Position numbers and translations under genes: made by a program. The notes beneath the pieces are model-generated. The model was given only the letters and a program-made list of their open reading frames with translations, was not told where the DNA came from and ran no database searches. From contig ML996687.1 in the NCBI GenBank assembly GCA_010356995.1, forward strand, positions 869,803 to 933,802: 64,000 nucleotides of DNA, given 5' to 3'. Numbering within the stretch: the stretch's first letter is position 1; each line of letters opens with the position of its first letter. Below, piece after piece: positions 1 to 64,000 of the stretch. Source of the DNA: Trichodelitschia bisporula. Its lineage: Eukaryota > Ascomycota > Dothideomycetes > Phaeotrichales > Phaeotrichaceae.

Positions 1-783
1 AAGATCCTCATCTTCTACGATGCCGACAACACGGCCTACTACCTTGCCCAATGCCTCGATTTGATGCATGTCAAGCACCTCATTTATACGCGATCACTAT
101 CCCAGGAGCAGCGCTCCGTATACATCGTGAACTTCGAAGAAGATGATTCAATCCGCGTCCTCCTCATGGACATCCGCGCCGGCGCCTTGGGACTCAACGT
201 GAACAAAGCTTCGCGCGTCTTCTTCATCAATCCCGCCTGCCGTCCCGCCATCGAGGCTCAAGCCATCAAGCGCGCGCACCGCATCGGCCAGACCCGCCCT
301 GTGTTCGTCGAGACGCTCGTGCTGCGGGGTTCCGTGGAGGAAGCCATCTTCCATCGCAGCAAAGCCATGACTTCGGCCGAGCACCATTCGGCCAAAGAGC
401 TGACAGACGACAGTGGAATGGCTCAGGCAGTGCAGACGGCGACGCTGCTACCTTTTACGCACAAGGACGGGTCCCCCATGGCGCCATTGAAGGTGCCGCT
501 GCGGTTGTTCGGTCAGGCTGACGACGACAGTCTGGTCAACGAGGGACCGAAGAAGCGTGTGAAACGTGGGCTGGCCAAGCGACAGGAGAGGGCAGGAGAC
601 AGTGCTCTGGCCCTGTGTGACTCTGATAACGACGCGACGGAGCATGAGGACTGGTTGGGGTCTGGCAAGGCTTCGGATCTTGAGCAAGATGATTGCCTCA
701 TCCCGGAAGTTATGGAACCGGGCGACGAGCTGGGAACATCGACCTTCCGGCCGAATGGCGATATGTTTGGTTTGCGAGCTTAG
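1..783 (+). CDS. SNF2-family DNA helicase/ATPase, C-terminal part (truncated by window edge)
   Basis: The frame is open from base 1, so the 5' part lies outside the window; 260 residues are visible. The sequence carries the C-terminal RecA-like lobe of SNF2 ATPases: a motif V-like stretch DIRAGALGLN and motif VI QAIKRAHRIGQTRPV, whose arginines act as fingers in ATP hydrolysis. After the lobe (about residue 150) comes a charged, low-complexity tail without a recognisable domain. Proteins of this type move or remodel nucleosomes or assist DNA repair in the nucleus; RAD5/HLTF-like and RAD16-like families share this lobe. The subfamily cannot be decided without the N-terminus (RING, HIRAN or PHD domains). 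It converges with the membrane-protein gene at 1164-2557. Confidence 0.85.
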   Translation, partial: KILIFYDADNTAYYLAQCLDLMHVKHLIYTRSLSQEQRSVYIVNFEEDDSIRVLLMDIRAGALGLNVNKASRVFFINPACRPAIEAQAIKRAHRIGQTRPVFVETLVLRGSVEEAIFHRSKAMTSAEHHSAKELTDDSGMAQAVQTATLLPFTHKDGSPMAPLKVPLRLFGQADDDSLVNEGPKKRVKRGLAKRQERAGDSALALCDSDNDATEHEDWLGSGKASDLEQDDCLIPEVMEPGDELGTSTFRPNGDMFGLRA

Positions 784-1163
784 TCAAGGCGTGCGCGGAA
801 AGTGTGGGGCTTGGGTTCTTCAATAACTAGTAGGGGAACGTCGGCATTTGGGGGATAGTTAAATTGAGTCGACCTCGAAGGCCGAGTAAGGCGAGTATAC
901 AATCCAACCAACCCCATGTGAGTGTATTCTCGGCGCCTTGTGCTCGATCAACCCACCTTCTACATGCCGCCAAAGCGACAGATATCGTTTCATCGTAACC
1001 CAGATCCGCAGTATCTCAATGGCGTATCCAAGCGCCAGAAGCCCACCCAACAGACAAGCAGCGCTCAAAAAGGTATTCACAAGAACCAAGGTGGATGGCA
1101 ATTCACGCCTTCTTTGACCACAACGCACATCAAAAGATCCATTCCATCGCTCATGCATACTCG
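784..1163. other. Convergent intergenic region
   Basis: This 380-bp space separates the stop codons of two convergent genes and should hold both 3' ends. No other coding or RNA signal was seen. Confidence 0.5.
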
Positions 1164-2557
1164 TCAGCGCGCGTTCGCCGATGCACCCTCAGCCCGGACA
1201 GCCGGCGCCGCCGACGGCGGGCGCGAAACCGGCGACACGGCCGTAATCTCAATCGACGGCAGCGCCCCCAGAGGTGCTAGACGGGGAACGGTGGGCGTGG
1301 CCGGACTTTCGTAGGGCGGCGCCTCGCCCCAGCCGAGGTTATCATAGCGTGGGGGTTCCTCGGTGGGGATGACGACGGCAGGTGGGGAATCGTCGGCAGC
1401 ACCTGGAGGCGGCACAATGGATGGCGAGCGCGAGGTCGCCTCAAGGGAGATTACATCGTAATCGTCGTCCTCGTCAGGGGGCGCGGCGGTCGAGGCGGCG
1501 CTGAGCACCGACGAGCCAGAGCGGCCGCGGTGGTGTGTGGCCAAGCTGCCGGTGGTGCCTGCGCCTACACCGGCACCAGCGCGCATGCTGTCGCTGCTGA
1601 TGGACGCGGCTGAGTCGAGGAGCGGACGGTTGTCGGAGTCGGTGGAGTTGGCGCGGATGCGCGACCCATCGTGGCGCGCCACACCCAGAGCACCGTACTG
1701 CACGGCCGAAACGCGGCGATCCCGGCTAGCCGACCGGTGCTCAGCAATGAGCTGGGCGGAACGCGGCGGATCTTGTTCGAGGCGCCGGCGACTCTCGTCC
1801 TGGAGACGGCGAACGGTCTCAAGGTCCCCGCGAGCACGCGCCTCGCGGCGTAACCGCCGCCGCTCCTCACGCTCGGCCGCCTCCTCGCGACGCGCTCGAC
1901 GAATTTGGTAGAGAGATTCCATCTCTTCGTCTCGGCGTGCCTCCTCTTCGTGTGTTGACTCTGGGTATTCGAGGACGACATCAATGCCAGCACGTTCGCC
2001 CTCACGGCCCAGGATGAGTTCCGTCGGGCGTGCTGCCGGTGTGTATGCAGGTAGCGTCATAACACTTCTCACGGATGTATGGCGGTCGACGCCCTGTTCC
2101 GTTGCGTTGGCCTCGCGCTCTACATCTGGTCCACTGGCCCGGTCGGGGCTGGGCCCCCGACTATTGCGCTCGGTCGTACGCCGTCGTGTAGGAGAGGACT
2201 CTCCTGGCTCCAATTGTGCAGTGTATTCGCCGCGAGACGGCTTCGACGACCAGAAACGCAGGCGTTTAGTCAGGCTAACGCCCGGTTGAGGTTTCCGCAC
2301 CGAGCGACGATTGCGATGCGAGGCCCGGAGTAGTGCGAAGGCTATTATGCCCAGGAAGAGTACAATGACTACTATGACAACACCCTGTGGGCATTAGCAT
2401 CGTTGGAGTGTGGCTCGAGATCGAGGCGTAAGCATACAATCACAATCTTGTTGGGACCGGTGCCTGATTCATCTGTAGCCGGCTGATTGTCCTGCCTTCG
2501 TATACGATATATCTCGCTGCTTCGAGCAGCGAGCAGGACTCTCGATGGGAGTATCAT
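1164..2557 (-). CDS. Single-pass membrane protein with charged cytoplasmic tail and PY-like motif, unknown function
   Basis: Two exons: 2438-2557 and 1164-2384, joined across a 53-bp intron (GTATGC donor, gctaat branch point, CAG acceptor), giving about 446 residues. The ATG at 2557 is chosen because it opens exon 1 in frame. The splice creates a clear transmembrane helix at about residues 40-59 (GVVIVVIVLFLGIIAFALL) preceded by a short polar N-terminus and followed by an Arg-rich stop-transfer segment. The long tail has an Arg/Glu-rich coiled segment (about 170-260), then Ser/Pro-rich disorder containing EEPPRYDN and EAPPYES, which resemble PPxY sites bound by Rsp5/Nedd4 WW domains. No enzyme domain is visible. 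A plasma- or vacuolar-membrane adaptor is possible but is inference only. Confidence 0.7.
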
Positions 2558-3448
2558 GGCGAACGGTGGTGTTTGGATTCACCGATAGGTTTTGGTGGGT
2601 TGGTGGGAGGCCTATTCAGGCAGAGCCTCCTACAACATCGAAGCGGACATGTAGGTGAGAGGAACAGTGGAAAGGAACAAGAAGAAGGGAGATGAGGCGG
2701 AGGATGTGGAGGAAGAAAGTCGGGAAGAGGAAGAGGCGAGGGAACCTTAGGTGAGGTGTGAGATGAGAAGAAGTGAGCGCTAGAGGCGGGGGAGAGGTTT
2801 CTTTGGTAATGTTGATGGTTCGAATCCAACCCTCTTTGGGGGTGGAGGGGGGGGGGATGCACTACCGTAGGTGAATGAGGTGAGAAAGCCGGGGTAGGAG
2901 GGGAAGGGGGGGGGGTGGTGTGTCCTTAGTCCTCTCTGCTTCTCTCCTCTCTTGAGGGTGGCGGCTGTGCCTTTTGGGGGTTGCTTTGCAAGGTGCCTGG
3001 GATACCTATTTTAGGACCAATCACCAGCCCCGTCGAGACAGAAAGCCACACACACATACGTGGCTGTGCACAAACTGCGTCTGCCTTGGTCTACTAGTTA
3101 GCGAGGGAGACGCAAGTGAACTCGTCAGCGGCGGAGGAATACGGGTACTGCAGAGGCAGAGAAGCAGATAGATAGAGAGGTAGAGAGGTAGAGAGGCAAA
3201 AAGGCTCGAGAAGGCAAAGGCTCCCTTGGACTGGAAAACACGGCTATCACTTGTGGCGCAGCAAACCCCCCCAACATCGGCTGTCGCTTGGGCCGTCTGC
3301 TGCAGCAAATCGGTAGATGGCGGGTAGAGCACATAATGCGCAAAATGATCATCGCACGTTTGCTGGGTATCTTGTCTATCCAACTCGTTAACCCCAAAAA
3401 CCGAACAAAAACCCCAAACTCCATCATTGACACTCCTCCCCGAAACTC
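2558..3448. other. Intergenic region with homopurine tracts
   Basis: No gene was found. On the + strand, 2660-2960 is strongly purine-rich and holds two long G runs (near 2847-2856 and 2904-2915); read from the minus-strand gene this is a pyrimidine-rich leader, common in fungal promoters. A short GGTAGAGA tandem array lies at about 3165-3197. Confidence 0.6.
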
Positions 3449-4514
3449 TCATCTCAGGCTGGCTCGCAAGTTGGGCCCGCTTCCCGAGACCGTGGTCGTG
3501 TACATGGCTCTCCCGCCTTTATAGTTTCCGTGGAAGGCTAGATGCAGGCCATCTGCAGCTATGCTCGCACCCCCAGGGGCTTCGAGGTTGAAGTTCCCAG
3601 TCACGAACATGGGCCCGAATTTGACGTACGGACCGGTGATTCGTGACGCTGAAGCCCACGTCACGTCGTAGAGCGTGCTCGTGAAGCAATTGGAGCTGTA
3701 GAAGAGGATGTATGTGCCATCCTGCGTCCGCATCAGGCTAGGAGCTTCAACGAGTGGTCCGTCGCGGTTATCGCGGTCGATCAACTGCACCGGTTTTCCC
3801 ATTGCCGTAACCCCATCGGCTTCCACCTCAACTAGCATAATGGGCGTGCTCCTCTGTGGAGCAATGCCATTCTTGCATATACCTCCTGAGCCGATGGAGT
3901 TCCCGTCGACCTTGTACAGGAGATACCGTTTGCCGTCCGCATCCTTGAATCCAGACGCGTCGATGGCCCCGCCAGCGCCGGGAGATGCAATCATTGCATC
4001 CATGCCCTTGCCGGTACCGTCGGGATCTGGGCATACGAGCGGTCGTGTCATGGAGATGAAGGGGCCTTCGGGAGTGCTGGAGGTGGCTGCTCCGACGCAA
4101 TGCTGGCCGGGAAACTTGGCGAGAGCGGCGCTGAAGTAGAGCAGAAACGACCCATCGTCCTTGGGACTAGTCAGCCTCGCATGTAACGGAGTGGGGATGA
4201 AATCCTACCCTCTGGCTCACGTCCGGCGCCCATACCTGCGGGCTTGCTGGATTGGCCCACGCTGGCAGATTCGGCATGGCATCTTTCTTGATCACGGTCC
4301 ACGAGCTGAAGTCGGTCGAGTTGGCAACTTGGACGTTGTACCGGCCATTTGTGGTCGCATACGCGTACCACTTGCGCTGTGTGTTGAGGATGGAAGGATC
4401 GGCAAAGTCCTGCGAGATTACAGGTGTAGCTTGCGCTTGACGCTTCGCGGGTGCGCAAAGGGTTGTTGAAAGATGGAGAGTAAGAATGAAGAAGAAAAGT
4501 GAGGAAGTGAGCAT
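3449..4514 (-). CDS. Secreted glycoside hydrolase family 43-like enzyme
   Basis: Two exons, 4209-4514 and 3449-4159, separated by a 49-bp intron (GTAGGA donor; the acceptor that keeps frame is cccAAG), giving about 338 residues. Residues 1-20 form a signal peptide, followed by a KR Kex2-like site, so the protein should be secreted. The three carboxylates of the five-bladed propeller fold of GH43 are visible: base Asp39 in FADPSI, pKa-modulating Asp169 in GAIDASGF, and acid Glu240 in VEAPSL. WAPDVSQ joins DDGSFLLYF across the intron, as usual in this family. Members cleave arabinan or xylan side chains of plant cell walls; arabinosidase versus xylosidase cannot be told by eye. The length is normal for a single-domain GH43. 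Confidence 0.88.
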
Positions 4515-5945
4515 GACTAGAAATGACCAGTGGGAAATCCGATGTCAACCACGCGGCCAGGTCACCAGACGCTACACCGGAAAGTTGAAATCCGATAAGC
4601 TAGCACACCCAAACTGGCTGAGAATGGAAGGTTGTAGGTTAGAGGATGCATGTAGAGAAACTCGGGCCGGATGCTAAGAGAAGAGAAAGTGTGCCGGCAT
4701 GAGAGACAGAGAGAGGAGACAACAAAAATTCTGGAGGTTTTCGGGAGGGAGAGACCAGCTCGGCTAGCACAAACACAACAGCTGGACCCCTCTGATAATG
4801 AATGCAACCTGCTCCCACAGCAGACCGACTACCTACCGAGTAAAAGCTGCTATCAACTGGGGGACAAGGGTCCTATGGAGGGGAAGTTTGGGACGCCATG
4901 AGAGTCCGAGCCACATATCATACGTTGTAGCCGTGCCGTTACGCGCCCCGCAGCCCTGGGACGAAGCGGGGAGGGCAGTGGGGAAGCACAAAAAAGCTTC
5001 ATTGTCAGCCTTGCTTCCCAATGCGGGGGGGTTGTTTTGGAGTGGGGACTCATCCTCCGAATCATCTCCAAACGTCCAAACACCCAAACGCCCACAGACC
5101 ACCGAGGAATTGCTTGCATGCCAGCGAGGACATGATGGGGCGGGCTGGTGGAGTTTGAAACATTAGAGAGAGTAGTGAGTGGGCCTTCTGTGGCCATGGC
5201 AGGCCTGCACGTGCAATATCAGCAAATCAACAAGCGTAGGTGCAGAGTAAGAGACGGGCTGGCTATAACGTGGTTTTACAGAGATCACACATGTTTCGGG
5301 CGTGGGGGTTCTGGCCAACTCAAGACAAAACCGCATATTCATTATGGTTATGCGACACGCCCTCCGCGCGTGGGAGGAGGGCTGGTTCTAAGGCTGGGAG
5401 AAGGGAGTGAGGAAGCCCCTATTTGGTACCCGTATAGTTGACGGGATGAGTATTTCTGACTTGTCCATTCTCTCCGCTGTTACAGAGATGAGAAGTTATA
5501 TCGGAGCGGAGGTGAGCGGTTGGCCGACATGGAAGAAATTGAAGGTTGAAGCAAAGGACCAGAGATGTTGTTGAGTTTGGGTCCCGGGGCGTCATGTCCA
5601 AACGGTCTGGACGAAACGGCGGAAGCATTGGCGGGCCGAGACCCCAACACATTATTGGGGGGAAGGGGGGGGGGCTTAACGCTCCAGGCCCTACACTCCG
5701 ACTGAACAGCGCACCATTTACGAGCCCAAGGAATATGATAAAGTTGCGAACTGCAAAGTATTGGGGACTGGGTCGCATCGGAGGGGAGCGAAAATATTGG
5801 GGCATTGGGGGAACATTGGAGCCAGCAAAACCACAGAGACACGCTCTACGGAGACGTCCAATGCGCCAGTGGGCCATTTCTTTGGCCTAGAAACTCTCTC
5901 TCCATCAGCCATCCCTACTCGACACTCTCTCTCCATCAGCCATTC
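4515..5945. other. Long intergenic region upstream of GH43 gene
   Basis: No supported gene in 1.4 kb. The several short open frames lack family similarity and conserved starts. It contains a G run near 5649-5656 and, at its right edge, the 31-bp tandem repeat listed separately. It should contain the GH43 promoter and the riboflavin kinase 3' region. Confidence 0.5.
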
Positions 5946-5960
5946 CTACTCGACACTCTC
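5893..5960. repeat. 31-bp tandem repeat, about 2.2 copies
   Basis: The unit starting actctctctccatcagcc begins at 5893 and again at 5924, with a partial third start at 5955; the two full copies differ by one base. The last codons and stop of the riboflavin kinase gene lie inside the second copy, so the duplication copied the gene's very 3' end. Confidence 0.85.
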
Positions 5961-6651
5961 ACGTCCCGGGAACACAAGCAGTGACTCGTCCTTCTTCCAC
6001 TTCTCATACGCCGGTCGCGCCAGGCTCTGTCTCGTTACATCAATATCGGTCCGAATGTCGTCGATAAGCGACTCCTTGGATACGTAGTCGTACTCTGGCC
6101 GAATGAAGCCGAGGATGAGGAGGTTGAGATGGCGCCCGTAGAAGTCCTGCGCAAACTCGTGCATAATGTGCACTTCCTGTCCACCGCCACGTCAGCCCAG
6201 TGCGCTTCCTGGGGGGAAGGGAGGAGAGGGTGGATGCGCACCACGCTCCGCACCGTGTTCTTATAGAATGGGTTCCATCCAATGCTCATGACCATGGGGT
6301 AGATGGTGCCACGCGCGTCGCCCTCGAGTTTGCCTTCGGCCTGCGGCGTCGATGCGGGCGGCGCTCCCTCAAGCCCGGCCCAGCCGTAGTAGACGCCGCT
6401 GTCGAGGTCTTCATGGCCGCCTACAGCAAGGCCCTCGAGCGGGATGTTGGCCGTTGGGATACCCAGCTGCGTGCTCGGTTAGATACGTGTGCGCTTTGCT
6501 GCCGCCGTTCCGGCATTCACGAGGAGAGTCACACCTCTCTGCTGCCCCGCCCGAATCCTTTGATGACGGGCCCGCCGAGCTTAACGGGGAAAGGCGGGGC
6601 TGGCCCCTCGTCCGGGCCAGCAACGGCGTCTCTTGCGCCAGAAGGGCGCAT
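5946..6651 (-). CDS. FMN1: Riboflavin kinase
   Basis: Three exons: 6535-6651, 6242-6466 and 5946-6176, with introns of 68 and 65 bp, encoding 190 residues. The enzyme phosphorylates riboflavin with ATP to make FMN, the first cofactor step after riboflavin synthesis. The family signature GFGRGSRE followed by LGIPTAN (residues about 31-46, the Mg-ATP loop) spans the first intron, and [15 protein letters not shown] followed by EVHIMHEF spans the second; [14 protein letters not shown] near the C-terminus is also typical. The [17 protein letters not shown] start matches fungal homologues, so the ATG at 6651 is preferred over upstream in-frame codons. Length and all core motifs are normal. Confidence 0.95.
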
Positions 6652-7122
6652 ATCGAAGTCGTTGGGTATGGACGTCGGGAGTGTGAAGAGCGAGCGTTGC
6701 GGAGCGGAGTGACTAGGCCGGAGTGATGGTGGGCACCAGCGGGGCGGCCCCGCGGATGAGTTTTGTACACTTCGGAACCAGGGAGCGTTTCGAGTTCTCT
6801 CCTCTCCGATACGAAGCTCAATTGCGAATTGCACCTTTTTCTTTTTCCAGAGTCGCACGATACTGTGGTGGATAAAGTCGCAAAGAGATATTCGCCTTCA
6901 GTAGAAAGTTATTCTCAGTGGAGAGATTATAATAGTATGTCGAACGGTGCAGCAGGGCGGCAGCAGCCACGGCGGGCCAGAATGTCCTTCCTTCAGTACC
7001 ACCATGCTTCCTATTGCTATACAGCGTATGCCGCCATCACATGCTGTTAAGCTGCTTTGATATAGGCTTATTCTCCTTTGCCAAAGCAAAAGTCGTTCCC
7101 TTCACTGTTGCAATTTCCATGC
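6652..7122. other. Intergenic region between FMN1 and transposon
   Basis: It should hold the FMN1 promoter. No open frame with family similarity was seen. Confidence 0.5.
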
Positions 7123-7770
7123 GGGTACTTTATAATCCACAGCCCATAAATGTTACATCAACACTCCTCCAAAAACTAGTCCTAAAGGGTAAAGTCTACT
7201 GGTCCCTGCGCTTATGGTTGCTCACGTGTAAGACGCCAAGACCCCATCAAAAACTTGCTGCAAACTTCAAATCGCGATGCACCCCTGCCACAAAATGATA
7301 TAAGATGAAGCCAAACTTATTTTGATTGCCTTAATGCACTGAGTATTTTGACACTTACCCCATTGTTACAGCATTGTTGGAGAAGAGTTATTGCGATATA
7401 AAGCTTTTGTGGCTTGATATGGCTTGATGTGCCTCGGGCGCGCCGGCGCCAAGACCCAACTAGAAAGCTATAAAATTTTAACTTGCGATAACTTCATTTG
7501 TAGCAACGTTATCACGACAAAGGCATACTAAAATACTCGTCGCGCCGAGGCGATCAAAATGAACCTAGAATTAGTTTTGTATTAGCTTGTGCTATGAGTG
7601 CATCGCGCCTTGAAGGTTTGCGGCAAGGTTTTAGTAGAGTCTTAGCATGAGTTAGATTTTTAGGGTGTGGAGCTAATGAGTCCTTGCAAGTAAAGTTTAC
7701 CCCTTTGGGAATAGTTTTCTGGAGGGCTGTAGATGTAACATTTATGGGCTGTGGATTTTTATAAGTACCC
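7123..7770. mobile_element. Non-autonomous Mutator-like DNA transposon (MITE), copy 1
   Basis: The 648-bp element starts GGGTACTT and ends AAGTACCC. Its arms (about 7123-7200 and 7692-7770) are inverted repeats sharing tccacagcccataaatgtt. Inverted similarity continues inward: the left block around 7230-7286 matches the reverse complement of 7591-7644. The flanks tttccatgc (7114-7122) and cttccatgc (7771-7779) form a 9-bp target duplication with one mismatch. A 9-bp duplication plus long terminal inverted repeats is typical of Mutator-like elements. There is no transposase frame. The interior is related to copy 2 at 17042-17632, but the outermost ~75 bp are not shared with that copy. Confidence 0.85.
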
Positions 7771-8026
7771 CTTCCATGCTTCATTCTGAGTAGCCCGTGC
7801 TACCTAGCCGTGCCAGCTTACTGTAAGCCATCGCGTCATGCCGCAAGACGCCTCAGCCGTTGGCTTTTATCCTAAAGTCAACCACATCCATCTCTCCTCC
7901 GGCCTCGAGATTAGCGACTAACGAGGGCGGTCTAAAAGGAAGCACGGAGATATGCTCATAGTTCAAGATGGGCGACGGTTGTGAGCTGCCTCGGTGAAAG
8001 TCTAGCGACAACAAGATAATGCCCAT

Positions 8027-9102
8027 CTAAGCCCACCGCTTTCCCGTGAGGCGCTCATAAGCCTCCGTATAGCCATTTCGCGTTCGAGCCACCACCTCAT
8101 CGGGCATCTTCACACCCTTCACGTCCTTCAAGCCGGCTTGCTTCAGCCAGTCTCGGAGAGGCTGCTTGTCCAGAGAGTCCTGGGCCCGGCCTACCTCATA
8201 CTTTGCTTGGTCCCAGAAGCGGCTGCTGTCGGGGGTCAATACCTCATCGATCAGTACCACTGAGGGCGGCGTGGTGGACTCGTCGAGCCCGAACTCAAAC
8301 TTTGTGTCTGCAATGATGATGCCTCGCCTAGCTGCGTGATCACGGCCAGCGATGTACAGTTGCAAGGAAAGATTCGAGATCTGGTTGGCGAAATCTTCAC
8401 CCACAATCTCCGCCGCTACGTCCAGTAAGTCGCCGGCAGAGCCTCAATGATTTGCGATCGGAACATACCTTTCTGAGGGCTGATGTTTTCATCATGGTCG
8501 CCCACCTCGGCCTTGGTGCTCGGGGTCCATATAGGCGTCTCAAGCTCCTGGCTTTCCCGCAAACCCTCGGGCATCTTTATGCCATGTACCGTTCCAGACT
8601 TTTTGTACTCACTCCAGGCGCTGCCCGTGATGTATCCCCGAACAATGGACTCGAGGGGTAAAACCTTTAGTCGGCGCACCTGCATGCTTCGACCTTGGAA
8701 GACCGGGGCGAGATCCGACTGTGCCAGCTTCTCGGGCAAGTCTAGGGTCAAGAAATGTGTTCGAAGCGATGGGACCTTTTGGCTGAGCACAGAAAACCAG
8801 TGCGCGGATAGCTGCGTGAGCAAGCCGCCTTTATCAGGAATTCCCTGGTCTAGTTAGACTACCTTGCTGAGTTTTGCACCGAGAATATCATCACATTATC
8901 TAAGATCTTTGACAATCAGCATTGACTCAACTGGAAGAGAAGGAAACTGACGTACAACATCAAAGGCACTAATACGGTCCGTCGCGACAAACAACAGCGT
9001 CTTGTCATCGATTTCATACAAGTCCCGAACTTTGCCGCTCGCGAGGAGCTTGTAAAGACCCTTCAAGTCGGGTTTGATGACGGCTCCCGTAGTGTTCGAC
9101 AT
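8027..9102 (-). CDS. ADE1: Phosphoribosylaminoimidazole-succinocarboxamide synthase (SAICAR synthetase)
   Basis: Three exons. Exon 1 is about 8952-9102, exon 2 about 8469-8849, exon 3 8027-8415, giving about 306 residues, the same as yeast Ade1. The enzyme joins CAIR and aspartate with ATP in purine synthesis. Visible motifs are [53 protein letters not shown] and [14 protein letters not shown]. Intron 2 (8416-8468) splices cleanly to [11 protein letters not shown]. The first intron is uncertain: GTCAGT donor with TAG acceptor (8850-8951) gives FDVVHQGIPDKG, close to normal length, while GTACGT with CAG (8845-8955) would lose about four loop residues. It shares a 362-bp divergent promoter with the FolB-like gene. 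Confidence 0.93.
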
Positions 9103-9464
9103 TGCGGGCTGGTGGGGGGTCGGGAGATGGGAGAGCAGAGGAGAGGAAAATGATTTTCTGTCAATGAGGTGATTGGGTAGATGGTTAAGTAAATGTCGTG
9201 ACTCCTCAAAAGCTTGTGAATGTTCAGTCCTAAATCGCCCGAGTACGTCATTGGCTCCCGGCTTGTCGAAAGGTTTCCTGTCCCCACAGAAAATGGTAGT
9301 TCCAGTTGGCGTGATTTGCAACGATGGAAATGTTCATTCAAACAACGGTCAGCGAATAACTGTACAAGTCGCATATCAAAACCGTAGTTTATCGACAAAT
9401 TGGATACCGAAAGAAGTCCCCCCCCCACCTTCCTCCAGCCGTATCAACCTCTCACTCGGCCGCT
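9103..9464. promoter_or_regulatory. Divergent promoter region of ADE1 and the FolB-like gene
   Basis: This 362-bp space lies between two outward-reading start codons, so it must contain both promoters. No sequence motif was assigned with confidence. Confidence 0.5.
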
Positions 9465-10359
9465 ATGGACGAAGTGTTGCAATCTACGTTGCTGCAATCC
9501 ACGGTGCTGCAGTCGGAATGGTACCGCCATGTACCGCCAACGTGCAACAAGATGTCCATCTCAAACCTGAGGCTGAACGTGAAATGCGGACCGGACGCGT
9601 GGGGAAGAATGGGTCGGCTGCAGCCCGTTGTCATCTCCATCACCCTTCATTTTGGCCAACCCTTCATCTCGGCTGCAGATGGCGACGTGCTCGACAGCAG
9701 CACCGTCAACTACTCATCACTGACCAAGAATATCATTGTCGCCATTGAGCGTTTCGAGACCGTTGGTCACGATCTGGATCTTGCGCTGTTGGCAACCATT
9801 GTACAGACGGCCGCCCTCGAGACCAGCTCTCCACCGCCGTTTACCGCCACCGAAGTGGATATTCTATATCCAAAGGCCTCAAGAGCCGGCGAAGGTGTCG
9901 GCTACAGGGAGGGTCGCATCCTCGGCGAGGGTCATGGTCTGGCTTACTCAGTACTCTACTTCCAGGATATCCACGACCTTACAATTGTCGGCATAAACAA
10001 CCACGAGCAAAAGTTTGAGCAGCCGCTTGTCATCAACGTGTGGCTCGACGGTCTGATCTTGTCGAGTCCCATGAGTATCTCCGAGTTTGAGGAAGCCATT
10101 GTCTATGTATGTTTTGACCTTCTGTTGTCGACCTTCAGCCGCTCACTTCACCCAGGAGATCGAAAGTCACCTTGGAACCAAAACCTTGGAGAAACTAGCC
10201 ACACTCCTCTCCAAGAGACTGGCAGCGTCTTCGAAGGTACGCCAGCTTGGAGCTGCATCTAGCACTGCGATACTGGGCTTGAGAATCCGGAAGCCTTTGG
10301 CTGTTCCTCTGGCTGACGGGCCTGTGGTGGAGGTCTCTCACCCACTTTGTGAAGCCTAA
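9465..10359 (+). CDS. Dihydroneopterin aldolase-like protein with tandem FolB folds
   Basis: Two exons, 9465-10106 and 10156-10359, with a 49-bp intron (GTATGT...CCCAG), encoding 281 residues. Two FolB-like (T-fold) halves can be seen: the first around residues 25-130 contains ISNLRLNVKCGPDAWGR and NYSSLTKNI, the second around 150-280 contains IHDLTIVGINNHEQKFEQPLVINVWL and ends with LADGPVVEVS. FolB enzymes cleave dihydroneopterin to hydroxymethyl-dihydropterin in folate synthesis; yeast carries tandem FolB domains at the N-terminus of trifunctional Fol1. Here no HPPK or DHPS part follows before the stop, so this is a stand-alone version. Catalytic residues were not verified, so activity is uncertain. 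Confidence 0.82.
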
Positions 10360-10741
10360 AACTTCATATCACAGCATCATTTCCCCAGCCGTTCATGAAA
10401 ACAGCCTACGTCACGCTTTGGGCGGATTCCTCGCGCAGCGCAGGAGCTCTCGGAGTTGCATAGCGGTTACCTGAGACGATACATTAAATAGACTCAAGTA
10501 AACACACATGCGCCATACTCTACCTCAGCAACTCCATGCCATGCCCATTATTCGCGCTCGTAGCGACTGACAATCCGCGAGTGGATGCCAGAGAGTCGAG
10601 TCAGAGCATGCAACAATATGCATGTCCCGTGCCCACACGCTACATGAATATGGTACCTTCTGTGAGCTGTAGGGCGCTACCCCACGGTATCCGCTGTTCG
10701 ACATAGTAATGGTGAAACAAATGGCGAGGTTCGAAGTGCTC
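10360..10741. other. Convergent intergenic region
   Basis: The 382-bp space between two stop codons has no further gene signal. Confidence 0.5.
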
Positions 10742-11383
10742 TCAGTCCTCGCCTTCACTCTCCTCCATGGCGCTGCCTTCATCATCCTCCATAGGGACAT
10801 CCTCGTCATCTTCCTCGTCGTCTCTCCTCCGCTTTGTACCGGCCTGAGATATAGGTACCTCTGTACGTCCCGCCGGCAAAGAGTTGAAGATAGACTGCTG
10901 TAGCTCGGTAGTCTGGACTGCAGCTGCAGCTGGGATCTTGAAGGTCCCGTCGAGCTTCGCAACAGTCTGAGACTTGCTGCGGGCGTATTGGACTTTCTGC
11001 AACAGTAACTCAGTAATTGGCAGCGTTTCGACGGACAAACTTACCATCTCCTTTCCAAAGAACTCAAATCCATTCAGGGCACGCATGGCCTGCGCCGCGC
11101 ACTGAACATCGCGGAATACTATGTGAGCCTGTCCACGCATCTTCATCGTTTTTAGGGCGATAATATCGAGGATAGGTCCGAACGTGCTGAAGAGCATATA
11201 GAGGTTGCGTCGCAGGTCTGGCTTCTTGAGACTGTCCGGCAGATTTTTGACGTAAAGACTGAATATAGGTGAGCATGCTACATAAAATCTAGAGGGCTGG
11301 AGGATTTCTTACGTCTGGTTCGGAGGCACCCCAAGGGAAGCTCCACGGGGAGGAGGGGCGCGTGTCGCCATGGCCGCGGACAT
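10742..11383 (-). CDS. MSL1: U2B''/U1A-like spliceosomal RRM protein
   Basis: Three exons: 11313-11383, 11045-11258 and 10742-10996, with introns of 54 and 48 bp; about 179 residues. A single RRM occupies roughly residues 25-105 with RNP2 LYVKNLPD (formed across intron 1) and RNP1 RGQAHIVF. The pattern PPNQTLYVKNLPD with LFSTFGPILDI is typical of the U1A/U2B''/SNF family, which binds stem-loops of U1 or U2 snRNA. After QYARSKSQTVAKLDGTF comes a basic patch and a strongly acidic tail instead of a second RRM, so U2B''/Msl1 is the better match than U1A. ATG 11383 (MSAAMATRAPPP) was chosen; the next ATG, four codons later, is also possible. Confidence 0.85.
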
Positions 11384-11721
11384 CGCGTTTCGCAGGAGAA
11401 AGCAAATGTAAAGGCGACCTGAACGTGTAGATTGACGGCACGAGTAGGCCGAGGAGAGTATGAGGAGGTGGTGGCTTTGTTGTTGGCGGTGAAAACTGAT
11501 CGAGTTGATTTGACGTTGGCGATAGTGTAGTTGGCGCTGTATAGGTGGGAGGTCGAAAATGTCGCGGCGGCGGACAACACCAAGCCCTGCCCGCAACTCA
11601 CAAGTCGACGGACAACTCACGCTCGCTTTTATTACGCTCCGCACCCCCGCCCCCCACCACTCGCCCCGCGCTCAGGGCCAATTGATCTGCCAGCTGCTCC
11701 GAGATACCCTACAATGCTGCA
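11384..11721. promoter_or_regulatory. Divergent promoter region of the U2B''-like gene and DHODH gene
   Basis: This 338-bp space separates two outward-reading starts. No specific element was identified. Confidence 0.5.
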
Positions 11722-13182
11722 ATGAGTTTAATCGTCGCACTATCACGCTCGTCGCGGCCGCGGGTGCTCCAGCAAGCCACCCTCCGACTCTCGGCTTCGT
11801 CAAGCACCCGCCATGCCTCCAGCTCGACGTCTTCCAACCCCCCGTCTAACCGCCTGCGCAACTTTACCTACGGATCATCATTGCTGGCCCTTGTCACATT
11901 CGGATACGTTTACTTCACCGACACTCGCGCTTCCGTCCACCGCTACGTCGTGCCACCCCTACTCCGCGCCCTCTACCCAGACGCCGAGGATGCCCACCAT
12001 GCGGGAACAGCAGCACTCAAGCAGCTCTATGCGTTTGGATGGCATCCGCGGGAGCGTGGTGGTCCGGACGCAGATGGCATGCTGAATGTGGAGGTGTTTG
12101 GCCACATGCTCAGCAACCCCATCGGAATCTCGGCCGGCTTGGATAAGAATGCTGATATCCCGGATCCTCTCTTTGCCCTGGGCCCTGGCATCGTCGAGGT
12201 TGGCGGCATCACAAACCTCCCACAGGACGGGAACCCTAAACCCCGCGTATTTCGCGTCACGTCTCAGAAGGCACTGATCAATCGTTATGGGCTCAATTCG
12301 GAGGGCGCCGACGTGGTTGCCATGCGCCTGCGCCAGCGCCTTCGGGAGTTTGCTTATAAACACGGCTATGGCATAGACGAAGAGGCGGAGCGCTTTGTCC
12401 TGGACGGCGAAGCTGGCGTGCCTCCCGGGAGCCTCATTCCCGGCCGTCTGTTAGCCGTTCAGATTGCAAAGAACAAGTTGACGCCAGACGATGACTTGGA
12501 TGCCGTGGTGCGCGACCACGTCGTGTGCGTTGAGAAGTTGGGCAGGTACGCCGACATTCTGGTGGTGAACGTCTCCAGTCCCAACACGCCCGGGCTCCGC
12601 TCTCTGCAGTCACGCGAGCCCCTGACAAAGATCCTCTCCGCCGTTGTCAACGCTGCGAATTCCGTCAACAGACAGAGAAAGCCCGTTGTCATGGTCAAAG
12701 TCAGCCCCGACGAAGACTCAGAGGAGCAAGTCCACGGCATTTGTGACGCCGTGTGGGAGTCGGGGGTTGCAGGTGTGATAGTGGGGAACACTACGATGAA
12801 GCGCCCGGACGCGCTACCGCGCGGCTTCACACTTCCTTCAACAGAGGTGCGGGTTTTGATGGAGCGCGGCGGATACAGCGGCCCGCAGCTGTTCGGGCAA
12901 ACAGTGGCTCTGGTGCGCAAATACAGGCAGACACTCGATCAAGGACCTCGGGTGGACGCTCCGACGGAGAGCCAAGGTGAAACAGCAAAGTCACCAGCGC
13001 GGGAAGAGTTCAAGCCGAAGGTCATCTTCGCTTCGGGGGGTATCACTAATGGCGAACAAGCACTCGCTGTGCTGAATGCAGGCGCCAGTGCTGCCATGTG
13101 CTACACGGCCACGGTGTACGGGGGCCCGGGAACGGTGGGGAGGATAAAGGGGGAGATGCGCGAGGCCATCAAAAGGTCATGA
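11722..13182 (+). CDS. Dihydroorotate dehydrogenase, mitochondrial class 2
   Basis: An intronless 486-residue frame. The enzyme oxidises dihydroorotate to orotate and passes electrons to ubiquinone at the inner mitochondrial membrane (fourth step of pyrimidine synthesis). Residues 1-45 are Ser/Arg-rich like a mitochondrial presequence, and about 48-65 form a transmembrane helix, both expected for class 2 and absent in the cytosolic class 1 enzyme of baker's yeast. FMN- and substrate-site motifs follow: PIGISAGLDKNAD (about 133-145), EVGGITNLPQDGNPKPRVFR, INRYGLNSEG, and NVSSPNTPGLR (283-293), where a serine is the catalytic base. VIFASGGI and GGPGTVGRIK end the barrel. An Ala/Pro-rich insert near residues 410-435 is unremarkable. 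Confidence 0.96.
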   Translation: MSLIVALSRSSRPRVLQQATLRLSASSSTRHASSSTSSNPPSNRLRNFTYGSSLLALVTFGYVYFTDTRASVHRYVVPPLLRALYPDAEDAHHAGTAALKQLYAFGWHPRERGGPDADGMLNVEVFGHMLSNPIGISAGLDKNADIPDPLFALGPGIVEVGGITNLPQDGNPKPRVFRVTSQKALINRYGLNSEGADVVAMRLRQRLREFAYKHGYGIDEEAERFVLDGEAGVPPGSLIPGRLLAVQIAKNKLTPDDDLDAVVRDHVVCVEKLGRYADILVVNVSSPNTPGLRSLQSREPLTKILSAVVNAANSVNRQRKPVVMVKVSPDEDSEEQVHGICDAVWESGVAGVIVGNTTMKRPDALPRGFTLPSTEVRVLMERGGYSGPQLFGQTVALVRKYRQTLDQGPRVDAPTESQGETAKSPAREEFKPKVIFASGGITNGEQALAVLNAGASAAMCYTATVYGGPGTVGRIKGEMREAIKRS

Positions 13183-13395
13183 GCGAACGAGGTGCGCCTT
13201 AGGGTGGGCAGTGGCATGTCTAGACTGATGCCTGCTGACCATGGACTTCAACTGTACTATGCACAGACTTCGATTTCACCTCACGGCTCTCGAGACCGCA
13301 GGCCGTCCAATCATGTATATATGTTCGACACAGAAACACAGAAGGCGTTCATAGATCCTACGGAGAGGTGGAAACCCGACTGCACATCCATCCAG

Positions 13396-15287
13396 CTAGA
13401 GCTGCGCCAGAGCAGGCCTTTCGCTGTAGATCTTGAATGGAACACCTTCCAGATCTGCCTTGATCTGCAGTGCAAGGAAACGACCGAAAAATCTAGCTTG
13501 AGCAACATTACCACCCGTAAACCACACTCCCGGGTCTGCGTATCGTGTCAGCATTTGCTCCAAAATGGAAATCGGCACCCCACGCGCACAGGTTAAAACT
13601 TACGGCCGATGGGCTTCCAACCTCCTCTCATCTCACCCTCGCAGTCGACGCACCACCAATCCTCAAGCTTCTCATCAACCTCACGGTCAAAAAACTTTGA
13701 AGCTGAGAGTCGCATGTTACCCTCAAAGCCCGTGGCAAATACGACCACGTCAGCATCGAGGGTGCTTCCATCGTCAAACCGCAGGCCGCTTTCCGTGTAG
13801 CCCGTCAGTACCGCATCTGACTTCATCCGAATGAACCCGGCACTGATCTTCCGGCTCACACCCACGTCAAGATAGTGACCTCCGAAGCGCTCCAACAAGC
13901 AATGGTACAGGTCCATGTTTCGCTCGGCGCGGAAGCCCGCGCGCTCAAGAGAGTCGAAGCGCTCGCTGTCTTGGGAAGCGAAGTTGCTGATGGCACGCAT
14001 CGCCATTTGACGGGCGATTGCTGTCGGGGTTGTCATCATAATCCCATCCGATACCGCAACTGGTACTTCATCGTTGTAAATCGGGTCGTAGATCCGTTGA
14101 TAATACTCAACGGGCAGAACTGGAGTGCGTCCCCGTTGTACCATAGTTACTGAGCTGAGTCCAGCCCGAAGCATGTCGTTGGCGACGTCATGTCCCGAGT
14201 TTGCAGTACCGATGACCACCCCTTTCAGGCCGCTCCACTCCGTTGCGGACTTATATTGAGCGGAATGAAGCACCAACCCCGAGAATGATTCACGATCTTG
14301 CAATGTAGGCATTCGAGGCTCCTGGCCTCCACCACCGATCGCCAGGACAATGTGACGAGTTTTGATTGTCATCTCGAGGCCAAGGTGGGCGATCTTCAAT
14401 GTCCAAGTGCGTTCCTTTGCGTCCCACGTTGACTTCACCAGTGTGGTCGACAACCAGACATCGAGTCCGTACATCTTGACGAACTTCTGATACCCTTCTT
14501 TCAAGTCATTGATGCCGAGGTGGTAGGGGTACTCTGGACCCCACATGCGCGCAAAGGGCAGTTGACCATAGGCGCGAGACGTGTGGATGCGAACTGAGTC
14601 GTAACGGTCCGTCCAGTTCTGACCAATGTAGGCATTTTTCTCGAGAACAACGGCAGAAACCCCCAGCGCCTTGAGGTAGCCTGCCACGCAGAGTCCGGAC
14701 ATGCCTGCACCGACAACCACACAGTCGTGAACGTTTGAGCCGTTGGAATCTGAGAAGGGAGTCAAAGGCCTCTCAACTTGCCAGTCGACCACTGGTTCAC
14801 ACTCATCGACGTTGCCAAGGCCGTCAATGCCCTGAAGCATGGTAATCATCGTCCAGAGCTTCCATGTCTGCGAATCATGAACGATTCTAAGTATGCCACT
14901 GCACAATAATGGTGGTACGCCCGAGGTCTGGAAGGTTATTTTTGCTTCCACCCAGGAGGTTGGCGGACCAGGAGGTCGAACGATTTTAACGGAGCCAGGG
15001 GTGATTCGATGGTTGACGGGTTGATGGTCGCTCCAAAGTTTGCGCCAGGCTGGCACTACATTGGCCGCACCATGAAGAGTCCTCACAGTGCCCGTGAGAG
15101 CATAGAGGTCTCGCCATATGGTTTGGCTGGAGATTAGTGTATCGTCCAAGTCCTGCAGACGGGAGAGGCAATCTTCGGCAACAGGCAATGGATCAATGCC
15201 GTCTGGCACCGAGGTGGTTGGAAGGGCACCAGGCAACTTGGAGATAGGGAATGCCGGCGTGCGGGTTGGCTTCGTAGGTTTCACCAT
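13396..15287 (-). CDS. Flavin-containing monooxygenase (group B, FMO/YUCCA-like)
   Basis: Two exons, 13604-15287 and 13396-13535, with a 68-bp intron that splits a His codon (KPIG-H-PGVWFTGG); 607 residues. A SnoaL/NTF2-like N-terminal segment (about 40-165) precedes the FAD-binding GAGMSG (193-198). FSGLVLHSAQY (about 335-345) resembles the FxGxxxH fingerprint of group B monooxygenases, and VVIGTANSGHDVA (about 357-369) is the NADPH loop; VVFATGFE is the usual late motif. These enzymes oxygenate N, S or ketone carbons with NADPH and O2. The fingerprint ends in Tyr rather than the Trp/Pro of Baeyer-Villiger enzymes, which favours FMO/YUCCA-type chemistry. The substrate is unknown and no cluster partners are adjacent. 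Confidence 0.9.
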
Positions 15288-16719
15288 TGTTGATAGATGT
15301 GAGGCTTGCGGTTTGCGGTGAACGTCGGTTGCTATCTATGTCTGGGTAATGGCAGCAAGGAGGTCAAAGAGAAATGATAGGGGCGATAGAGGGGAGAGGG
15401 TGGGGGGGATGAGGTTTAATGAATAATGAATAGGTCAGCTTCTGTTTTTAAGACGCAAGACTGGCTCTTAGTCACTAGGTCGTCGCTTCAGCTGTCGCTT
15501 CCACTATCCCTTCCTTACTTTAGCGATTAGGAAAGAACGACCGGCCAAGTCTTACATACCTTTACCCTCATCCCTACAATCCTCTCCCCCAATAGAAAGT
15601 GCAACTGAGTACTCAAGTTAAATCTTCCTGTGGGGTCACCGTGACAAACACGTTCTACCGTATTTTCCCGTCCATCATCTCTTCCATCATCTCTTCAATC
15701 ATCCCTTCCACCGTCCCTCCCTATATCCCTCCTTTCCACCCATCACGCCCCTCGGCTACCAACAAGTGGCCTGTTGCGAGAGGTTGGAGCCTTAATTGTC
15801 CTAGTGCTTCAAGCTGAATGCCCAGACATGACAGACAAGCATAGTGAAATGCGGAGGATTTGTCGCTGCAGGTGGGAATGGCAGACCGCCTTGCTGGAAA
15901 TGTGGAAGCTGTCAAATCATAGGGGTGAACGGATATACGTAGTAGAGATCAGAACGATGCTAGAGGAAGGTTAACATATGCTTTTCTCTGATGGGGGTAC
16001 GCCGGTGATCCCTATAGGCCGAGAACTAGCATGTGGCCTCCTGTACGTACCGTCCAGACCCAGCGCCATGTGGAACGTGGGTGACATTGGCGCACCCAAG
16101 GAAGCGGGGGCGGCATCCCGCTTTGCCACTCACACCTACCAACAGCACTCTTGGTCCCAAAGCGGCCAGTACTGAATGGGAAGAGTGGTTGTTGTCTGGC
16201 GTCCTCATTTGCCGGCTAGAGTCAGCCTGACCGCGCCTTTGTCGCCGATTGTCAGTAGATGTGTTCGGTGTAAGGCGGGAACCCGTCTTCAAATCTCACA
16301 TCCAGCGTTTAACAAGACCCCCATCTAACAATACAGGGTCAAGAAGCAAGTCACCATAAAGAGTAATCCCTCAGGCCCTCGGAACCTCAGCTTGGATGAC
16401 CCTCAAGGTAATGGGCACTTGGCAAGGCCCTCAACCTGACCTCGCTACCCTCAACACACTGACCACACCTTCGCAGCGCCACAGTCTGGTTGGTGGACGC
16501 AAGGAAAGGAATATATGCACCTTTCTCACTTGCCGCACGCCATTCAAGGCCTTCCACAGCTGATCCTCCAGTGACGGCCATCAATGCACCTTGATGTCCA
16601 ATTAGGGCGATGTGGAGGTGCATGGAGGATAAGGCTGAGGTGGAGCATGCGTTGGCTCAGCGGCTGACGGGACCTTGGGACGATCGAGTGGGTAGTCATC
16701 GAAGGAAGAGATATGAGCG

Positions 16720-16755
16720 AGGGGGTGCATGGCGGGGCGGGGCGTGGCGGGGCGG
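16720..16755 (+). repeat. G-rich tandem GGCGGGGC block
   Basis: Five closely spaced runs of G (ggggg, then gggg three times with CG or CGTGG between) could form a G-quadruplex on the + strand. The repeat unit is about GGCGGGGCG. No gene is adjacent within 1 kb. Confidence 0.5.
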
Positions 16756-17032
16756 AGTGCGGGTCAAGGCTAATTTACGGCCACAGGTGGGAGGCTCAGT
16801 GGACCGTGATTTAAGCACTACGTTGTCGGTCCAGCTGGTACAGTATCGGGCGGCATTATGTATTCAAGCGACCTTTTCTTCTCTTTTCGGCGCTGGGAAA
16901 TCAGCATGCGGCGCATTTGGTGGGAACGGCGAAAGACGGTACGGGTAACTGAACGAGTACCGTACCGTATCCAAATCGGTTGGAAGAGGGCATTCGCATT
17001 GTAATTCGGTTGTACTCGACCCCTCCAGCAAA

Positions 17033-17041
17033 TTCACGAGG
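17033..17041. repeat. Target-site duplication, left copy
   Basis: The nonamer ttcacgagg abuts the left end of the transposon and is repeated exactly at 17633-17641. Confidence 0.9.
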
Positions 17042-17632
17042 GGGACTCATTAGGTGCAACACCCCAAAAATCTTAGAGGCACACCTTGAATACAAACCCC
17101 CCATACTTACGACGCCAAGACTTTGCCAAGACCCTGTCAAAAACTTGCGACAAAACTTCAAGTCGCGATGCACTCATGCGCCAGCATGATATAGAATTAA
17201 GGATGGAATTATTAGAGTTGCCTCATTGATGCGATTATTTTAGCACCACTCTCGTCGTCGTCGCGTTGCTATAAAAAGAGTTATTGCGATTTGAAGTTCT
17301 TGTGGCTGTTTGTGGCTGCGGGTGGCTGCGGGTGGCTGAATTGAGCGTGAGCCAAGACCACAGCAAAAACTCCACAAACTTCAACTCACGATAACTCATT
17401 CATCGACAACGTCATCGCAATGAGGATAATATCAAAATACTCGTCGCATCGAGGCGATTTTAATGAACTAAGTTTTAATTTTATATAATTTTATCGCATG
17501 CGTGCATCGCGACTTGAAGTTTTGCGGCAAGTGTTGGTGGGGTCTTGGCATTAAGTACATAAAGTAAATTATGGGGGGTGTGCCTCTAAGGTGTGCCTCT
17601 AAGATTTTTAGGGTATGCGGCTAATGAGTCCC
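17042..17632. mobile_element. Non-autonomous Mutator-like DNA transposon (MITE), copy 2
   Basis: The 591-bp element has terminal inverted repeats beginning GGGACTCATTAG at 17042 and ending CTAATGAGTCCC at 17632; similarity of the arms extends at least 45 bp through a shared ccctaaaaatcttagaggc core. A perfect 9-bp target duplication, ttcacgagg, flanks it at 17033-17041 and 17633-17641. Subterminal blocks (17111-17175 and 17487-17540) are again inverted copies and match copy 1. There is no transposase. The perfect duplication suggests a more recent insertion than copy 1. A short internal duplication (gtgcctctaag twice) sits at about 17579-17602. Confidence 0.92.
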
Positions 17633-17641
17633 TTCACGAGG
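17633..17641. repeat. Target-site duplication, right copy
   Basis: An exact copy of the nonamer at 17033-17041, directly after the right terminal inverted repeat. Confidence 0.9.
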
Positions 17642-17979
17642 TTTACCTACGGTACCTTCATGTTTCTTTATCCCTGCCAACTTTCTTAGCAGGAGCTGAG
17701 CGGAGTGGTGTAGCGACATGTTGTGCGCCTCGTATTCTCAGTCACGTGCTACTAAGCTCCAAAGCTTGTACACGACTCCAGGACGAAGAGAAAGGGAGCG
17801 AGAACCCGAAGACATCATATCCTCAAAGGAGTTCAACTTTCTGTACTTCTAAATTTAGTCTAAGGTGCTTGGTACGTGCCCCGCCTCTTCTCAGAATTCT
17901 CTAGCCGTCTCACGCTCATAGACTAAGGTTATCTTACGGCACCTAAACCTACAACAAGAAGTGCCAGGTGCTCACTACT
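17642..17979. other. Region between transposon and phosphatase-like gene
   Basis: About 340 bp that should act as promoter for the gene starting at 17980. The transposon end therefore lies within likely regulatory range. Confidence 0.45.
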
Positions 17980-19434
17980 ATGTCGCTTCCAATTTCGCCC
18001 ATGGAAGCGATTGAAATTGTGCAAAAAGCAGTTGCCTTATACAAGAAGATTCAAGACGCTCCGGAGCAGGTGGCCAAGATCGGGAAGCGCATGGAGCGCT
18101 TGGAGCACTACCTGCGTGGGCTCCAGGAGCTGTTGAACGCAAAGAGCAGCAATACCTTGGCATCACTTCAGCCAGCGCAAACTCAGCAATTGAAATTGGT
18201 GATCCAGGATATCAAATCCGATTCCCAACAAATCTACGACATCCTCTACAAGTGGGACAACAATGTGGGCCCCTTTGGGCTTGAGCTTCGCTTCAAGACA
18301 ATGGCGCAGGCGCTCTTTGCGACTGGCAGCAGTCCGGATAAATTAAACGACCTGTGTGAAAGCATACAGCAGCATCAGTCTGAGCTTAGGGACTTTTTGC
18401 AGCTCCTTGGCTGGTTTGGCCTCAATCAGATTCTAGTTGCCAACCAGGCGTCATCTCTGGAGAAATCTTCCGCAGGAGCCTCCAAAAAGGCTTCCGAGAG
18501 CGCTGCTGAAAAGGATCCCGTGAAGGTCCCCGCACAGGCTTTCGCTAAGAATCCCGGCAAGGCTCCTGCAAAGGCTCCTGCAAAGACGTCTGCAAAGGCA
18601 CCTGTGCAGTCTGCCGCGAAACTCCCTGCAAAGCCCCCTGTACAGACTTCCGAAAAGACTCTCGAGAAGGCTAGCGAGAAGGCGGGCAAGAAAGATCCTG
18701 AGAAGGCGCTCGCGAAGACTTCCACAAAGGTTCCTGCAAAGACCTTTCCGCCGTCTCTGCTTGTGACGCCTTCGAATCCGATCGGACTGGACTACAGCAT
18801 CATCTTTGTCGACGCCCACAACCTGGGACGAAGCCGGGTGGCCGAGGCCCATGTCGAACTCCTCCGTGAGTGGACTTTGGGTGCAAGGGACAACTGGCGC
18901 ATTAGCACAGTGAGCTCAGCGGGGATCCGAGTCAGAACTGGTTGCGATTGCGCGGATATTATGCAACAACTCGAACCACCGGTGCCTTTGGTTGATGGCG
19001 GCAAGCGACCCAACTGGATGGCACTGGCTGCCCTGTTCGACAATAACCTTTTCAATTACCCCTTCAAGTACGAGATTCGAGATGATGCCCTTTCACGAGC
19101 TTCTAAAGGAATCACCACCACGCTCTTCAGTCGCTACGACTACATCCTTGTCTTCACGGGCCGTGATCAAGAAGATCTCCTCCGCCTGAAACAGGCCTTA
19201 GTCTCTAAAATGGGTGCCTCAGCAGCCCCTAAGGGAAAAGGTCGCGTTGCTCACCTCGGGTCATATCTTTCAGCAAAAGGCAAAAGCCCTTCTCCCATGA
19301 AGGAGGCCCAGAAGAATCCGGATGGCTCAGACAGCAGGCAAAACTGGAACAAAACTGTTGCCGAAATCAAAATTGCTGTCAAAGCTTTTCTAAGAAGCGA
19401 GATGGCTTGGTTACCGCCGTCCCCTCTAGTCTAA
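17980..19434 (+). CDS. Two-domain protein: helical N-terminus, Lys/Ala/Pro linker, inactive low-molecular-weight phosphatase-like C-terminus
   Basis: Intronless, 484 residues from the first ATG (an in-frame GTG lies four codons upstream). Residues about 1-160 are predicted helical and resemble, weakly, the N-terminal domains of fungal STAND/NLR proteins. Residues about 160-260 are a low-complexity linker of repeated Lys-x-Pro-Ala units. From about 270 the sequence follows the low-molecular-weight protein tyrosine phosphatase fold: IIFVDAHNLGRSRVAEA aligns with the family P-loop VCxxNxCRSPxAEA, then ISTVSSAGI matches the SAG strand, and YILVFTGRD and AHLGSYL follow late core strands. The nucleophilic Cys is Asp (residue 278) and the second loop Cys is Gly, while Arg284 and Ser285 remain, so catalysis by the usual route should be absent. 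Function unknown; phosphate or phosphoprotein binding is an inference. Confidence 0.75.
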   Translation: MSLPISPMEAIEIVQKAVALYKKIQDAPEQVAKIGKRMERLEHYLRGLQELLNAKSSNTLASLQPAQTQQLKLVIQDIKSDSQQIYDILYKWDNNVGPFGLELRFKTMAQALFATGSSPDKLNDLCESIQQHQSELRDFLQLLGWFGLNQILVANQASSLEKSSAGASKKASESAAEKDPVKVPAQAFAKNPGKAPAKAPAKTSAKAPVQSAAKLPAKPPVQTSEKTLEKASEKAGKKDPEKALAKTSTKVPAKTFPPSLLVTPSNPIGLDYSIIFVDAHNLGRSRVAEAHVELLREWTLGARDNWRISTVSSAGIRVRTGCDCADIMQQLEPPVPLVDGGKRPNWMALAALFDNNLFNYPFKYEIRDDALSRASKGITTTLFSRYDYILVFTGRDQEDLLRLKQALVSKMGASAAPKGKGRVAHLGSYLSAKGKSPSPMKEAQKNPDGSDSRQNWNKTVAEIKIAVKAFLRSEMAWLPPSPLV

Positions 19435-19515
19435 AAAATGCTGCCAGAGCTGCGCCACCATCGCCGCACCAGCGCCACCCGCATTCTATCACCGCTATCC
19501 GGTATCCTGACGTAT

Positions 19516-21327
19516 CTAGTATACATACCTGAATTGAGGATTTTCTCTGTCGGTCGCACCAGCCCACGCGTCCTGGTTGCTCATATCAACCTCACCCACG
19601 TCCTCGACGATACCATGGTTGCTCTGAACCCGGTCCCGCCTTCGATTTTCCCACAGGTAATACTGGAATAAGCACACAAAGACCACGGCGCAGCTTGCCT
19701 GCGTGGCCATGACGGTTAACGTGGCGGGCAAGTACCGCGGCGCGTATTTATCTTGGAAGGTTTGCGGGCCTAGGATTCCACCGATACCGTAGCATGCGCT
19801 CATAACGCCCGCTGTCAACGCACGCTTTGTATGGCCGGAAACGTTGGCCATGGCCCACTGTTGCATAATGGTGGAGATGCTGGTGATCGCTCCCACGAGG
19901 TAGATTCCCACCAACGAACCAGCGGCATTCGGTTGAGGAAGGAAGGAGAGCATCGCTGCGCCAGTGATACCGGCTATTTGGATTGGTCATCAGGTGTTAT
20001 ATGCGTCTATCTGACCGCGGGGCTTACGGATTGTGCATCCCACACCCCACGCCCAACGGTATGACGTCCGTCTGATGCCAAAGCCGACAATCATGTTGGA
20101 CAAGATGTTGACGATCCCGCTGGGCATGTTAAGTAGTGCTGACTGCCTGCTGGTGAAGCCGAGATTCTTGATCAGCGTCGTCGAGTAGGTGCCTGTCAAG
20201 CCAGACGTCATTGCCGCCTGCGCAATTAGCATATGGTTATAGTGGGATATCTGCTGACGTGTGTTTAGAGTCGCATACCAAGACCGCTGGCAGAGCCAAT
20301 CCATATATCTGAACATCCTTGGCAGCCTCCAACAGTTCCTACGCCCCATCAACTCATGCCAACCGCTGGTGGGCTCAACGTGGAGACTTACCCCTGGCCG
20401 CGGCTTGTGGTTCGAGATACCCGTCATATTCACGCTGACGTGCTTCAAAATTGCCACCTTCTCTTCTGTACTCAGCCATCGGGAGTTCATGGGAGTATCG
20501 GGAAGGTAGTAAAAGCACAAGCCAGCAACGAAAAGCGTGATGATGCCAAGTGCAATGAACATCAGCCGCCATCCGGCGAGTTTGCCTTGTTGCGGTACCT
20601 GGAATGCATACGACATCAGCCCTCCAAGGATTTGTCCGACTCCGGGAGCCGAGTGCCAGATGGCGAATCGAGGAGCTTGTTCTGACTTTCTGTACCACTG
20701 AGCTGTGATGAGCATGAGTGATGGGCCGATGGTCGCTTCGGTTATGGCGAGGAAGATTCGGGCAACGAAGATACCAGCAAAGTTTTGGACCGATGCGGTA
20801 CAAAGGGTCACCAATCCCCAGCCGATCATGCACGAGCACAGCCACTTTGAAGCGGGGAGGCGTTGCAACAGGTATGTGTTCGGTAGCTGCATCGCCAGAT
20901 GGGCAAATGCGTACCCCGAAGCAACGTTGGAAAAGTCGCCATGCTTGAAGTGGAGGTCCTTAGGTAGGCCCATGAGAGCTACGAAGGCTATCAGCCCTGT
21001 CCTCCACTACCGGAAAGCCAGCAGCTGCCAAGCTTACCTGTGTACTGTAAAGGGTCAGCGAAGCACAGAGTTATCAGGACGACGAACGTTGTAAATGGCT
21101 TTGTCCAAGAACTGCATGATAAAGCACAAGCACATCAACGGTACAAGACATCGATCGATTTTGTGTCTCAGTTTGACAATGTCGATATGAGAAATGTCGA
21201 CGTCTTTGTGGGCGTCGAGGAAGATGGCGGCACCGTCGAGGTCACTGGGGGCTGGCTCGGACTCGGACTCTGTCGACAGGTTCTCTTCGAAGATGGTGAC
21301 CGATTTCTCGTCTTTTTCGAGCGCCAT
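19516..21327 (-). CDS. MFS transporter, Dal5/allantoate permease-like (anion:cation symporter family)
   Basis: Six exons: 21088-21327, 21038-21044 (7 nt), 20392-20987, 20279-20338, 20028-20217 and 19516-19973; introns 43-61 bp; 516 residues. The acidic N-terminus leads into DRCLVPLMCLCFIMQFLDKAIYNY, the first membrane helix, as in yeast Dal5, Tna1 and Vht1 relatives. Twelve helices are expected; ARIFLAITEATIGPSLMLI, WYRKSEQAPRFAIWHSAPGVGQI and TLIKNLGFTSRQSALLNMPSG are typical ACS-family motifs. Substrates are small organic anions such as allantoate, nicotinate or other vitamins; the exact one cannot be read. The microexon TACACAG is needed to join IYN to TAFVALMGL in frame. Confidence 0.9.
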
Positions 21328-22790
21328 GACGAGACCTAGGGAAAAGATATGGTGCAGACAGCTGAAAAGGTAAGAGATGATTTGAATCGAAGAGGCCGTA
21401 GGAAGTCTCACTGCTTCAGCAAACTCCAGCGCCCATCGCGGGCTACATATTCTGACTACCCCACACTAGCTACGCTCGCTACGAGTACGCGTCCGCAATA
21501 TCTATCCACCCCTATCTGAGAGGATCAAGGCTCCAACCCGCAAGCCGACCAGTCCGCCACCCGTGACAGTCTGGGGTGGATTGCTGCAGGTACTGTAACG
21601 TCACTCATGGGCTCCAGCGAGCCTCGCCGGAAATGTCATTAAAATGGGATGGCTCGACCGCCCCTCGGCCCGGCCCAAACGGGTTTAAGGCCAATTCAGA
21701 CGACAGAAGGATAGGGGCGCAAACCGAATGGTCCCTGCGAGGGCGTGATTGTTTTTGGGCACATGGTCAATATCAGAAGAGATCTCTGAGACAAGACGCA
21801 AGGCAGCAACCGGAGAAGTAGAGCCGTGAGAGCCTTGCGAAAAGACCCCCAGGGACTTTGTGGCTCGGCGGTCGTCTGAAGCGATCTGACTTGGCATTCA
21901 GGCTAAACGCGGGAGCCGCGGGAGCATCTCTCGGCATGCATCGATCATCACTGGCTTGTCGCTCTCTCTCTTCTTCGCACCCTCTCCACACAAAGAAGCA
22001 TTTACCTGTACCACCATTTTTCCATCCGAGGGCGGGGGGGAGTGGCGGAGCGCTTTGCGATGTGTGTAGCCGGGTGTTCTCTTCGCGATGTTGGTCCCCC
22101 ATTCTCCATGGAACAAAAGAGTCGCGAAGCCTGAGAATGTGGAGTCCCGCATGGGTCAGCTTCTGCTCACGCGGAAAAGCTTGTTGGGTATTGTCATGGT
22201 CAGGTCACCCTGGGCGGAGTCGAAACAAGCTTCAAGCCACCGGCGACGCAACGGATGAGCGAAGGCCACCCTGTCAGATCATCAATCTTGATTGGAATGG
22301 CAATCTATGAGCCTTCCTCTACTCCTTACCGCATTTCCAGAAGACGCCAAGTACGGCAGCCGTTCCTTCGAGAACTGTACGTGCCAGAACAAAGAAAGAT
22401 CTTCACTGTACATTAATACATCAGTACATTACTGATCTTCAGTCTAGCTTGACCGGAGCCCTTTGTTTCCCATGTGAAGCGGTCGACCGAGGAAAGGCTT
22501 TGTACCTTTTGTACCCATGGATACTGTCAAAAGTCACTTCCATGTTGTCCTCAGCCGCCCCAAAGCTTCTATTGACACCCCAATCGGGAAGTCGCCATAC
22601 CGCATCGTCAAAGCAGCGCATTGTGTGTCAAACCACCACAAGTCTTGTATTGACGCCCAAACTAGGAAACACCATGATGCTATTAATCCGCGCTGCAAAT
22701 CCATCAGCTCAATCTGCCTCTCGGAATTATCCTTTTCCTCAACGGCTCATCGACCCACAAAACAACCATCACTATTCCAGCGATCCAACC
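21328..22790. other. Long intergenic region
   Basis: Divergent space between the transporter and the small secreted protein. Several frames are open but none has family similarity; one open frame continuing upstream from 22449 is regarded as untranslated leader of the next gene. A G run lies at 22034-22041. Confidence 0.5.
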
Positions 22791-23330
22791 ATGCGCTTCA
22801 AGACCCTCGCCTCAGCACTTCTCCTCGTCGCCATCGCCGTAGTCCTTCTCCGGGACAACCCGGCCGGCCAAAACGCCTCCGGCAACTATCCTGAGGGCTG
22901 TGACCCCTTCGGACCCAACCCCGCTCCAGCCGGCGCTCCGCAGCCCAAATTCTCGGGTAAGCGCACTCCGAAATCCGCACCGGCTCCAGCACCAGCTCCG
23001 GCTCCAGCCCCGGCTCCAGCCCCGGCTTCGAAGCCCACTCCCACTCCGGCCCCGAAGCCGCCTCCTGCGGCTCCGCCGCCTCTTCCTTCGGCGCTCAACT
23101 GGCAGTCTCCGCTCTTGTCGAGGATCTCCCAGATTGTGTCCGCCGCTTCGGCCCTTCCGAAGCCTCCTCCGCCGGACACACGCACGATTACAACGACGAG
23201 ACATGAGGCACCACCTGTCTCAATGATGCCTGGATGCTTACTCCGGAATGTTTCGCCTTGCACTGATGTTGGGAAGCCCTACAGCTCGTTCAAATTACCC
23301 GGACCCCCCAAAACCAAATCCGGTCACTAA
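22791..23330 (+). CDS. Small secreted Ala/Pro-rich protein, unknown function
   Basis: The frame is open from 22449, but the ATG at 22791 begins MRFKTLASALLLVAIAVVLL, a convincing signal peptide or signal anchor, so this start is preferred (179 residues). After it come an N-glycosylation site (QNASG), a block of alternating Ala-Pro (about residues 65-85), further Pro-rich sequence, and a C-terminal part with RTITTTRHEAPP and two Cys (GCLLRNVSPC); a third Cys lies near residue 41. No domain is recognised. The composition is that of an extracellular or wall-associated protein; an effector role is only a possibility. No intron is needed. Confidence 0.55.
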   Translation: MRFKTLASALLLVAIAVVLLRDNPAGQNASGNYPEGCDPFGPNPAPAGAPQPKFSGKRTPKSAPAPAPAPAPAPAPAPASKPTPTPAPKPPPAAPPPLPSALNWQSPLLSRISQIVSAASALPKPPPPDTRTITTTRHEAPPVSMMPGCLLRNVSPCTDVGKPYSSFKLPGPPKTKSGH

Positions 23331-23860
23331 TGTCCATCGGGTGCGGAGATACTGCTAAGGAGAGTCTTTTTATAATTTGGATATCAGTTTCCTGTATCGC
23401 CGGTTTATTGAGTCATCGCTTCTTGAGCTCTGTGTCAAGGGAGGATACCATCTCTCCCATGTCAAATTGCCACATACCCTGTGTTTGTCACGTGACTCGG
23501 TAAGCTTGATGCCTGACCCCTGCAATTCCAGCCCGGTTGCTGGACTTGCAGGGGTGAAGACTTGGCGCTGGCTGTGCGCTAGCACCCCTAGCTCCCCCAC
23601 ACTCCACATTCACGCGCGAAACCCTTACATAGTTCTTCAAGCTTTCAATGAATGTTTTTCCACAACCAATGCTGTGCAACCGATGATTTGTGCGCCCCTG
23701 ACACTCTGTTATGGCCCTCATGTGGCAGAAGGTGTATGTCATGCTGGACAAAGAAGACTCTAGGGATATCGGATTACGTGGCCATTGTTTACAAGTTGGC
23801 AGAAGTAGAGCCACTGCACCCTCCAAGTTTCTATCGGTAATCACACACTTCGGAGTTGCT
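23331..23860. other. Convergent intergenic region
   Basis: About 530 bp between convergent stops; nothing else recognised. Confidence 0.5.
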
Positions 23861-25780
23861 TCACCTGGAGTTGGCAACTTTAGTACCGGGCTGTAGTGCC
23901 ACCCGCACCAAGTCATGGAAACGCGGAGTTCCGAGTCCAGTGACAGGATCCCATCCCTTGGTCGCGTTCCAACTCGCAAATGGTACGAAAGACGCCGAAA
24001 TATTTTCACTCAGGCCGTCGACCGTACCCAGGCACCCCGTAGATCCCCCGTGTACAATGTCGGTCAATGCCCGGAAACCCTCAAGATACAGCCAAGGGTT
24101 CATCATGCCTAGCGGCGCCTGTCCGGCTTCAATACGCGCCGCATTGATCAGTCCGACCAGTCCCGCAACGGTCGGTGCTGACGCGCTGGTTCCGCTGATG
24201 GATGTAACCGCAAGAGAGTCGACGACCCTGAATTGTTTACCTTGCGCCGAGATATCCGGAATGGCGCGGCCATACGGGTTGAAGAGACCCGCCCATTGAC
24301 TGCCGAGCTGAGCAAGATAATTTTCCACCGCGGTTTCCTGGTACCAGGGGCGCGGCCAACGTTCCGAAAACCCGCCAGAGGAAAAGAGGGCAGCGCGCTC
24401 TGGATTAATATTCTGTGTGCTGCCAACCGACGTTACAAATGGACAAGTCGCTGGGAACGTGGCCTGAAAACGCGTGGCATTCCTTCCGTCATTAGTCTGG
24501 CAGTTGGATCCAACACCATCGTCCCCGCTCGAGAATATGACTGTGACTCCGCGCGCTCCTAGCTGGCCAATCATGTTGCAGACGACGCGAGAGTAGTTCG
24601 CAGGGACCGTCTGCTCAGCTTCTCCATATGAAATTGTCAGTGTATGGGGAAGGGTCCCGTCAGCTTGGTTGAGCAGGTATGTAAAAAATTCGAGGTACGG
24701 CTCATTGGTGTTCATTGACTCTGGAGGATTGGATAAATCCGGAACTCGAGGGCCTTGCCCAGCAGTACTGTAGAAGTGGGCTCTCACGGGAAAGCCAAGA
24801 GCTGCGGCGTATTGCATATCAAGATTTGCTTCATAGCTTGGGTATGCGAAGCCTTGACCAAGCTGTCCACCTTGAGCAATGTCAGCCCGAAGTGCGAGGC
24901 AAAAACGGATGTTCTACCATTGACGGAACTCCAAGTGAAATTCGTCCCATTTGCCCAAGGGGCGAACTGTGAGGTGAAAGAAATGAAATCTTCGTACTGG
25001 GCGGACTCGTCCAAAAAACCCGCAACGCCCACGAAACCAGTGTCATTGGTACGAGGCAGATAGTCATCTATGCAGTACAGTGCCTTCAAGCAAGAAGGCG
25101 TCATGGTTCGGTTGCAAAAGGTGGGGTCGGTACTAGTGGTATCGGACTCGGCATCGGGCTTTCCGAGGCGAACCCGTTCCCGAATATGATTCCGCTGCGA
25201 AGTGAGTTGGCTAAAGCGGGTCGTAGGCTGGACCATATCGACATATCGGAAAAGATCCTGAGGAATCGAATAGTGGAGTGTTCGTATGGTGGTGACATCA
25301 GGACGAGAAGGTTGGGTGTAGATGCCAAACTCGGTGTCCATCATGGCTTCGGCTTGCGTTACAGTCGCTGTGAAGGTAATCCAGTTGACGTTTGTTACGA
25401 TGCTATCTTGATTGACGCCATATCTGACGAGCCACGAAAGGACGTCACCCACGGCACCTGGTGAGGGTTGCAACAAATCGTTCAGCTCGTCCCTTTTCAA
25501 GTGACGACCGTAGGTGGGATGGTTTGGAGTTGACATGTCATACAGGGTTTGTTCAAAGAATGCTTGATTCGGCTAGCATATGGTTATTCGCTAGACATCT
25601 CGGGGAAGTGCACAGAAAGCTTACCGACTTCAACGCAATGCGGAAGTTCAGACGTGTGTCCCGGTGAGGCCAGGCAGTTAGGTTCCATCCTGGTGGTGCA
25701 GCGGCGAGGGACTCAAAGCGTTCAAGGCTTTGGGCCCAGAGACCAGTGACGAAGAGCAACAATGCCCAACGCAGATACAT
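23861..25780 (-). CDS. Sedolisin-family serine protease (S53, tripeptidyl-peptidase-like), secreted
   Basis: Three exons: 25625-25780, 24918-25572 and 23861-24870, with 52- and 47-bp introns (the second uses a cAAG acceptor); 606 residues. MYLRWALLLFVTGLWAQS is a signal peptide. Residues about 35-200 form the activation prodomain (LYDMSTPNHPTYGRHL is its usual core). The catalytic domain shows the Glu/Asp pair in YEANLDMQY, the oxyanion Asp in SSGDDGVG and the nucleophilic Ser in SISGTSASAPTVAG; the C-terminal Asp-rich Ca site includes KGWDPVTGLGTPRF. Sedolisins work at acid pH and release tripeptides or cut proteins outside the cell. The catalytic set is intact, so an active secreted protease is likely. 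Several N-glycosylation sites are present. Confidence 0.94.
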
Positions 25781-26852
25781 GATGCACCTTTGGACTTTGG
25801 AGAAGGGAATGAATGAATGAGTAAGCAAGAATATGGTCCGAAGGGAGGTCGGACTGGTTGGAATAGAAGGTATATGAAGGTGCTGATGCACAGGTTGAGG
25901 TTGGTAGAGATGCTTGGACGACGCAGCAACTGGTTCTTCTTCTTCCCAAGGGAAATGATTTCCAGGTAACTAAGAAATGAGGTGTGGAAAAGCTGCGAGG
26001 GTGTGTATATATTGATGCATGTTGATGGCATCCTGCCGCGCGCTGGGCTGACACTTGGGCCTTGTGGGCCACGGCAAGCAGCAAGAGCGGATGCGATGAC
26101 GGGACGCGATGACGGGATACGATGGATACTGTAGTTCCTGGTCTGACAAGAGCCAAGAGATTGTGGGGTTTTCTTTCCGAGATAAAAGCTCCTTCTCCAG
26201 ATCGAGTATAGCGACTCTTCGCCTCTTCCAAGTGTTCTTCCTCGCGAAGGACGATATAGTGAAGTCGCTATTGCTTTATCAAGCATCCCTAAGCTTCCTC
26301 CTCCTCCTCCTTCCCCACAACCTTCTTCCTCTCCTTTACTCCTTCCATCATCTCCACTGACCCATCTCCTCTATCCTTTTAACCTTATTCCCCTTCTTCC
26401 ACCTTCCGGTTGGTGTCCACGGTTGCATCTGTGGAACAACGCGGTCGCCATTCGGATATTAGTTAATCTTCCGTGCAGCTGCCGCCAATTGCCCTTGAGT
26501 TACGTTACCCCAAACCGTGGCCTAAATATGCTGTACACACGTCTGTTACATTGAGAAACGCTGCAGTATCCCGTGTGCATGTTGAGTTACGTGGCGTAAG
26601 CAAGCAAAGCGTCAACAAAGGGAAGGAGAAGGAGAGATGCACGTCTGATTTGACTTCAGGTGGTATGCTCTTGGCACTCAAAGGTGGCAAGCCACCCCGT
26701 GCCACCCGTGCCACCCGTGCCACCCACGCCACTCTTGGTGGCCTCACCCCTTCACCACTTCCAGTTCAACTTCCAGTTCAGCTTTCAGTTCAAACAGTGC
26801 CGTACAGTACCAACTGTCCATTTTCTTTGGATTTTGCAGCATCGCCATCAAA
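25781..26852. promoter_or_regulatory. Divergent intergenic/promoter region of the sedolisin and IMPACT-domain genes
   Basis: About 1.07 kb between outward-reading starts. It holds two low-complexity patches: a GCCACCCGT-type array at 26691-26730 and a cttccagttcaa-type array near 26757-26795, plus a CT-rich stretch at 26300-26400. No other gene was recognised. Confidence 0.5.
26691..26730. repeat. Short tandem array, GCCACCCGT unit
   Basis: Four imperfect copies of a 9-10 bp unit lie in the divergent promoter region, about 120 bp before the start of the IMPACT-domain gene. Confidence 0.7.
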
Positions 26853-27662
26853 ATGTCTGCCAAACGCCCTCTTCCAGATGCCTCCGACTCGCCTATATTT
26901 CGTTCCGAGCATATCGACGACCGGAAATCTACCTTCATCGCCCTCTTCAGTCCAACTCTTCGTGCCCCAGCACTCCAAGCTCTTCCTGAGCTCCGGTCCG
27001 CCTCGCACCGCATCGCCGCCTGGCGATTGCCTTCGTCGCAGAAGACCCTTACTCCACAATCCTCGACCCTCTATTCCCTTGGGCACGATGATGACGGCGA
27101 ACAATGGGCTGGCAGCAAACTAGAGAAGCTCCTCGTTGATCTAAAAGTCGAGGGCACCGTCGTTGTCGGTCGATGGTACGGAGGTATCAACTTGGGTCCC
27201 GTTCGCTTCACGCATATTGAAAATTGCGCCAGAGACGCTATTAAGCAGGCCGCTGGCTACCATACGCCTCCATTGACGAAATGCCCTAGGACCGGTGACG
27301 GGTCACCTCAACAGGGCGTCTTGGAGCAAGCCGCGAAAGCTGCTCTGGTGTCAGAGCTCCTCGAGCGCAATCGCAGCATATCTGTACTACGCGACCTCGT
27401 GAACCAAAAGCGGGCTGCTCAAAGCCTTCCGGTACGCCATTCTGCGCCTGCTGGCCCCAACGCTTCACTCGAAAGCCGCGAGTATTTTGAAGCTTTGCCG
27501 CTGGCGCGTTTACGAGCCCTAGAGCGTGCAAAGGACGCAACAACCGCATTCCTCCTGAAGGAGATTGACAAACTGGAGAAGTTGGATGCAAAGAATGTGA
27601 TACAAGATCCATCTGCGGAGCATCTGAAGAGTGACGAACAACCATCGCTCCCAGATCCGTAA
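26853..27662 (+). CDS. IMPACT-family (UPF0029) domain protein
   Basis: An intronless frame of 269 residues. The N-terminal half carries the UPF0029/IMPACT domain: SEHIDDRKSTFIA, HRIAAWRLP, LGHDDDGEQWAGSKL and GTVVVGRWYGGINLGPVRFTHIENCA. In Yih1/IMPACT this domain follows an RWD domain that competes with Gcn2 for Gcn1; here the RWD domain is absent and the conserved domain starts the protein, so it is not a direct Yih1 orthologue. The C-terminal half (about 140-269) is helical, Leu/Arg-rich, probably coiled coil, with ESREYFEALPLARLRALERAKDATTAFLLKEIDK-type heptads. A role in translation control is inference from the family. It converges with the muconate-cyclase-like gene 86 bp away. Confidence 0.85.
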   Translation: MSAKRPLPDASDSPIFRSEHIDDRKSTFIALFSPTLRAPALQALPELRSASHRIAAWRLPSSQKTLTPQSSTLYSLGHDDDGEQWAGSKLEKLLVDLKVEGTVVVGRWYGGINLGPVRFTHIENCARDAIKQAAGYHTPPLTKCPRTGDGSPQQGVLEQAAKAALVSELLERNRSISVLRDLVNQKRAAQSLPVRHSAPAGPNASLESREYFEALPLARLRALERAKDATTAFLLKEIDKLEKLDAKNVIQDPSAEHLKSDEQPSLPDP

Positions 27663-27748
27663 GCCCATTTTCTACGGGCAGCTAACAATGATGTATGTAC
27701 AATACCCGAACGCCTCCGATGCATGTTTTTTACTCGGCCACCGTCGGA

Positions 27749-29508
27749 TTAATCATACCAGAGCGCATTCGCGCAGCATCCTGTGCCTGACGCCTCGATC
27801 GAGCCATCTCTTGTTCGTACCACAGCCTTCGCAACCACTGTTCCGTTCGCCGTCGGGAGGGGAGCTTTCCAAGTGGCCACGATCTTCGCCACTATAGGAA
27901 CTTGAGCAGGAACTGGAGCGGCCGGCGGTGCACCTTCGGGGCGGTCCTGTCTCGGGACCATTATCTTGCTCTTCAGTTTCTTCCGGCGGTCGTCGTCATC
28001 GTCGTCGTCCCCCCACGACCACGGACTTCCACCCCCTCCTTGTTGCCATGGATAGCCGCCGGCCGGTGGCCCTTGCTGCCACGGGGAGCTGCCGCCAGGG
28101 GAGGCACTACCTGGAGTCTGCAGCCACGGGTAACTGGCGCCTCCACCCACGACCCCGCCTCCAGACACCGGCTTTGGAGGCGGCGGTCGTGGGTTCTCCA
28201 CCCACATACCGTCTTGCCAGCCACCTATGGCAGGTGATGCGGCATCTACGCCGCTCGCGCCTTCGTAGCTGATGCTTCTCAAGCCATCGACTTTCCACAC
28301 CTTCCGATTGTTAGCTAACACGCAACAGGTTTGGATTCTTCCATCCTACCTGTACCATGCCCACCTCGCTGTCGCTCAGGGCAAAGTATTCATTCCCCCA
28401 CGGCGCAGGGCTTACCGTGTTGGCAATTCCACCGCTGGTTGATGTTTGCACCTGGAACAATCGCCGGAGCGGGAATCCGGGTCCCTGTGGGTGGTTTGGC
28501 TGTGGAGTCTTGCTCTCCTTCATCGGGACCAGCAAAATCGCTGTGACATAGCCGTTCCTGCCACTGCGGCGCTTGTTGCGGGGTCTCCGAGTGGGATTAG
28601 GCCTATGGCGCGTGCTGGCGTAGAGCACATCATTATTCACTGAAATTGAGATCTCGTCGGCTAGATATTCTGCTGGATCTTCGCCTGGAAAGTGGGTCAG
28701 CTTCACTCTGGCCAGACAAGGAGGTGGGATATTTACCTTGTGGTATCAACGAATACGTCAGACCCGTGAAAGTTATCGGTGTTTCGCTCTTTTCCTGTCC
28801 CTGGTTGATGGCGTACACGGCAATTTCGTTCTTCGCCTCCAAGACGACGAATAGAAACTTGCCACCTGGGTGCACAATAAGATCGCGGGGTCTGGCATCT
28901 TCCGTCGGTGCGGGCGCGAAGGCTACCTGCTCCAGTTTTCCAGACTCTGTATCAACATGATGCGCCCAGATGCCGTTGGCTACGTCGTCGGCACTGTACA
29001 GAATATTGTTGTCGGGATCCATGGACATCCCCTGCACACCAGTTGACGATTTGAAGGTCAAGTTCTGAACTATGTCCTCCAGGGTGCCATCTGGCTCCAC
29101 GCTCATCGCGTTCAAGCAGTTTCCGAAGGGAGCGCCGTAGACGGTGAAAGGTGCCTTCATTAGTGGCAGGACGTATGCCGTTTTGAACCCTTTCGTCGCT
29201 CCCTGACAGCCGCTCTCGAGTTCGATGCTTCGTCGGTACCCCAGGTATGTGCTGTTCTCAACGGCGTATGACGCGAAGCCGTCCCGCTCACCAGCGTACA
29301 TGGCTGACTTGTCGTAGCTGAAAGAAATCCACGAGTGGCCATCGTGCGCGGCGATATTTCCCGACAATTCGAGTGTAGACTTTTGGTCGTCGAATTCGAG
29401 CGAGTACAGCTGTGGCGTCGTGAATGAGCTGACGAAGATGTGGTGCATGTCAGCCAGCGCCGGCCTTGCGGCCAGAAGCGCAGCGATCGACTGGGTCAGA
29501 CCCCGCAT
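27749..29508 (-). CDS. Carboxy-cis,cis-muconate cyclase-like beta-propeller protein with large C-terminal insertion
   Basis: Three exons: 28737-29508, 28350-28684 and 27749-28300, with 52- and 49-bp introns; 552 residues as read. The body is a seven-bladed lactonase-type propeller: HHIFVSSFTTPQLYSLEFD, AAHDGHSWISFSYD, VQGMSMDPDNNILYSADD, RDLIVHPGGKFLFVVLE and PWGNEYFALSDSEVGMVQVWKV. The Neurospora enzyme closes carboxymuconate in protocatechuate breakdown. The end GCCANALWYD is the normal family C-terminus, but between EGASG (residue 386) and it lie about 155 residues rich in Gly, Pro, Trp and an Asp run. This segment begins GTAGAT and ends GAG, so it may be an optional intron (see findings). 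The N-terminus is hydrophobic but a weak signal peptide. Confidence 0.85.
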
Positions 29509-31122
29509 GGCGGATTTTGTCTAAACCGGGCCGTGATGTCAGATATTCAGCGAACACGGTAAAGAGTGACACGGTGGGAGATGTGCGACGACGCGGGCGA
29601 GTGCAGAATATTATCCTCACGGGCTTATACCGCCGGCCAGTCGGTAGTCTCAAAAGCCGAACAGTACGGCATCCTGACAACATGCAAAACTCGGCCCTTG
29701 GCGCCTTAAGGTGACACGGCTCGCAATGGCTAGCTGCAAACACGGCATCCGCTCGCGAGAGGTGGGCGGCAGCCTGGCCAAAGGCATGGCAATTGCAGAG
29801 AAATGAAGGCGAAAGTGACTGCAAATCAGCAACCTTCCCTCTTTGGTAAACGGCACTGTGGGATCGGACATGAAGCTAAGCCGGAGTAAGGGCCGGCTTA
29901 AATCTAGCCTTCTTACACGAGACGCCAGTATAGGGCTGGACCGCGGGATCGAATATCGCGGGTGGGTTGGCAGGTGGCGTGCTTGGCTCACGAGGCTTGA
30001 ACTCGTTTCAAAGTGATTAACCTAGCAATTTCCCACTTTCTAGAAGTAATAAACGAATGTTCGATGACTTCGGCGCCGGTGGGCGATCTTGAAAGCGTAT
30101 GCCCAAAGCTTTTTGCGACTGTGGGGAACGGAGCGTACTATGAAAACACCCTTGATCACAGGTCATCGCCTTGCAGCATCAACCTGGCAACGTGTAGTCT
30201 GAACAAATAGGTACCTGAGTGCCTTGGGACCAATGCGGGAGACCTGTCTGCTCAACAATACTTTTTAATGGCATCACGTCATGAATTCCCTCGGCCTTCC
30301 ACTCCATTCAACCGACCGCGGTGAGACTCGTTTTCGTCAGATCTTGCCACGCTACAGGACGGAGATCGATTAGACTGGGAGTGCGTACGGTACGGTACTG
30401 GGAAGGCAGGGCAAACCGGGAGAGCAGCCGGATACGAGCGGAGAACCTTGACGCAGATCGAGCTCCACAACCACTGTTTCGAGAGCAACGTGGGGGATTC
30501 AATAAACATGCTCAGCGAATAACCAAACAAGCTTGCAGCTCCAAAGATATGCCGACGAGTGGCCAAGGTCGTGGCCGAGTATGGCTAGTGTTGAGGCGCA
30601 TGGCCGTTTCGGCTCAGCCTTGCTATGGGAGGCAAAGTACAGGTGCCTTGGCAAGGCTTAACGGTACGGCGACGATCGCGGTATCCGAGCAATGGCCTTC
30701 CCAGCTGACATGCTAATATTTCCTCGTCGAATGCGATGTACAGAAGACATCTGGGCCAGGGAGTGGCTCGCTAGAGATCTTTGGAGCTAGCTCAATACGG
30801 TAGCTAGTTCATGTAATAATCGAGGCGATGCCTGTACAGATGTATTCATTCAGGCTGCCAGACACAGCCAGAAGTTCAGGGCTGGTACGAAGCTACCGTC
30901 CGCAATTATGTTCACTCCCGAGCAGAGTACTGCTTTGCGTACCACAGTAGAGCTCGCCAATGCGGATGGGCTGCACAAGCTTTTAGTTCTACCCTATGTC
31001 CCTAGAGTCGGTATACGGGTGGGAAGCTCACTCTTGCCAAAAAGGAACGTATTCGTCCGAACAACGAAGCAAAAGAAAAACCCAACGAAAAAGGCGTCTT
31101 GCTGAGGAAGACAAAAAGATTT
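29509..31122. other. Long intergenic region
   Basis: No supported gene in 1.6 kb. It contains the muconate-cyclase promoter and several CGGTACGGTAC-type palindromic motifs (30384-30400 and around 30660). Short open frames look random. Confidence 0.5.
31113..31117 (-). terminator. RNA polymerase III terminator of tRNA-Leu
   Basis: A TTTTT run on the minus strand lies five bases after the tRNA 3' end. Confidence 0.7.
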
Positions 31123-31229
31123 GACAAGGGTGAGATTCGAACTCACGCGGGTTTCCCCAATAGATCACAGCTGCTGTACAGCCAAGCGTACGCTTGAGAC
31201 TATCACCTTAACCGCTCGGTCACCTTGCC
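31123..31229 (-). tRNA. tRNA-Leu (anticodon CAA inferred), intron-containing
   Basis: The 107-bp sequence has a 7-bp acceptor stem (GGCAAGG with CCTTGTC), A-box region TGACCGAGCGGTTAAGG, a long variable arm (TTGGGGAAACCCGCG) as in class II tRNAs, and B box/T arm GAGTTCGAATCTC. The anticodon loop reads CTCAAG, then an intron of about 23 nt; the loop CAAGCG can pair with CGCTTG just inside the intron, the pairing expected for spliceable pre-tRNAs. CAA-Leu genes commonly carry introns. A Ser identity was considered because the variable arm is Ser-like; one anticodon-stem pair is imperfect, so the identity needs a covariance-model scan. Confidence 0.75.
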
Positions 31230-31631
31230 GATTTGATGGGAGAGTTTGTCCAGGCTTGTATATTAGCAAGAAACTAAAAGCACCAACCATCTGGGCGCTC
31301 GCCCAATGGGAAAGTAGAGAGGGATGACATCCTGAGTCCGTGCACACCACAATGAGCTTCGGAAGCGGCAGAATGCTAATCCGAGGTTTTTCGTCTGCCT
31401 CAAAACCTCCGCAACTTCTTGCAAATCTTCGTCCGGCATCCAAAGCACAAAGGTACGTTTTTTCCGCTAAGCACTTCTTTATTCCTATGATTATGACACA
31501 TACAACAATCTGTCAATCCCCTGAAACGTGGTCTCAGACTGCGGATGTTGAGCCTTGAAAATATGATTTGCATTCCTCACTTCATTACATGTCGAACCAT
31601 TGGAGAACAGTTGCTGACTGAACAAAGCCCA
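31230..31631. other. Intergenic region between tRNA-Leu and SEN34
   Basis: About 400 bp upstream of the SEN34 start and behind the tRNA 5' end; no further feature was recognised. Confidence 0.45.
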
Positions 31632-32492
31632 ATGGCGGACATTACCGTAGCAGAACCGTTTCCTATATTTGCAGTAGCGAACAAATACATCCTCTACGAC
31701 ATCAATACAGTCACGTACATCCGGCGCGTCCACCACATCTGCGGTGTACTGATCGGCAATATCCCCCAGGCTGCACAGCAGAATGTCTTCAGTGGCATTC
31801 CGCTGGAGCTCATACCTGAAGAAGCGCGGTTGCTGGTAGAACGCGGAAGTGCGTACATAGTAGATGATGTAGCATCACACCGACGGGGCCTAACTGATCT
31901 GAGTGCTGCCGAACGCATCGCGTTTGTGTCGGTGCTGGAGAAGCAAGGTCTTGAGGCAGCGCTGGCGCAGAAGCGCAAGGCAGACAAGAAGAGGGAGAAG
32001 CATTTTGAGAAAGCAGGAGGCAAGGCAAGGAAGCGGGGGCCTGACCGTGAGGACACCGAACTCGAGTCAGCCTCTGCATCGTACGCCGTTTCTCGGGCTG
32101 CGAGTGTTGTGCCTAACGATTCTGACGTGCAGCCGCTGTGCATTACCCCTACGACATCGTATCCTCCACTGAGTGCTCCAAAGCCAACTACTGCTCTCCT
32201 TCCCCCCGCATCACCTTCTTACGACCTCTTTGCACATCTTCATTCCAAGGACTACTTTCTTTCGCCCGGCCTGCGTTTCGGCTGCCAGTATCTAGCTTAC
32301 CCTGGAGATCCTCTCCGCTTCCATAGCCATTTCCTGGCTAACGGCGTGGCTTGGGACCAGGAAATCAGCTTGCTCAACATCGTCGCCGGTGGCCGCCTCG
32401 GGACCGGTGTGAAGAAGGGCTATCTCGTTGGCGGCAAAGACGACAGCCGCGACGAGGTAAGAGTGTTTTGCTTCGAGTGGGCGGCCATGTGA
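31632..32492 (+). CDS. SEN34: tRNA-splicing endonuclease subunit Sen34
   Basis: An intronless frame of 286 residues from the ATG at 31632 (MADITVAEPFPIF); open sequence upstream to 31545 is taken as leader. Sen34 cuts the 3' splice site of intron-containing pre-tRNAs within the four-subunit Sen complex. The N-terminal domain includes ANKYILYDINTVTYIRRVHHICGVLIG. A charged Lys/Arg/Glu linker spans about 115-190. The C-terminal nuclease fold contains the Tyr-His-Lys triad: Tyr in GCQYLAYPGDP, His in RFHSHFLANG and Lys in GVKKGYLVGG; the protein ends VFCFEWAAM as usual. All three catalytic residues are present. A GTAAGA near the 3' end was not treated as a donor because the family C-terminus reads through it. 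Confidence 0.93.
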   Translation: MADITVAEPFPIFAVANKYILYDINTVTYIRRVHHICGVLIGNIPQAAQQNVFSGIPLELIPEEARLLVERGSAYIVDDVASHRRGLTDLSAAERIAFVSVLEKQGLEAALAQKRKADKKREKHFEKAGGKARKRGPDREDTELESASASYAVSRAASVVPNDSDVQPLCITPTTSYPPLSAPKPTTALLPPASPSYDLFAHLHSKDYFLSPGLRFGCQYLAYPGDPLRFHSHFLANGVAWDQEISLLNIVAGGRLGTGVKKGYLVGGKDDSRDEVRVFCFEWAAM

Positions 32493-32930
32493 GAGGATCA
32501 GGACTTGCACCTTTCCCACTACGCCGCACGGGTGCAGCATCTGAATGCGCTTGCCTTGGTCAGAAAAAAAAGGCTTGCTGTTCCGCACCAGAGAACCAGG
32601 CCCATCGGAGTTAAAGCTAGCACTCGTGGACCCACGACATAGGATCACGGAGACGCCGCTATGAGTCGCAGCCGTCTGGTTTTCACTCTTGACAGAGGGC
32701 AAGACAGAGAGGGCTGAAGCAATAAAGATGCGTAGGTGCCATGCTGCTGGTGCGAAGGAGTCAGCTAGTTCATTCGGAGCATGACGAGGGCTGGAATGAG
32801 ACTGACCGATGTTTATTTGATGGCGCGTGAGCCCTCTATGGAAATGGATAATTATTAATTCTTATGCGAACGCCTGATGCCGTGATGTTCCTGTGCGATT
32901 TCCCAGCGTATCCCGTCACTTAGGACTCTA
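32493..32930. other. Convergent intergenic region
   Basis: About 440 bp between convergent stops; nothing recognised. Confidence 0.5.
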
Positions 32931-33581
32931 TCAAACCCCATCACCACGTTCTAGGAAGCCAGGATCCATCTCGATCCGCTTCTCAAATTTGCGCCACCAT
33001 TCCTGGAAACTCTTGAGCGGGACAACTTCATGACCGCCAGGCCCACCTCCACTGAAGCTGGCGAGGAAGTTGAAGGCGTTGGCAATGATGCGCTGGGCCA
33101 GGACTTTGGTCGGCACGCCCGGTGCTGTGGTAGGCAGCGTGCGCTTCACCAGCTCGTTGCCTGCTGGTTTCGCTGCAGCGCGTGCAGTTGCTAGCGCGAC
33201 AGCAACCTGAGAAGCGGGTTCGAGGCTGATACCCAAGACGATAGGTGCGCTCCCCGCGTCAGTCGTCTGCTCGTCCGTCATGGCATCCTGATCGTCAAGG
33301 GCGCCAACCCCAGTGGGAACGGTGGCGGGACCGGTACGGATGCGGAAGATGGCACTTTGTTTGTCGTTGTCGAGAGCGCCGAGCAGGCGGAATTCTGAGT
33401 CAGGTGGCAGTTGAACGTAAACGGCCGCGGCGGAATCCGGGGGCATTGCTGTTCCGGGTGTCAGGAAGACTGCGAGATGGTGGAAGGGAGGAGAAGGCGG
33501 AATAGTGAATGCAGCTTGCGTAGGGGAGATCTGATTGGGAGAGGTGAGGATTGGGCGACCGGAAATCAGGACAGCAAACAT
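32931..33581 (-). CDS. OPI10: Hikeshi/Opi10-family nuclear import carrier
   Basis: An intronless frame of 216 residues. The N-terminal domain MFAVLISGRPILT, QISPTQAAFTIPPSPPFHHLAVFL, PPDSAAAVYVQLP, FRLLGALDNDKQSAIFRI is the DUF775/Hikeshi beta-sandwich. The C-terminal part LAQRIIANAFNFLASF, then FQEWWRKFEKRIEMDPGFL, is the conserved helical tail. Human Hikeshi carries Hsp70 through nuclear pores during heat stress; yeast Opi10 mutants over-secrete inositol. A Ser/Ala-rich variable segment (about 95-160) separates the domains. Length is normal. The start is set by the invariant N-terminal MF. It has a 288-bp divergent promoter shared with the Nudix gene. Confidence 0.93.
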   Translation of the reverse strand: MFAVLISGRPILTSPNQISPTQAAFTIPPSPPFHHLAVFLTPGTAMPPDSAAAVYVQLPPDSEFRLLGALDNDKQSAIFRIRTGPATVPTGVGALDDQDAMTDEQTTDAGSAPIVLGISLEPASQVAVALATARAAAKPAGNELVKRTLPTTAPGVPTKVLAQRIIANAFNFLASFSGGGPGGHEVVPLKSFQEWWRKFEKRIEMDPGFLERGDGV

Positions 33582-33869
33582 GATGTTAGGATACAGTCGG
33601 TGAAGAGGACATCGAGCAGTGAGCGAACGAGGCGTTGTTTGGGGTTGGTTTGTGCCTCTGTACTCCGGGGAGGCAATGATATTTGAAGGTGGGAAGGCTT
33701 AGATCTTTTGACACGAGATTGCTGCCTCGTCAGGGGTTTGTGAAAAACCCTCTTTCTGCCTCGACGTCGTACGGCGAGACAGGCTTAAATACAACCTACA
33801 AACCCTCTCCCCCTCTGCTCTGTGCCCATTCCTGAGCACTTGACGAACTTCTGCATTCCTATCGCAATA

Positions 33870-34894
33870 ATGCCTGTGTCCCTCAGCAATCTCGACCTCA
33901 TCAACAGCTGTGATCAGTATGCACATGGCCCTTGAGAGCTACCCCGCTGACCCCGCACCCTCACCTCAGGTTCCCCTATCTCGATCCCTCCAAACCGCAG
34001 GAATACTTTGACCATCTCAACAAATATGTCCACCTACGCGTCGTCAACCAGCCACGTCCCGAAGTCACCTTTGGTCTGATCCGTCCTGAGGTGGCAGAGG
34101 GAATCGCAAAGTGCGAAGGCTGGGAACTCGATACCAACAGCACGCCTTCGACCCTCACTCTTGTCGCAGGCTCGACGGCCGATGAGCGCAACGTCGTGGT
34201 CGACAGGTCTATGCGATCACTGCGCGAGGCGCGCGTCTTCCAAGTGCTTGACAAGTGGCGCGAAGAGCTGTACACGGTTTATGGCGTCGATAAACGCGAG
34301 CTCTTCGCCGTGGAACGCAGCGCGAGCCCGCTGCTGGGCGTGGTGACGTACGGCGTTCATATGACGGCCTACAAGCGACACCCCTCTGGCATGCGCATCT
34401 GGGTGCCACGGCGTAGCGCCCACAAGCAGACATACCCGTCCATGCTGGACAACACCGTCGCCGGCGGCATGGCGAAGGGAGAGCTGCCGTACGAGGCGCT
34501 GATACGCGAGGCGAGCGAGGAGGCAGACCTTCCTGAGTCTCTGGTACGCGATCGTGTTGTAGCCGTGGGAGCTATCACCTACTTGTATGAGCGCGATAGC
34601 CAGGCGGGCGGCGAGTGTGGCTTGCTGCAACCAGAGTGCCAGTACCTTTACGACATGGACCTGACGGACTCAGGAGCGGAGTGTGCGCCTAATGACGATG
34701 AGGTGGAGTCCTTCAAGCTGATGGAAGTGGCCGCTGTGAAAAGTGCACTGAGGAATGGCGAGTTCAAGCCCAACTGCGCCATGGTTATGTTGGACTTCCT
34801 CTTACGCCATGGGCACATTGTTATGGAGGATGAGCCGGACTACGGCGAGATCGTTGCGCGACTGCACAGGCGTCTGGAGTTTCCGATGCGATAG
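33870..34894 (+). CDS. Nudix hydrolase with DUF4743 N-terminus (Tnr3/YJR142W-like)
   Basis: Two exons, 33870-33916 and 33970-34894, with a 53-bp intron; 323 residues. Exon 1 supplies MPVSLSNLDLINSCDQ, joined to FPYLDPSKPQEYF, so the true start is upstream of the longer downstream open frame. Residues about 1-120 are the DUF4743 domain and about 135-300 the Nudix fold. The Nudix box is GGMAKGELPYEALIREASEEADL; the metal-binding REASEE core is intact, while the late Gly of the consensus is Asp. S. pombe Tnr3 and yeast YJR142W proteins of this architecture hydrolyse damaged thiamine diphosphates such as oxothiamine forms, so a housecleaning role in thiamine metabolism is likely by family. Confidence 0.9.
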
Positions 34895-35012
34895 AGAGCG
34901 GCCCTCAGATGTCCTTATTTTAACGCCTATCCTAGCTATACGTACATGCCTCTGTATATCCCCAAACGCCGATATGCACCATTTTACCCGATTCCACCAC
35001 TAGAACATCGTT

Positions 35013-35539
35013 CTACTTCTTCAAAAGAAGATAGACGTTGTCGACGCGGAGAGGAGTCAGCTTCTTGTAAGGGCCCTCAATGAAGAGAAGCAAGCCGCCG
35101 AACGAGACATAGACCTTGCTGTGGTGTTGTTAGCTTCGCACAAAACATCTCGGTTGGTTGCAGCGATAGCAGACACGCATCGACATGCCCATCACTGCTA
35201 GGCGCAGGACTTGACGTACATGATCTCGCCCTCGGCGCCTTCCTCGAAGCGGTAGACCTTGCCGTAGCAGACGTAGTCGTACAAGTCCGCAAGAGTCTGC
35301 TCACCAGGACGATCGCGCCAACCCTTGTCGTCCTTGGAACCATCGAGATTCAGCGTCGACGCCAGAAGCAGCTGCACGTTATCGTCAACGGAGAGCGGGT
35401 ACAGATCGGTGTTCACATCGAGAGAGACGCTGGTGCTGTTGTCGGCGGAGATGGCCGTATAGCGCGCCACACGGTCATACTTCTGGTCGTTGCATCCGGT
35501 CAAAGTAAAGTTGTCTTCGTAGAGGTGCGAGTCCGACAT
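35013..35539 (-). CDS. RPB8: RNA polymerase I/II/III shared subunit Rpb8 (RPABC3)
   Basis: Two exons, 35220-35539 and 35013-35118, with a 101-bp intron; 141 residues. MSDSHLYEDNFTLTGCNDQKYDRVARYTA, LDVNTDLYPLSVDD, LNLDG and DLYDYVCYGKVYRFEEG match Rpb8, and exon 2 provides KVYVSFGGLLLFIEGP and the invariant end LTPLRVDNVYLLLKK. The frame across the intron is fixed by AT+C giving Ile. Rpb8 is an OB-fold subunit common to the three nuclear RNA polymerases. Without splicing the first exon would stop eight codons early in the family alignment (SCA end), so the intron is required. The length equals the family norm. Confidence 0.95.
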
Positions 35540-35788
35540 GGCGGGTAAGGTGGGGTTTGGAGTTTGCGGGTTGGAGTGTGAAGTTGTGCAGGTGTTGGCA
35601 GGTGTGGAGGAGCCTCAAACATTCGGCGGGTGGTTGGATTCTTTGAGGCTGTATGGATTATGTAATCGGATTCAATGGATGCGCGCAGGGCTGAAAAGCC
35701 AACGCCTCCTCCACCGACCGCATTATTTCTCCACTACATCCGTACCCAAACGTCACTACGTCCACTCCTCCACATCGACCATAAAGCC

Positions 35789-37458
35789 ATGGTCGTATCC
35801 CGACCCATAGCGCGATTATTTGAGCATAAATATCCTTCCTACAGCATACGACATGCCTCGAGCGCTATTCAAATCCCACGAATTGCATCCCTTCTGAATC
35901 CCCAAGCGGTGGACGGATCCATCCACGTCAACGGCTTTGTGCGCACAATTCGTAAACAGCGACACGTCGCTTTCGCTACAATCACCGATGGTTCCTCCAC
36001 CGAAGCGCTGCAGACCATCCTGACCCCAGAACAAACAAAAGGGTTAGCAATGAAGCATGCTCGTGGAAATCAGGAATCTGCTGATGCGCCGCTTTCAGAG
36101 TCACGCTCGGAAGCGCTGTGCAAATTGTTGGAGAGTGGAAGCCGCGTCCCTCGAGACAGGACGAATATGAACTCCATGTCCGAGACCTTAAGATTCTAGG
36201 CGAGCACGACTCCACGGTAGGACGCCTCTAGCCCCTGCAACTACGCCGTGAAGTGCTCACTTACCAAGCCCGTCTGTGGCCTTCCCCGTAGTCGTATCCG
36301 ATCCAGAAAAAGTTCCATACCCGCGAATTCCTCCGCACCCTACCCCACCTTCGAAGCCGCCTGAAGTACAACGCCCTGCTTCTCCGCCTTAGATCCGACG
36401 TGATTAGTCGCGTGACGTCCTTCTTCGAAGAGCTTGAATTCGTCCAAACACACACGCCCGTCATCACGTCTTCCGACTGCGAGGGCGCCGGTGAGGTGTT
36501 TGCCGTAGAGTCGGCTGCCGCCGTAGCCAAACCGAGCAAGACGGCTGCTACTCACCCTCGACCCTTCTTCCGGGAGCCTAAGTACCTCACGGTCTCGTCT
36601 CAGTTGCATCTCGAAGCCCTTGCGCTTTCCGTCGGCCGGGTCTGGACGCTGTCACCTACCTTCCGTGCGGAAAAGAGCGAGACCACGCGACATCTGAGCG
36701 AGTTTTACATGCTCGAAGCTGAAGTTGCCTTTGTGGGCAATGTCGGCGATCTTATGGAGCTCCTGGAGGCAATGCTACGGGCCGTGGTCTCCAAAATACA
36801 ATCATCACGTCTTGGTGAGGAACTCCTTCTGGCCCGAGATGACCATGACAAGGACCCGGAGAATCCTGAAATCACTCGAGGGGAACTGGCTGCGAGGTGG
36901 GACGGCATAACGAGCGAGGAGAAATGGCCCCGCATCACCTATGCCCGCGCCATAACCCTGCTTCAGGAAGCCGAGCGGAGCAACACGACGAGCTTCGAAT
37001 ATCCACCTCTCGTCGGCCACAGCCTACAGGCTGAGCATGAAAGATACATCGCGCAGACAGTCGGCTGCGGCTCACCCGTTTTCGTAACCAACTATCCACG
37101 CGACATCAAAGCCTTCTACATGGCGCCGTCAGGGGAGAGCGCGGGCAGCGATGATATACCGACAGTCGCTTGCTTTGATCTGCTGGTCCCGGACGTGCTG
37201 GAACTGGCTGGAGGCTCAGTTCGCGAGCACCGATTCGACGCGCTCATGGACTCGCTCGTGCGGCACGGGCTTACAGAGTCCAAGGAGGCGGGAGTGCCGA
37301 AGAATCTGCAATGGTACGCCGACCTGCGCCGGTACGGTAGCGTGCCACATGGTGGCTTCGGCCTAGGCTTTGACCGGCTGCTCACCTACCTTTCCGGTGT
37401 ACCGAACGTGCGCGATGTTGTCAGCTTCCCAAGGTGGCACGGTCGCTGTGACTGTTGA
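35789..37458 (+). CDS. SLM5: Asparaginyl-tRNA synthetase, mitochondrial
   Basis: Three exons: 35789-36042, 36099-36216 and 36292-37458, with introns of 56 and 75 bp; 512 residues. The N-terminus (MVVSRPIARLFEHKYPSYSIRHASS) is basic and hydroxylated like a mitochondrial presequence. An OB-fold anticodon-binding domain follows (GSIHVNGFVRTIRKQRHVAFATITDGSS; AVQIVGEWKPRPS; YELHVRDLKILGEHD). The class II core has motif 1 around HTREFLRTLPHLR to THTPVITSSDCEGAG, motif 2 FRAEKSETTRHLSEFYMLE and motif 3 GGFGLGFDRLLTYLSGV. It attaches asparagine to tRNA-Asn; the presequence and compact size favour the organellar enzyme. Both introns are required to keep the frame. Confidence 0.93.
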
Positions 37459-37862
37459 ACGTATGCCACCGGATCGCGTCGCTCGTAGTGTAAATTTCGA
37501 GGAACTCTACACCATGTAATTGTATATAGAATAACGACATGGTTTCTGCTCCGCCTAATGTTCCACCTCGGCCTCAATGTTGTCTTGTGAGAATTCCCTC
37601 ACGTGATGAGTATCATCGCCTTGCGGCCAATCCGATGTCGGTCATTTGTCACCGACGGCATACCGTACTCTCATCGAACAGGAGACATGACGGACGAAAG
37701 ATGGATCTGAGCAACGGCAAGTTGAGAGCAGGTAAAACTGGTTGTACATTCTGTTCACAAATCCCCAATCGCCCTATGGAATTGAGCATTCAAAGCGCCC
37801 CCACCCGGCCCCCAATCATGCACCACCCAGTCTAGCCTCCCGGCCTCTTCTCTTTGCAACGA
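37459..37862. other. Convergent intergenic region
   Basis: About 400 bp between AsnRS and SDHC stops; nothing recognised. Confidence 0.5.
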
Positions 37863-38564
37863 TTACAGTCCAACAGCCAGATACAACGTCAAGATGGCTG
37901 TAGCACCCACAGCGGCCCAGCCCGTCTGCTGCACCTGCTTATTGGTGATCTGCTTGGCCATATCCCAGGTCAAGTGGCGCAGGCTGTTGACAGTGTGGAA
38001 GACGAAGGGGAAGGCCAGCGCCGACTTGGTCAGCACCTTGGCAACAATGGGCCAGGCGGCAAAGGAAGCCGCAATGGCCGACGACTCCAGGTGCCAACCG
38101 AAGAGAGGCGAGGCGAGGTAGGCAGCGCTGAACAGGTACAGGCTGCCGCTGAGGGCAACGCCAGTGATGCGGTTCAGCGCGGAAAGGTACCAGGTGATCT
38201 GGGGCTGGTAGATGCTGAGATGGGGGGATACGGGACGGCGCAGACGCTGCTTCGCGAGGATCTCTTCGCCGGTCGACTGCGAAACCTGCTGTGTCACCTG
38301 TCTGTTTGGCGAGGGTATAGTCAGCGACGTTCTTCATATGACAGCTTCTGCGCATTCGAGGAAGGACTGCCTACCTCCGCTGCACATAGTGCGTGTTGGT
38401 AGCGAAGGCGGCAGGCGGCGCAAACTTGGCGACGAGACTGGTCGGGCGGATGAGCGCTGCGATGGTTAGCAGATGTGCCGAGTGCGCGGGGTAATAGGCA
38501 TTGAGGTGATTGTGGGGAACACACCTCGCCGAGCGGAGGTTTGCAAGATCCGAGAAGTAGACAT
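37863..38564 (-). CDS. SDH3: Succinate dehydrogenase cytochrome b subunit (SdhC)
   Basis: Three exons: 38525-38564, 38375-38456 and 37863-38301, with introns of 68 and 73 bp; 186 residues. The tiny first exon MSTSRILQTSARR starts a mitochondrial presequence that runs through ALIRPTSLVAKF. The mature part has the SdhC signature RPVSPHLSIYQPQITWYLSALNRITGVAL, three transmembrane helices, and the haem-ligand His region HTVNSLRHLTWD. It anchors complex II in the inner mitochondrial membrane and helps bind ubiquinone and haem b. Splicing is fixed by A at ARR-ALIR and by R at QRR-QVTQ. It is divergent from the BLOC-1 gene (415-bp shared promoter). Confidence 0.94.
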
Positions 38565-38979
38565 ATTTGTGGCCAGGTGCAATTTCAAAAGTAAAGGGCG
38601 ACGACAATGGCCAACGGGTGTTTCGTGACTTTGCGGAATGGGCGACGAGAATGACGGACGGGCAGGTTGGCCGAGGGAAAGCGGCACGGGCGGCCACTTC
38701 GGGACCGGCGCTTGTCTGGTCATTGGCGTATCCAATCACCATGCAGGCAAAGTGAGCGGCGCTTCACGCGGCTAAACCGTTCGAAAGTGCTCACGTAAGC
38801 GCATCTGCTGACATAAGGCATGAGGCTACAGGCGATGGGCAATGCGGGGTAATTTACATATCTCTCCTCTTGATGGACAGAAGATAGATGAACAGACAAC
38901 CCAATCCTCTCATCGCCATTGTGGCGCAAGATATACCCTGTCATCCTCCTCTCTAAGCAGCCAAGAAGAAAAGTCTAAT
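38565..38979. promoter_or_regulatory. Divergent promoter region of SDHC and the BLOC-1 subunit gene
   Basis: A 415-bp space between outward-reading starts. No specific element was assigned. Confidence 0.5.
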
Positions 38980-39345
38980 ATGACAACGGCCGACGACGAC
39001 TCAGAGAAGCGGACGGCCGAAGCTCGCGCCGCTGTCGCAGCCACCCTCTCCTCCATCGGCACGTCCATCAGCTCCGAGATCCAGGGCCGTGCCGCCGACA
39101 TTCACGCCAACGAGACCGCCATCGCGAAGCAGGAGAAGGAGCTGGCAAAGCAGACTGCCGCCTTGGCCAAGGAAACGGCTCAGTGGCAGAAGCTGGCGGA
39201 CACGAGCACCAAGAAGCTCAACGAGATCGGCGACATCCAGAACTGGGCTGAAGTTATGGAGCGGGATCTGCTTGTTTTGGAGGAGACGCTGCGCATTGTC
39301 GAGGGTCGACCGGATGTGGAGAGCGCCAGCGGGACCAATAGGTAG
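38980..39345 (+). CDS. BLOC-1 subunit 1 (GCN5L1-like) protein
   Basis: An intronless 121-residue frame starting MTTADDDSEK; open sequence upstream from 38842 lacks coding character. The whole protein is predicted coiled coil. ANETAIAKQEKELAKQTAALAKETAQWQKL and the C-terminal core LNEIGDIQNWAEVMERDLLVLEETLR follow the GCN5L1/BLOC1S1 family pattern (gDxxNWAexiExDl). In yeast the BLOC-1 complex sits on endosomes and regulates Rab5-type recycling. Length is about that of human BLOC1S1. The assignment rests on the NWAEVMERDL core and is fairly good. Confidence 0.78.
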   Translation: MTTADDDSEKRTAEARAAVAATLSSIGTSISSEIQGRAADIHANETAIAKQEKELAKQTAALAKETAQWQKLADTSTKKLNEIGDIQNWAEVMERDLLVLEETLRIVEGRPDVESASGTNR

Positions 39346-39560
39346 GATTCGGGAGGGCATTTTACCTGCTACACTTGAGCATTACTGGGTTGCACCCACA
39401 ACTGAGCACTATATCATGTACATTCGTTACGTGTTGGTGTACAGGGGAGTGGTTGCCGTAGTCCTCTGCAGAGAAGGGTCATATATAATCGGTACCACTG
39501 TGACCAGTTCAAGATGGATCCTGGTATGCTTTGAAGCCCAACCGGAACTCCCGCTCCTTG

Positions 39561-40910
39561 CTATCGTCCCTCGTCGGCGGCTACGGCCTCTTGCCCCAGT
39601 GAGCTCGGTGTTCCAGGCCTAGATCCCGCTGGCGCAAGTCTTCCGCTGGCAGTCCGCCCGGACCCAATACGCCGTCGGCCGGCCGCAGCACTGCCACTGC
39701 CCGCTGTTCCCGTACTCCATCTCCGTTCGCGCTCCTCGCTCTCGGGGGTCGGGCTGGTGCTGCTCCGCGAGCTGCTGCGCGAGTGACCCTCACGCTCGTC
39801 GCGGAGTGTGCTTGGTCGCCGACGGTGCTTTGACGGCGCCGGATGCAATGTCGAGTGAGATGTTGAATGCGAATGCGACTGGGAGTGCGCGTGCGCGTGC
39901 TGCCCTTGTGGGAGTTTCGCCAGGTCGCGCGGGCGCAACGGAGTCAAACCTGCGATGCGTGCCCAGCCTCGCCAACCTGCCCACCAGGCCCAACCACCCT
40001 CATGGCGCGCGAGGGCACGTTGGCTGGCGCGAATACGTGACCGCAGCTCCGAACGCCGTGCGTTCTCTGCGTCCCAATAGGCGGCGCGGTACGAGTCCCA
40101 GTCCTCGCGGAAGTCGGGTGTAAAGTGCTTCGGGAGCAGGATGAGACGCAGGGTATCGCCACCGGGAGCAATATCTTCTTCAGCGAAGACGGGAGATGAT
40201 GAGACGCTGGACGAAGCACGTGGGCGCGACTGGGCTGCCAGAGCGCGCCGCTCGGCTGTGGTGTAGTCGATGAAGTGGTAGGACGAAGTCGGGGCGGGAA
40301 AGATGGTGGAGAGTGGAAAGAGGGCGGAGAGGGGTGAAAGCAGTTCCTTCCACAAGGGCGTCCCCGTGAGCACGATCTTGACGTTCATGCTGCGCAGACC
40401 GCGGTTGGTTATACCCAGCCAGCGACGCGGCCAGCGCAAGCCGCGCTCCCACTGCCCCGTCACCCAAAACAGCGCTGCCATGACGTATCCGCTGATAAGC
40501 GCCACCTTTTCGCCCGTGTCTACGAGCCAGTATACGGAGCCGCCGACGCCGGTGCCGTCTTCACGAGGTCGCAGGAACTGACCGTAGGTGAAGTAGGCGA
40601 TCCACATCAGCAGGAGGATGAGAACGAAAGTGTGCTGACGACGACGAGCGCGAAGTATCAGGTATTGTTGTCGAAGGGAGGCCTCGAGGATGAGGAGGTT
40701 GAGGTATATTTGAGGAGGAGCGGAAGGGAGGAGGGCAGTCGGATCAGAAGTTTGCGCGGGAAGGTTGCGCGTCGAAGCTGTAGAGCCATGGCTGCTAGTA
40801 GGACGCTCGATGGTGGCTAAGGGAGCGCTGGATGTGATGGCGATGTGAGGGAGCGTGGCATCGGGAGGAGGAGCGCCCTTCACGATTTGGTCCAGCTTGG
40901 AGGCCGCCAT
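39561..40910 (-). CDS. Spo7-like regulatory subunit of the Nem1-Spo7 phosphatase
   Basis: An intronless 449-residue frame from the ATG at 40910 (MAASKLDQIVKG); a longer in-frame start at 40979 is not favoured. The core around residues 65-190 is the Spo7 domain: QIYLNLLILEASLRQQYLILRARRRQ, a first helix HTFVLILLLMWIAYFTY, FLRPREDGTGVGGSVYWLVDTGEK, a second helix KVALISGYVMAALFWVTG, then QWERGLRWPRRWLGITNRGLRSMN. Nem1-Spo7 in the nuclear/ER membrane dephosphorylates the phosphatidate phosphatase Pah1. The long C-terminal half is low complexity with His/Ser repeats (about 360-385) and Arg/Ser-rich sequence. Confidence 0.88.
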   Translation of the reverse strand: MAASKLDQIVKGAPPPDATLPHIAITSSAPLATIERPTSSHGSTASTRNLPAQTSDPTALLPSAPPQIYLNLLILEASLRQQYLILRARRRQHTFVLILLLMWIAYFTYGQFLRPREDGTGVGGSVYWLVDTGEKVALISGYVMAALFWVTGQWERGLRWPRRWLGITNRGLRSMNVKIVLTGTPLWKELLSPLSALFPLSTIFPAPTSSYHFIDYTTAERRALAAQSRPRASSSVSSSPVFAEEDIAPGGDTLRLILLPKHFTPDFREDWDSYRAAYWDAENARRSELRSRIRASQRALARHEGGWAWWAGWRGWARIAGLTPLRPRDLAKLPQGQHAHAHSQSHSHSTSHSTLHPAPSKHRRRPSTLRDEREGHSRSSSRSSTSPTPESEERERRWSTGTAGSGSAAAGRRRIGSGRTASGRLAPAGSRPGTPSSLGQEAVAADEGR

Positions 40911-41296
40911 TTGGGGCCTTCGGGGTAGAGGAGAGAGAGGTCGAAAGAAGGCTAAAAGAACGATAGGCCTCAGCAGCAAGTCATGGCGACAGCTCGGGTG
41001 TATTGTAGCAGTGAAGAAAGGATGCGCTTCGCTGGTCGCAACGCTGGCCCGTGACAGGGTGTACTCCGTAGGGAGAGCGAAAGTTTGACGACTTGTGAGG
41101 CTTTGCTGTAGAGTTGAAGACCAACCGGATTGGGCAATAGTTTTGGGTCGGGTTGTTTACTCAAATCTGACTGGACTGGATAGCAGAGGGTGGCTGGTGG
41201 TTGGCTGCAGGTAGTTTGCTGGCTGGTATGGTTTTACTGCTGGTGGTTTACATACTGCTGGGGAGAGAGAGTTGCGCAGTTGGTTGTATTGGAGGC

Positions 41297-41327
41297 GGTC
41301 AACAGCGGTCAATAGCGGTCAACAGGG
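41297..41327. repeat. Decamer tandem array at gap edge
   Basis: Three near-identical copies of cggtcaacag lie directly beside the N gap, so the array probably continues into it. Confidence 0.7.
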
Positions 41328-41334
41328 GGAAGCC

Positions 41335-41769
41335 NNNNNNNNNNNNNNNNNNNNNNNNNNNNNNNNNNNNNNNNNNNNNNNNNNNNNNNNNNNNNNNNNN
41401 NNNNNNNNNNNNNNNNNNNNNNNNNNNNNNNNNNNNNNNNNNNNNNNNNNNNNNNNNNNNNNNNNNNNNNNNNNNNNNNNNNNNNNNNNNNNNNNNNNNN
41501 NNNNNNNNNNNNNNNNNNNNNNNNNNNNNNNNNNNNNNNNNNNNNNNNNNNNNNNNNNNNNNNNNNNNNNNNNNNNNNNNNNNNNNNNNNNNNNNNNNNN
41601 NNNNNNNNNNNNNNNNNNNNNNNNNNNNNNNNNNNNNNNNNNNNNNNNNNNNNNNNNNNNNNNNNNNNNNNNNNNNNNNNNNNNNNNNNNNNNNNNNNNN
41701 NNNNNNNNNNNNNNNNNNNNNNNNNNNNNNNNNNNNNNNNNNNNNNNNNNNNNNNNNNNNNNNNNNNNN
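41335..41769. other. Assembly gap (435 N)
   Basis: Unknown sequence. Open frames drawn across it have no meaning. Confidence 0.99.
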
Positions 41770-41812
41770 CCACATTTATCGTGCCTCCCATCTATCCCGC
41801 ATAGCCTTCATC

Positions 41813-43209
41813 ATGGCTGGTCCTACCGACAAGGAGGACAAATCCGACCAGCCCGTCACCAGTATCTCGCGCAAAGAGTTTATCAGCCAGCGCGATTCGG
41901 TACGTTCCTCCTCAAGTTTTCTGCGTTCAATTCCTCACGTCTTCATCTCCGCCTGCCCCGTTCCCCTGTTGTCGCATCGCGCCACATCGCGTCGCATCGC
42001 ATCGCGTCGAATCGCATCATGATCGCATCGCCAACCACACCTGTATCCCACATACCTCAAATGTCCTTGCAGCGCATCATGTCGCGTGCCAACGCCGTAT
42101 CCAAACACCATCTGATGAAATTCACACCCAGCGCTTCGCATCCGAAAAAGCATCATGCTTCGCGCCCATCTTGCCCGTCGTTGCCAGTTTGAAACCTCTT
42201 GCTAATTGTTCTTTCCTTGCTTCCTCTAGGTTGTCACTGGCCTCACAGCTCTCATCGGCGCCATCGGTGACCTCAGCCAGGCCTACATTTCTCACACTAA
42301 TAAGCTCCTTTCTGGCGGTAGCTCCGCTGCTGAGGGTCTCGACACATTAGCCATCTCCAACTTCCTAAGCACCACAAATGGCATCGGCAATCAAGCTGGT
42401 GTGGCCGCCGCCGCTGCTGCTGCGCCCAAGACTCGTCGCAAGCGCGTCAAAAAGGAAAAGGATCCCAACGCTCCAAAGCGTCCCTTGACCGCCTTCTTCC
42501 TCTACTCAACCAGCGCGCGCCCTCTCATCAAGCAGGAGATGCTGGAGCAGGCCGACACCGTCACACCCGTTGCTGTCAACAGCGAGATTCTCCGCCGTTG
42601 GAAGGAGATGAACGAGGAGGATAAGAAGGTGCGCTTTGCTCTTCTCTCCGCCCTCTACTTGCTGACGCCATATAGGAGTGGAAGGACATGTACGAGGTGA
42701 ACCACGAGCGCTATAAGCAAGAGGTCGCCAACTACAAAGCTCAGACCGGCGTCGACTTGATTGGTGCCGATGAAGAGGATACTCCGGATGCCGAGGGCGA
42801 GGATGTTGAAATCGAGGATCTGCATGTTGGGACCCCATCGTCTGACGACGCCACGTCGTCTTCGTCCGACGAGGACGTTGTCCAGAAGCCTCCGACGCCT
42901 CCTGCCGTCAAGCCTAAGCCCAAGCCAACGAAGCGCAAGGCCAAGGACAACGGTGTCGCCGCCCGCGCTGCCATTACTAGCCCCTCGGCTCAGCTCTTGC
43001 AGAGCAAGGTCGCACAAACTCCCGCCGTCATTGAATCGGAAAAGCGCAAGAAGGGTATAGAGCAAACGAGCCCCGAGGAGCCGCGCAAGAAGAAAGCCCG
43101 CAAGTCTAAAGGTGGTGAAGAGGTGGTCAAGAAGGATGTTCCCGAGGTTGCGCCTCCGATTGTTGACAAGAAGGAGAAGAAGAAGAAACGCAAGAGCGAG
43201 GGCTTCTAG
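41813..43209 (+). CDS. HMG-box DNA-binding protein
   Basis: Three exons: 41813-41899, 42230-42628 and 42676-43209, with introns of 330 and 47 bp; 339 residues. Exon 1 reads MAGPTDKEDKSDQPVTSIS. The HMG box lies at about residues 105-185: DPNAPKRPLTAFFLYSTSARPLIKQ, then NSEILRRWKEMNEEDKK joined to EWKDMYEVNHERYKQEV. A helical N-terminal region (VVTGLTALIGAIGDLSQAYISHTNKLL) precedes it and an acidic, then Lys-rich tail ends KKKKRKSEGF. This arrangement resembles fungal Hmo1/Nhp6-like chromatin proteins that bend DNA. The 5' donor position is supported by phase but the first intron is unusually long for this window. Confidence 0.88.
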
Positions 43210-43922
43210 CGTCTTCTCTCCCCTTATCTGTAGTCCAGGTGCTCGGTTGTGATCCCCTGACCGTTCTTCATTCCAATGATCGCATCTTGCCTCCTTTTCT
43301 TCCGCTTCTTGTACGCAATTGCGAAATGGGGTCTTCCATGTCATTCGGGTCGGTGTACGGAAGCGGCATGTAAGAGGGCGAGAGCGTGTATGCTTTAGTT
43401 GTGGGTTGAGCTTTGTATCCGGTGGGCACTCCGGTGGGTATGGCTAATGACCACGGTGCGGGTTATGGGCAATAGGCTTGTTTTACTGTAGTTCTAATAC
43501 TGTAGGAAGCCGTGGAAGCGAATCTTTGACATCCATGACTGCAAAAAGATGATGATTCAAATTCCTCCACAATATTCGGCAGATATCTCCGTTCAGCCTG
43601 CAGATCTGTGAGTGACGCTACTGTACTAACCTTATTCTACTGTAAGCACACGCACTCAATGCAAGGCTTAAGATCCGCTGCAGGGATGGGGGGGCGACTT
43701 CAAGCTCTCTGGGTTTGCTTTTGCGGTGAAGAACAGCACTCTTCAACTCCTCCCTCCCCCAAACATAAGGCCTCCCCACGAGACTTGCGGCCCTTTAAAT
43801 CCTCTTCTTTGCTCTCTGCACAGTTTCCTTCACAATCGCAACCTGGAACCCCTCAAAAGGCGTTACACCGAACGGACGTCCAGAAAGGTCTGCAGCACTT
43901 CCACTACATACCGCATCTCCCT
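43210..43922. other. Intergenic region upstream of ERG27
   Basis: About 710 bp between two genes in the same direction. No gene supported; the minus-strand frame that enters it from the HMG-box gene is a shadow. Confidence 0.5.
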
Positions 43923-45270
43923 ATGTCTTCCCCCCAGGACCGTCCCACTTTTCGCGCCCTCGTCACCGGTGCAAATAGGTAAAATCTCTCCAATTTTCCA
44001 GCCATGCTCTCCTAGCTGATCTCCCCATGGTGGCCTCGGTTTCGCAATCTGCGCGCGTCTCGCCGACGAATTCCTCGCCACGCGCCCTTCGTCACATCAC
44101 CTATATCTCATCCCTACAACGCGCTCTGCCTCAAAAGCCTCAGATGCCGTGGCGCGCCTCAAGTCACGTATTGCAAAGTCGCACGGCGAGCCAGCGGCGT
44201 CGCGCATCACTATCGAACCTCTCCTCCTCGACCTGACAAGCCTACTCAGTATTCAGCGCGCGTCCCGTGAGCTACTTGGCCGCATCCCACGCCTCGATGC
44301 AGCAGTGCTCAACGCTGGGATTGGCGGGTGGATCGGTATCGACTGGGGCGCCGTGGCCAAGCAGCTCGTCTCCGATCCCTTGGGAATCGTAACACGCCCG
44401 GCATTCAAGAAGACGGCCGTCGGGTGGACGACGAAGCCTCAACTGCCGGCAGACGCGCCATCGAGCCTCGGGGAGCAGGAGCCGGCACTGGGAGAGGTGT
44501 TCTGTGCCAATACTTTTGGCCACTATATGCTTGCACACTACGTCTCGCCGTTGCTTGCAGGTGGGCATGGTGTCGCTCCGGGCCGCGTCATCTGGGTGTC
44601 GACTCTCGAGGCCCACGCGCATACCTTCGTTCCTGACACCGATTTTCAGGGCGTCGCAAACTATTGGTCGTATGAGTCCTCCAAACGCCTGGCCGACCTT
44701 CTCGTCTTGACCTCAGATCTCAAAGCCACGGAGCCGTGGGTGGACAGCTACTTCGTAGATACTGATCCGTCGCACCCTAAGCGACCTTCCAGCAGCCGCA
44801 CCCAAAAGGCTGAAAATATCGACGAACCCGCCTCCAGCCGATCAAGCACGGCACGTCCACGCATGCTCATCGCCCATCCCGGCATATGTAAGACGAGCAT
44901 CATGCCCGTTCCCGCCTTCATAATAATCTTCTATCATCTCGCTCTCTACCTGGCGCGTTTCTTGGGCAGTCAGTGGCATACCTGCACCCCATACTCTGCC
45001 GCGACTGCTCCTGTGTGGCTTGCGCTCGCTGACGATACCGCCATTGATGGGGCCGAGGGTGGACGCAAAGGCAAATGGGGCTCCGCAGCCAATCGGTGGG
45101 GCAGCGAGAGAGTGTCGCGAACGGATGTGGACGGCTGGGATGTTGGAGGGCGACCTGGGGCTGGTGGAGAGAGCAGTTTGGCTTTTACGACACTGGGTAC
45201 CGAATGTTGGCGGCGGATGGAGGAATTGAGGGTGGAGTGGGAGCGCCGCTTGCAAGGCTTGATGGTCTAG
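43923..45270 (+). CDS. ERG27: 3-keto-steroid reductase (sterol C-4 demethylation)
   Basis: Two exons, 43923-43978 and about 44031-45270, giving about 431 residues. Exon 1 encodes MSSPQDRPTFRALVTGAN and exon 2 resumes GLGFAICARLADEFL, together the TGxxxGxG NADPH loop of short-chain dehydrogenases. Further motifs: LDAAVLNAGIGGW, VIWVSTLEA (catalytic Ser) and WSYESSKRLADLL (Tyr and Lys). The region NTFGHYMLAHYVSPLL and the hydrophobic helix FIIIFYHLALYLARFL fit Erg27, which reduces the 3-keto group in ergosterol synthesis on ER and lipid droplets. The intron has a normal GTAAAA donor and a gctgat branch point but no AG where the frame requires the acceptor (see findings). Confidence 0.88.
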
Positions 45271-45606
45271 ATAATTTATATATGGATGGTGCTGATGCTG
45301 ATGCTCTGGTGCATATCAACCGAAGGAGGAAGGAATCTGAAGAGCTGAAATAATATAATATAATACTCAATTATAAAGGAGCTCCCTCGTCCTAGAAAAC
45401 GCTCATGCAATTACTGGCGTGGCCGGCTCTGCTTCGACGAAGCGCGCGCATTTTGACTTTCGAACAATATTTCTTGGCTCACCGGCTGTGCTACGCGTCG
45501 CGACCCTTGAACCTCCATATCCACGACATCTTCGTGGCTTCACTTCACCCCAATCTAAGCACTCTCAATACGCAAAACCTCCACTCTACCTTTGACCTCT
45601 TTAGTC
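45271..45606. other. Intergenic region upstream of MED18
   Basis: About 336 bp; should hold the ERG27 3' end and MED18 promoter. An AT-rich patch (ataatataatataat) lies at 45352-45366. Confidence 0.5.
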
Positions 45607-46441
45607 ATGACTTCTAACAATGCGCCACCGCTCAACTCCCTGCATGAGCTTCTCCTCTTCGGCACCGTCTCCGCCACGCGACAGCCTGCACTTCTCCGCA
45701 TACTTGCCGGCTACGCCGGTCTCCAGCCACATGCCATCCTCGAACTGCACGCCTATTTCAAACCCACACGATCACCAACGGTTGTCCAGCAACGTGGTGG
45801 CAGCCAAGGCATAACTGGGCTGAAGCCGGGTCAGCAGGCACAGGCTGGTCCCAAGGACCTGTACTTCTGGCAGCTCGTACGCAATGTCGAGGAAGATGAG
45901 CTCACGGATGCGGGCTCGGATGCGGCCAGCTCCGGCACAAAGCCTCACAAGTGGCAGTTGCAGTTTCGCGACACTCCGGAGCCGGGCAAGAGGAGCGCGG
46001 CGATTAGGTTTGCCGTCAACCAGGACGTTGTGCACGGCGATCCCGAAGCGTACATGCAGGCCATGGAGTACAGGTTTGGAGAAGCACCCCACTATCCCCG
46101 GAGGTTTCTTGCTAACCTGTCGCGCAAGATACCAATCAAGGCATCTTCTTGAAGGGCACCGGCTAGTTTACAACAACGTCGTCATCTCGCTGTATCGCGC
46201 CTTCGTTCCACGGGAAGATTCTGCCACCGCTCTCTCCCCTCTACCACCTCGCAGCCAGCTCCAGCTCCTGGACCCGAGCGGAACGTACATTGTAGAGGCC
46301 AACATCCGGCTCTCAGACAGAAGTAATCCCACTATCATCAATACGGGTCTGAAAGAGTTGGACAGACTTCGCACACAGTTACGCGACATCATCGATTTGA
46401 AGGTCCCAGACCGCCTCAAGCTGGATACGCGAGTCAAGTGA
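45607..46441 (+). CDS. MED18: Mediator complex subunit 18
   Basis: Two exons, 45607-46073 and 46141-46441, with a 67-bp intron (GTTTGG donor, tcAAG acceptor); 255 residues. N-terminal LHELLLFGTVSATRQPALLRILAGYAGLQP and C-terminal GHRLVYNNVVISLYRAF, LLDPSGTYIVEANIRLSD match fungal Med18/Srb5, whose two beta-sheets form a channel in the Mediator head module contacting Med20 and RNA polymerase II. R at EYR-HLLEGHR fixes the splice phase. ATG 45607 is favoured; an in-frame ATG lies five codons upstream. Length is in the normal range. Confidence 0.88.
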
Positions 46442-46864
46442 GGGTATCTTATCGCGTCGTCAATTGGGAGCATGACCTCCTCGCCAACAAGTACTGCTGC
46501 TGTCTTGAGCCATCTCTCGCACCACCTTAAGCCATGACCCCTGGAGCGTAAGGACCCTCGGCTCTAACTGGCACCCCTCGGCCCGAAATGAATCTCAGTA
46601 CTAATGGCATAGCAGATGCTTCATGCTACTTGCCTTTGGTCGCCAATAAGCCGATAGAATTTTCGATTCGAGGTCTAAACAAGTTGTGTCATTGATCTTA
46701 CAACCAGAATTCACGACGTGGGCTTGCGTTATTTCCACAAATAGGGACGCAATAGGCCTAAGGAGTGGACTCTATCAAAGTTGACCAGAACGGGAAACTG
46801 ATTGCCAATTGTTTTATTGCTGACTTCACGAACCGCTTGTCAATACTCAAGGGCCGGGCCAATA

Positions 46865-46923
<59 letters not shown>

Positions 46924-47911
46924 TTTCTGAGCCAACATCGGCTGCAATCTGCCCGAAGCCGCTCTCTCGGGGCTTCAAAAGGAAATGGATTTATGAAGGA
47001 GCGCCGTCGCGATTTCGTACAGGCGAGGCCGATTTGGTCTGTTGAATGGTCTACGAGCTCGACCCCTGATCTCCCCGTCCCATGTCTCCGATATCCTAAG
47101 CTCGGATAGGCAGTAATTTGATTTGGGCTCCATGGACACCTCATATATGCCGACCAGACGAGACGAGCCGTGGAGTTACACTTTGAAAAAATTATCAATC
47201 TCCCTTCGCTATTCATCCCTTCTTCTGCCTACCTGCTACGCTTTGGTCCCATTACAGTGTCTGGCCCTGGCTTGTGTCGAAGTGAACCGCAGTGCCTGCG
47301 AACCTCATTCAGATCCGGTGACTCTCTTTTGCCCCAGTGTCATGGAGCTTCCGAGCTCCAGATCCGTATGACTGGCCCATGGTTGGTGAGACCGTGATGG
47401 GCCGATGAAGCGCGAAACCCGGCCATCTTTTTCTCCTCGCCATCCCGTTCATCAGACATCGCTTCAGTACAAATTCCTCTCCATTCCCCGCTCTCCAATG
47501 ATTATGACAGCCACCGCTCATAGGCAATGGGGTTTGGTAAGGCAGAGCTGATGTTGGCAACGAGGGATACTATGGCTGGAGACTATTGCCGAAGTGGTAG
47601 CAAGGGTCGTATAGCAAGAGGGTGAAGAGACAAAGAGCAATGCTCAGTTGTAACACGCACTAGTTCTAATCGCCATGCACACTTTGTGGGCTCCGAGATC
47701 TACGGGAGCCGCATCTTGACTATGTGCACGAGCCAGACGTAACGTAAACTGATGGATTTATTCTCAGTCAAATCCGACTATCAGTCTATGTCTTTCCCCC
47801 TTTCGCTGAAGTAATAGCATAAAGTGCGCTCCTTGGTATCTATTTGGGTATGGACACGCAGAGACAATCCAACGAGTAACCACGCTTTGGCCCACCGCAC
47901 GGGCAGGTGCA
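46442..47911. other. Long intergenic region with poly-C tract
   Basis: No supported gene in about 1.47 kb. It holds the long C homopolymer listed next. A frame that reads through this tract as polyproline is an artefact. The region should contain 3' ends of MED18 and RNA1. Confidence 0.6.
46866..46923. repeat. Poly-C homopolymer, 58 bp
   Basis: An uninterrupted run of 58 C lies in intergenic DNA, by far the longest homopolymer of the window. Confidence 0.9.
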
Positions 47912-49162
47912 CTAAATGCCAGTTTTGGACAACTGTTCCGCCAAGTCGTCGACGGACTGGGACTCCTCCAAAGCCACATTCTCCTGCTCCGCCTCATCGG
48001 CACGCTCAACTTCCTTCTCCCTCACTTCCTCTTTTTCTTCTTCTTCTTCTTCGCCACTGACCTCCTCTTCCTCGTCCTCACTCTCATCGTCCAGCTCGTC
48101 CAGCTCATCAAGGCCCCAGTCGTCGTGCTCACCCTCGTCAAGCGGCGGCCCGCGCTCCTTCCTCCGCTCCAGCAAGGTGTCCCGGAGCGCATCGACGCTG
48201 GAATCGTCCTCATTGAACTTGTTCCCATTGAGCTCAACCCTCCGCAGGTTCGGTAGGTGATCGTCGGCGGCGGTAACGAGCGACTTGAGCCCCTTGGCGT
48301 CGATGTCGTTGAATTGGAGACGCAGGACCTCGAGGTTGGAATTTTTGCCCGCCTGCAGCGCTTCGCCGAGCATACGACCGCCACGCGCACTCAGCAGGCA
48401 GTCGCCGACGCCGAGCTCGCGCAGCTCCTCCCACTCGTGGATGATATCGGACAGGGCGCGCGCACCCATGGCGGTGAAGGTGTTGTCCTGCAGATCAAGC
48501 ACACGCAGGCCGCGCGCCTCCTTGAGTCCCACCTTCAGCAGGTGCGATACGCCCTCCTGCCGTATGCCGTTCTGCACCATTTTGATGTGCGTGACGTCGC
48601 TGTGTGCAGCGTAGGCCCGCGCCCAAGCCTCCATGCTGCCATTCTCCAAGCGGTTGCGACCGCACACTACAGTCCGCAGCGGTGCAGCACCCGCCTCCTT
48701 CTTCTTCGCTGCGAGGCGCGTGAGGGCATCGGCGATAAGGATGCCCGCGTGTGGACCGAGACCGTTGTTGTTGAGGATGAGGTGCTCAAGCGGTGTATGT
48801 TCAGAGAGAAAGGAGACCAGTGGTGCTTGGGTATTGAGGCCAAAGGCGTTGTCGGAGAGGTTTACCGTGTGCAGGTCCGGGAGGGTGAGGAGGGCCTGGA
48901 GCAGCGCATCCAGCGCCAGGGGAATTTCAGCAAGCAAGCGACCGGTGAAGACGTCGGCAAAGTTGGCCACCTTGAGATTCTTGTTGGTCTTAAGAACCTC
49001 GGCGAGAGCCTGTGAGGCTCCGATGCCCAAGGTGTTGCCTAGAAAGTGCACCTCTTCCACATCAGTGTTGTCTTTGAGGGACTCAATGTGAGGGGCAATG
49101 TCTTCGGCAGTGTCGAGCTTGAGGCCCTTGCCTTCGAGGGAGAAGACCTTTGAGGCACTCAT
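47912..49162 (-). CDS. RNA1: Ran GTPase-activating protein
   Basis: An intronless 416-residue frame from ATG 49162 (MSASKVFSLEGKGLKLDT); the upstream in-frame ATG at 49261 adds a non-conserved extension. Residues about 20-350 are leucine-rich repeats of the RNase-inhibitor/RanGAP type (VEEVHFLGNTLG, LHTVNLSDNAFG, LEHLILNNNGLG, LRVLDLQDNTF, LEVLRLQFNDID, LRRVELNGNKF). The Ran arginine-independent GAP surface Asn/Asp residues sit in these repeats. A long Asp/Glu-rich tail follows, as in yeast Rna1. It stimulates GTP hydrolysis by Ran in the cytoplasm and so sets the direction of nuclear transport. It shares a 581-bp divergent promoter with RCE1. Confidence 0.95.
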   Translation of the reverse strand: MSASKVFSLEGKGLKLDTAEDIAPHIESLKDNTDVEEVHFLGNTLGIGASQALAEVLKTNKNLKVANFADVFTGRLLAEIPLALDALLQALLTLPDLHTVNLSDNAFGLNTQAPLVSFLSEHTPLEHLILNNNGLGPHAGILIADALTRLAAKKKEAGAAPLRTVVCGRNRLENGSMEAWARAYAAHSDVTHIKMVQNGIRQEGVSHLLKVGLKEARGLRVLDLQDNTFTAMGARALSDIIHEWEELRELGVGDCLLSARGGRMLGEALQAGKNSNLEVLRLQFNDIDAKGLKSLVTAADDHLPNLRRVELNGNKFNEDDSSVDALRDTLLERRKERGPPLDEGEHDDWGLDELDELDDESEDEEEEVSGEEEEEEKEEVREKEVERADEAEQENVALEESQSVDDLAEQLSKTGI

Positions 49163-49743
49163 TGCATCCAAGCGAGAATTGAGGGCTTGAGGAGAAGGTT
49201 GGTGATAGCGATGTACGGAGCGTAAAAAGGTAGTGGAGTTTTGGTGATGAGTGAATGACAAGTTTGTTGACTCCTCTCCGTGATGTTGTGACTGTCCCCC
49301 CCCCTTTCAGCCACTCCGCCACAAACCGCCACTCGACCCCACCACTCGACGCCTTGGTGCCTGTTAACTATTGAATAAAAAACTTGCGCTAGCTCTTTAC
49401 AGCAAGTGGGGGTCTAGCGCTCCACAGTTTCGGCAATCCTCCTAAGGACGAGCCAGTCACTCTCCTATCGCCCTCCTCATTGATTGACCCTGGACCAGGG
49501 GTCTCTGGCTTCCAAGATCCGCGACCCTCACACGCCTCACCATCACCAACCATCACCAACCATCAATCGCCCTCACCATCTACGCCATCCTCACCACCGT
49601 ACCAGCTAGCCCGAGAAACGGACGACCAACAAGTTAAATAACTTGTGCCTCTGCTTGCTCAAACGTCCCGCCGCCACAACTCTCCTCGCGATCGCAATGC
49701 TTCATTGTTCGCATTAAACTGCTCTTGTACTTCTACGCACATA
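49163..49743. promoter_or_regulatory. Divergent promoter region of RNA1 and RCE1
   Basis: 581 bp between outward-reading starts. It contains a run of 8-10 C/T at 49296-49305 and a caccatcaccaac-type array at about 49537-49580. Confidence 0.5.
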
Positions 49744-50831
49744 ATGGCGCCAGTTGGCCTGTACCACCGCCTGAAGTCCTATTACAGCAAAGAGCCTCGT
49801 ATGTGGTACCCTAAGCTTCTCGGCACTGTATCTATACTAATTTGCATCTCCATGTAGGTGAAATCCCTCCCGCCATATCGACACAATCCGCTGCTGCTCT
49901 GTCAATCCTCTTCACTGTCGTCTACGTGCTTCCCTTCTATCTCAGCAAGGCCACACGTCCCTCACCCACGCTGTCACGCGATGCGCCATCTGTCATCAGA
50001 GCTCGTATACGGGCAGTCACATCAGCATGCATCATCTGCTCAATTGCCGTTCTTCTGATCATTTTTCGAGTTGGCAAAGCAACCGTACCAGAGGCCCTCC
50101 ATTTGTTGGGCTGGTGGCCTGTCGATGTGCTGGCCGTGCTGCGGACGTTGCTGCTTTGCATCATTCTCTTTGCTGGGCCCCTCTTTGAGGCCGGCTTTGC
50201 CGAGGGCCGGTTGAAGCAGTGGATGCGCGGCACCCCCCTAGTGGAGACACTGAGCTCGTGGACCGGTTGGCGCAACTACGTCGCGGGGCCGGTCACCGAG
50301 GAATTGGTCTTCCGCTCGCTGTTGATCCCTCTGCATTTGCTCGCTAAGATGACACCAGGGCGCATTGTTTTCCTGACGCCCCTATACTTCGGCATCGCCC
50401 ATGTACACCACTTCTACGAGTTCACTCTCACCCACCCGGAGGCTCCGGTCCTTCTGGCCTTGGTGCGCAGCCTGGTACAGTTCACGTACACCAGCCTCTT
50501 TGGGTTCTTTGCCGCATTTGTTTTCCTGCGCACCGGATCCGTCTACGCAGCCATTGCAGCTCACAGCTTCTGCAACTGGATGGGACTTCCGAGATTTTGG
50601 GGGCGAGTAGGTGTGCAGGCCGGCGTGCCCATCAGTCCCCCAGGGACAAAGCGAGACGATGAGAGAGCAGCAACCGAGTCGCCTGGAGCTGTCCGAGATG
50701 GGCGGCTGGGTATCGCTTGGACTGTGGTGTACTATCTCCTGCTGATTGCTGGCGCCTTTGGCTTCTATCAGCAGTTTTGGCTGTTGACCCAGGGCTCCGC
50801 GGCCCTGGTACAATTCCAGAGGGGGAAGTAA
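49744..50831 (+). CDS. RCE1: CAAX prenyl protease 2 (Rce1-type intramembrane endopeptidase)
   Basis: Two exons, 49744-49798 and 49858-50831, with a 59-bp intron that splits an Arg codon (KEPR-EIPPAIS); 342 residues. About eight hydrophobic helices are visible. The catalytic motif 1 GWRNYVAGPVTEELVFRSLLIP contains the paired Glu, motif 2 LYFGIAHVHHFYEF the His, and motif 3 AIAAHSFCNWMGLPRFWG the late His/Asn; all are characteristic of Rce1/CPBP proteases. The enzyme, in the ER membrane, removes the last three residues from prenylated Ras and a-factor-like proteins. Length is as expected. The short first exon is accepted because it gives the phase and a sensible N-terminus. Confidence 0.94.
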
Positions 50832-51170
50832 GTGCCTGCCTTTCTCGTGTGGCGTTCGGTTGGCTGCGAATGTGAATATGTATTCTATTTTGCCCTTCTG
50901 GCTGTAAAAATACTACACGGCGTAGCTCAATGGGAAGTGAACTTGATACTCTGGCCACGAAGTACTGGAATGCCCACTTCCTGCGGCTTGAGCTCGCAAA
51001 CTGTCCTAACGCTCCTTAAGATGTGTCTGCAACTGGCTCCCCTTCGTCCAACTCGACCTTCTAGTTCTAGCATATTGCCCCATATAGACTGATTATCGAC
51101 ACGTGATTACGCGTATGCGCATCTCGACCAACCTCCTGCCGCGACTCACTCCGTCACCAACCCCACCAAC
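50832..51170. other. Intergenic region RCE1-DSC3
   Basis: About 340 bp between two co-directional genes; nothing further recognised. Confidence 0.45.
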
Positions 51171-52061
51171 ATGGCAACATTACCACCGGAGCCTTCAGAG
51201 GCCAATCTCCACCTCACCATTCGCTTCTCCCTCCCGCTCCCAGACCTCCCCCTCACCCTCCCCCTCCAAACACTACCCACCACCCCCGCCCTCTCCCTCA
51301 AGCGCCTAATCCGCACCCACCTCCCCGCCGCCCATGCCTCCACCCGCCTCCGCCTCATCCACTCCGGCCGCGACCTGCCCGACACCGCCTCCCTAGCCGA
51401 CGCCCTCGGCCTAGACCCGCATATCCTCTCCATAACTCCCACATCCGCCAACCCGCGCGACCAAGGCAAAGGCAAGGGCAAGCAAAAGGCCCCCGACCCT
51501 CCAGCCGTCTACATCCACTGCTCCCTCTCCGACACACTCTCCCCCGCCCTCCTCGCCGCTGAATCGCGCGCCGCGCTCGCCGCCGAAGAAGCTCTCCACG
51601 CCGCCGCGGCACCGGCATCCGCGCGCTCAACCCCGGCGTCCGGTGCCGCGCCCGCATCCACCGCGCCCCGACCCCGCGGCTTCGATCGCCTGCTGGCCGC
51701 GGGGCTGAGCGCCGACGACGTCGCAGCGCTGCGGGCATCGTTTCTTGTGCACCTCGCACACACGCACACGCCGGACACGCTGCCGCAAGGTGATGCGCTA
51801 CGGGTGCTTGAGGAGCGGTGGCTGGATAGTACAGGGAGCGAAGGTGGGGGGGCTGGTGTGACAGGGTTGGATGATGATGAAGGGAGCGCCGGAGAGGATC
51901 TGTTCTGGGGGAATGTGTGGGGGTTCTTTTGGCCGCTCGGAGCGCTGGTTTGGGGGCTGAGGGAGGAGGGGGTGTGGACTCGGAGAAGGCAGATTGCTGT
52001 GCTCACTGGACTGGCATTTAACCTTATTTTTGGGTTCGCGAGGTGGAGCAGCTCGAGGTAA
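51171..52061 (+). CDS. DSC E3 ubiquitin ligase complex subunit 3-like
   Basis: An intronless 296-residue frame. Residues about 10-95 are a ubiquitin-like domain (LHLTIRFSLPLPDLPL, TRLRLIHSGRDLPDTASLADAL). After a Lys/Pro- and Ala-rich linker the DUF2407 C-terminal part follows: RGFDRLLAAGLSADDVAALRASFL, ALRVLEERWLDS, then two hydrophobic segments, LFWGNVWGFFWPLGALVWGLR and RRQIAVLTGLAFNLIFGFARW. The Dsc complex in Golgi/endosomal membranes ubiquitinates proteins, including SREBP in fission yeast and virulence-linked processing in Aspergillus. The domain order matches Dsc3. GC-rich low-complexity DNA gives long shadow frames on the minus strand. Confidence 0.9.
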   Translation: MATLPPEPSEANLHLTIRFSLPLPDLPLTLPLQTLPTTPALSLKRLIRTHLPAAHASTRLRLIHSGRDLPDTASLADALGLDPHILSITPTSANPRDQGKGKGKQKAPDPPAVYIHCSLSDTLSPALLAAESRAALAAEEALHAAAAPASARSTPASGAAPASTAPRPRGFDRLLAAGLSADDVAALRASFLVHLAHTHTPDTLPQGDALRVLEERWLDSTGSEGGGAGVTGLDDDEGSAGEDLFWGNVWGFFWPLGALVWGLREEGVWTRRRQIAVLTGLAFNLIFGFARWSSSR

Positions 52062-52305
52062 TTGCCTGTTGATTTAGGGAGTCGTACACAGCATGGGATA
52101 TGGCGCGCAGGAGTTGGGGGTTTCATGCATCATATCCGAGCGTCACAGCCGGGGAGTCATGAATTACAACGCTCAACTGTCAACTCGAAGGCAGAAAATT
52201 AGAATACCACAAGCCAGCCGCTCCGAACCTGTGTATCCGATGTGACCATGACACGAATTATAGTTACAATCGCCAGCCCCAAACGCCACCCAATCATAAA
52301 ATCTT

Positions 52306-53103
52306 TCACCGAAACTTGCCGACGATGACAGCAAGGATGAGAAGGACAAGAACAGTGATGATCGCGATGGTTATAATCCGATTTGTAGCCATCCTACCAA
52401 GTGTTAGCCTTGTGCCTCGCGTATATCTTGTAGAGGATTCTAGAGGAAGGATCATTACCTACGCGCCATCCCCCGCAGCGTCTTGATGCTCCGATCCGTG
52501 TAGCTCTCACTCTCCAGAAGAGTCGTGTGCGTATGCTCAATCGTCTCCCTCTGTCGTCCAAGGTCTGCTAACGTGTTCCGGCCAATCTCCTCCGTCTCAA
52601 GCGCAATGCGATGAGAGTCACGCAGGCGTCCGCTGCTGCGCTCAAGGCGCTCCGTGCCGCTCAGCAGCTGCTGTCGCTGTTCGAGGTTCGGGTCTGATGC
52701 AGCATCAGGGTTGTCAGAATAGCGTCCGTAGCGCGGAGCCGAGGCGAGCGACGCCAGCTTGCGCACCACGCTGTCGAGGTCGGTCGAGTAGTTGCGGAAG
52801 CGAGTGTTAATGGCGGGTCGCGTGGCCGTGGGAATGTTCGCTTTCTCGAGCCGCATCTGGTCGAGCTGTTGAGACGGAAGTTAGCAAGTAGTACGGCGCA
52901 AGCATGAGGAGGGCAGTTCTCACGATCTCTTTGGCCTCATCGACCGAGCGCTCGGCTTGGCTCAGGGCGGCTTTACGCGGCTCGCCCGTCAGCTCCGGGA
53001 TCTGCTCCAGTTTCTGATTCAGCTCGGCTTGCACAAGCTTGAATTCAGCCTCATAGCTGGCAAAGAGCTCGGAGCCGGCCTCAGTGTCCAGAATGTCGGT
53101 CAT
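52306..53103 (-). CDS. VTI1: Vesicle transport v-SNARE Vti1
   Basis: Three exons: 52924-53103, 52459-52865 and 52306-52393, with introns of 58 and 65 bp; 224 residues. The N-terminal three-helix domain (SELFASYEAEFKLVQAELNQKLEQIPELTGEPRKAALSQAERSVDEA) is typical of Vti1. The Qb-SNARE helix spans about residues 130-195 (LERSSGRLRDSHRIALETEEIGRNTLADLGRQRETIEHTHTTLLES), with the zero-layer Gln at RQRE. The third exon supplies the C-terminal anchor MATNRIITIAIITVLVLLILAVIVGKFR. Vti1 acts in Golgi, endosome and vacuole fusion. The stop is TGA at 52306-52308. Confidence 0.95.
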
Positions 53104-53508
53104 GGTGTGGGTGTGGAGGGCTGAGATGCGGGGGCGGGAGGGGAGGAGCTAGGGAAGGGCGCGGCTGTCGAAAGCAGGTGCAGAAGAATGCGCAACGCGT
53201 GGAGAAATGTGAGCGCTTGCGAAAATGGGCTGCGATGCGACTGAGGGTGAATGGATGTTGGAGGGCGATGTGTCGATGTCGATGGTTTGCGGAGTGCGGC
53301 GCAGGAGGTTGGATGACCATGGCCAGGCACCGGCAGGCCGCACCCGTCTGGCACAGCAGGTCATCAGGTGACCAGGGGACATACACGTGACCTTATCGAA
53401 TTGAGCAGAAGTTCAGATCGAAGGCCACTCATTAGCATTATCGACGTGCCCTCCTTGTCGCTAACCATAGTTTCTACATATAAAGAACCCACCAAATCCA
53501 TCAGATCA
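53104..53508. other. Intergenic region VTI1-LCB1
   Basis: About 405 bp upstream of VTI1 and downstream of LCB1; no other feature. Confidence 0.45.
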
Positions 53509-55258
53509 TTACCTCCGCTTCCGGCGCTCCATCACGCCGTACGTCGCCCTGCGCACCACCGTCCCTGCAGCTTCAATCTCCTTCTTACTCAAAACTGCCG
53601 AGACACAGACCTTCAGCGCAGGGCGCGGCTGCCAGGACGCATCACGCGCAGTAGATCCCAAGATTTGTGGAATGGGCTTGAGGCGTGTAATGAGGACATC
53701 CTTTTTGAGGCACTACATCCCATGTTAGCCCCGCCGTCAAATCTTCAACTTCGGCCACTGCAGCACAGCGCCGGTGGTGGACAAACCTCTTCGACCATCT
53801 CAGCCATGAGCCTATCCTCCTCATCTCTTCCAATTCCAAGTGACTCCACAACCTCAGGCTTTAGCACGAGCATGACCACAGGGTTCTCCGGCGCCGACTG
53901 CGGAAACAACCACACGCTCTTGGGATACCGCTCCGGATTGAATTGATCCCGCAGAGCATCGATGTTCTCCCTTAACCGTACCCCAAGTTCCGGTGTCTGT
54001 TCCCGCATAGCAAGAGCTTCGCTCGCTGTCGTCGCCAGCATAGCCGGCAGGGCCGCGCTAAACGTGTACGCCGAGCTGCTAATCCGCTGATGTTCAACCA
54101 CCTCCAGCGAGCCAGCGCAGAAACCACCACCGGCACACAGCGGGCCGGCCAACGAGCCAATAATCATGTCAATGTGGTTAGGATCGACATTTTGCTGCTC
54201 CGTGACGCCGCGGCCGTGCGTACCAAGCACCCCATACGACCAGGTCTCGTCCAGAATGATGCGGAACTTGTACTGGTGCTTAAATTCCACCTAACCAATG
54301 TTAGAACAGCAAAATTTAAGTTGGAAATGAAGCGTACAAGCTTTGGCAGGTTAACCATATCGCCAACGTTCTCGAACAGGCCTTCGGTGACAATGAAGCG
54401 GCGTGTCAGCGGCTTCTTAGCCTGGCTCCGCACGACGGTCTCTAGTACGCGCTTCAGATCCTCCATGTCGTTGTGATCATACCAGTACACGGTGCTTCTC
54501 GAAACCTGAATTCCTTTACGGATAGGATAGTTCACTGCACGGTCAGCGACGATGATGTCGCCACGCTTGGAGAAGGCAGGGATAACACTGCTGATTGTCG
54601 AGAAGCCTTGCGCATAAAGAATGCATGCCGGTGCACCGATATGTGCTGCAATCTCGGCTTCAGTCTTCATATGAACATCTTGTGTTCCATAGAAGTTTGG
54701 CGGGCCACAGGGTCCTACACCGTAGCGGCGCAAGGAGGCGATGGCCTTTTCCTTGATGATTTCATTGTTTCCGAAGTTGTAGAAGGACCACGAGGCGAGG
54801 TTAGTAACGTGGCGTGAGCCGGAGGCAGTGGCGATTTTGACCTTGGGTCCGGAAGGTCTACCATTGCTGTTAGCAACTGCGCACTATCGCTTCACAACAC
54901 AGGTGAGAAGCGCATACCCTACCACCACCGGCCGTTTCTCATTCTCCGCCTCCTCGATGGTGCTTAATCCGAGAGCAAGCGGCTCCGGCGTCCAATCTTC
55001 CACAAGGTCGTCCACCTCCTCTTCAGTAAGCCGAATCTTGTTCGGCTTTTGGGTCGAGTAGCTTGGGGCGAGCAGATAGCGGACGGCGAACAGAACCAGC
55101 ACGAGCTCGATTGCAGACCGCACGGGGTCGTTTTGGTAGCTCGACTTGATGTACCGTAGCGCTATAGCAGAGCCGGGGAGGCGCTGGAACTGTGAGGTAG
55201 TGACGTTGGCGTAGTGCAACACCTGGTGCTGCACATCTTGGAGATTCTGAAAGTCCAT
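53509..55258 (-). CDS. LCB1: Serine palmitoyltransferase subunit 1
   Basis: Four exons: 54918-55258, 54338-54857, 53787-54290 and 53509-53712, with introns of 60, 47 and 74 bp; 522 residues. The N-terminus carries an ER membrane helix (AIELVLVLFAVRYLLAPSY, about 49-67). The aminotransferase fold follows: RPVVVGPSGPKVKIA, NFGNNEIIKEKAIASLRRYGVGPCGPPNFYGTQDVHMKTE, VADRAVNYPIRKG, then RIILDETWSYGVLGTHGRG and DMIIGSLAGPLCAGGGFCAGS. The place of the PLP lysine is not Lys, as usual for Lcb1, whose partner Lcb2 carries it. The last exon ends LSKKEIEAAGTVVRRATYGVMERRKRR. With Lcb2 it condenses serine and palmitoyl-CoA, the first sphingolipid step. Confidence 0.95.
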
Positions 55259-56378
55259 GGTGCTGTCGGAAACTGGGTCGGCGCGTCTTTGCGAAGTAAG
55301 AGTAGGAGAGTTTGGGGGGGGGAAGAGAGGAGTCTACAGCAGACCCAGGGGACGCGAAAGGGATGGGGATGCGGCCGGATGCGCGGGTCAATCAAATCGC
55401 GGATCGCGCTGCGTGCCTGAGGCTCACAATAGTGGCGTTGTGTGGCTGGCACGGCGTTAGCACAGCCACTGTTAACTGGCGGCCGTTGATTGCTAGCCTG
55501 ACTGCCTGGCTGCCTGGCTCATTGGCACTTTGCCGAACAAATACGGTACGTCTCATCATCTTGTCAGCTTCCATGCCGTCAACCTGATACTCAACCCACT
55601 TCGGCCTACATCCGTACACGGTCCTGCGTGCCACTCATCTTATGCGACTTACCCTACAGTACTTCGGAACATCCGCGGAAGCAATTGGGTTTTCCACTAC
55701 AATATCGGCCAGTAGACACAACGGAACAACTGTCTGTGGTCAATTGTCGACCATTACTGCAGAAATAAAACACATCCTTTGGTTCTTCGCTTCGGCCACC
55801 ACACAACTTGCTGATATCACAATGCACGCAGCCTGGAGTGGCCTGCCTTCTGTCAGTCAGATTGGGCCCGAATCATCCCGACCTGAAAGCGAGGCATATT
55901 CCGGGGTAATAAGCGATTTTGTCCAGACTCACTACATAAGTTGTGCACATCCCGCCCATCTCCACCGTAGCCGGAAAAGCGTTCTAAGCATGCAACTCTT
56001 CTGCAGTAGCATCCAATGGCATCCCTTTCTTCTCACTTTACGTTCAATTCAGAAACGCCTCCCATCATACCCCGCAATGGACCGTGGCAACGGGCCGCGG
56101 CTCCCTCGCGAGTCGACTCATATTTGCGGACATTTATATATTGCCGATTTCGGCGCCTCAGCTGATTGAATATTGATCCCGTTGCTTGTTGCTTGTGCTT
56201 GTTGAAAATTCGTCTTGTTTCACTCTTGAAAAAGATTTCTACGTGCCTGTTTCGCGTCAAAAGGTGCGTGGTGCTTTCAGCAGCATTGCCTCCAACAGAC
56301 CCGACAGCCTTACTCTCCAGGTTCTTTCGCTTTCAGCCTTACGCTCCCCCTGTTCAAGGTGACAGGAAGACGTTCAAG
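55259..56378. promoter_or_regulatory. Divergent intergenic region of LCB1 and the salicylate-hydroxylase-like gene
   Basis: About 1.1 kb between outward-reading starts; a run of eight G lies near 55313-55320. No other gene was recognised. Confidence 0.5.
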
Positions 56379-57864
56379 ATGCCGTTCTTACCTTCTACCA
56401 GTCCCTCCATCATCATCGTCGGAGCAGGTATCGGTGGCCTGACAACTGCCCTCCAGCTGCACGCCCATGGCATTACCAACATCCACATCTTCGAGTCTGC
56501 GTCAACTCTGGCCACCCTTGGTGTGGGTATCAACGTGCAACCACACGCCATCCTCATCCTTCGCAATCTCGGTCTTCTCCCTGCGCTCGAAGCTACCGGC
56601 ATCAAAACGCTGGAACTGAATTACTATGATCGATTTGGCAGTCCAATCATTCAAGAACCGCGGGGCATGCACGCTGGCTACGAGGTCCCGCAGTTTAGCA
56701 TTCATCGTGGCGAATTTCAAATGCTTCTTCTCGACACTGTTAAGGAACGTCTCGGAGCGGATCGCATCCACCTGGACCACTGCTTCCAGTCCTTCACGCA
56801 GGACGAAAGCGCAGGGACCATAACCGCAACATTCATCCGGCGCAACGATCCTGCCAACCCCCCGGTTGTTCCGTCTAAGACTGCAGACCTTCTCATCGCT
56901 GCAGACGGAATCAACTCCACCGCCCGCAGGATTTTGTATCCGAATGAGGGCCCGCCACGCTTCAGTGGTCGTATTTTGTGGCGTGGCTGCACTGAACGCG
57001 TGCCCTACCTCACCGGTGCGAGCATGGTTTGGGGAGGACATGCCAACCAAAAGTTTATTGCGTACCCGATTAGCGCGCGGTCAGCGCGCAAGGGACACAG
57101 CTTGATTAATTGGATTTGCGAGCTCCGGGTCCGTGGTGAGAATGACCCGGATACCACGCCGCCGAAGACGGACTGGCTGGCCACCGTACCTAAGGAGCGC
57201 TTCGCAGAGCCTTTCGCCAAGTGGCATATCGGGGAGCTTGCGGTCAAAGATCTTATCGATGAGACCGAAAAAGTGTTCGAGTTTCCCATGTGTGATCGCG
57301 ACCCCGTGTCCCGGTGGACCTTTGGTCGGCTCACATTGTTGGGTGATGCGGCACATCCGATGTATCCCAGTAAGTCTTCATCTGCAAGACATATCTGAAA
57401 TTTTACTCATAATAAATAAAGTCGGCTCCAACGGCGCCTCGCAGGCCATCCTTGATGCAGAATGCCTGACCAAGCACCTTTTAGCCCATCTCCCAGTGCC
57501 ATCATCCAATACGCCAATGGACATTCCAACTGCTTTGCTGGCCTACCAAAATGAGCGGCTCCCCGCTACTGCCAAAATCGTCATGGCCAACCGCGCCAAT
57601 GGTCCCGACCACGTCATGCAAGTTGCGTATGAACGGGCGCCGAACGGTTTCGAGAACATTCACGATGTCATCCCGAAGGAGGAGCTCGAGGAAATCGGGC
57701 GGCAGTACAAGGCTATTGCAGGGTTTGACATTGAGAGTGTTAACCGAAAAGCGGTCGACACCGAGGGGAAGGCGCAGCGTTTGGGCCTCCAAAGCCCCAA
57801 GGCGTGGGTTGCGATGCGAAGGGAAAGTGCAACGGGTGTGGTGCCGCTGATCGGGAGAATTTAG
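56379..57864 (+). CDS. FAD-dependent monooxygenase, salicylate hydroxylase-like (group A)
   Basis: Two exons, 56379-57369 and 57422-57864, with a 52-bp intron; 477 residues from MPFLPSTSPSIIIVGAG. The open frame extends upstream to 56166 but that part looks like leader. FAD motifs: SIIIVGAGIGGLTTALQLH (GxGxxG, about 11-18), LLIAADGINSTARR (DG motif) and LTLLGDAAHPMYP joined to IGSNGASQAILDA (GD motif), split by the intron. This layout fits NADH/NADPH-dependent aromatic hydroxylases such as salicylate 1-monooxygenase. The substrate is not given by sequence. No transporter or dioxygenase partner lies beside it, so a dedicated catabolic cluster is not supported. Confidence 0.9.
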
Positions 57865-58207
57865 GGGAAGAGAAGCATACCGCTACTCTAGTGGTCCGAT
57901 GCATCTTTCGCTCGGGGCAGAAGCCGAAGGTTTGATGAGTTTGCGTTGCTGGGAGTGGCCGCTGGATCCGTTGATCGCGCCTCTGCTCGAGACTTACAAA
58001 AGCGTTTCAAGTAGAATGACTAGGTACTTTTGCATGATTCTTCTCAATAGCGCAAAGGACTTGAACTCGTATTGGCGTAATGGGCTCTCAAGACTTCGAC
58101 ATGGTGACTTGTGCAGTGGAGAGACTACGACAAATATATGGATATATATGGTATGCTTAAACGTTTTGTCAACAATTCGACCAATGGTCGCAGTGGCTTC
58201 TCCTCCA
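57865..58207. other. Intergenic region before tRNA-His
   Basis: About 343 bp; monooxygenase 3' end and tRNA upstream region. Confidence 0.45.
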
Positions 58208-58293
58208 GGTTGTGTCGTATAGTGGTTAGTACAACACGTTGTGGTTCCTTCGCCGGTTCCGTGTAAACCCTGGTTCGATTCCAGGCACAGCCA
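58208..58293 (+). tRNA. tRNA-His (anticodon GTG) with 14-nt intron
   Basis: The acceptor stem GGTTGTG pairs with CACAGCC (58286-58292), followed by discriminator A. A box GTATAGTGGTTAGTAC; anticodon stem ACACG/CGTGT; loop TTGTGG then 14 intron bases (ttccttcgccggtt) after G37, then C38. T arm CCTGGTTCGATTCCAGG is a perfect B box. Without the intron the RNA is 72 nt, as expected for tRNA-His before G-1 addition. Matches eukaryotic tRNA-His well outside the intron. Confidence 0.9.
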
Positions 58294-60131
58294 CATCTTT
58301 TTGCTCTTCTCTGGTTCATCCCCCATCCATGGGTCATGAGGACTCTGTACCGTACCGTAACTGCCCATGCTCCACGCCACTATGGGTACCCGTACGGGTG
58401 AAAAGACTTTGGCGGCTTCAATCCATTCATTTTTTTTGCCACTTTAGTTGATCTCAGGCTAGTGACTCCTTCAGCAAGTTGCTGATCTCGGACTTAACGA
58501 GTCCAAGACACCAGTGTGGAAGGGAGGACTCCAAGGACGTTGGAGTGTAGTTCTAGGCGTGGGCAGTTGAGATGACGTTGAAGGCGTCTGGCGCCGTGGG
58601 TTAGGTATTTTGAAGCCACCTCGGCCGTTCCACCATCACAAACGTCAAAAGCCTACTTGGCTGACTGAACAGACGTGTCCGTATAACCGGGTCGCCAGCA
58701 GATCAATCTGAAAAGCCCCTGTCTTTCGTTTTGCCATGTAAAGAGCAGCTACCTTACCTCGGTGATCCGGCTTTTAAATTTCGGACCTCAGACTACGCCA
58801 TCGTAGACTTCACCTGACAATCACGAAACCGAACGCGAACATTTGTCGGCATGTTCCGCTGTTTTGACATTCTCCAACATTGGGGAGACAGGATCACAGA
58901 GCCCTATTTTGTTGGGGTTCACCTAGTTTCCCTAGAACAAGATGGTTCTTGTTCTTGATGCTGATGAGCTGTAGCTACTCAAACTTTCAGTTCCAATCGT
59001 CCGGCTGACGATGTTTTACCTGTGAGAGACCTCGGAATGTCCACGTCGCGAAAACCAAAGGATACCCCACCAGGCTCACGGGATATGCTGGAAACAATTC
59101 AACCGTTCCCCGAACATGCCGTACGCACTCCCAATTGTCCGGCTTCCTAGTTTACGCCATACGGGTATGCGTAATCCAAGCCAACTGGCCCCGATATGAT
59201 GGTAGTCAACGTTTACCGGCTTATTCTCAACCCCGCTCACTTGGTCCGCACCCGAGAATCGGCTGAAAGGCCACTTCCTGGCCCTCACCCTTCGCCTTTC
59301 TCGGCATTTCTAGCTTCAAGATTGGCAAGTGTGGAACCAGGGTTCCGGAATAGCTGTCATCCCTTTTGGGCTACACACACGGCAAATAACTGTTCACTGC
59401 ACGTCGAAAGACTAGCCGGAGGCCTTGGATCCGCAGCCTCTCAGCTTTCGCAAGGGTGGTCAATGCGAGGTATCGGTGTCTTGATCCCCAAGGAGCATTG
59501 TACAAAGTTCATATCAACTCCAGATGCGGTGCGGCCCAGTGGCTACTTCTCAACGGGATGGTAATCTCCGACCATATAAATCCACCTTAGCTGGAGACGG
59601 ACGTGGCGGGTTAGCACAGTTCCAACGCATACACCGATCCGATAGAGTGATGCACGGCTAGGATGCGTACTGGCCCGGCAACGGAATACCGTGCCACGGC
59701 TCCCATGCTAAGTGCCTCATGGCTCACCACCTTCTCAAGATCTGAACAGGATAATGCGAAGGTTATCATGGGCTGTGCTCCTAACCTGGAAGAATGATGC
59801 AGCCTCAGTATTCACAACGCATTGCAATATCGGAACGTGGTCGAAGGTACTCTCATATCCCCTATCTCAGTGTGGTGAGTAAACTAACCCTGACCAGGCT
59901 GCGGGCCGCACAGACAGGATCTCCCACAAGTCTCCGATTCAATCTATTTCGTTCCTATGCGAATGCGAATCTGACCACCCACGATACTAAATCTCGTTCC
60001 CGCAAGCGATTGATTGCCAATTTCGCTCTGCACGTTGTTCGTGAACCGGTCTTATGACTGCGCATATATCACCCTACATATACATGCCTCCTCCACTGCT
60101 ACCACCGCCTGCTCACTAGGCCTCCACTATC
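58294..60131. other. Gene-free stretch, 1.8 kb
   Basis: No recognisable gene, transposon or tandem repeat was found beyond the short Pol III terminator. Base composition is more balanced than in neighbouring genes. The longest frame, 59196-59564 on +, has no family likeness. A decayed element or lost gene is possible but not shown. A GTACCGTAC-type motif lies at 58346-58362. Confidence 0.5.
58298..58302 (+). terminator. RNA polymerase III terminator of tRNA-His
   Basis: TTTTT begins five bases after the tRNA discriminator base. Confidence 0.75.
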
Positions 60132-61043
60132 ATGCTTCCCCTCCTTTTTTTCGCGCCCGCGCTTGCGCTCGCGGCCCCTGCTGCTGAGGGGTGCACACGG
60201 GAGTCGCTCATTGCCGCACGCGATGCCTTCTTCAAATCAGCCTCCGAGAAGACCGCGCCAGCCCTTGCGCCCAATGCCAAAATCGCGCTCAACAACAAGA
60301 TCACGCCCCTCGCGGGCACACCGTACAACCTCATCGCGACGAGCACATGGACCACGTTCCTGGTCCAAGCCGTTGACACCGACATCTGCGAGATCGCCAC
60401 CTTCCGCGTTGCGTCGGAGCAGCTGCTCAGTACGCGCCTCAAGGTCACAGCAGCGGGCATCTCAGAAGTCGAGTTCCTGCAGGCCGTCAAGGGCGATCAG
60501 TTCTTCCGTCCCACGGGCTTTCCCAAGGAGGCACCGGCCATGTTCAATCAGAAGCAGGTCCCCGCCCCGCCGCCCATGATCCCTCCTGTCTGGACCCCCG
60601 CCATGGGCATGTTTGAGCACAAGGCGGCAGTCAATCGTGCCACTTGCAAGGCGACCTCGGGTGCGCCCCGGGCCTGGAACCGCCGCGAGTTGATGTACGC
60701 GGCGAACAGCTACTGCGACGGACTGAAGGGTGCGCCGTTCGACAACTGCGTCTTTGCCGGGAAATCGTGCCCACGTAACGAGAACGGCGTGACGACGACA
60801 CAAAACTGCGGCGTCGGGACGGGCGTGTTTGGGTTTACAGTGCGCGGACGGCGGTGGGTAGCTGATACGGAGACTGGTGTCGTCCTGGGTGTCTTTTACT
60901 TCGATTATGGACCGTCCAGCAACTTGTTCCTGCATGAGTACTTCAAGATCCAGGCCGGCACGCTGGCGTACATCTTTGCGCCGATGAAGAATCAGCCGCA
61001 TGCGCAGGTCGCGGCGAGCACCTTTGCGCAGGAGACGAAGTAG
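60132..61043 (+). CDS. Secreted fungal protein, DUF8021-like
   Basis: An intronless 303-residue frame. MLPLLFFAPALALAAPAAEG is a signal peptide. The rest matches the pattern of a fungus-restricted secreted family (DUF8021-like): CTRESLIAARDAFFKSA, then LNNKITPLAGTPYNLIATSTW, a middle region with RRELMYAANSYCDGL and paired Cys (NCVFAGKSCPRNENG, QNCGVGTG), and a late NTF2/SnoaL-like block VRGRRWVADTETGVVLGVFYFDYG plus HEYFKIQAGTLAYIFAPM. The role is unknown; the fold suggests ligand binding or an enzyme. Six Cys may form disulphides in the mature protein. Confidence 0.75.
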   Translation: MLPLLFFAPALALAAPAAEGCTRESLIAARDAFFKSASEKTAPALAPNAKIALNNKITPLAGTPYNLIATSTWTTFLVQAVDTDICEIATFRVASEQLLSTRLKVTAAGISEVEFLQAVKGDQFFRPTGFPKEAPAMFNQKQVPAPPPMIPPVWTPAMGMFEHKAAVNRATCKATSGAPRAWNRRELMYAANSYCDGLKGAPFDNCVFAGKSCPRNENGVTTTQNCGVGTGVFGFTVRGRRWVADTETGVVLGVFYFDYGPSSNLFLHEYFKIQAGTLAYIFAPMKNQPHAQVAASTFAQETK

Positions 61044-61669
61044 AAAGAGAAATTATATAGCGTCTGATGGCTGATTCAGCGTGCGGACGAGGTGAATTGT
61101 ACATATGCGGTAGTTGGGGACACGAGCAAAGGCAGAGAGAGACCACTGCTGAACCACCTATATCCATCATCTGGTGACTTCAACCCACCATCCCGCCACC
61201 TTACTTCCAACGCTCCCATCGCTCCCAGCTTATTACTGTAGCCTCTGCCCATCGATTCAACATTAGGCCCGTTGATTCATGTGAAATCCGAACCTTTGGA
61301 CCAATGAATCGTCAGCTTCTGCAGCCTCGCGATCACCTGACATGTGATAAACAGTCACCATCAAGAATGTGCGCCGTGATGCTGGCTAGTTCTAAATGCC
61401 GCGTACGATGACAGACCGCATATGCTGATCATAAAAGATCCCAGGCCTTTGGCCTTTCATTATCAAATACACTACAAGCCTAACGAAATGCAAGTCCCAA
61501 AAGAAACGCCACATCCTATGCACCGATGCCGCTTCTTTTCAGTGCCAGTCATGCCCGAGAGTATATCCAACGCCACGCTACGACACATATGTGCTTGGGG
61601 TATCTGCACGGGAAACCAACGATACTCTTACTCCCCTCTCCCAAAAAAAAAAAACGCCTACTACCCAAA
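61044..61669. other. Convergent intergenic region
   Basis: About 626 bp between convergent stops; an A12 run lies at 61644-61655. No gene supported. Confidence 0.5.
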
Positions 61670-63235
61670 CTACGATGCTTCGGCAGCCGCGCTTGCTTCC
61701 TCTTCCACAGATGCCGGGGCAGGGGCCGGGGCCGGGGTCAGGGCCGGGGTGGCACGCTGCCGCAACCGCAAACCCATATAATTTGCCCACCGTTCGGGGA
61801 ACCGATCGGCCGTCGCCTCGCGTGCCCGGCGCTGGCGCACCAGCTTCTCTGCCACCTGCTCCAGCATCGTGTGCGGCGACGCGTACTCCTTGAGCTCTGG
61901 GTCGGCGTCGCGACTCAAGTAGGCGGTCGTTGCCACCTCCATGCGCTTCAGGGTGAGATTTCCCGGGAAAACAACCTTCTTTCCGTCCTGGACTACAACT
62001 TCCGGCTCCCAATTGTCCAGGCGCATTGTCTCCATGCCCGAGCTGACGTTCAACCGCTTGTACCATGTGTGCTGACCACGGGCCGTGTTGAGCATGGCCT
62101 GGTGGTGCTCCTCGCTCTGGGTATATTTGACGAGCATGTTCCTGAACACGGCAAAGTTTTCGGCGATGCGCTTAACAAGGCCCAGGCGGCCAAAGGGGCC
62201 AGGCCATGCTGACGCGAACCCATCTTGGTCCATGTTGTGCCGCCCTGTTCCAATGGACAACAGGAGGGCGGGATGTGCCCTCTCTCCGTATAACGACACA
62301 AACTCTGTCCAAGCGGCGACGGAGGGATTATTTGCGCGAATGCCGCCGTCCTTGAAAACCTTGCGCTCGGATTGAATGTCCGCTTCAAGGGCCTTAAAAA
62401 AGAAGGGTGCGGCACTCGTCGCGCGCGTCACCTCCCAAATTCGCAGAGCGTCTGCTCCTTCGTTGTAGCGGGTGACCCAGACGGGTACGTCAGAAAAGTA
62501 GCGATGGTTATAGGATCGGAGCAGATACGCCTCACTCCGCTTGTTGTGGGTGGCGGTCAAACAGACAGTTTGACAGATGCGCTCAGCCGTGTCCTCGTAG
62601 TACGGCTCGAGATCTAGCGGTTCGGTGCCATCGGGGTGCAGGTGCCACGGGTGCCAGTCCGACCCGTCGCACTCACCGTCTTCGTGCAGCGGGCAGTTTT
62701 CCCGGACAAGACGCTTGACGGCTTCTTGCAGCGGTTGGTGGTGGTACTTTGTGCGCAGTGGAAGGTTGCTTCGCCTTTTGCCGAACAGATCGTTGCCGAC
62801 GGCGCGGTAGGCCTCGAGGCAAGCCGTGATGTTCATGCGCAAGCGACCCAACATAGTGGCGATCAGACCGCCAGTGCTGGTGCCGTACATGACGTCGAAG
62901 TAGTGGCAGGGAAGGAGAGTATTTTCGTCGAAATTCCGACGCTCCGAAGGGTGTTTTACATGGCGCTCCTCAAACTTGTTCTCGAGGGCAGCGATTTCGG
63001 TCATCAAGCGCTTCAGGATCAATAGGCTCGAGTATCCGCGGATACCGCCACCGTCGAGGGTGAGGATGGCTGGGAGCCATGGGTCATCGACGGTTTCGGC
63101 CCAGCGGACATCATCTTGCGACGAGGTGACGCTCAGTGGGCGACGTGGTCGCTGAGGGGGTGCTGGGGAGCCGTTGGCGGTAGTGGGAGGGGATAGTCGG
63201 GAAGGCGATGATGGTTGGGGTGAAAGGGACTCCAT
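61670..63235 (-). CDS. Patatin-like phospholipase domain protein
   Basis: An intronless 521-residue frame from MESLSPQPSSPSRLSP (ATG at 63235); an in-frame extension to 63376 seems to be leader. The patatin domain begins ILTLDGGGIRGYSSLLIL (oxyanion loop DGGGxRG), has the nucleophile elbow MYGTSTGGLIATML (GxSxG) and the dyad Asp in FKDGGIRANNPS, so the Ser-Asp pair is complete. VTRATSAAPFFFKALE and LLLSIGTGRHNM are family-typical. Such lipases act on phospholipid or acylglycerol esters; in fungi some sit beside NB-ARC/TPR domains as NLR-like proteins, but here the domain stands alone. The C-terminus ends in an Ala/Pro-rich repeat (APAPAPAS). Confidence 0.9.
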   Translation of the reverse strand: MESLSPQPSSPSRLSPPTTANGSPAPPQRPRRPLSVTSSQDDVRWAETVDDPWLPAILTLDGGGIRGYSSLLILKRLMTEIAALENKFEERHVKHPSERRNFDENTLLPCHYFDVMYGTSTGGLIATMLGRLRMNITACLEAYRAVGNDLFGKRRSNLPLRTKYHHQPLQEAVKRLVRENCPLHEDGECDGSDWHPWHLHPDGTEPLDLEPYYEDTAERICQTVCLTATHNKRSEAYLLRSYNHRYFSDVPVWVTRYNEGADALRIWEVTRATSAAPFFFKALEADIQSERKVFKDGGIRANNPSVAAWTEFVSLYGERAHPALLLSIGTGRHNMDQDGFASAWPGPFGRLGLVKRIAENFAVFRNMLVKYTQSEEHHQAMLNTARGQHTWYKRLNVSSGMETMRLDNWEPEVVVQDGKKVVFPGNLTLKRMEVATTAYLSRDADPELKEYASPHTMLEQVAEKLVRQRRAREATADRFPERWANYMGLRLRQRATPALTPAPAPAPASVEEEASAAAEAS

Positions 63236-64000
63236 GGTACGGGGGAATATGTAGCTTTGGACGGGATCGGGCCGTTCTGTCGGGCTTGGGTGCGTATATA
63301 TGTAAAGCAGGCGGGGGACGCGGGCTGAATGGGAGGGGTTGGAAGCGTAAAGGGGCGGACTCCAGACGCGGCTCATCCAATTCGTTGAACGCGACGCGAG
63401 CTAATGAGAGCCAGTGAAGACACACAGCCAGCGAGCATGAAGAGTGGTAAAAAAATTAGGAGAAACAAGGCAAAAAGACCAGAAGAGACGGGGGGGGGGG
63501 GAGAGTAGCGAAGGCCGACAAAGGAGTCGCCGTCACTCTCGGCCCGTTGACCCCAGAATATGGAAATATGCGATCAAAACTGGAGAATAATGGGGTGGGG
63601 AGGAGAGGAGAGGTGGGCGTGTGTGGCTTCGCAAATTACAGCGATGCCGCTCTCTGGGGGGCTTCCTCAGCTTCTGGGGAAATAATGCGCCTCAAAGCCT
63701 CACGGGCTGGTTGGCTGGCCTGGCTGGCCTGGCTGGCGGGAGTGGCAATAACCTTATGGCTTTTGGGACTGCGCCCCCCCTGTGACGACGGGGGATGAGC
63801 GGACCGCTAACCTGGATCGCGAGTTGAGGCTCTGGCACTGGCGCCGATGGGCTGTACCGTACGGTAGTGGTGTTGTCGCGATTCTGTGCGATGTCGGCTT
63901 GTGATGAGAGCAAGATAGCGATGAGTTTTGCTCTGAAGGATGATTCATGAACGATGAGAAGATGAGAGGATAAGGTGCGGAAGGCACCACGAGGCAGACT
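63236..64000. other. Right-edge intergenic region
   Basis: About 765 bp to the window edge without a supported gene. It holds a G run (63491-63500), a ctggctggc tandem array at about 63708-63740, and a palindromic GTACCGTACGGTA motif at 63855-63867. Confidence 0.5.
63708..63740. repeat. CTGGCTGGC-type tandem array
   Basis: About three and a half copies of a 9-bp unit, tggctggcc, in intergenic DNA. Confidence 0.6.

Follow-up and report, generated by a model that had tools for sequence, protein, structure and literature searches.

Low-molecular-weight protein tyrosine phosphatases (LMW-PTPs) form a lineage separate from the class I enzymes (PMC6662751), and a published table records one LMW-PTP each in Neurospora crassa and Aspergillus nidulans (PMC3931568). 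Fungi are described as having no recognizable tyrosine kinases (PMC3931568), although tyrosine phosphorylation is on record for Trichoderma reesei (PMC6662751). Pseudophosphatases that bind are described as an established kind of protein (PMC10211241). Proteins that lack the catalytic cysteine and match the LMW-PTP domain have been reported from kinetoplastids; the authors suggested that they are inactive or use an alternative mechanism, and their tree groups these proteins with bacterial ArsC, at a clear distance from the LMW-PTPs (PMC2175518). Among fungal NLRs the HeLo-like domain is a common N-terminal domain (PMC4986451), and the main texts of two surveys of these proteins contain no word starting with "phosphatase" (PMC9815663, PMC4986451). 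Among the papers listed by literature searches that left out most subscription journals, and judged by title and start of abstract, none dealt with an LMW-PTP pseudophosphatase from a fungus or with LMW-PTP fused to a STAND-type domain.

The locus described here lies in a window of 64,000 nucleotides, the whole stretch of DNA analysed, corresponding to C1:869803-933802 of a fungal genome of 25.65 Mb in 30 contigs. An intact open reading frame (ORF) encoding 484 amino acids occupies positions 17980..19434 of the plus strand as a single exon, with an ATG at 17980, a stop codon ending at 19434 and no intron required. Three parts were delimited: a helical N-terminal region (residues 1-160, 17980..18459), a low-complexity Lys/Ala/Pro linker (residues 161-258, 18460..18753) and a C-terminal domain (residues 259-484, 18754..19431), all on the plus strand, as are the features within the gene given below. 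An imperfect 11-base tandem repeat is situated directly 3' of the stop codon at 19452-19479. An MFS transporter gene at 19516-20973 on the minus strand converges on the gene and is read as at least two overlapping ORFs, which may reflect introns or a broken frame. Neighbours with Pfam matches were ordinary, namely a dihydroorotate dehydrogenase, a flavin oxidoreductase, an MFS transporter fragment and a pro-kumamolisin/subtilase pair. A patatin-like phospholipase ORF of 568 amino acids (PF01734, E 1.5e-16) was present at 61670-63376 on the minus strand. The genome is judged to be fungal from the genes it contains, among them Spo7, Dsc3, pro-kumamolisin and many NACHT genes.

Comparison of residues 262-484 with Pfam listed PF01451 (LMWPc) as the sole family, at E 2.7e-4 and 21.6 bits, which lies below the curated cut-off of 23.2 bits; the whole protein matched the same family at E 0.0025. 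When the genome itself was searched with PF01451 at E up to 10, the canonical LMW-PTP gene alone was listed and the 484-aa gene was absent. In a phmmer search of PDB sequences with the whole protein, the highest-ranking matches involved the linker or unrelated proteins, and LMW-PTPs came lower, at E 0.86-2.1. A comparison set of 81 LMW-PTP loci was assembled from the best 80 in prokaryotic genome contigs, where at least 468 of 589 candidate stretches encoded a relative, and one from viral contigs. Alignment of the profile of these 81 sequences with residues 259-484 using hhalign gave a score of 33.0, a value reached by none of 200 shuffled domains (maximum 22.1) and far from that of the reversed domain (11.5). 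A plain HMM of the LMW-PTPs assigned the domain 9.0 bits; none of 5,000 shuffles reached this value, and the best of the 2,529 that scored attained 8.9, so that this second test was barely passed and by a thin margin. The window contains 340 open stretches of 80 codons or more when read in six frames; 213 of them were scored, and the 484-aa ORF ranked first at 7.0, followed by the next at 1.8. The domain shares with LMW-PTPs the residues F-V-x-x-x-N-x-x-R-S-x-x-A-E-A, after which further LMW-PTP elements follow in order. Residues 259-484 are, as judged by sequence comparison, a diverged LMW-PTP domain whose homology exceeds chance.

The canonical LMW-PTP gene is located on contig C11 (locus coordinates 1456-2010) and is the one PF01451 match listed for the genome, which rules out the 484-aa gene as the only LMW-PTP of this fungus. 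An intron interrupts its P-loop, to judge by eye after the second Cys and before the catalytic Arg, and its acid loop is an ordinary D-P-Y-Y-G-G. Used as a query, one exon of this gene found no relative in the viral contigs.

The structure of residues 267-484 was predicted with AlphaFold2 from an alignment in which 56 of the 81 LMW-PTP loci served as rows, each truncated 10 residues short of the acid loop. When the rows were full-length, MAFFT aligned the P-loop properly but displaced strand 2 by three residues and assigned the acid loop to Ser438; with fragmented rows strand 2 was correct and the P-loop was lost. The cut rows were chosen and the shift in strand 2 was accepted. The resulting model (pLDDT 73.6, pTM 0.72) has predicted strands at residues 272-278, 306-312, 388-391 and 422-425, helices at 282-300, 346-354, 380-385, 394-411 and 453-475, and short helices at 325-328, 369-374 and 428-431, in the order characteristic of LMW-PTPs. 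Confidence was high in the last helix (block mean pLDDT 90 and 88 over residues 457-476), even though the rows ended before the acid loop. A Foldseek search of the PDB returned 745 matches at E up to 10, of which 46 had E up to 0.001. All of the 50 matches listed belonged to the LMW-PTP family, a few of them presumably so, with TM scores of up to 0.79 when normalised by target length and up to 0.58 by query length. As the model was steered by LMW-PTP rows, this agreement counts as support for the fold and not as an independent test of it. The PF01451 match, the hhalign score above all shuffles and the predicted fold with its Foldseek matches agree, and the C-terminal domain is therefore considered to descend from an LMW-PTP, as the sequence-only reading had proposed by eye.

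The altered P-loop, IIFVDAHNLGRS, spans residues 274-285 (18799..18834) and, with its flanks, reads V277-D278-A-H-N281-L-G283-R284-S285-R-V-A-E-A. All 81 of the fetched LMW-PTPs carry the loop C-x-G-N-I-C-R-S-P. In the fungal protein, Asp278 (codon GAC) replaces the nucleophile Cys and Gly283 the second Cys, while Asn281, Arg284 and Ser285 are kept; instead of the active-site loop C-x5-R-S the domain has D278-x5-R284-S285. These substitutions are read directly in the sequence and are as first described. The accompanying claim that the loop was intact apart from its nucleophile goes slightly too far, given that the second Cys has become Gly, the Gly before Asn has become His and the Pro after Arg-Ser has become Arg, and that the acid loop is aligned insecurely. 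For the general acid, hhalign pairs Asp448, matching PD with PD, whereas MAFFT pairs Ser438 or other residues. The motif N446-P447-D448-G449 (19315..19326) is accordingly given as a candidate remnant of the V-P-D-P-Y acid loop under an uncertain alignment. The only two cysteines of the domain, Cys322 and Cys324, fall in an insertion of 22 columns after strand 2 (alignment A2), of which residues 316-328 (18925..18963) were modelled at pLDDT under 50. The Cys-Asp-Cys at 18943-18951 (residues 322-324) is a possible metal or redox site.

In the sense of a phosphatase homologue without a required catalytic residue, the C-terminal domain is a pseudophosphatase. It would be unable to use the Cys mechanism, and Cys-based phosphatase activity is presumably absent, since no thiolate is available to attack phosphate. 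Retention of Asn, Arg and Ser suggests that the shape of the loop is still needed. The favoured explanation, held to be probable though well short of certain, is that the gene encodes a pseudophosphatase adaptor in which a flexible, basic Lys/Ala/Pro tether connects a helical N-terminal region to a binding domain derived from LMW-PTP. In its favour, besides the homology, the predicted fold and the loop comparison, are the separate LMW-PTP with an ordinary loop in this genome and an open frame whose three parts all show coding-like codon use. The pseudophosphatase domain would bind its partner through a protein surface, or would grip a phosphorylated or other anionic ligand with Arg284 and the amides of the loop; Asp278 would pair with Arg284 and so keep the loop folded, and the N-terminal helices would oligomerise or localise the protein. 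A pairing of Asp278 with Arg284 could stabilise the loop yet oppose the binding of phosphate, and the phospho-ligand version is weakened because a carboxylate at the loop centre would repel phosphate. Given the sequence and the analogy with known pseudophosphatases, a binding or scaffolding role would be the most economical view. Against the adaptor stand the PF01451 score under the cut-off, the omission of the gene from the genome-wide PF01451 search, the low rank of LMW-PTPs in the PDB sequence search, the steering of the fold model by LMW-PTP rows and the failure to find an orthologue in the prokaryotic and viral collections searched.

The best placed of the alternatives is that the gene is a decaying duplicate, a former LMW-PTP fusion whose function was lately lost and whose frame is still open. 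Searches of the 25.65 Mb genome found the 484-aa protein and each of its halves in single copy, with no second place matching either half. With the C-terminal domain as a tblastn query, plasmids returned 11 records, all at E 3 or worse, and phages returned 82 records with a best E of 0.07, the 20 listed being mostly tape-measure genes. Neither the 21 pattern-matching stretches of the prokaryotic genome contigs nor the four of the viral contigs contained a relative of the domain; these searches covered prokaryotes and viruses, and absence from them carries no information on fungi. The single copy and the want of relatives in these collections are compatible with decay, as is the alteration of positions that are invariant in the 81 relatives. 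A codon-usage model trained on seven neighbouring ORFs was applied to the gene, and its frame was compared with the five others. In the ORF frame, scores in bits per codon were 0.065 for the N-terminal part, 0.078 for the linker, 0.081 for the C-terminal part and 0.075 for the whole, which falls towards the bottom of the range of the seven neighbours in leave-one-out scoring (0.065-0.181), a further point in favour of decay. All scores in the five other frames were negative except for one reverse frame of the linker (0.02). An artefact of frame was rejected, as codon usage favours the ORF frame in each of the three parts and in the whole. Decay is disfavoured, and regarded as unlikely, because 484 codons are open without a stop and codon use is coding-like in all three parts; moreover, the loop scaffold (Asn, Arg, Ser and then AEA) was kept while both Cys were lost.

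A second alternative places the protein among STAND/NLR-associated proteins, with a HeLo/SesA-like helical region as executioner or adaptor and the dead phosphatase as sensor, with a role in telling self from non-self or in cell death. A single-sequence AlphaFold2 model of residues 1-160 contained five predicted helices (7-26, 28-53, 65-96, 101-113 and 119-157) at low confidence (pLDDT 62, pTM 0.55); the best match in a PDB fold search was a designed protein at E 0.27, the model being too weak to judge by. Pfam gave ten weak matches to this part, of which SesA (PF17107) ranked second at E 0.0033 and 18.0 bits (cut-off 26.3), and PigL_N (PF17111) was not among them. The SesA match is at noise level because the reversed N-terminal domain matched an unrelated family at E 0.0032; three shuffles, out of nine made, gave at best E 0.062. 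Searches of the genome with SesA and PigL_N found three and four places respectively, none at the 484-aa gene. The one comparison in favour was with an HMM of four local SesA/PigL_N-type regions, which matched the N-terminal domain at 8.4 bits (E 1.6e-4 when one sequence is searched). Alignment to the same four regions with hhalign scored 13.7, a value reached by 4 of 60 shuffles, and the best BLAST match to them was E 0.22. The presence of 33 NACHT matches in the genome (E up to 0.001) also speaks for this alternative. The best matches of the N-terminal domain to the upstream regions of 20 NACHT genes were not significant (phmmer E 0.15, BLAST E 1.1), the comparison extending to the NACHT-adjacent open frame only, such that N-terminal domains separated by introns would be missed. 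Several of these upstream regions share a closely similar start (MPPAKRIRTRG...) and an N-terminal domain of IGWICAL type, which looks like a recent NLR expansion. The nearest NACHT match listed on the same contig is about 834 kb away, and a Pfam scan of 30 of the other ORFs in the window found no match to NACHT, HET or kinase. Neither NACHT nor NB-ARC was among the five Pfam families listed for the 484 residues at E up to 10, and no repeats were listed. The proposed resemblance of the N-terminus to fungal NLR/STAND proteins was thus not borne out, with SesA at 18.0 bits against 26.3 and the local hhalign score within reach of shuffles, and a fusion of either half to NACHT was not seen in this genome. 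A STAND-like N-terminus is not established, and the alternative built upon it is doubtful, ranking below decay.

An improbable variant would make the protein a self-contained sensor-effector, consisting of a helical effector, a charged linker bearing repeats and, as the reader of a phosphorylated or anionic ligand, a dead LMW-PTP domain. The linker, given as 100 residues of Lys/Ala/Pro in the sequence-only reading, has 98 residues by composition (22 Ala, 21 Lys and 13 Pro) with a net charge of +12. It contains tandem repeats of 12-base units, 3.8 copies at 18559-18604 and 2.3 copies at 18665-18692, and its length may therefore vary between strains. Were such a sensor-effector to exist, one small protein would do what fungal NLRs do with NACHT and repeats, and the LMW-PTP fold would serve as a sensor, a use of it that was not found in the literature searched.

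It is very improbable that the C-terminal domain belongs to another Rossmann-like family in which the Cys was never present; the sub-threshold PF01451 score and the genome-wide search that misses the gene would accord with such an origin, but the shared residues are those of LMW-PTP, the elements follow in its order and the 50 PDB matches listed are of that family. Least probable of all is an altered enzyme in which Asp278, located where the first strand of the Rossmann-like fold ends, serves as nucleophile or metal ligand in an Asp-based hydrolase likened to the HAD phosphatases, whose pattern is DxD, for although Asp lies at the exact nucleophile position with Arg284 and possibly Asp448 retained, the loop reads D278-A-H280 without the second Asp, the domain matches no Asp-based phosphatase family in Pfam and no metal site was identified.

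The pseudophosphatase adaptor, as the favoured reading, can be set beside several known systems. Cys-less proteins of the LMW-PTP fold are not new, since Cys-less matches to the LMW-PTP domain are known from kinetoplastids; Asp at that place together with a helical fusion in a fungus was not found in the literature searched. The kinetoplastid ArsC/LMW-PTP-like proteins differ in having Gly for the Cys where the fungal protein has Asp, and the section describing them mentions no fused helical domain (PMC2175518). Fungal SesA/HeLo-like N-terminal domains are likewise helical and of similar length, whereas the 484-aa protein has no match above the cut-off, no NACHT or NB-ARC and no repeats. The LMW-PTP family itself (PF01451; human ACP1, yeast LTP1, N. 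crassa pty-4) is alike in fold, in the order of its elements and in the P-loop Asn, Arg and Ser, and the fungal domain departs from it in carrying Asp for the nucleophile Cys and Gly for the second Cys. Relative to the bacterial LMW-PTP rows it has insertions of about 22 and 10 columns, in addition to the N-terminal helical region and linker. Genes of this type score below family cut-offs, and counts of phosphatases would overlook them. Should orthologues retain D-x5-R-S, the loop of LMW-PTPs would have been reused as a binding site in organisms described as having no recognizable tyrosine kinases. STYX and other pseudophosphatases similarly combine a phosphatase fold lacking the nucleophile Cys with a function in binding (PMC10211241), STYX having a class I DUSP fold with Gly at the Cys place (PMC10211241). 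The pseudophosphatases of the literature examined are mostly of the class I (PTP/DUSP) fold, and a Cys-less LMW-PTP fusion bearing Asp would widen their list.
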